Shown here: one piece after another, positions 1 to 24,672 of the stretch
How the letters are laid out: each line of letters begins with the position of its first letter
How positions within the stretch are numbered: position 1 is the stretch's first letter
Notes under the pieces: generated by a model
Told to the model about the DNA's origin: nothing
Databases searched by the model: none
What the model saw: the letters and a program-made list of their open reading frames with translations, nothing else
Position numbers and translations under genes: made by a program
Virus record (IMG/VR): IMGVR_UViG_3300046003_002888
Span: 1 to 24,672 of that record
Strand: one strand, 5' to 3'
Origin: a virus
DNA length: 24,672 bases

Positions 1-107
1 CCACTAGTACCACTAGTTCCACTAGTACCTGAAGTACCAGTTGTACCTGAAGTACCAGTTGTGCCTGAGGTACCTGCTATTCCACTAGTACCACTAGTTC
101 CACTAGT
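1..107 (-). repeat. Collagen-like Gly-Thr-Ser triplet block 3 (partial)
   Basis: Start of a third triplet block, beginning after SFTAA as block 1 does, and running off the left edge of the window still in register. Confidence 0.85.
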
Positions 108-3100
108 AGCAGCGGTAAATGAAGTTCCATTTATAATTAATGAACCAGTAATGTTTACGGATCCAGTAAATTGATGTGTATCAGAAAGATTATCTCCAAA
201 TATATTAGATCCACTAGAGTAAATTACAGATGATGTAATAGTTTGTGCTACAATTGTTTGAGCCGTTAATGTGCCTCTAACAGTAAAGTTATCAGCTGAA
301 GATGCTGTAGCAGCAGTTGTTGCTGTACTAGCATTTCCTACTAACGTAGCTGTTAAAGTTGATTGATTTTCCCACTTAGTTGTTACATTATTATAAACTA
401 GCGGTTGTCCATTAGTAGGTCCTGTTATTGATACATCAGATAAATCTGATAACCTAGTTGTAGCAGCTGATCCACCACCTCCACTCCCACCAATAGATCT
501 AAATATTCCAGCCTGTTTTATTGAATATGTGTTTGTGTCTGTAAAATCAGCATCTCCTTGAAGTACTAGATATGCGGACAATATTGCTCCTGCTGCGGTG
601 TTTGGAGCTTCAGTAAATGCTTCAATATTAATATTAGCAGTGGCTTCTAATAAAGAATCATAAATAGCATTACCATAATAAACATATATTCCTTTTGTAG
701 CTCCACCAGGAAACATAAACACTCTTTGAATGCTATATTTTGCTGGTCCTACAGTAGCAAGAGTTCCGTTGTTGTTATATTGTCCCGGATTAACTGTGGT
801 ATACCCAGCACCTCCATTAGTTTCATATACAAATCCAGATCCACTTGAGTAGTATCTATATATTTTAGATGTGTAAATTCCAGGATCTATTATATAACTT
901 GGATTATTTGGATCTACAGTATAATTTCTACCATCACTATAAGCAGTTCCATTAGTTATTATTATACTTCCTACAGAAGATCCACTTGGATATGTGTTTA
1001 ATCCAGATAGTTTTAATGGACCAAAAGCTTTTATAAAATCACTAGTTCTTTGCTTAAACGCGTATGCAACACTTGGATAAGTAGCAGTAGCGTTTATTGT
1101 TGATCTATTTTGATGAATAACATTTCCTATAGGAATTAACGTGTTATACTGGCCATCGTCAAACGGAGCTCCTTGTGCATATATTACTCCAGTAGATCCT
1201 GATTGTTGAATTGCTATGAACGATTGATCGTATGACGCGCTTAGTGGAGCAATGCTAGCGGATAAGTTTGGCCATGATATGAATGCCGTGGTTGGATACG
1301 GATCATCGCTCAAAGAAGCATTCATAGCAACTACGATACCGCTTCCACTTGAAATTTGATATGTTGTAGATGACTGAGTTGTAATTAACCCACCATGTAA
1401 AAGACCGGTGTATAAGTTGCCTTCTAACCATCGAAGACGAGTAAAGTTGTTGTATCCTTTACTGTTTTGAGCAAAGTATAAATCGTTAGTAGAGCCTGAT
1501 ACGTAGATATACGATGCCGATATGCTAGCATCTATGTTTGTTGGTTGCGGATTAAATTTCAGATATCCTGTCATCGAAGTATCTCCGTAGATATTCACCG
1601 ATGATGAGAAGCTTCCTACTGGAATCGATCCGGATATTGTTATGCTTCCTGATAACAACGTATTTCCTACTAATGTATTATTTCCTATTTGAGTAGTTGA
1701 TCCTGAAATGTTAACACTTCCGGTTACTTCTTGAGTTCCTACAAAGATATTAGAACCACTAGTAAATAAACTTCCAGTAACAATTTGGTTTCCTTTAAAT
1801 ACATTTGAACCTGTTGTAGCGAATGACCCAGTGTCTATTGAAGCACCACCAGCATTTAATGCAAATGATGCTGTAAGAGCATATGAAGCTGATCCAAATA
1901 ATGAACCTGTAAATGAAGTTGCTATTACTGAACCAGTTATATTAAATATACTTCCACTATATGTTAAATTAGCAGATGCTGTAGCAGCATTTGTACTACC
2001 ATCAGACAATAATATTCTTCCTTGTGCTGGGTTGTTGATTGTATTGAAACCAGTTCCACTAGTACCTGCTGTGCCGCTTGTACCACTTGTGCCTGTAGTT
2101 CCTGAAGTTCCTGATGTACCAGAGGTACCAGTTGTGCCGCTTGTGCCAGAGGTACCTGTTGTGCCGCTTGTGCCAGAGGTACCTGTTGTACCTGAAGTTC
2201 CATTTATGCCTGAAGTACCTGAAGTGCCGTTGATTCCACTTGTACCACTAGTACCTGATGTGCCGCTTGTACCATTTACTCCAGAGGTACCGCTTGTACC
2301 AGATGTTCCTGTTGTTCCTGAAGTACCATTTATTCCCGATGTTCCACTTGTGCCGGTAGTTCCGCTAGTACCTGAAGTTCCATCTGAACCTGAAGTTCCG
2401 CTAGTTCCTGAAGAACCTGAAGGCCCTGAAGTACCACTAGAACCTGATGTTCCACTTGTACCTGATGTACCAGACGTACCTGATGTTCCACTAGAACCTG
2501 ATGTACCTGATGTTCCACTAGTTCCATCTGAACCTGAAGAACCGCTTGAACCTGATGTTCCACTAGTTCCTGTTGTGCCTGAAGTTCCGCTTGTGCCATT
2601 CACACCACTTGTACCTGAGGTGCCTGTAGTACCTGAAGTGCCGCTTGTACCGTTTATACCTGATGTGCCACTTGTGCCTGTTGTTCCGCTAGTTCCTGAG
2701 GTGCCAGATGTACCACTTGTACCTGAGGTGCCGCTAGTACCACTTGTGCCAGTGGTACCACTTGTACCGGTAGTACCACTTGTGCCTGTAGTACCTGAGG
2801 TACCACTTGTTCCGTCTATTCCACTAGTTCCTGATGTTCCTGATGTGCCACTTGTACCTGATGTACCTGTAGTTCCGCTAGTACCATCTATGCCTGAGGT
2901 ACCGCTAGTTCCTGTTGTTCCGCTAGTTCCTGTTGAACCTGTAGCTCCTGAAGTACCGGATGTGCCTGAAGTTCCGGCTATTCCAGAAGTACCACTTGTA
3001 CCTGTCGTGCCGCTTGTACCTGAAGATCCAGCAGCTCCTGCTGTATTATAATAAAATTGTCCTGTTGTTTGATCAACGACAACAAATGTAGATAAATTAT

Positions 3101-4595
3101 TTAATGATAGATCTTTAACAGCTAAAGATCCAGTTATTAACACACTACCAGTAAATTGATGTGTATTAGATAATAAACTTCCGAAGCGAGTAGAACCAGT
3201 AACAAACTCTACACTTGATGTTATAGTTTGAACTACTAAAGTTTGAGCAGTAATTGTATCTGTTACTGTAAGAGAACCAGTTATAAAAGTACTTCCAGAT
3301 ATATTAAAATTACCATCGTAAACTAAAGCAGCAGACGCTGTAGCGGAGTTTGTGGTGCCATTTGAAAGTATTATTCTACCTTGAGCAGCATCATAAATTG
3401 TATTAAAGCCAGTACCACTTGTGCCTGATGTACCGCTAGTTCCACTGGTACCACTTATTCCAGCAGTGCCTGAGGTTCCGCTGGTTCCAGAAGTTCCGGT
3501 TGTACCTGAGGTACCTGTTGTTCCACTTGTTCCGGAAGTGCCATCTGTACCAGAAGTTCCACTTGTACCTGTTAAACCTGAAGTACCACTTGTTCCTGAA
3601 GTTCCGCTAGAACCTGCTGATCCAGAAGAACCAGTTCCTCCACTAGTACCTGAAGTGCCAGATGTTCCTGTTGTACCGCTTGTGCCTGTAGTTCCGGATG
3701 TGCCTGAGGTTCCTGAGGTGCCGCTTGTGCCTGCAGATCCATTAGTACCGCTAGTGCCCGAGGTACCTGTAGTTCCTGAAGTACCACTTGTACCTGCTGA
3801 ACCATTTGTTCCAGAAGTACCACTTGTTCCTGTAGTTCCTGAAGTACCCGTAGTACCAGAGGTACCGGTTGTTCCACTAGTTCCTGTTGTACCTGAAGTT
3901 CCAGTATTTCCTGAAGTACCAGAGGTACCATTTATACCAGAAGTACCTGATGTACCTGAGGTGCCAGTAGAACCTGTAGCTCCTGAGGTACCGCTTGTGC
4001 CTGATGTGCCAGATGTACCAGAGGTACCTGATGTACCACTGGTTCCGCTAGTACCACTTGTAGCAGCAGTAAATGAAGATCCATTTATAGTTAATGAACC
4101 TGTTATATTTACAGATCCTGTAAACTGATGAGTATTAGATAGTAAACTACCAAAGCGAGTAGAACCAGTTATAAATTCAGTGCTAGAGGTAATTGTTTGA
4201 GCTACAATAGTTTGAGCTGTTAGTGTACCCCTTACTGTAAAATTATCAGCGGATGATGCAGTTGCTGCATTAGAAGCAGATATAATACTATTGGAGCCAT
4301 AAGGTCCATAGACATGAGAGGCTGTTATAAAAGAAGCTGTTACAGCATTTTGAGCCCAACTAGCTGTACCTGATAAAGAACCAGTAAATGAACCTGAAAA
4401 TGAACCTGTGAAAGAACCAGAAGTACCAGTGCCTGTACCTAATGTAACAATTTGTTCACCGCTAGAACCTGACTTCTTCATAAAAGCCAGACCGTCGTAT
4501 GTATTTAAAGCTATCTCTCCAAAATCAAGAGAAGAAGTGGTAGGAATTCTACCCGGTACCGCAGAACGGCGTAATTTTAAAAATTGATTTGACAT
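1..4595 (-). CDS. Giant collagen-like phage fibre protein (N-terminal 1,531 codons; C-terminus beyond window)
   Basis: I read this frame from ATG at 4595 to the left edge without a stop, so at least 1,531 residues are encoded and the C-terminus is missing. The N-terminus (MSNQFLKLRRSAVPGRIPTT, then a DFGEIALNTYDG segment) is a pattern common at the start of phage tail-fibre proteins and probably anchors it to the virion. Three blocks of Gly-X-Y triplets, mostly Gly-Thr-Ser, follow at 4061-3414 (about 72 triplets), 3038-2055 (about 109) and 107-1 (continuing). Two recurring modules frame the blocks: a TAQTIVAQTITSS...THQFTGSVNITGS unit before each block and a QGRILLS unit after each complete block. 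The region 1924-300 is non-collagen and includes a LSDLSDV segment typical of phage fibre proteins. By analogy the triplets form trimeric collagen-like rods. Receptor binding by the missing C-terminus is an inference. Confidence 0.85.
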   Translation of the reverse strand, partial: MSNQFLKLRRSAVPGRIPTTSSLDFGEIALNTYDGLAFMKKSGSSGEQIVTLGTGTGTSGSFTGSFSGSFTGSLSGTASWAQNAVTASFITASHVYGPYGSNSIISASNAATASSADNFTVRGTLTAQTIVAQTITSSTEFITGSTRFGSLLSNTHQFTGSVNITGSLTINGSSFTAATSGTSGTSGTSGTSGTSGTSGTSGTSGATGSTGTSGTSGTSGINGTSGTSGNTGTSGTTGTSGTTGTSGTTGTSGTTGTSGTSGTNGSAGTSGTSGTTGTSGTSGTNGSAGTSGTSGTSGTSGTTGTSGTTGTSGTSGTSGGTGSSGSAGSSGTSGTSGTSGLTGTSGTSGTDGTSGTSGTTGTSGTTGTSGTSGTSGTAGISGTSGTSGTSGTSGTGFNTIYDAAQGRIILSNGTTNSATASAALVYDGNFNISGSTFITGSLTVTDTITAQTLVVQTITSSVEFVTGSTRFGSLLSNTHQFTGSVLITGSLAVKDLSLNNLSTFVVVDQTTGQFYYNTAGAAGSSGTSGTTGTSGTSGIAGTSGTSGTSGATGSTGTSGTTGTSGTSGIDGTSGTTGTSGTSGTSGTSGTSGIDGTSGTSGTTGTSGTTGTSGTTGTSGTSGTSGTSGTSGTSGTSGTTGTSGTSGINGTSGTSGTTGTSGTSGVNGTSGTSGTTGTSGTSGSSGSSGSDGTSGTSGTSGSSGTSGTSGTSGTSGTSGSSGTSGPSGSSGTSGTSGSDGTSGTSGTTGTSGTSGINGTSGTTGTSGTSGTSGVNGTSGTSGTSGTSGINGTSGTSGINGTSGTTGTSGTSGTTGTSGTSGTTGTSGTSGTSGTTGTSGTSGTAGTSGTGFNTINNPAQGRILLSDGSTNAATASANLTYSGSIFNITGSVIATSFTGSLFGSASYALTASFALNAGGASIDTGSFATTGSNVFKGNQIVTGSLFTSGSNIFVGTQEVTGSVNISGSTTQIGNNTLVGNTLLSGSITISGSIPVGSFSSSVNIYGDTSMTGYLKFNPQPTNIDASISASYIYVSGSTNDLYFAQNSKGYNNFTRLRWLEGNLYTGLLHGGLITTQSSTTYQISSGSGIVVAMNASLSDDPYPTTAFISWPNLSASIAPLSASYDQSFIAIQQSGSTGVIYAQGAPFDDGQYNTLIPIGNVIHQNRSTINATATYPSVAYAFKQRTSDFIKAFGPLKLSGLNTYPSGSSVGSIIITNGTAYSDGRNYTVDPNNPSYIIDPGIYTSKIYRYYSSGSGFVYETNGGAGYTTVNPGQYNNNGTLATVGPAKYSIQRVFMFPGGATKGIYVYYGNAIYDSLLEATANINIEAFTEAPNTAAGAILSAYLVLQGDADFTDTNTYSIKQAGIFRSIGGSGGGGSAATTRLSDLSDVSITGPTNGQPLVYNNVTTKWENQSTLTATLVGNASTATTAATASSADNFTVRGTLTAQTIVAQTITSSVIYSSGSNIFGDNLSDTHQFTGSVNITGSLIINGTSFTAATSGTSGTSGIAGTSGTTGTSGTTGTSGTSGTSGTS
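2055..3038 (-). repeat. Collagen-like Gly-Thr-Ser triplet block 2
   Basis: About 109 uninterrupted Gly-X-Y triplets in the fibre frame, opening with GAAGSSGTSG and ending with GTSGTGFNTI. It is the longest of the three blocks. Triplet register is kept through the whole 984 bases, consistent with selection for a continuous triple helix. Confidence 0.9.
3414..4061 (-). repeat. Collagen-like Gly-Thr-Ser triplet block 1
   Basis: About 72 Gly-X-Y triplets in frame within the fibre gene, dominated by GTS with occasional GTT, GSS, GAT, GPA-like and GIN variants. Synonymous codons for Thr and Ser are mixed throughout, so the repeat is much stronger in protein than in DNA. The complementary strand reads Val-Pro repeats, which are a shadow. 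Confidence 0.9.
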
Positions 4596-4597
4596 AC

Positions 4598-4609
4598 TAG
4601 TATATACTA
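4598..4609. other. Perfect 12-base palindrome in fibre leader
   Basis: TAGTATATACTA reads the same on both strands and lies two bases upstream of the fibre start codon, where a ribosome or regulator could meet it. No function can be assigned. AT-rich DNA produces short palindromes by chance, but a second one lies ten bases further upstream. Confidence 0.4.
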
Positions 4610-4618
4610 ACGGTAAAA

Positions 4619-4632
4619 GCTATATATATAGC
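4619..4632 (-). other. 14-base palindrome; possible hairpin in fibre leader
   Basis: GCTATATATATAGC is a perfect palindrome between the 62-residue gene and the fibre start. On the coding strand it is followed by TTTT, so it could act as a weak terminator or attenuator. The AT-rich stem makes this uncertain. Confidence 0.35.
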
Positions 4633-4636
4633 CGCT

Positions 4637-4644
4637 AATAAATA
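4637..4644 (-). promoter_or_regulatory. TATTTATT motif before the fibre gene
   Basis: Coding strand reads TAATATTTATTAG, with the stop codon of the 62-residue gene directly preceding the motif. The fibre ATG is 41 bases downstream, the longest such spacing in the window apart from the scaffold leader. Candidate phage promoter. Confidence 0.4.
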
Positions 4645-4833
4645 TTAATAGTCCCCTAAGTCGAGTGTAAAGAAGCTACCACTATCACCAAATGAATCTA
4701 TATCTTGGATTGAGAGTGAGCCTGTTTGTGTTGGTGTAGATACTACTTGAGCAGAACCACTAATAATAAGAGTATTAGAACCACTATTATAAGATAAATT
4801 AGAAATTATTTGTTCTATTCTTAGTCGTGCCAT
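4645..4833 (-). CDS. Small hypothetical virion-region protein (62 aa)
   Basis: A 62-residue protein that I do not recognise. It begins MARLRIEQIISNLSYNSGSN, is rich in Ser and Gly in the middle, and ends with an aromatic/acidic tail (FFTLDLGDY). Its ATG follows the stop of the gp15-like gene by one base, which suggests translational coupling. It sits directly upstream of the giant fibre gene, and its SGS-rich composition resembles the fibre N-terminus, so a small adaptor or fibre-associated role is possible. That is inference from position only. The start is the only ATG near the preceding stop. Confidence 0.6.
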   Translation of the reverse strand: MARLRIEQIISNLSYNSGSNTLIISGSAQVVSTPTQTGSLSIQDIDSFGDSGSFFTLDLGDY

Positions 4834-4834
4834 A

Positions 4835-6079
4835 TTATTGGAATTTACCTATTATTATTACTTGATCTGTTGAAACTAATGTGTATTGTAGTAAACCAGT
4901 ATTTATAGTTAAAGTACAAGTTCCATTTCCATTATCTACAAAGTCAGTAACCGAATTAATGTCTACTAACTGACCATTTACAAAATATGTAAAGCTAGTT
5001 TTATCGGTGGGTGATAAAGGTGATGGTGCTGCTAAGAAAGCAGCAGAAAACGTTGCTGTATTCGTTGTTATGGTAGTAGCGTATTTTGTTTTGCTTGTAG
5101 CTAGATAAATAGATACGTCGCTTGTTACGCCAGCTGATATGTTTGTTATATTCACGTTGTAAGAATCAGAAATTGAAGCACCACCCATTGCTGTTTTGGG
5201 AGCTGCTTGTTTTTTATTAGTAGTAAATATCTCAGAATTATCTGTTGTCTCCATTGTGAATATAATCTGAGCAGGGGAGAAATGCATGTTAGTATCTGAT
5301 AAATGTTGGTTTATACTATCAGCAATGAGATATCCATTTACTTTTAGACTAACAGTAGTGGAAGATACTCTATCTTCACCTGTATTAATATTATTTGTAA
5401 TACCAAAACTATCTAATGATGTTCTAAATTGCCATCTATTAGCATCACCCCAATAAGAGTCAGAAGCATATTCAATTGCCTCAATTAATTTATTGTTTTG
5501 TTCTACATAATTTGTTAATAAAACACATTCATATGTTATAGTAACATAATCAGGTACTACAGAAACATAATATTGTTTTGATGGTATTCTATTATTTAAA
5601 ATAGAAAATTTATCATATTGGTTTCTTTGATTATATCTTGTTTCAAATGTTTGAAATAAAGAAGCAAGATTACCATCTATTTTATTACCTAATGACTTAT
5701 TTTTTTCAATACCACTTCTCTTATACATTATAAGAGGTAAAACTAATTTACCATTAGTATCTCTATAATAACCATCTGCTTGAACTGATTTCCAACGTTC
5801 AGGAGAACCATACATAACCGGAACATCCATTCTATTTCCGTCTTGTACTATAGTTGGTTTAATAACATTTTCAAAATAATATTTAAGAGCAAAATCAATA
5901 TCCTCTAAACCAATAGAAATATCCTTTATCTTATCAGTTTTACGAGTAGTATTTAATGCTCTATTATCACGATGAGTGAATACATTTTGACTAACTGGTT
6001 TGCCTTGATTAAGATAAGGTGTAATAGTATCTTGTACTATTTCTGCTTGGTTTTTTGGTATCGGTTTTCTATCTCTCAT
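4835..6079 (-). CDS. gp15-like tail terminator / tail sheath stabiliser with C-terminal extension
   Basis: 414 residues. The pattern resembles T4 gp15, the protein that caps the tail tube and sheath and joins the tail to the head. Features in the same order as in gp15 are: a VPVMYGSPERW segment (residues 86-96; gp15 has VPITYAS), a LPLIMYKR strand (114-121; gp15 has LPRINLHL), a central segment with ITYECVLLTNYVEQNNKLIE, and a final SSTTVSLKVNGYLI strand (gp15 has RIEWSLTFEVNGW). T4 gp15 is 272 residues. The extra ~130 residues here form a Thr/Ser-rich C-terminal domain with no family I can name. The gene follows the gp13- and gp14-like genes, the same order as in T4, which supports the call. 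It overlaps the upstream gene by one base. The comparison is from memory of the T4 sequence, without an alignment. Confidence 0.6.
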   Translation of the reverse strand: MRDRKPIPKNQAEIVQDTITPYLNQGKPVSQNVFTHRDNRALNTTRKTDKIKDISIGLEDIDFALKYYFENVIKPTIVQDGNRMDVPVMYGSPERWKSVQADGYYRDTNGKLVLPLIMYKRSGIEKNKSLGNKIDGNLASLFQTFETRYNQRNQYDKFSILNNRIPSKQYYVSVVPDYVTITYECVLLTNYVEQNNKLIEAIEYASDSYWGDANRWQFRTSLDSFGITNNINTGEDRVSSTTVSLKVNGYLIADSINQHLSDTNMHFSPAQIIFTMETTDNSEIFTTNKKQAAPKTAMGGASISDSYNVNITNISAGVTSDVSIYLATSKTKYATTITTNTATFSAAFLAAPSPLSPTDKTSFTYFVNGQLVDINSVTDFVDNGNGTCTLTINTGLLQYTLVSTDQVIIIGKFQ

Positions 6080-6462
6080 TAAATTCTACCTCTTTTTTTT
6101 AAATCAATAGATTTATCAAGAGCATTCATTGCTCTATATAGTTGATTGAAATTCTTATTTATTTCTTTTGCTATCGCTACAATATCAGGATCAGTAGAAA
6201 ACATAAATACATCAAATTCTTTTTTATATTGGATGATGTCTTTTTTAGCTTGGTCCATTTTAGGTAAGTTAATTACTTGAGATACACTTGTATCCGGGCG
6301 ATTAGGATCAGCAGGCATCTTTACTAATAAAGATCCGTCTGCAAATAATTTATCCTTTTCTTCAGGAGTTAAATTAGCAATAGTAACTTGTTTACGTGGA
6401 TCTTTATCAGCATATATTTGCTTTGGTCTTTCTAATTCCTTTATAATGTCTAATAATTTCAT
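6079..6462 (-). CDS. Hypothetical protein in neck cassette (127 aa)
   Basis: 127 residues, not recognised. The start MKLLDIIKELERPKQIY is helical and charged, an LTPEEKDKLFADGSLLVK segment follows, and the last 60 residues are predicted by eye to be mostly helix, ending in a basic tail (KKRGRI). No signal peptide or membrane segment. It lies between the 113-residue gene and the gp15-like gene, with a one-base overlap at its stop, so it is probably a structural or assembly protein of the neck or tail. Function unknown. Confidence 0.65.
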   Translation of the reverse strand: MKLLDIIKELERPKQIYADKDPRKQVTIANLTPEEKDKLFADGSLLVKMPADPNRPDTSVSQVINLPKMDQAKKDIIQYKKEFDVFMFSTDPDIVAIAKEINKNFNQLYRAMNALDKSIDLKKRGRI

Positions 6463-6472
6463 CTTTATAATA

Positions 6473-6814
6473 TTAATATGATCCTACTTTAGTAATTGTT
6501 GGGTATCTAGGTATAAATTGCAATAAACCAGGAACTCTGTTTTTAGTTACAGCATTAATACCAATTTCTTTAATTGAAGATTTTGCATCTCCTCTACCAA
6601 TGTATTTTACTCTAAGTAAAGAATATTCATAATCTTTAGTTGCTTTAGCATTTAAAAAGTCACTTTGTTCAATATTAACAGTAACAACTCCATTTAAAGC
6701 TCTAATTTCATTATAAATTTCTACTTTATTATCGTCGGCATTTGTTTTAATAAGGATATCACACCTAAAAATTGTGATACCTTCTTGTAATAATATTCTA
6801 CTTAATAATCCCAT
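6473..6814 (-). CDS. Hypothetical protein in neck cassette (113 aa)
   Basis: 113 residues. Alternating strands and helices (FRCDILIKTNADD, then a NKVEIYNEIRALNGVVTVNI segment, then YEYSLLRVKYIGRG) look like a small ferredoxin-like alpha/beta fold. I do not know the family. The C-terminus carries a short basic and Pro-containing segment. The ATG overlaps the last base of the gp14-like gene's stop, indicating co-translation with the neck proteins. A minor neck or tail-assembly role is inferred from context. Confidence 0.6.
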   Translation of the reverse strand: MGLLSRILLQEGITIFRCDILIKTNADDNKVEIYNEIRALNGVVTVNIEQSDFLNAKATKDYEYSLLRVKYIGRGDAKSSIKEIGINAVTKNRVPGLLQFIPRYPTITKVGSY

Positions 6815-7425
6815 TAGCTATATTTTACTAAGTTTAGTTGTGTTGTTCTTGTTAAATAAGCACCTACTGTAAATAATACTACTTGTCCTGGTGTACCTAG
6901 AGAAGCTCCTGCATCCCCACTTCCTGGTATTGTTATAAATGATCTATCCACTGTGTTTACTTGATAATATCTTTCTTGATCAGTTATTATGTCTCCCACT
7001 TCAGGATTAAAATTTAATCCAGTTTCGTCTATATTTAATTTTGGTATCTTAATTGTCATAGTCTGATTTATATCGGGGCCATATTCCGTATCAGAATAAG
7101 CAAAATCTCCTCTCTCAATTAAACATTTTAATTCAAATGGAGGATAATACCACTTTTCAGTTGCTTCACCATACATATTAACTGTTGTTTTATATAAATC
7201 AATTTTAAAATAACCAACTTTCATATTTGAAAAGTTGATTTGTGCTTGAATAGCTTGATCTATATAATAATTAGTTATAACATTAGTACCAACAGTAGGA
7301 GGACTAGGTGGTGTTGATGGAACTCCGGGTTTAGTAGCTGATGCTGTTGGTACAGCATCGGGGAAGTTTCCAGTATCACAATCACCTAAATTAATATACC
7401 TTTGTACTCCTAAAAATTGTTTCAT
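6814..7425 (-). CDS. gp14-like neck protein
   Basis: 203 residues. In T4-type phages gp14 forms the neck ring between gp13 and the tail. The segment KIDLYKTTVNMYGEATEKWY followed by PPFELKC matches the family pattern of a membrane-free beta-rich protein with a YGES/YGEA...PP motif. A later segment (NPEVGDIITD, then ERYYQVNTVD) matches the 'P.GD.I...YYEV..V' pattern seen in marine T4-type gp14 proteins. Residues 20-45 are a Pro/Thr/Ser-rich linker (ATKPGVPSTPPSPP). It is slightly shorter than T4 gp14 (256). The start is immediately downstream of the gp13-like stop (TAA and ATG separated by nothing), and the next gene overlaps its stop. Family assignment is from remembered patterns plus gene order. 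Confidence 0.55.
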   Translation of the reverse strand: MKQFLGVQRYINLGDCDTGNFPDAVPTASATKPGVPSTPPSPPTVGTNVITNYYIDQAIQAQINFSNMKVGYFKIDLYKTTVNMYGEATEKWYYPPFELKCLIERGDFAYSDTEYGPDINQTMTIKIPKLNIDETGLNFNPEVGDIITDQERYYQVNTVDRSFITIPGSGDAGASLGTPGQVVLFTVGAYLTRTTQLNLVKYS

Positions 7426-9048
7426 TTAGAATATATAAATTGGTAAAGGAATTTGTTGTAATGTATCTCTCATAAATCCAGCTTCAAGTTGTTTACGCTC
7501 TAATTGACCTTTACGTGATGTTTCATTTAACATTTCCTTTAATTCTGTTACTAATTGTTCTTTTTCTGTTCTAGCATCTGCTACTAATTCAGATCCTTGA
7601 AGTGAACCTACACCCTGTACATTAACGTTTGCAAATTGAATACGGATGTGTGCTTCAATTTCACGACATAATGCTAAAGTATATTTAAAAATCCAAGTTC
7701 TACCTACAGTATTAATTTTAGAATATATCGGATTTCTAAAAGGGGCATTCATTACATCAGTAACAAGATTTGTTCTAGTATCCTTTACAGGATTATATTT
7801 TTCGCTTATTTTAACGTATTCAAAAAATAATCTTTTATCCCTATCAGGAATAGGAAATATTTTTAGTTGATTATTTACTAGATTAAATGAAAAAGCTGCT
7901 TTTCTTATTTGATCATTAAATTCAATTGCTTGAATTTTTTGTACATCAAAGTTAATTGGCATTAATAAGAAGTTAATACCAGGGGAAAATTGACCAAATC
8001 CAAATGTTTCAAGTAATGATTGAATACCAGTACCTGTACCCGCATATGGATCAAAGTATCTTACAATTGCCGGTGGTTCTTCATAAAATACTCTTCTAAT
8101 TTCAATTCTATCTCCGAGAGATAATGATGCGGACGCAGCAGCCCAAGCATTTAAATCATAGTCCTGCACCCCCCTTTCCATATCTATAGAACCTGTTATA
8201 ATATTAAAGTTACCACCAATACCTGCTTCTGAAGCATAATCATCAGCTATAGTAGTGGTTAGATTAGCAAGATTATTAGTAATTAATTTATTATTTAATT
8301 CGGGTTCTAAACTATCTTGAATATAAACGGTTGGTATAGATCCACTTCCAAATATTGCTGATCCGCTTGCTATTTGAGGACTAGTAGTAAATAAATAAAC
8401 ATAACTTTCACCAGAAATAATAGCAGATCCAACTGTTGGACCTCCCATTCTATTTAATTGGTTATAAACATATGTACTTAAATCAACCGTTAAACCAGTA
8501 TTTACAGTTACAAATTCAGTTGCAAGCGTAATTGATTTTACATAATCTTTATTAGGTAAAACAAAATTATTTACAGACGCCGATATTACATATACACCTC
8601 CATTAACAATTGATTGAGAAAAATGTGTATCATAATTAATATCATCATATGTAGCTAATCTAGCAGCAGACCAAGTAACAGGTGAGTTTATATCAATACT
8701 ATTAACATACGTAACAGTATTATTATTAAAAGGAGCAGCATCTGATCCTTCAATATTAATAAATTGATCTCTAATTTTATATTGATAAACTAAGTTACCA
8801 TATGTAGTAACTGCTTCTTCAAAAGCAGCATATACAGTAAGATCACTAATGTTTAATTGAGTAAGACCCAAACCACTAGCGCCTAAACGTTGTGCTACAA
8901 AGCGTGTACTGCTTTTAGCATCACGAACGAATTCAGGATCGTTTGTGTAATATTCAAATGGTGTATTACATTTAACAGGATTTAAATACGATGTATCACC
9001 GTAATATTCATCCCACAGTTTTTTTAGATTTATTGCTTTTGCGCCCAT
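7426..9048 (-). CDS. gp13-like head completion / neck protein
   Basis: 540 residues, longer than T4 gp13 (309). Two regions fit the head-completion connector pattern. Near the N-terminus, residues ~52-95 read LGASGLGLTQLNISDLTVYA followed by AFEEAVTTYGNLVYQYKI, similar to the 'LG.P...I.V.D.....A...Y' helix of gp13-type connectors. Near the C-terminus, WIFKYTLALCREIEAHIRIQ followed by GSLQGSELVADARTEKEQ matches the 'W...Y..AL.K...G....F...LPGG..LNG..L..EA..E' end of that family. Between them is a ~250-residue Ser/Thr/Asn-rich insertion with beta character, which probably forms an extra surface domain. It heads the cassette continuing into the gp14- and gp15-like genes. A TATTTATA motif lies 22 bases upstream of the ATG. 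Confidence 0.6.
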   Translation of the reverse strand: MGAKAINLKKLWDEYYGDTSYLNPVKCNTPFEYYTNDPEFVRDAKSSTRFVAQRLGASGLGLTQLNISDLTVYAAFEEAVTTYGNLVYQYKIRDQFINIEGSDAAPFNNNTVTYVNSIDINSPVTWSAARLATYDDINYDTHFSQSIVNGGVYVISASVNNFVLPNKDYVKSITLATEFVTVNTGLTVDLSTYVYNQLNRMGGPTVGSAIISGESYVYLFTTSPQIASGSAIFGSGSIPTVYIQDSLEPELNNKLITNNLANLTTTIADDYASEAGIGGNFNIITGSIDMERGVQDYDLNAWAAASASLSLGDRIEIRRVFYEEPPAIVRYFDPYAGTGTGIQSLLETFGFGQFSPGINFLLMPINFDVQKIQAIEFNDQIRKAAFSFNLVNNQLKIFPIPDRDKRLFFEYVKISEKYNPVKDTRTNLVTDVMNAPFRNPIYSKINTVGRTWIFKYTLALCREIEAHIRIQFANVNVQGVGSLQGSELVADARTEKEQLVTELKEMLNETSRKGQLERKQLEAGFMRDTLQQIPLPIYIF

Positions 9049-9070
9049 TATTTAAGTAGTATTTAACACG

Positions 9071-9078
9071 TATAAATA
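9071..9078 (-). promoter_or_regulatory. TATTTATA motif before gp13-like gene
   Basis: Coding strand reads TTAATATTTATACG between the PhoH stop and the gp13-like ATG, 22 bases before that ATG. The whole gap is 41 bases and contains nothing else recognisable. It would mark the start of the neck cassette transcript if the motif is a promoter. Confidence 0.45.
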
Positions 9079-9089
9079 TTAAATAGCTA

Positions 9090-9758
9090 TTATTTTCCAT
9101 ATTCATATTCAAGTATCTTACCTACTAAATCAGAGCGGTGGTTCTCCTTCAGCTTAATCCACTTAATTTCATCTATTTTTTTGGATAATTCGATAGCGTA
9201 ACTTAAGCCGTTTATTTCACCCGTTGACGTCTTGATATCGGTCTGTTCGTTGTCGCCATTAATAATAATTTTACCTGTTTTTCCTAAACGTGTTATTATA
9301 GCTAACATTTCACCTTTAGTTAGGTTTTGTGCTTCTTCTACAATTAATATATCGTCAACAGTTTTACCTCTAATAAATTGAACCGGCATTGCTTTAATTT
9401 TTTCTGCAGCAATTAGGTCAGATACTTCTTTTGGATTAGCACAACATTTAGCTAAATTTTCAAGTAAAGCTTCCATATAAGGATCAAATTTATCACTTAG
9501 TGCTCCCGGGAGATATCCTAGTGATTTACCTACTTCGATTGCGGCTCTTGTATTGTAAATACAACCTATTTGTTTTTTCTTAAGAAAGTCTAATGCTGCT
9601 TGAGCACATACTAATGATTTTCCACTACCTGCTCTTCCCGTTACTATAACAATTTGATTTTCTACTATTAATCTTTTTGCTTCTTTTTGCTCATCATTTA
9701 ACTGTAAAACATTAATTGCCTTGATTTCATTTTTCCTAACACGATTAGGTTCCTTCAT
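9090..9758 (-). CDS. phoH: PhoH-like P-loop ATPase
   Basis: 222 residues. Walker A is GRAGSGKS at residues 41-48, and Walker B is ILIVEEAQN at 137-145 (with E141). The central signature YNTRAAIEVGKSLGYLPG corresponds to the TRPA.E.GE.LGFLPG motif of PhoH proteins, and INGDNEQTD at 166-174 is the usual downstream sensor motif. The length is that of the compact phage form, without the RNA-binding domains of longer bacterial relatives. PhoH-like genes are frequent in marine T4-type phages. Proposed roles in RNA or phosphate metabolism remain unproven, so I claim only the ATPase fold. It lies among virion genes, between a fibre-like protein and the neck cassette, with its own upstream TATTTATT motif. 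Confidence 0.9.
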   Translation of the reverse strand: MKEPNRVRKNEIKAINVLQLNDEQKEAKRLIVENQIVIVTGRAGSGKSLVCAQAALDFLKKKQIGCIYNTRAAIEVGKSLGYLPGALSDKFDPYMEALLENLAKCCANPKEVSDLIAAEKIKAMPVQFIRGKTVDDILIVEEAQNLTKGEMLAIITRLGKTGKIIINGDNEQTDIKTSTGEINGLSYAIELSKKIDEIKWIKLKENHRSDLVGKILEYEYGK

Positions 9759-9773
9759 AAACGGTATATTTTC

Positions 9774-9781
9774 AATAAATA
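9774..9781 (-). promoter_or_regulatory. TATTTATT motif before phoH
   Basis: Coding strand reads GATATATTTATTGA, 15 bases before the phoH ATG and just after the stop of the fibre-like gene. It shares its short spacing with the portal and 24594 genes. Confidence 0.45.
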
Positions 9782-9787
9782 TATCAA

Positions 9788-10414
9788 TTACCCAGCGTTA
9801 AATGTACGTTGTATAAAGTAAATAGCTCCAGCTATATCAACGTTTCCTCCACTAGCAAATATCTTCCATTGATTTCCATTAGTAACAAAGTCAGCGTCAG
9901 CATAAAAATTGAAAGTTTCAAAGAAGTTTTGCCACTGGTTATTTCCCTTAATGAATCCTAAACTTTTAGATACTCTATCATAAGGGGTCGCTCCTATAGA
10001 AGACAGCGATATATCGATGTGGGTTTGATTTGCGTTAGGCGCTTTGGCTTGAAAAGTAACTACCATAGTGTAAACGTCTCCTGAATTTTCTACTTGTACT
10101 TTTTTAGTCGTACCGTTATAGAAAGGTTTAACAGAATTCATGTAAGTTATTACTGAGCTTCCACCGTTATTAGGTAACGCTATAGCTGTAGCACCATCGA
10201 CTACGGTTAAAAAAGATGACGTAGTATATTGATTATCATCATATCTTGCCCATCCTAAGCCTGAGCCACCTATACCAGGAATAGATTCGGTTACAAAACC
10301 AGCTATATTATTTAATGTTGTGTATTTTGTAATACCTCCCTGAACATCAGCAAATAATTCGACTCCAGTTAAAGTATCAGATGGTGGTAATTGTGAAATT
10401 GGTAAATTTGGCAT
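9788..10414 (-). CDS. Short virion fibre-like protein, possible head fibre
   Basis: 208 residues. The N-terminus (MPNLPISQLPPSDTLTGVEL, then a TKYTTLNNI segment) is a pattern common at the start of small phage fibre or decoration proteins. Residues ~55-208 look all-beta: WARYDDNQYTTSS, GDVYTMVVTFQAKAPN, FETFNFYADADF and a terminal AIYFIQRTF strand, compatible with a jelly-roll/C1q-like knob. It has no signal peptide or membrane segment. Its position two genes after the major capsid protein suggests a head fibre or decoration protein rather than a tail protein, but this is inference. The ATG is three bases after the stop of the preceding small gene. Confidence 0.6.
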   Translation of the reverse strand: MPNLPISQLPPSDTLTGVELFADVQGGITKYTTLNNIAGFVTESIPGIGGSGLGWARYDDNQYTTSSFLTVVDGATAIALPNNGGSSVITYMNSVKPFYNGTTKKVQVENSGDVYTMVVTFQAKAPNANQTHIDISLSSIGATPYDRVSKSLGFIKGNNQWQNFFETFNFYADADFVTNGNQWKIFASGGNVDIAGAIYFIQRTFNAG

Positions 10415-10417
10415 ATA

Positions 10418-10681
10418 TTAAACTATTACTTCGCTTGTTATATAAATTTGAGATCCATTTTCTTGTAATAAATCAAATAAATCTTCTTGTAATAATACTC
10501 CTGTTATTTGTATTTCTTTTCTTGATCCCTTAGGTTGATGTGTATACCAATTATGGAATCGAGCATTGTTTAATTGTTCTAAATATATGTTATATTTTCT
10601 TATTTGGTCTTGTAAAGGTAAATTCCTTATCTCATTGAGAGTTTTAAATTTAGGCCATAATATTTCTTCAGACAAATGCAT
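10418..10681 (-). CDS. Hypothetical small protein (87 aa)
   Basis: Not recognised. From MHLSEEILWPKFKTLNEIRN onward it is a charged, mostly helical protein of 87 residues ending in a short beta-like tail (QIYITSEVIV). An earlier in-frame ATG at 10702 would add seven residues, but it lies inside the end of the HNH gene and the extension runs through the TATTTATT motif. I therefore prefer 10681, five bases after the motif. It sits between the HNH endonuclease and the fibre-like gene, so it may be the original neighbour of the capsid gene before the endonuclease arrived. Confidence 0.55.
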   Translation of the reverse strand: MHLSEEILWPKFKTLNEIRNLPLQDQIRKYNIYLEQLNNARFHNWYTHQPKGSRKEIQITGVLLQEDLFDLLQENGSQIYITSEVIV

Positions 10682-10686
10682 GTGAT

Positions 10687-10694
10687 AATAAATA
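10687..10694 (-). promoter_or_regulatory. TATTTATT motif before the 87-residue gene
   Basis: Coding strand reads TTTAATATTTATTATC. The HNH stop codon TAA forms the start of the motif context, and the preferred ATG at 10681 is only five bases downstream. Confidence 0.4.
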
Positions 10695-11243
10695 TTAAAC
10701 AAACTTATCAGATTTGGTTCTATTTTCAGTTATTGTGAGCGGCTGAGTATTAGTGTAATAGAATGACCCACCTTTAGCTAAAGGATGAATATGATCTATT
10801 TCCCAGTATGAGCCATAATTATCCCAGTTCATTTCTGGTGTAAACATTGGTTCAAGATATGCTTTATATTCTTGTATTGTACAGCCTAGATAGTCGATGC
10901 TGCTTTGTGATTTACCTTTTTTAAGATGATGATTTATTAAAGCGGAGATTGATTTTCTTAATCTAAATAATGGATCTGTTGCAGACTTATCTCTATTCCA
11001 TTGACGATAGTAGTCTTTATTGTTGTGGTAGTGGTCATTTACCATCTTAGAATGTTTTACTTTATTTTCAGCTATCCATTTAGAAGAACGAGTATTATGT
11101 TCCGGTTTTACTTTTTGATAATATCCTTTAAATTCTTTATTTAAACATTCTCTACAATAACGATGAAGACCATCTTTTTCTCCTTTTCGTTTACAAAAAT
11201 TATCTATTGGTTTCTCTATATTACAACGTTTACATGCTTTCAT
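10695..11243 (-). CDS. HNH homing endonuclease
   Basis: 182 residues from MKACKRCNIE. Two CxxC pairs (C4/C7 and C30/C33) form an N-terminal zinc finger. The nuclease core WEIDHIHPLAKGG (residues ~147-159) with N165 and N174 further on is the HNH motif (D-H...N...N/H) of phage homing endonucleases. I chose the ATG at 11243. An upstream ATG at 11291 is in frame, but the extension would run through the capsid-gene terminator, which rules it out. The gene is flanked by that terminator and a TATTTATA motif five bases from the ATG. It is a free-standing mobile gene next to the capsid gene, and its target may be a capsid allele lacking it. Confidence 0.85.
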   Translation of the reverse strand: MKACKRCNIEKPIDNFCKRKGEKDGLHRYCRECLNKEFKGYYQKVKPEHNTRSSKWIAENKVKHSKMVNDHYHNNKDYYRQWNRDKSATDPLFRLRKSISALINHHLKKGKSQSSIDYLGCTIQEYKAYLEPMFTPEMNWDNYGSYWEIDHIHPLAKGGSFYYTNTQPLTITENRTKSDKFV

Positions 11244-11248
11244 ACGTG

Positions 11249-11256
11249 TATAAATA
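11249..11256 (-). promoter_or_regulatory. TATTTATA motif before HNH gene
   Basis: Coding strand reads GTATATTTATACACGT then ATG, so only five bases separate motif and start. The motif falls between the capsid-gene terminator and the endonuclease, which is expected if it gives the mobile gene its own promoter. That spacing would leave almost no leader. Confidence 0.45.
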
Positions 11257-11259
11257 TAC

Positions 11260-11289
11260 GAAAGAAAGGCCGGACTACAAAGTCCGGCC
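11260..11289 (-). terminator. Strong intrinsic terminator after major capsid gene
   Basis: On the coding strand a perfect 9-bp GC-rich stem (GGCCGGACT / AGTCCGGCC) with a TTGT loop is followed by TTTCTTTC. On the plus strand the stem is followed by TTTTCTTTTT, so it could also stop antisense transcription. Confidence 0.85.
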
Positions 11290-11298
11290 ATTTTCTTT

Positions 11299-11316
11299 TT
11301 AGCCTTACGGGGCTAA
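11299..11316 (-). terminator. Upstream hairpin in tandem with the capsid terminator
   Basis: Coding strand TTAGCC / GGCTAA stem with loop CCGTAA, between the capsid stop codon and the strong terminator. It is followed by AAAG rather than T, so alone it is unlikely to terminate. It may protect the 3' end of the capsid mRNA. The same CCGTAA loop occurs in the terminator at 22879-22906. Confidence 0.5.
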
Positions 11317-11330
11317 GTTATATGTCTATA

Positions 11331-12959
11331 TTAGATGGTATTCAAACCAGCAACATAGATTTTTGCGTAGTAATCGGGACGAATCATCTTCTTCGCGTAC
11401 CTAGTCATCAATCCTTTTCTAGGAGTAAAGGTGTTAGGATCGTAAAGCAATGGAGTCATGATCAATGGAACATATGGAGCAAATACAGCACCACACTCAA
11501 GGAATTGAGCGCCTTTGTAACCCATCAAGATAATGTTCTCGGTCATGTAAGGGTTTTTGTAAACCTTGTAACGACTGTTAAGAGAACCGATCTTTTGGAT
11601 ACCAAAGTTGTATTCCATTTTATCACCATCACCATCAGCAGCAAATCCAGGAATTGATTCAAGGATTGTTGATACTGTTGGAGAAGTAACTAAGAAATTA
11701 GCACCACCACGAAGGGTTAACTGATGGATAATGTTAGAAACTTTCTGTAATTTAGTACCTAAAGTTTGGAACCAACCACCTTGTGTGTTGTAGAAACCAC
11801 CAGTTGTAGCAGAATCCTGAACAAAAGCACCAGTACCAGCATCAAATCTTTGGTTGTTAATTGCAGACCATCTTTCAGTTGTGTATGCGTTTTGGATCAA
11901 CATATCTAAAATCTCCAAATCAATCTCCATAGAGATGTATTGAGACAAGATACCAGTCAATTCAGCTTCAGCATCAACACTATGGTAAGCGTTAAGATCT
12001 TGAGCAAATTCCGGAGTCCATTGTGCTTTCAACTTACGAGTTTTAGCAACAATAGCTTCAGATTTCAACTGAACATTGATTTCTGGAATAGAGATTGTAG
12101 TTGGAGCGTTAGTAGGTCCTACTTTAGTTTGACCATCTTCAAAATCACCACGGCTAGTAGCATCTGGTTGTACATCATAGAACAATGTTACAGTTGCAGC
12201 AGTTGGAGACATAGTAGCAGCTACAGCAGAAGCAGTAACAAAGAATGAAGCTGTATTGTTAGATACACTAGTAAATGCTTGTAAGTTTTGAGCAACACCA
12301 ATAGTAGATCCAGAAGTGATAATAAAGGCACGAACACCGTTCAAATCAGAATTTGAAGGCAAAGGAACTAAGATTTTCTTATAACCTGAAGCAGCTGCAG
12401 AAGCTGAGAAGTCAGAATTAAAGTTAAAATCAGCCCAAGTTGCAGATCCAGTACCAGCATTGGGAATAGAAGCAGTGTATTGGTTGATAGAATAACCAAA
12501 CTTACCAGCACCATACAATGAAGCAGAGTTAGGATCCGTTACGTTGTTAGAAGCATTAGCACCATAAAGTGAACCACCACTAACAAATGGGTTAACATTA
12601 GTACCATATTTGAAATCAAGATAGAATACAAGACCAGAAGGTAAGTTCATTGGTTGTACACTAACGAATTCTTTAGCAGCGATTTCACCGAATACACGGC
12701 GAACCAATGGCAATGCAACACCAGACCAGCTTTCGCCGTTGTATGCACCTGCACCACCTGCTTGAGTACCTGTTTGAGAAGCTTCAGAGATCAATTGTTT
12801 AGCTTGATTCTCAAGCAACATTGACATTGTGTTTTTGTCGTTAGTGTTCTTGATACCTTCTAAAAGGCCAGATTTAGTCCACTTAGCCGACAATTTTTGA
12901 GCATCATCCATTACATTCTTGTATTGGTTTGATGATTCGAGTAATTGTTGTACGTTCAT
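11331..12959 (-). CDS. 23: gp23-like major capsid protein
   Basis: 542 residues (T4 gp23 is 521). Family hallmarks are an LLENQAKQLISEAS segment at 48-61, GESWSGVALPLVRRVFGEIA at 75-94, and SVQPMNLPSGLVFYLDFKYG near 100-118. It forms the hexamers of the head shell. T4 gp23 is matured by removal of its N-terminal 65 residues by gp21 at an (I/L)-x-E site. Here I57-S58-E59|A60 is the matching candidate, which would remove 59 residues. The gene follows the scaffold after a 29-base A/T-rich gap without Shine-Dalgarno sequence, and ends ahead of tandem hairpins. Codon use looks more GC-rich and selected than in its neighbours, as expected for a very highly expressed protein. Confidence 0.92.
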   Translation of the reverse strand: MNVQQLLESSNQYKNVMDDAQKLSAKWTKSGLLEGIKNTNDKNTMSMLLENQAKQLISEASQTGTQAGGAGAYNGESWSGVALPLVRRVFGEIAAKEFVSVQPMNLPSGLVFYLDFKYGTNVNPFVSGGSLYGANASNNVTDPNSASLYGAGKFGYSINQYTASIPNAGTGSATWADFNFNSDFSASAAASGYKKILVPLPSNSDLNGVRAFIITSGSTIGVAQNLQAFTSVSNNTASFFVTASAVAATMSPTAATVTLFYDVQPDATSRGDFEDGQTKVGPTNAPTTISIPEINVQLKSEAIVAKTRKLKAQWTPEFAQDLNAYHSVDAEAELTGILSQYISMEIDLEILDMLIQNAYTTERWSAINNQRFDAGTGAFVQDSATTGGFYNTQGGWFQTLGTKLQKVSNIIHQLTLRGGANFLVTSPTVSTILESIPGFAADGDGDKMEYNFGIQKIGSLNSRYKVYKNPYMTENIILMGYKGAQFLECGAVFAPYVPLIMTPLLYDPNTFTPRKGLMTRYAKKMIRPDYYAKIYVAGLNTI

Positions 12960-12988
12960 TTTAAATGAATTTTTGTTTTTTAAAAAAA

Positions 12989-14020
12989 TTAATATTTAGT
13001 AATACCTGCAAGCATTTGCCACCTAGACATTGTTTCGTCCACTTGAACGATTTGTTTTTTAGGTGCTACACCAGCAGCTTTAGAAGCAAATCCTAATGAT
13101 TCTTTGATAGTGCTTTTCTTTGATTTTACGATAGCATTATTCAATGATTCATAAACAGCTTTAGCTTCTTTCGCAGTATTTGCTTTGTCAAATTGAGCAA
13201 TTACTTTGAGTTTTTGTGATTCAGTTAAATTTCTAGCTTTGAATACTTTGTTTACATAAAGCAACTTAGCATTAAGAAGATTAACTTCGTTAAGTTCATT
13301 ACGGAGAGTTTCAATTGTATTGATAGCCTCTTTCATTTCATCTTTATCTTCTTTCTTTTTAGCTTTTTTAGCTTCATACATACCTTCATCTTCGCCTGGA
13401 TCGCCCATGGCATCAAGTTCAGCTAATAGTTCTTCTAAATCGATTTCGTCGATTTCTTCTTCATCGGAAATAGAAACTTCATCACCACCTTCTTCACCAC
13501 CGAGATCCATTGACATTTCTTCTTCACCACCCATATCTCCCATGTCAGCGCCCATTTCGTCGCCGCCCATTTCAGATGCAATGATGTCTTTAATCATGTC
13601 TTTAAGTTCATCCATAGTTAAGTCTGTGATATTTTCACCTTCCATTTCAGATTCGTCTTCTTCATCTTCCATTTCATCTTCTTCTTCCTCAGCTTCTACT
13701 TCTTCATCTTCATCTTCATCATCTTTAGCTTCATTCATTTTATCTTCATCCTTGCTTAATTCAGCTAAGATTTCAGATAAATCAAAATCTTCTTCAAGAT
13801 CTTCTTTTTCATAAAACATACCACCAGGTCTGTCTTCTTTAGGTGCAGATGGTAAATCAGCTTCATAATCCATATCCATTTCTTGTAACTTTGCAGATAA
13901 CATAGATTGGAGTTTTGGAGCAAGAGCTTCTTCAAGAGCAACTTTTGCGTTTGCTAACGCAGCTTCGCGGACAGCTTTAGCGTCGGCGATAGCCTCTTTA
14001 AATAGGTCTTTGTTTGACAT
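12989..14020 (-). CDS. 22: gp22-like prohead core scaffolding protein
   Basis: 343 residues, very acidic in the middle (residues ~75-210 are mostly Asp/Glu with Gly/Met). A helical coiled-coil core follows at ~228-300, containing LLNAKLLYVNKVFKARNLTE and SQKLKVIAQFDKA, the most conserved part of gp22-type scaffolds. It builds the internal core on which gp23 assembles and is degraded by the prohead protease. The C-terminus ends MSRWQMLAGITKY, a motif shared with two other proteins of this window. It is the only gene here with a clear Shine-Dalgarno sequence (AAGGAG, nine bases before the ATG) and a long structured leader, suggesting strong or controlled translation. It precedes the capsid gene as in T4. 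The low-complexity acidic region explains the Ser-rich shadow on the opposite strand. Confidence 0.85.
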   Translation of the reverse strand: MSNKDLFKEAIADAKAVREAALANAKVALEEALAPKLQSMLSAKLQEMDMDYEADLPSAPKEDRPGGMFYEKEDLEEDFDLSEILAELSKDEDKMNEAKDDEDEDEEVEAEEEEDEMEDEEDESEMEGENITDLTMDELKDMIKDIIASEMGGDEMGADMGDMGGEEEMSMDLGGEEGGDEVSISDEEEIDEIDLEELLAELDAMGDPGEDEGMYEAKKAKKKEDKDEMKEAINTIETLRNELNEVNLLNAKLLYVNKVFKARNLTESQKLKVIAQFDKANTAKEAKAVYESLNNAIVKSKKSTIKESLGFASKAAGVAPKKQIVQVDETMSRWQMLAGITKY

Positions 14021-14029
14021 AAATTGTTT

Positions 14030-14035
14030 CTCCTT
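14030..14035 (-). promoter_or_regulatory. Canonical Shine-Dalgarno AAGGAG of scaffold gene
   Basis: AAGGAG lies nine bases upstream of the scaffold ATG on the coding strand. It stands out because the other starts in the window have A/T-rich leaders without such a site. Confidence 0.8.
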
Positions 14036-14053
14036 AAATTTAATTATGGAAAT

Positions 14054-14135
14054 AAGATTATTAGGAATCTTAATAGTGGGGTTTGTAATATACCCGAGGT
14101 TGCATAAAGAATGGGCAACCTATTATAGGATGCCC
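14054..14135 (-). promoter_or_regulatory. Structured leader upstream of scaffold gene
   Basis: Three hairpins can be drawn on the coding strand: GGGCA/TGCCC with inner CCTA/TAGG (14113-14135); GGTTGC/GCAACC (14098-14120), which shares bases with the first so that the two are mutually exclusive; and AAGATT/AATCTT (14054-14071). No long T-run follows any of them. The arrangement could be an mRNA stabiliser, an attenuator or a protein-binding leader. No known riboswitch family is recognised. Confidence 0.5.
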
Positions 14136-14152
14136 ATAAATATATGTAAATA
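14135..14152 (-). promoter_or_regulatory. Two TATTTAT-like motifs at start of scaffold leader
   Basis: Coding strand reads AATATTTACATATATTTATG, containing TATTTACA and TATTTATG close together, right after the stop of the 355-residue gene and before the first leader hairpin. If promoter-like, they would start a leader of about 110 bases for scaffold and capsid mRNA. Confidence 0.4.
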
Positions 14153-14166
14153 TTAAAAACCGCTAA

Positions 14167-15234
14167 TTATTTATATACTCCTGTAGTCATAGAATTTGTT
14201 ACGCTATCTATTTTAGCTTGTTGTACTCGTTCTAGGCTATCTATTTTTTTAGCATTTTCAACTTCACGCTTAAAGGTATCATTAGAACTACCACAAGAAG
14301 ATAAAATAACACTAGCCATAGCTGCTGTTAAAAGTCCCTTATTAGCTAATGATTTTACTTTTTTTAATATGGTATCGAAATCAATTCCTTCATTAATATC
14401 TCCAAGAACAGCATCTACTAATTCTTGTTCTTTTGAATCTAATTGTTCTTCTTCATTTAGTTGATTTTCTTTAAGAAGACCAGCTAACAACTGCATTCTT
14501 TTTACTTCGTTAATTGCTGTTTTATTTTCTTCTAAAGCGTCAACATATGGTGGTTGTTCCCATTCCAATCCAATAACTTCTTCAGGATTGTCAATGTCAT
14601 TTCCATAAATACCATTTAAGTCTTCAGATGATATAGATTGTTTTTTACCATTACTTAATGTTAAAAATAAGTCTAATCCTTTACCAGCGAACATTGGAAA
14701 TGGTTGTTTTTCAACTTTAACGATAGTTGGAATATTACCTTCAGAAACTACTTTAGTTTCATTGATAATATCAGCTAAGAACTGCATTCTTTTTACTTCG
14801 TTAATTGCTGTTTTATTTTTCTTACCTTCTTCTAAAGCGCTATATTCACCTGATTGAAATGCTTGTTCCATATCATTGCGTTGTTCCATATCATCATATT
14901 CACCATCGCTTTTTTTAAAATCCCGCAAAACATTAGCAACAACCTCATCAACAGCTTCACCCCCTTCGTAAACATCCATATTGGGTTTGTATTCTTCTTT
15001 TGCATACTCATCAATCAAATCATAATTTTCATCACAGAATTCCTTAAATCCTGGGTTAGATTTAAATTCGTAGCTAAGTCCGTTTTCAACTGAAGACATA
15101 AATTTTTCATAACGTTCGTCAGCAGTAATATTTGGATCTTCTCCAGGAATATCACCGAATCCTTCACGAAGATTTTTTAGTGTTTTATTAACGATTTTGT
15201 CTAGGTTGTCGAATGAATTATCTAATTTAGCCAT
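14167..15234 (-). CDS. Prohead-region protein with duplicated RMQ motif and internal lipobox-like segment
   Basis: 355 residues; family not recognised. It has a charged, acidic N-terminal half. The peptide NKTAINEVKRMQ occurs at residues 140-151 and again at 237-248, each followed by a LADII or LAGLL segment. The C-terminal part has a positively charged start (KKVKSLANKG, 291-300) and a hydrophobic stretch (LLTAAMASVILSSC, 301-314). It ends in a polar tail (GSSNDTFK...). LSSC matches a lipobox, although it is far from the N-terminus. I280-N281-E282|G283 fits the T4 prohead protease consensus, so cleavage could expose this segment. Position between protease and scaffold suggests a core or internal head protein, possibly ejected with DNA. 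Function is inference. Confidence 0.65.
   Translation of the reverse strand: MAKLDNSFDNLDKIVNKTLKNLREGFGDIPGEDPNITADERYEKFMSSVENGLSYEFKSNPGFKEFCDENYDLIDEYAKEEYKPNMDVYEGGEAVDEVVANVLRDFKKSDGEYDDMEQRNDMEQAFQSGEYSALEEGKKNKTAINEVKRMQFLADIINETKVVSEGNIPTIVKVEKQPFPMFAGKGLDLFLTLSNGKKQSISSEDLNGIYGNDIDNPEEVIGLEWEQPPYVDALEENKTAINEVKRMQLLAGLLKENQLNEEEQLDSKEQELVDAVLGDINEGIDFDTILKKVKSLANKGLLTAAMASVILSSCGSSNDTFKREVENAKKIDSLERVQQAKIDSVTNSMTTGVYK
14489..14528. repeat. 40-base direct repeat, copy A
   Basis: Identical over 40 bases to 14780-14819 and offset by exactly 291 bases (97 codons). It encodes the NKTAINEVKRMQ peptide on the minus strand. Confidence 0.9.
14780..14819. repeat. 40-base direct repeat, copy B
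   Basis: Second copy of the in-frame repeat inside the 355-residue gene. Flanking bases are also related (CAGCTAA and TTCTAAAGCG on the plus strand), which indicates a slightly larger, partly diverged duplication. Confidence 0.9.
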
Positions 15235-15259
15235 TTTATTTTTTTTATTATTGTTTATC

Positions 15260-15267
15260 TATAAATA
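15260..15267 (-). promoter_or_regulatory. TATTTATA motif before the 355-residue gene
   Basis: Coding strand reads TGTTAATATTTATAG. The protease stop TAA directly abuts the motif, and the next ATG is 25 bases downstream across an A-rich leader. Confidence 0.45.
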
Positions 15268-15885
15268 TTAACATAGAGGACACACCCCGGTATTTGTGCA
15301 AATTATTTCAGTTATTAAACTATTTACTTTACTATAATCTTTTATAGATTTATGTTGCTTAGATTCAGCTAATGACATATATGCCATTGGAGTTGAAGGT
15401 ACTGATACTAGATCCCAACATAGTAATTCAAAATCGTCTTGTACTTCTACTGTTTCACCTAATTGTTTAACACTACCCATACCACGAGATGATATACCTA
15501 AAGGTATACCTGATAATATTAATGCTTTAGCAATATTACCAGCAGGTGTAGGTAATAATTGTAGTTTACCCATTAAATCGTTTCCTTTCCACCAAACTTC
15601 AGTAATAACATGAGATGCATTTGATAAATTAACAACAGATGCTTCAGGATGATCAAGTTCTCCTAAAGCAGTACGTGTTTTTACTGGTCCATCTGCATAT
15701 TTTTTAACTTCTCTTTCAAGAATTTCTCGAGGATATACACGACCATTACCATTTTTTTGTTCAGCTTCTTGTAGTTTACCTACAAGGGTAACAAGAGATT
15801 TACCTTCACCTAACTGTTTATTTTCTAATATTGTTAGTTTAGCTGATTGAAATGGGGTATGATCTATTAATAATGATTTATTCAT
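15268..15885 (-). CDS. 21: gp21-like prohead protease
   Basis: The T4-type serine protease (herpesvirus-assemblin-like fold) cleaves scaffold and capsid proteins inside the prohead. In the longer reading (ATG at 15904-15906, 212 residues) catalytic candidates are H86 in GELDHPE and S139 or S140 in GISSRG. NGRVYPREILEREV at 54-67 and LVSVPSTP (~171-178) are further family segments. I chose the second ATG, at 15885 (205 residues), because family members usually begin close to an LLID/LLIE segment and this ATG lies one base after the stop of the preceding gene. The alternative at 15906 overlaps that gene by 20 bases. The C-terminus ends CTNTGVCPLC, with three cysteines of unknown meaning. A gp21 role is well supported by its place upstream of gp22 and gp23. 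Confidence 0.88.
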   Translation of the reverse strand: MNKSLLIDHTPFQSAKLTILENKQLGEGKSLVTLVGKLQEAEQKNGNGRVYPREILEREVKKYADGPVKTRTALGELDHPEASVVNLSNASHVITEVWWKGNDLMGKLQLLPTPAGNIAKALILSGIPLGISSRGMGSVKQLGETVEVQDDFELLCWDLVSVPSTPMAYMSLAESKQHKSIKDYSKVNSLITEIICTNTGVCPLC

Positions 15886-15886
15886 A

Positions 15887-17290
15887 TTAGTATTCGTTTT
15901 CAGCATATTGAGGACTCATATCATCACCACCATCGGCAATTTCATTCATTACTTCACGTACAAGTTTTTCTAATGATTCTTTAAAAGCATCCATTTTATT
16001 TGCTTTGCTTGCTCCCATTTCTAATGAGGTACCTAAACCTTTATTAGCAGATGGTTTTAATTTTAAGCGATAATAATGAATTGGAAGTTGATCATCCATT
16101 TCATCAGAATCAGCCATGACATTAAACTGTAATGCTAGTTTTTCAATTGCTTCTTTAGGTAAAATATTCCAATAATCATATCTTAGAATAGCTTCATCTG
16201 GGTTATTTGGGTTTTGTTGAAATTCAATTTTATCAGATAAAGCTTTTAATGTTGGGTTGGCATTAGGACCATCAACATATCCCATAGCTTTTTTTACAAT
16301 TTCATTAGGTTCACCTCTTATATTTAGTTTAGCTTCTTGTAGTGATTTAATAGTTTTCATTTTACCACCAGTAGGTTTAAACTTTTGTAAACCACGAACT
16401 GATTTAGCGTTATGAGTTAATTCACTAACACCTTTAACACCGCTGTTAGTTTCTTTTTTAGCTTTGTTTGATGATGCTTTAGCTTTTTCAAAGCCTTTAA
16501 CAGGTTTCATTGCATTTACTTTATCAACTAATTCAGTTTCAGCTGCTACTTCTTTTTTAAATGCTACAGGAGGTTTAGCTTTAGGAGCTGAAGGTGATTC
16601 AATTCCTGAAAGTTTAAGTGCGGTGTAATAGAATGGATTTTCAGCTAAATGGTCTAAAGCAATTTTTTTAGCTTTATCTATATCATCTGTATGTTCCAAT
16701 TCAACTTTAATACCCATCCTTAATTCTTGTGGATGGATTTGATTTGGATGTAATTCTTTTTTAGGTTCTCTTTTCTTTTTACCTTCATATAATTCACTAG
16801 CGTCTTCTGTTTTTTCGATGTCTGAAACACCTGCACTATCAAAATCAGCATCACCACCTATAACTGGAGCATCGAATCTAGCTGAATAAGCATTACCGTT
16901 TTCATCTCTTCCAAATACAGTGCCAAAAGCTCCTTCATTACCTTCTTCATCGGTATCATAATCAACATCAGCATTATCCCAGTCCCACTCAATTTTAAGA
17001 CCATCGAAAGCTTTTTCACTAAGCCCACCTTCAAAGTCATCAAATTTAGTATATTTACCTGCTTCTTCATCTTCAGCTTTAGCAATCATATCAATGAATT
17101 CTTCATCTTCATCTTTTATATCCATATTTTCACTTAATATACCCTTATTTTTAAGGATTTTAACTGAATCTTTAAATGAAGTTACATTAGTAATGTATTG
17201 AGGTAATGACATACGTAAACTTCTCATGAAGTTATATTGTGACATTCTACCTTCCATTAAGTCAATGTACTGTGTTTTTATACTTTTCAT
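15887..17290 (-). CDS. DUF5661-like prohead-region protein with C-terminal VRE motif
   Basis: 467 residues. N-terminal ~170 residues are acidic, with MRSLRMSLPQYITNVTSFKD near the start. Residues ~176-233 contain HPNQIHPQELRMGIKVELEH followed by KIALDHLAENPFYYT, which I recognise as the DUF5661 pattern (G...E.EHT.D...A..IA.DHL.E...YY). A Lys/Ala-rich linker follows, then a mixed region. The last ~30 residues carry LEKLVREVMNEIADGG, similar to segments in two other proteins here. The gene lies six bases after the 43-residue basic gene and ends beside the protease start, so it probably encodes a core or minor head protein. The catalytic or structural role of DUF5661 is not known to me. Confidence 0.7.
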   Translation of the reverse strand: MKSIKTQYIDLMEGRMSQYNFMRSLRMSLPQYITNVTSFKDSVKILKNKGILSENMDIKDEDEEFIDMIAKAEDEEAGKYTKFDDFEGGLSEKAFDGLKIEWDWDNADVDYDTDEEGNEGAFGTVFGRDENGNAYSARFDAPVIGGDADFDSAGVSDIEKTEDASELYEGKKKREPKKELHPNQIHPQELRMGIKVELEHTDDIDKAKKIALDHLAENPFYYTALKLSGIESPSAPKAKPPVAFKKEVAAETELVDKVNAMKPVKGFEKAKASSNKAKKETNSGVKGVSELTHNAKSVRGLQKFKPTGGKMKTIKSLQEAKLNIRGEPNEIVKKAMGYVDGPNANPTLKALSDKIEFQQNPNNPDEAILRYDYWNILPKEAIEKLALQFNVMADSDEMDDQLPIHYYRLKLKPSANKGLGTSLEMGASKANKMDAFKESLEKLVREVMNEIADGGDDMSPQYAENEY

Positions 17291-17295
17291 AGTTA

Positions 17296-17427
17296 TTATG
17301 CTTTTCCTTGTCCTCTATATACACGAGATTTTCTATCGTGCTTGTTAAATGATTTTTTTGCCTTACCTTTTTTACGTTTACCGAATGATAATTTATGTGA
17401 TGTTCCACCACCTTTAACCTTTGCCAT
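17296..17427 (-). CDS. Small basic protein (43 aa) in prohead operon
   Basis: Reads MAKVKGGGTSHKLSFGKRKK from ATG at 17427, and ends RVYRGQGKA before TAA at 17296. Nearly half the residues are Lys, Arg or His, and there are almost no acidic ones. Its ATG shares a base with the stop of the preceding gene, and the next gene starts five bases after its stop, so it is embedded in a tightly packed operon and is likely real despite its size. Composition suggests nucleic-acid binding or charge-pairing with the acidic core proteins. T4 has a small core protein gp67 in the equivalent interval, but that one is acidic, so I do not equate them. Confidence 0.7.
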   Translation of the reverse strand: MAKVKGGGTSHKLSFGKRKKGKAKKSFNKHDRKSRVYRGQGKA

Positions 17428-17957
17428 TACTGCTGTAGATTTTTAATTTTATTGTTAAGTTGGTTTACCATTTCGGAAATAGTAGCAACATTCTTTTGTG
17501 TTGCTTTCCAGTATTTTACACCTTCTTCACCTTCACTTAATTCTTGCTTCATACGAGATGTATATTCTACAATACGATCAATTTCAGATAATTTGCGTTT
17601 TACTTCACGAATTGCTTTGTGTAATTGTTCGTTTTTAGTGCGAAATTTAACATCATTTTTAAATTTAGAATATGTTACTTCATTAAGTAATTCTTTTTCA
17701 ATAATATCTATTAGTGATTCGTTCATAGCAGATTTTTTACCTTTCCATAATTCTTTATAATCAAGCACTTTAGAATTTTTAGGCATTCCTGGTGCTAGTT
17801 TCCATCCTGATCTTTGTGCTTGTTTAGTAGCGGCGTTTGGTCCTTGACCTTTTTTAGCAAATGCTTGAGGAGTTAAATAACCACCAGCGTCGCCAGAAAC
17901 AGACATTTCGTCTAGCATTTCGCGTACAAGTGATTTAATATATTCTTTAATATCCAC
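17427..17957 (-). CDS. Hypothetical prohead-region protein with N-terminal VRE motif (176 aa)
   Basis: 176 residues from a GTG start at 17957 that overlaps the TAG stop of the preceding gene by one base. Order: an N-terminal amphipathic helix with IKSLVREMLDEM, a Gly-containing segment SGDAGGYLTPQAF, a basic stretch, then ~90 residues of charged coiled-coil-like helix (residues ~95-176) ending in KIKNLQQ. I do not know the family, though the SGDAGGYLTP segment looks like one I associate with marine T4-type phage proteins. Position between portal and protease suggests a prohead core component, the slot occupied by gp67 and gp68 in T4. The function is inferred only from place. Confidence 0.65.
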   Translation of the reverse strand: MDIKEYIKSLVREMLDEMSVSGDAGGYLTPQAFAKKGQGPNAATKQAQRSGWKLAPGMPKNSKVLDYKELWKGKKSAMNESLIDIIEKELLNEVTYSKFKNDVKFRTKNEQLHKAIREVKRKLSEIDRIVEYTSRMKQELSEGEEGVKYWKATQKNVATISEMVNQLNNKIKNLQQ

Positions 17958-18811
17958 TATTTAACAGTTTTTAATTCTTCAATTAATTGATAATATTGTA
18001 AAAGTGAAATAATATTTTCATCTTTTACACTTTGTGATTTGTCTAGTGGATGTAATAATGTAATTACCTCAGTTAATTTAATCTGAGTTGTTTTGTCAGA
18101 TACTGTAGGTATAATTTTATTAATTTCGTTGATTATAATAGTAAAGTTATTATTAACAAAATCACGTAATTTAGTTGTATTGGTGATATTATTAATAAAT
18201 TCTTTCAATATTAATTTCTGACGATCAGATAATGTAACATATTTACTATTAAATTTCTCTAACAACATACGGTAAGCTAATATACGAGATCCCTTATCCA
18301 TATTAGTAAATTCTTCCATTACACGATCTCTAACACTTTCTTTATTGATTTCTTTACGTGTAATATGTTCAAGTAAAGTTACTTTATTATCAATAATATG
18401 TTGTGGTTCTGTAAATTCTAATGAATTGTGTGCTTCTATTAGATTATAAACAGCAGCATATTCTTTATAATGACTGATTTTAGCTTTAAAAAATTCCTCA
18501 ATATCATAATGATCACGAATTTCTTTAATGATATTGTATTTCTCTTTACGTAAAGCTGTTTTGTTCAAACGCAAAGAAGCCTCTAACGTTGAATTAATAA
18601 ACGTTTCAGCTTTAGCTTCGCTAAGAGATCTAGGGGTAATTAACGCTTGATATAATTTATATTCCTTAGCTAATTCAGATTTGTTAAAATGGTTTTTAAC
18701 AATTCCAATAGCTGCAGAATCTTTATTAGACACTGTATCAGATGCTATTTGTCGAACCAATAGTTCGAATAGTATACCTGAATTTTTAAACTTTGAATGT
18801 TTTATTTTCAT
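17957..18811 (-). CDS. Hypothetical conserved-looking protein downstream of portal (284 aa)
   Basis: 284 residues, helical throughout and rich in Lys, Glu, Ile and Asn. The start MKIKHSKFKNSGILFELLVR and the segment ELAKEYKLYQAL look like a conserved phage family I have seen near T4-type portals but cannot name. No membrane segment, signal peptide or catalytic motif is visible. It follows the portal gene after a 33-base gap containing a TATTTAT motif, and its TAG stop overlaps the next gene's GTG start. A role in portal or prohead initiation is plausible but unproven. Confidence 0.65.
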   Translation of the reverse strand: MKIKHSKFKNSGILFELLVRQIASDTVSNKDSAAIGIVKNHFNKSELAKEYKLYQALITPRSLSEAKAETFINSTLEASLRLNKTALRKEKYNIIKEIRDHYDIEEFFKAKISHYKEYAAVYNLIEAHNSLEFTEPQHIIDNKVTLLEHITRKEINKESVRDRVMEEFTNMDKGSRILAYRMLLEKFNSKYVTLSDRQKLILKEFINNITNTTKLRDFVNNNFTIIINEINKIIPTVSDKTTQIKLTEVITLLHPLDKSQSVKDENIISLLQYYQLIEELKTVK

Positions 18812-18831
18812 AATAGAAAGTATGCACTACC

Positions 18832-18839
18832 GATAAATA
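18832..18839 (-). promoter_or_regulatory. TATTTATC motif after portal gene
   Basis: Coding strand reads TAAATACATATTTATCGG, beginning with the portal stop codon. The next ATG is 20 bases away. Confidence 0.4.
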
Positions 18840-18844
18840 TGTAT

Positions 18845-20734
18845 TTATTGTATATTTCTAATATTTTTTTCATCTAATAGTGATGATTCCGGTTCTGGTT
18901 CAAATACTAACTTTTTGCGAGCTATATTCATTCCTTCAAATAATGCTTTATGTTTATTTAATTCAGATAACCCAACAGGTGATCCACCTTTTGGTGTACC
19001 ATCTTCACTAGGTATATTAGCAGTATATATTGTATTGTTATCTTTTCTACCCAATCTATCTTTACCTAATGGATCATCTTGTGTATTAATCATTGATGCT
19101 TTTTCTTGAGGACGACCAATAGGGCGTTTTTCATCATATCCCGGAGGTACAGGACCATCAACATTCATTCCAGCTCTACCTTTACCATATAATGAAGCTA
19201 GATCATGTGGTGTACCGAATGATCTACCCGTTTTAGCCGGATCATTACCTTCATTTTCAATCTGAGCCATTCTAAATACACGTTTCTTATCTTCAAGTAC
19301 TAAATCACGATATTCATCAAATTCATCTTCACTAAATTGGAATACATTATCGTAAATCCAATCTGAAGGTAATAGATTAGTATCTTGAATTGATTTGGCT
19401 AGGTCAACTTTTTCTTTCCATAGTGCAACCTTTTCTTGTTCATATATAATTGAGGGAACAGTTAATGACAGTTCAAAATTAGCTAACGATTCACCTTCAT
19501 ACCCTTGAACATATAAATGTACCAATGCCATTTTATATAGTTCAGATATTGCTACACGTTGGATGCGTTCAACTGTACGAGCAAATCTAATATCTTCAGC
19601 AGCTAATGTAGCTTTACCTTGTAGATCTTTTTCAAATCCAAAATATGCTTTTGGAACTTTAAGAGCAGCTAACATTTCATCACGTAGGAATACTACGTCT
19701 TCAATTCCACCATACTCTAACCCTTTAAGAGTATCAATTTTAGTTGCTGTATCATTTCCACGAGTTGGAAGATAAAAATCCTCCATCATGTTTTGTAAAT
19801 TATAGCGAAGATTATAATCACCCGTTTGATGATCCATGTACGGAGTTTTCTTCATCTTCTGTATTATCTTCTGCATGTATGCATCTACTTCATGTGGTGG
19901 TATATTACCAACATTTACAGTAAATACACGTTTTTCTGGGGCACGAGTAATACGATGTAGCAACATCGCATCTTTCATTAGTACATATTGCTTATAAGTC
20001 TTACGAGCAGGTTCAATATATGAACGACCATAAGGTAAATAGTTAGCATCAGTTAATAGTCTAAAGTGAGCTATTTCGTAGTTTTCAAATTTAATTTTAC
20101 CATCTCTATCTTTAACACGTGAACTAATACCACCAGCAGCAATTACCATTGGATCAATTCTAAAACATACATAAGATGGATTTTCAGGATTTTGCCCTTC
20201 TTCACGAACCATATCATATACTGATAATGGTGTTACGTTGTAAATACCAAATTGTTCAGCAACCTCCATATGTAGATAAAAATCACCATACTTACACATG
20301 TTTCTAACCCACAACCATAAATTAAATTCAATATTTAAAATATCGTAGAATAAATTATATAATATTCTTTGAATATTTTCGTCTGCACTTCTAATTTGTA
20401 ATACTTCTCCCATTTCGTTTTTAAGAGTAGATTCATCTGAGATAATGTCTAGGGTTGAAGCGATAATAGAATCAGTATCCATTGCTTCATAATCAGTATA
20501 CAACTGAATACGAAGTGTCTGGTAGTTCATCGTTGGGTTATAAGGCATATTAGCGCCATAACGATGAAGTTTAGTAAATCTATCTATAAGTGCGTTAGTT
20601 TTTACGTTACCGAAGGCTTGGATTTTATCTACATCCATTACCTTTAATTGAGTACCGCCTACATTTCGTATGATTACATCAGTACTAAATAAGCGTGTCA
20701 ATCTATTAAATAAACCTGGTTGGTTATCTGCCAT
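18845..20734 (-). CDS. 20: gp20-like portal protein
   Basis: 629 residues (T4 gp20 is 524). It forms the dodecameric ring at the DNA-entry vertex and nucleates head assembly. The strongest signature is LLHRITRAPEKRVFTVNVGN at residues 258-277, followed by a YMQK helix and MMEDFYLPTRGNDTATKIDT, then LKGLEYGGIEDVVFLRDEML, matching the T4-type portal order. The helix region LAAEDIRFARTVERIQ follows. Residues ~500-629 form a polar, Gly/Pro-rich C-terminal extension (including PVPPGYDEKRPIGRPQEK) that accounts for the additional length. Start at 20734 has a TATTTATA motif 16 bases upstream. It directly follows the terminase, without the sheath and tube genes that lie between gp17 and gp20 in T4. 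Confidence 0.92.
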   Translation of the reverse strand: MADNQPGLFNRLTRLFSTDVIIRNVGGTQLKVMDVDKIQAFGNVKTNALIDRFTKLHRYGANMPYNPTMNYQTLRIQLYTDYEAMDTDSIIASTLDIISDESTLKNEMGEVLQIRSADENIQRILYNLFYDILNIEFNLWLWVRNMCKYGDFYLHMEVAEQFGIYNVTPLSVYDMVREEGQNPENPSYVCFRIDPMVIAAGGISSRVKDRDGKIKFENYEIAHFRLLTDANYLPYGRSYIEPARKTYKQYVLMKDAMLLHRITRAPEKRVFTVNVGNIPPHEVDAYMQKIIQKMKKTPYMDHQTGDYNLRYNLQNMMEDFYLPTRGNDTATKIDTLKGLEYGGIEDVVFLRDEMLAALKVPKAYFGFEKDLQGKATLAAEDIRFARTVERIQRVAISELYKMALVHLYVQGYEGESLANFELSLTVPSIIYEQEKVALWKEKVDLAKSIQDTNLLPSDWIYDNVFQFSEDEFDEYRDLVLEDKKRVFRMAQIENEGNDPAKTGRSFGTPHDLASLYGKGRAGMNVDGPVPPGYDEKRPIGRPQEKASMINTQDDPLGKDRLGRKDNNTIYTANIPSEDGTPKGGSPVGLSELNKHKALFEGMNIARKKLVFEPEPESSLLDEKNIRNIQ

Positions 20735-20750
20735 TATGTTGTTTTATATG

Positions 20751-20758
20751 TATAAATA
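20751..20758 (-). promoter_or_regulatory. TATTTATA motif before portal gene
   Basis: Coding strand reads TAATAAATATTTATACAT, starting with the terminase stop codon, and ends 16 bases before the portal ATG, identical spacing to the motif at 24611. ATAAATATTTAT within it is palindromic. Confidence 0.5.
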
Positions 20759-20762
20759 TTTA

Positions 20763-22343
20763 TTAGCTTAATATCCATGATACGTCTTCAAATCCCCCGC
20801 GGCCGTCATTCATCGCAAATGGGTTTGGTTGTCCAGTAGGTAATAATGGACCCATCTCATAGCTTGTTCTAGTAATATTAGATACCATTGCTCGATTTAA
20901 ATCCATTCCTTGTTCGTAAAATTTCATTGCTGTATCTCTTACAAATAATCCTATTCCTAGTGACATTACTAAGTCGTCATTATATCCGTTTTGTGCTTGA
21001 GCCTTACCATGTTGCCAAATAAACACACGTAATTCTTCTAATAAACGTTTAGAACGAAAAATAAAAGCCTTTTCACGAATATACGACTCCATTTTTGCTA
21101 CAACAAGTGGTCTTGTTTTAGCGGATGTAGTAAAACCAGGAACGGTTTGTTCCTTTTCCATTTTATCCATCCATTTATCTATATTTACCTCACCATAAGT
21201 ACGAGGTGAATAATATAATTTTTGATATCCTTTTTCTATAATTGTATTAATTACATCCCATCCGATATTTGCATTCTCGACCACCAGTAAAGCATTGTTA
21301 TACTCAGTAGCAACAGAAACAAGCATATTTCCAAAAGTGCGGGTATCAATTTGCGATTTATATTCAGCCACTTGCTCACACGTTGTCGCATCGATGATAT
21401 GGAATGCAGAATAGTCACTACTGTCACCGCGAGCCACATCAGCACATACAATATACTGCTTACTATAATTAGGGTACTGCCAAACCCAAAAATCACCACC
21501 CATAAAGCGGCGCTCGATAGGATCTTGTATAAATGTTTCTTCATAAAATGATAATAAATCAGGTTCAACTACTGAGTTTCCAGAGCCTAAAAAGTCACAG
21601 TCATACTCTTGAGCAAATTCACGAGGTGACATATTTGTTCTTTCTCTTTGCTCCCAGGCCTCATCTCTATCGGGGTGTAAATTCCATCTTAATTTAATTG
21701 CTTTGAAATCATTTTTACTTATTTCAGCCTCAGTATACATTCTATGAAACCAGTTACCAACTCCATTTGGAGAAGATAATGCAATGATACCTCCACCAGT
21801 AGCAATTGTAGGTTTAATACTTGTATATATTTTATCAATACCTTCAATAAACGCAGCCTCATCTATTAATAATAAAGATACTGCGTAAGATCGACCAGCA
21901 TCTGATGCGGCTGATGTAGCTACAATTTGAGAATTATTAGCTAATTTTAATGATAATTTATTATCTGATACAGGTTTTTGATTGCCTTTTAGCCAAGAGG
22001 GTAAATTATTGTACATAAATTGTACCTTTTCAACCATCCCTTTAGCAGTTTCTTGTTTAGTTGCTATACAAAGTACTGTTTTATCTTTGTTAAATAGCAT
22101 TGTCCACAATGAATATCCTGCAGACAGTGTTGATATACCTAGCTGTCTTGATTTATTAATAATACTAAAACGATTATTTCTAAACTCATTTAATACCTCT
22201 TCCTGGAATGGGTATAGATGAAACAATACTCTTCCTTTAATAGGGTGTGTAATGTAACAGTATTTGCGGAAAAAATGAATTGGATCAGAATAACATTTTA
22301 TATATTCTTGTTTAATTATTTCTTTAATATTTGTCTGATTCAT
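20763..22343 (-). CDS. 17: gp17-like terminase large subunit (packaging ATPase-nuclease)
   Basis: 526 residues. The ATPase domain has a Walker A-position motif SRQLGIST at 65-72 (the T4 equivalent is SRQLGKT), Walker B LLLIDEAA at 157-164 with catalytic E162, and the coupling motif LSSPNG at 189-194. The RNase H-like nuclease has D302 (CADVARGDSSDYSA), E356 (LVVENANIG) and D456/D457 (YNDDLVMSL), which together form the metal site. It drives DNA into the prohead through the portal and cuts it. The usual P-loop lysine is Ile70; K64 just upstream might substitute. Its ATG overlaps the stop of the GIY-YIG gene in an ATGA arrangement, so it is probably translationally coupled to it. The next gene is the portal. 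Confidence 0.93.
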   Translation of the reverse strand: MNQTNIKEIIKQEYIKCYSDPIHFFRKYCYITHPIKGRVLFHLYPFQEEVLNEFRNNRFSIINKSRQLGISTLSAGYSLWTMLFNKDKTVLCIATKQETAKGMVEKVQFMYNNLPSWLKGNQKPVSDNKLSLKLANNSQIVATSAASDAGRSYAVSLLLIDEAAFIEGIDKIYTSIKPTIATGGGIIALSSPNGVGNWFHRMYTEAEISKNDFKAIKLRWNLHPDRDEAWEQRERTNMSPREFAQEYDCDFLGSGNSVVEPDLLSFYEETFIQDPIERRFMGGDFWVWQYPNYSKQYIVCADVARGDSSDYSAFHIIDATTCEQVAEYKSQIDTRTFGNMLVSVATEYNNALLVVENANIGWDVINTIIEKGYQKLYYSPRTYGEVNIDKWMDKMEKEQTVPGFTTSAKTRPLVVAKMESYIREKAFIFRSKRLLEELRVFIWQHGKAQAQNGYNDDLVMSLGIGLFVRDTAMKFYEQGMDLNRAMVSNITRTSYEMGPLLPTGQPNPFAMNDGRGGFEDVSWILS

Positions 22344-22864
22344 TTTTGTTTTGTTTTACCTTTATTAGGGCTTACTCTACCTTTTAAATCAGGTCTAGGT
22401 TTACCTTTTTTTATTTGACTCAATAATTCTCCAAAGCCTTCAGGTTTTGGTTTTTTCATTTTTTGAATTATATCTTCAGTATAATGTTTTGAATGATTTT
22501 GTAATGCTTTACTAATTTTATTATTTCTTTCTATGTTGTTATAACATTCATGACCTATTTTACCTTTACGGATTTTTTGTTTTGTTTCTTCAGTATGTGA
22601 AATAGGACCACTTCCTCCTTTTTTTCGTTTATTTACTACTTCAAACCCCCATTGCCTAAATTGCTCAATCCAATATGTTTCTAAAGGTTCCCAATCATTA
22701 TGATTTAGTGAATTTATTTCATCTATTATAGTATACTGTATCTGTAGACCATATTTAGTTTGATGTCCATAAAACCGGTCATCATTTTTGGTTTTACCAA
22801 TATAAACCTTATTAGTACCTGGTTTTATATTTTCTACTAGATATATTTTAGTTGATGTACTCAT
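22340..22864 (-). CDS. GIY-YIG homing endonuclease with NUMOD3-like repeats
   Basis: 174 residues. KIYLVENIKPGTNKVYIGKT at the N-terminus is the GIY-YIG core in the variant form IYL...VYIGK, followed by R31 in DRFYGHQ and a glutamate in LETYWIEQF. The C-terminal half has short basic repeats (HTEETKQKIRKGKIG, then NNKISKALQNHSKHYTEDII, then a KGKPRPDLKG segment), the pattern of NUMOD3 DNA-binding motifs. It is a free-standing mobile endonuclease gene. It lies between a terminator and the terminase gene, with ATGA overlap to the latter, and a TATTTATA motif three bases from its ATG. That placement suggests insertion at the 5' edge of the terminase gene without disrupting it. Confidence 0.85.
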   Translation of the reverse strand: MSTSTKIYLVENIKPGTNKVYIGKTKNDDRFYGHQTKYGLQIQYTIIDEINSLNHNDWEPLETYWIEQFRQWGFEVVNKRKKGGSGPISHTEETKQKIRKGKIGHECYNNIERNNKISKALQNHSKHYTEDIIQKMKKPKPEGFGELLSQIKKGKPRPDLKGRVSPNKGKTKQK

Positions 22865-22867
22865 ATA

Positions 22868-22875
22868 TATAAATA
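22868..22875 (-). promoter_or_regulatory. TATTTATA motif before GIY-YIG gene
   Basis: Coding strand reads TGTATATTTATATAT then ATG. Only three bases lie between motif and start, as near as at the HNH gene. It begins just after the terminator T-run. Confidence 0.45.
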
Positions 22876-22878
22876 TAC

Positions 22879-22906
22879 AAAAAAAGCCTGACTTACGGGT
22901 CAGGCT
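22879..22906 (-). terminator. Intrinsic terminator after spanin-like gene
   Basis: On the coding strand, stem AGCCTGAC / GTCAGGCT (8 bp, perfect) with loop CCGTAA is followed by seven T residues. It ends the transcript of the 24594 and 23645 genes and separates them from the GIY-YIG/terminase unit. Confidence 0.88.
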
Positions 22907-22958
22907 TATTGTTTTCGCATCGGTCTAAAATGCTAAACGGAGTGTTCCTAAGGTAGAA

Positions 22959-23645
22959 CTATTTGGATATATATAAAAATGCTAATACCGCAGCAATAAT
23001 ACTGCCCATTACTTTAGAAAATTGCTTTTGAAATTTTAATTTTTTATTTTCTGTTTGAACTACTTTATATTGAACTTTCCAATCTCCAATTTGAGTAGTT
23101 TTTATAGAATCTGCTATTTTATAATTAACTTCTTTATTTTTAAATTCAGTTATAACACTATCTCTAATAACTACTTTTGTTTGAGTTAAACTAATAATAC
23201 TATCTTTTAATATCATTGTTTCTCTAGCACCATCTAATTCAGCTAAATCTTTAGCCGAAGCTTGTAGTACAGGTTTTGCTATTAATAGGGGCGTATTAGT
23301 AGTATCTTTTGGATATCGCTGATTAAGTGAAGACACTAATTCGGGAGCCGAGTATTTATCAATTTTATCTTTTGAAGAATCAACATATTTGGTAATATAT
23401 TTAATTTTTTCTTCTTGATGCATTAATAAATAATTTAATTCAAGATCTTTTTTATATAGTTCATAAATTGTAGAATCTTTTTTTGTTATATCAAATTTTA
23501 AAGAATCAATAACATGATCTAAACTATCTTGTTTAAGTTTAAATTCTTTTGTTAATTTACTGTTATTATTGCTATTATTACATTTATCATTAATGACCCA
23601 AAATAATAAAACAATAATAACTAAAGGTAAAACTAATTTTTTCAT
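22959..23645 (-). CDS. Spanin-like membrane protein (putative lysis)
   Basis: 228 residues. An N-terminal hydrophobic segment (LVLPLVIIVLLFWVI, residues ~4-18) is followed by Asn/Ser/Lys-rich and then long charged helix regions (about 28-90 and 150-205), likely coiled coil. A second hydrophobic segment lies at the extreme C-terminus (VMGSIIAAVLAFLYI, ~211-226). The segment SAPELVSSLNQRYPKD resembles Rz-like proteins of phages of Bacteroidota, as I recall them. Phage spanins connect inner and outer membranes during lysis. Membrane anchors at both ends would fit a single-protein spanin or an inner-membrane component. There is no clean lipobox at C22. It starts four bases after the upstream gene's stop and ends before a terminator. 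The lysis role is a hypothesis. Confidence 0.6.
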   Translation of the reverse strand: MKKLVLPLVIIVLLFWVINDKCNNSNNNSKLTKEFKLKQDSLDHVIDSLKFDITKKDSTIYELYKKDLELNYLLMHQEEKIKYITKYVDSSKDKIDKYSAPELVSSLNQRYPKDTTNTPLLIAKPVLQASAKDLAELDGARETMILKDSIISLTQTKVVIRDSVITEFKNKEVNYKIADSIKTTQIGDWKVQYKVVQTENKKLKFQKQFSKVMGSIIAAVLAFLYISK

Positions 23646-23649
23646 GTTT

Positions 23650-24594
23650 TTATTTTATAATTCCTGCATAAAACTGCATTCTATTTTTAGTCCACTCACT
23701 TAATTCTTCGGGCTCCGCTTTTTTAGTCATTTTAGATTGACGCTTTTGTAAATATTCACTACCTGCTAATAAACCATCCATTTTAGTTTGTAATCTAGCT
23801 TTAAGATCACGTAAATTTTGTAATTCATTCGATGGTGTATCTGTAAGATCACCCATAGATGGTCTAGAGCGTTTTGCTTTTAATATGTCGCTTTTTACTT
23901 TAGATAAACGATTTTCTAAATCTGAATATTGCATAAATGCTTCATAATCATCATCTGACATACCGCCTGCTGAAACATTAGAGGTTTCAATTTCACCTGC
24001 TTCTGGTTCTTCTTCATCTCCACCCATCATTTTAGCAAATGATGCTTCAATTTCTTCATCGCTCATATCACCTTCAATACCACCTTCAGGTCCTTCATAT
24101 CCTGCTGGTGCGTCTTCACCATCTTCATCTCCTACTTCAGCAGCTGCTGGTTGTGGACGATTTAAACGTGGTGCTGTTTGCCCACCTGCTTGGTTAATTG
24201 CCCCAGCAGCAACAAGAGCCATAAAATCAGCGTTGATTGGATTTTGTTTATCATATCCCAATTCACCTGCTACATCTATTTTAGACATTGGTTCGCCTGT
24301 AGCTTGCATTGCCGCAATAATACGATTTTTCTTACCACTAAAACTACCAGCATTAGTACCCGGAGCTAACTCATAACGTACTGCTACGTTAGCCATTTCA
24401 TCAATTTCACCTTCTGCAACTTCTTCTCTACCAGAAGCTAAATCGCCTTTTTTAACATTTAAAGCAGCAATTTTTTTATTAATAGCATTTAATTCAGCGT
24501 CTTTAGCTGCTTTTTCAGTAGATGATATATCGGCTTCATTTATTACTTCTTTAATAGCTTCACGAACAATTCTATGTAAATCTGATTTTTTCAT
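23650..24594 (-). CDS. Acidic probable head-internal protein with terminal targeting-like motifs
   Basis: 314 residues; family not recognised. N-terminal amphipathic helix LHRIVREAIKEVINEAD (6-22) has I18-N19-E20|A21, which fits the T4 prohead protease consensus. Residues ~88-135 (KKNRIIAAMQATGEPMSKID, then VAGELGYDKQNPINADF) resemble a winged-helix DNA-binding unit with a terminal LVAAGAI. Residues 150-210 are acidic and Gly-rich. The last 90 are a helix with many Lys/Arg, ending KNRMQFYAGIIK. The N-terminal VRE helix and C-terminal RMQ motif both recur in other head-region genes. I suggest a core or packaged protein. It starts 24 bases after the stop of the gene at the right edge, and a TATTTATA motif lies in that gap. 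Confidence 0.6.
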   Translation of the reverse strand: MKKSDLHRIVREAIKEVINEADISSTEKAAKDAELNAINKKIAALNVKKGDLASGREEVAEGEIDEMANVAVRYELAPGTNAGSFSGKKNRIIAAMQATGEPMSKIDVAGELGYDKQNPINADFMALVAAGAINQAGGQTAPRLNRPQPAAAEVGDEDGEDAPAGYEGPEGGIEGDMSDEEIEASFAKMMGGDEEEPEAGEIETSNVSAGGMSDDDYEAFMQYSDLENRLSKVKSDILKAKRSRPSMGDLTDTPSNELQNLRDLKARLQTKMDGLLAGSEYLQKRQSKMTKKAEPEELSEWTKNRMQFYAGIIK

Positions 24595-24610
24595 TTCTGT
24601 TTATTATGTG

Positions 24611-24618
24611 TATAAATA
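24611..24618 (-). promoter_or_regulatory. TATTTATA motif before the 314-residue gene
   Basis: Coding strand reads TTATAATATTTATACACA, with the stop TAA of the upstream gene directly before TATTTATA. The downstream ATG is 16 bases away. Confidence 0.5.
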
Positions 24619-24672
24619 TTATAAATTTTGTAGAATAGTAGCAATACGTTCTTCAGTTGTACCTTCAACCTT
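24619..24672 (-). CDS. C-terminal end of an unidentified upstream gene
   Basis: The last 17 codons of a minus-strand gene reach into the window, reading KVEGTTEERIATILQNL followed by TAA. It is charged and probably helical. Too little is present to identify it. Its frame is supported by the stop codon sitting in the same TAA-TATTTATA arrangement found between other genes here. Confidence 0.6.
   Translation of the reverse strand, partial: KVEGTTEERIATILQNL

Follow-up and report, generated by a model that had tools for sequence, protein, structure and literature searches.

The prohead gene cluster and its phage

The stretch of DNA analysed here, hereafter the window, is the 24,672-nt (24.7-kb) virus record IMGVR_UViG_3300046003_002888, and loci labelled L### are its relatives in viral contigs. 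Its head genes run on the minus strand in the order protease, 355-aa protein, scaffold-like protein and gp23-type capsid protein:

15268-15906, minus strand: gp21-type prohead protease gene, the likely cutter (PF03420, E 2.2e-34; phrog_207)
14167-15234, minus strand: gene for a 355-aa protein, a proposed prohead-core polyprotein (open frame flanked by protease and scaffold genes)
12989-14020, minus strand: acidic scaffold-like protein (role suggested by position and composition)
11331-12959, minus strand: gp23-type major capsid protein (PF07068, E 2.9e-75)

The protease gene directly adjoins that of the 355-aa protein, for which searches of Pfam and PHROG returned no match. The scaffold-like protein ends in RWQMLAGITKY (12989-13024 including the stop, minus strand), a tag-like C-terminus without a cleavage site. 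Among cultured phages, Flavobacterium phage immuto is closest by its capsid protein (60.8% identity); a Flavobacterium-like host therefore seems likely, and the window phage, which is T4-like, probably infects Flavobacterium-type bacteria.

Elsewhere in the window, a 1531-aa open frame with long Gly-Thr-Ser repeats of the GTSGTSGTTG type (1-4595, minus strand) is tail-fibre-like, and two proline-rich plus-strand frames (1831-3051 and 3421-4128) appear to be antisense artefacts of it. Two homing-endonuclease-like genes, one HNH-like and one GIY-YIG-like by eye, lie at 10695-11291 and 22340-22864 (minus strand), beside the capsid and terminase genes.

A cleavage triplet followed by a lipoprotein-like signal

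The C-terminal part of the 355-aa protein reads as a linker, a candidate cleavage site, a cryptic signal and a short remaining piece, referred to below as the payload:

14389-14442, minus strand: conserved acidic linker LDSKEQELVDAVLGDINE, residues 265-282, with the P1 Glu as its last residue
14338-14388, minus strand: n-region of the cryptic signal, residues 283-299
14296-14337, minus strand: h-region of the cryptic signal, residues 300-313
14170-14295, minus strand: payload, a putative 42-residue lipopeptide whose first residue is the lipobox Cys314 (codon 14293-14295)

The original prediction had described a run of basic and then hydrophobic residues up to LSSC314, behind the site I280-N281-E282/G283 (14386-14397, minus strand; the slash marks the predicted cut). 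Its residue numbers and coordinates were exact on re-check, and matrix ranking and conservation confirm that the arrangement is not due to chance. The protein holds ten L/I-x-E triplets, so a single such site means little alone; the weight of E282 comes from its conservation in 23 homologous modules: the Glu never varies, and P3 is aliphatic (L, I or V) in 23 of 23. Like substrates of gp21-type proteases, INE/G combines L/I-x-E with a small P1' residue and is encoded together with a protease of that type. Similarly, C314 has the lipobox, basic n-region and hydrophobic h-region of a lipoprotein, but this signal begins at residue 283 of 355 and not at the translated N-terminus.

The signal was scored with a position matrix that we derived from the N-termini of 27 lipoproteins encoded in 400 kb of a Tenacibaculum genome (Flavobacteriaceae) and applied to every Cys in 2,255 phage genes (3,220 Cys, 2,649 of them internal). 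C314, with a score of 11.4 against a leave-one-out median of 13.3 for true lipoproteins, ranked first both among all 3,220 Cys and among the internal ones, and ranks 2-6 of the internal Cys also fell to members of the same module. A chance lipobox is thus ruled out by this rank together with conservation of the module. A signal-peptidase-I matrix separated poorly, yet its best internal Ala nonetheless belonged to a module member. An independent scan that made no use of the module profile examined 693 internal hydrophobic segments and found 69 to be signal-like, 22 of these with an upstream [LIV]xE; 20 of the 22 were module members. The module profile also matched immuto gp030, an ordinary N-terminal lipoprotein (E 0.0014). 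The AlphaFold model of the module was uninformative (pLDDT 52), too poor to judge whether the acidic linker masks the signal.

Relatives were gathered by searches with the C-terminal piece and the protease and then with DNA patterns across viral contigs, and a profile search identified 23 members of one module, including the window. Each consists of an acidic linker near LSPEEQxIVDDIL, the [LIV]xE site (P1' is G, A or S in 21 of 23), a stretch of ~12 to 20 residues with several lysines that ends in KG[LF], and ~12 hydrophobic residues; the KG[LF]xT core is kept in all 23. Eight modules end in a lipobox (the window, L004, L067, L101, L104, L175, L177 and L051), and most others in a signal-peptidase-I-like sequence, namely QAQ in L019, L036, L076, L103, L172, L183 and L296, PAQ in L090 and SAQ in L184; L048 has no clear signal-peptidase site. 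Lipobox and AQ-type ends thus interchange among relatives while the remainder of the module is kept, as expected of a working signal peptide. The expectation that homologues would conserve the site together with the Cys held for the triplet and the signal-like segment, present in all 23 modules, but the Cys is not universal. Likewise, the hydrophobic segment, whose retention had been taken as decisive, is kept in the 23 modules, but one sister phage (L005) has lost it entirely.

The module also occurs in a cultured phage, within the tagged protein gp003 of immuto (YP_010114415.1), which makes the idea developed below directly testable. Most close protease relatives lack it within the DNA retrieved, and it is therefore an accessory element. 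A whole-protein search of viral contigs gave tag matches only, and one alignment (A1) was set aside as too variable for a scan of the collection. Host origin of the module was considered and rejected: a search of four Bacteroidota genomes, run without a positive control, gave no match, and among 58 pattern matches in bacterial genomes, many of them in TPR-like repeats, none was a significant module match. Outside the main family, signal-like segments also follow [LIV]xE at L077:6615-7736, L029:7206-7709, L217:2517-3491 (LNE/IAIGKAIKNLTVAGLLALMSLGGAKAQQ), L203:6527-8908 and L083:6634-6951, which suggests that the arrangement arose more than once.

Targeting-like tags, carriers and payload exchange

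Upstream of the linker, the 355-aa protein contains two copies of AINEVKRMQxLAxxxxE, which belong to a motif family with 181 unique copies:

14758-14808, minus strand: first capsid-targeting-like tag AINEVKRMQFLADIINE, residues 143-159
14467-14517, minus strand: second tag of the same family AINEVKRMQLLAGLLKE, residues 240-256

Tags of this RMQxLAG type are N-terminal in 143 of the 181 unique copies, and 133 of these 143 have an [LIV]xE within six residues, against a background of 13%; when N-terminal and internal tags with a site are pooled (n=146), the site falls at one offset in 118. In relatives, the tags mostly form the N-termini of varied small proteins, many of them encoded in the slot between protease and scaffold genes. 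Like the capsid-targeting sequences (CTS) of T4, they end in a protease site. T4-type CTS also stand at the extreme N-terminus; the window tags, at residues 143-159 and 240-256, do not, and those of L004 and L067 do. Other module members begin with different tags, MxNFDLRKFL and MKQHELRQLIREEI. By analogy, the motif may act as a capsid-targeting sequence in the manner of the T4 internal-protein CTS.

Directly after the protease, L012, L013, L039, L044, L047 and L073 encode tagged ~200-aa proteins with long hydrophobic stretches, possibly a family of membrane-active head cargo. Putative metalloprotease-like genes (L018:6627-8132, L051:3718-4548, L052:6991-7827 and L083:6996-7844) in the protease-scaffold slot carry HELIHA, HELVHA or HELIHAVDP motifs and begin with MxxLxDILxE. 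Elsewhere in the window, a 314-aa protein (23650-24594, minus strand) has another type of tag at its N-terminus, MKKSDLHRIVREAIKEVINE/A, and the scaffold-like motif NRMQFYAGIIK at its C-terminus.

Differing carrier proteins bear the module, either as a fusion or as an insert; many of them are tagged, and some are also found without it. Thus the carrier known as immuto gp069 (75 aa) recurs in L101 as a 180-aa protein with module and lipopeptide in mid-protein, followed by a second site, TIKE/S; a 452-aa protein of L103 has, relative to its 211-aa relative in L003, an insert with sites on both sides; and L178 and L183 have ALNE/A and then a further tag behind the payload. A second [LIV]xE behind the payload is also present in L104, L175 and L177. 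The payloads comprise the 42-residue lipopeptide, a helical family of ~115 residues, one of ~160 residues and several singletons. Those of the window type show 51-80% identity in six relatives, and selection on the payload is moderate. Family searches recognised no payload function, as relatives gave only weak matches or matches to carrier parts, and the AlphaFold model of the L019-type payload, all-helical with a pLDDT of 79, matched nothing in the PDB at E <= 0.001 (best 0.44). The presence of such varied payloads behind one arrangement suggests that these phages package proteins whose export becomes possible only once the head has matured.

Sister phage L005, whose protease is 97% identical, retains the first part of the protein and one tag, followed by a stop. 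The flanking DNA matches the window at 90% identity on one side of the missing piece and at 99% on the other, and the tag region of L005 also agrees with the window's second tag region at 51 of 53 bases (96%). This pattern suggests that the payload was lost or exchanged through recombination between tags.

Proposed export signals in head cargo

In T4, gp21 cuts after L/I-x-E, and CTS-tagged proteins enter the core and are later ejected (PMC9026906, PMC3012670). The original prediction had proposed that maturation in the prohead releases a ~73-residue C-terminal piece, which is packaged, ejected with the DNA and inserted into the cell envelope, and this interpretation is partly supported. Judged on sequence, the cleavage triplet, the signal-like segment, the tags and the modular insertion and exchange all stand; from them we infer cutting at E282, packaging of the 73-residue piece, its ejection, and Sec export and lipidation in the next cell. 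Our best overall explanation, which has about an even chance of being right, is that the 355-aa protein is a polyprotein of the prohead core that ends in a payload unit bearing a concealed export signal. The capsid-targeting-like tags would bring the protein into the prohead core, where the gp21-type protease would cut behind [LIV]xE, including at E282, and leave G283 as a new N-terminus. A lipoprotein signal peptide buried ~280 residues deep in the precursor would thereby become N-terminal inside a closed head, from which it could not be exported. The 73-residue piece would then pass with the DNA into the next cell, where the host's Sec machinery, lipoprotein diacylglyceryl transferase and signal peptidase II may convert it into a 42-residue envelope lipopeptide; relatives with signal-peptidase-I-like ends would instead release their payloads into the periplasm. 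Burial in the precursor would block export in the producing cell and postpone it until after ejection. The role we favour for the payload is the least certain part of this explanation: it would alter the envelope immediately after entry, either to exclude superinfection or to assist the entry of DNA.

The same segment could serve other ends. The freed piece might be ejected and its hydrophobic helix insert itself into the inner membrane, as a pilot or ejection peptide for DNA that uses neither Sec nor signal peptidases. The basic stretch and hydrophobic helix would suit such a peptide, and conduit-forming ejection proteins are known elsewhere (P22 gp7, gp16 and gp20; PMC8402733); we consider it unlikely, as it leaves the lipobox and AQ-type ends and the variety of payloads unexplained. 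Decidedly less probable is a tethering role, in which the segment anchors core proteins at the inner membrane while the prohead assembles, until the protease cut frees the prohead. T4 proheads do start on the inner membrane via gp20 and YidC and leave it once gp21 has cut (PMC9026906), and uncut SPN3US proheads remain membrane-bound (PMC10052503), but the core sits inside the shell, the module is an accessory missing in most relatives, and a tether would work without lipobox or AQ ends and without conserved payloads of various kinds behind them.

About as improbable as the tether is a segment without export function, either a captured fragment of a host lipoprotein or a packing helix of the core. 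It would fit the high gene turnover in the protease-scaffold slot, the loss in one sister phage and the moderate selection; on the other side stand the site, KG[LF]xT core and signal layout kept in 23 modules of diverse contigs and, for the host fragment, the lack of a match in the four Bacteroidota genomes (no positive control). An internal translation start, which would yield an ordinary lipoprotein in the producing cell, was rejected as extremely improbable. Met codons do lie near the site in some relatives (L051, L178, L183 and L296), but no start position is conserved, and between linker and h-region neither the window nor 13 of 22 relatives have an in-frame ATG, GTG or TTG; the window signal thus lies inside the gene and does not open a second one.

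With the hidden export signal as the preferred reading, the window protein would be a variant of tagged internal head proteins. It resembles T4 IPI, IPII, IPIII and Alt with their CTS in having a short tag that ends in an L/I-x-E gp21 site, and in pairing small, varied accessory payloads with T4-type head genes. Unlike the T4 CTS, the tag has a different sequence and the payload can lie inside a polyprotein, and whereas the T4 payloads described act in the cytoplasm, cutting here would, as read from the sequence, expose an export signal. The ejection proteins of the giant phages SPN3US and phiKZ, whose propeptides are removed by a gp21-like protease, are likewise head proteins cut after Glu and ejected into the cell, as is proposed here, but an export signal at the new N-terminus is not mentioned for them (PMC10052503). 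The n-, h- and lipobox layout and the high matrix score recall Bacteroidota signal-peptidase-II lipoproteins, whose signals do not start ~280 residues into a precursor; the SDDFE-like surface export motif (LES, Flavobacterium johnsoniae consensus; PMC5080379) is absent after Cys314, where the sequence reads CGSSND. The superinfection-exclusion lipoproteins Ltp of Streptococcus thermophilus phage TP-J34 and Llp of T5 are also small and phage-encoded, as is proposed here, but they carry their signal at the N-terminus and are produced in the infected or lysogenic cell. We found no sequence relation of the window protein to them.

No report of export signals inside prohead cargo turned up in the literature searched, and a demonstration of export would allow the arrangement to be put forward, plausibly, as a new principle. 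For a group of T4-like phages, we tentatively propose, at somewhat less than an even chance, that the prohead protease serves as a switch for export activation. Payloads would be carried silently within head proteins, acquire a functional Sec or lipoprotein signal only on being cut in the sealed prohead, and be exported by the next host cell as soon as the DNA has entered. The module flags candidate payloads from sequence alone. If the proposal is true, these phages would deliver periplasmic and envelope proteins through a platform that shuffles its payloads, and an export signal unmasked by the protease would allow the envelope to be remodelled before any gene expression, without premature export in the producer.
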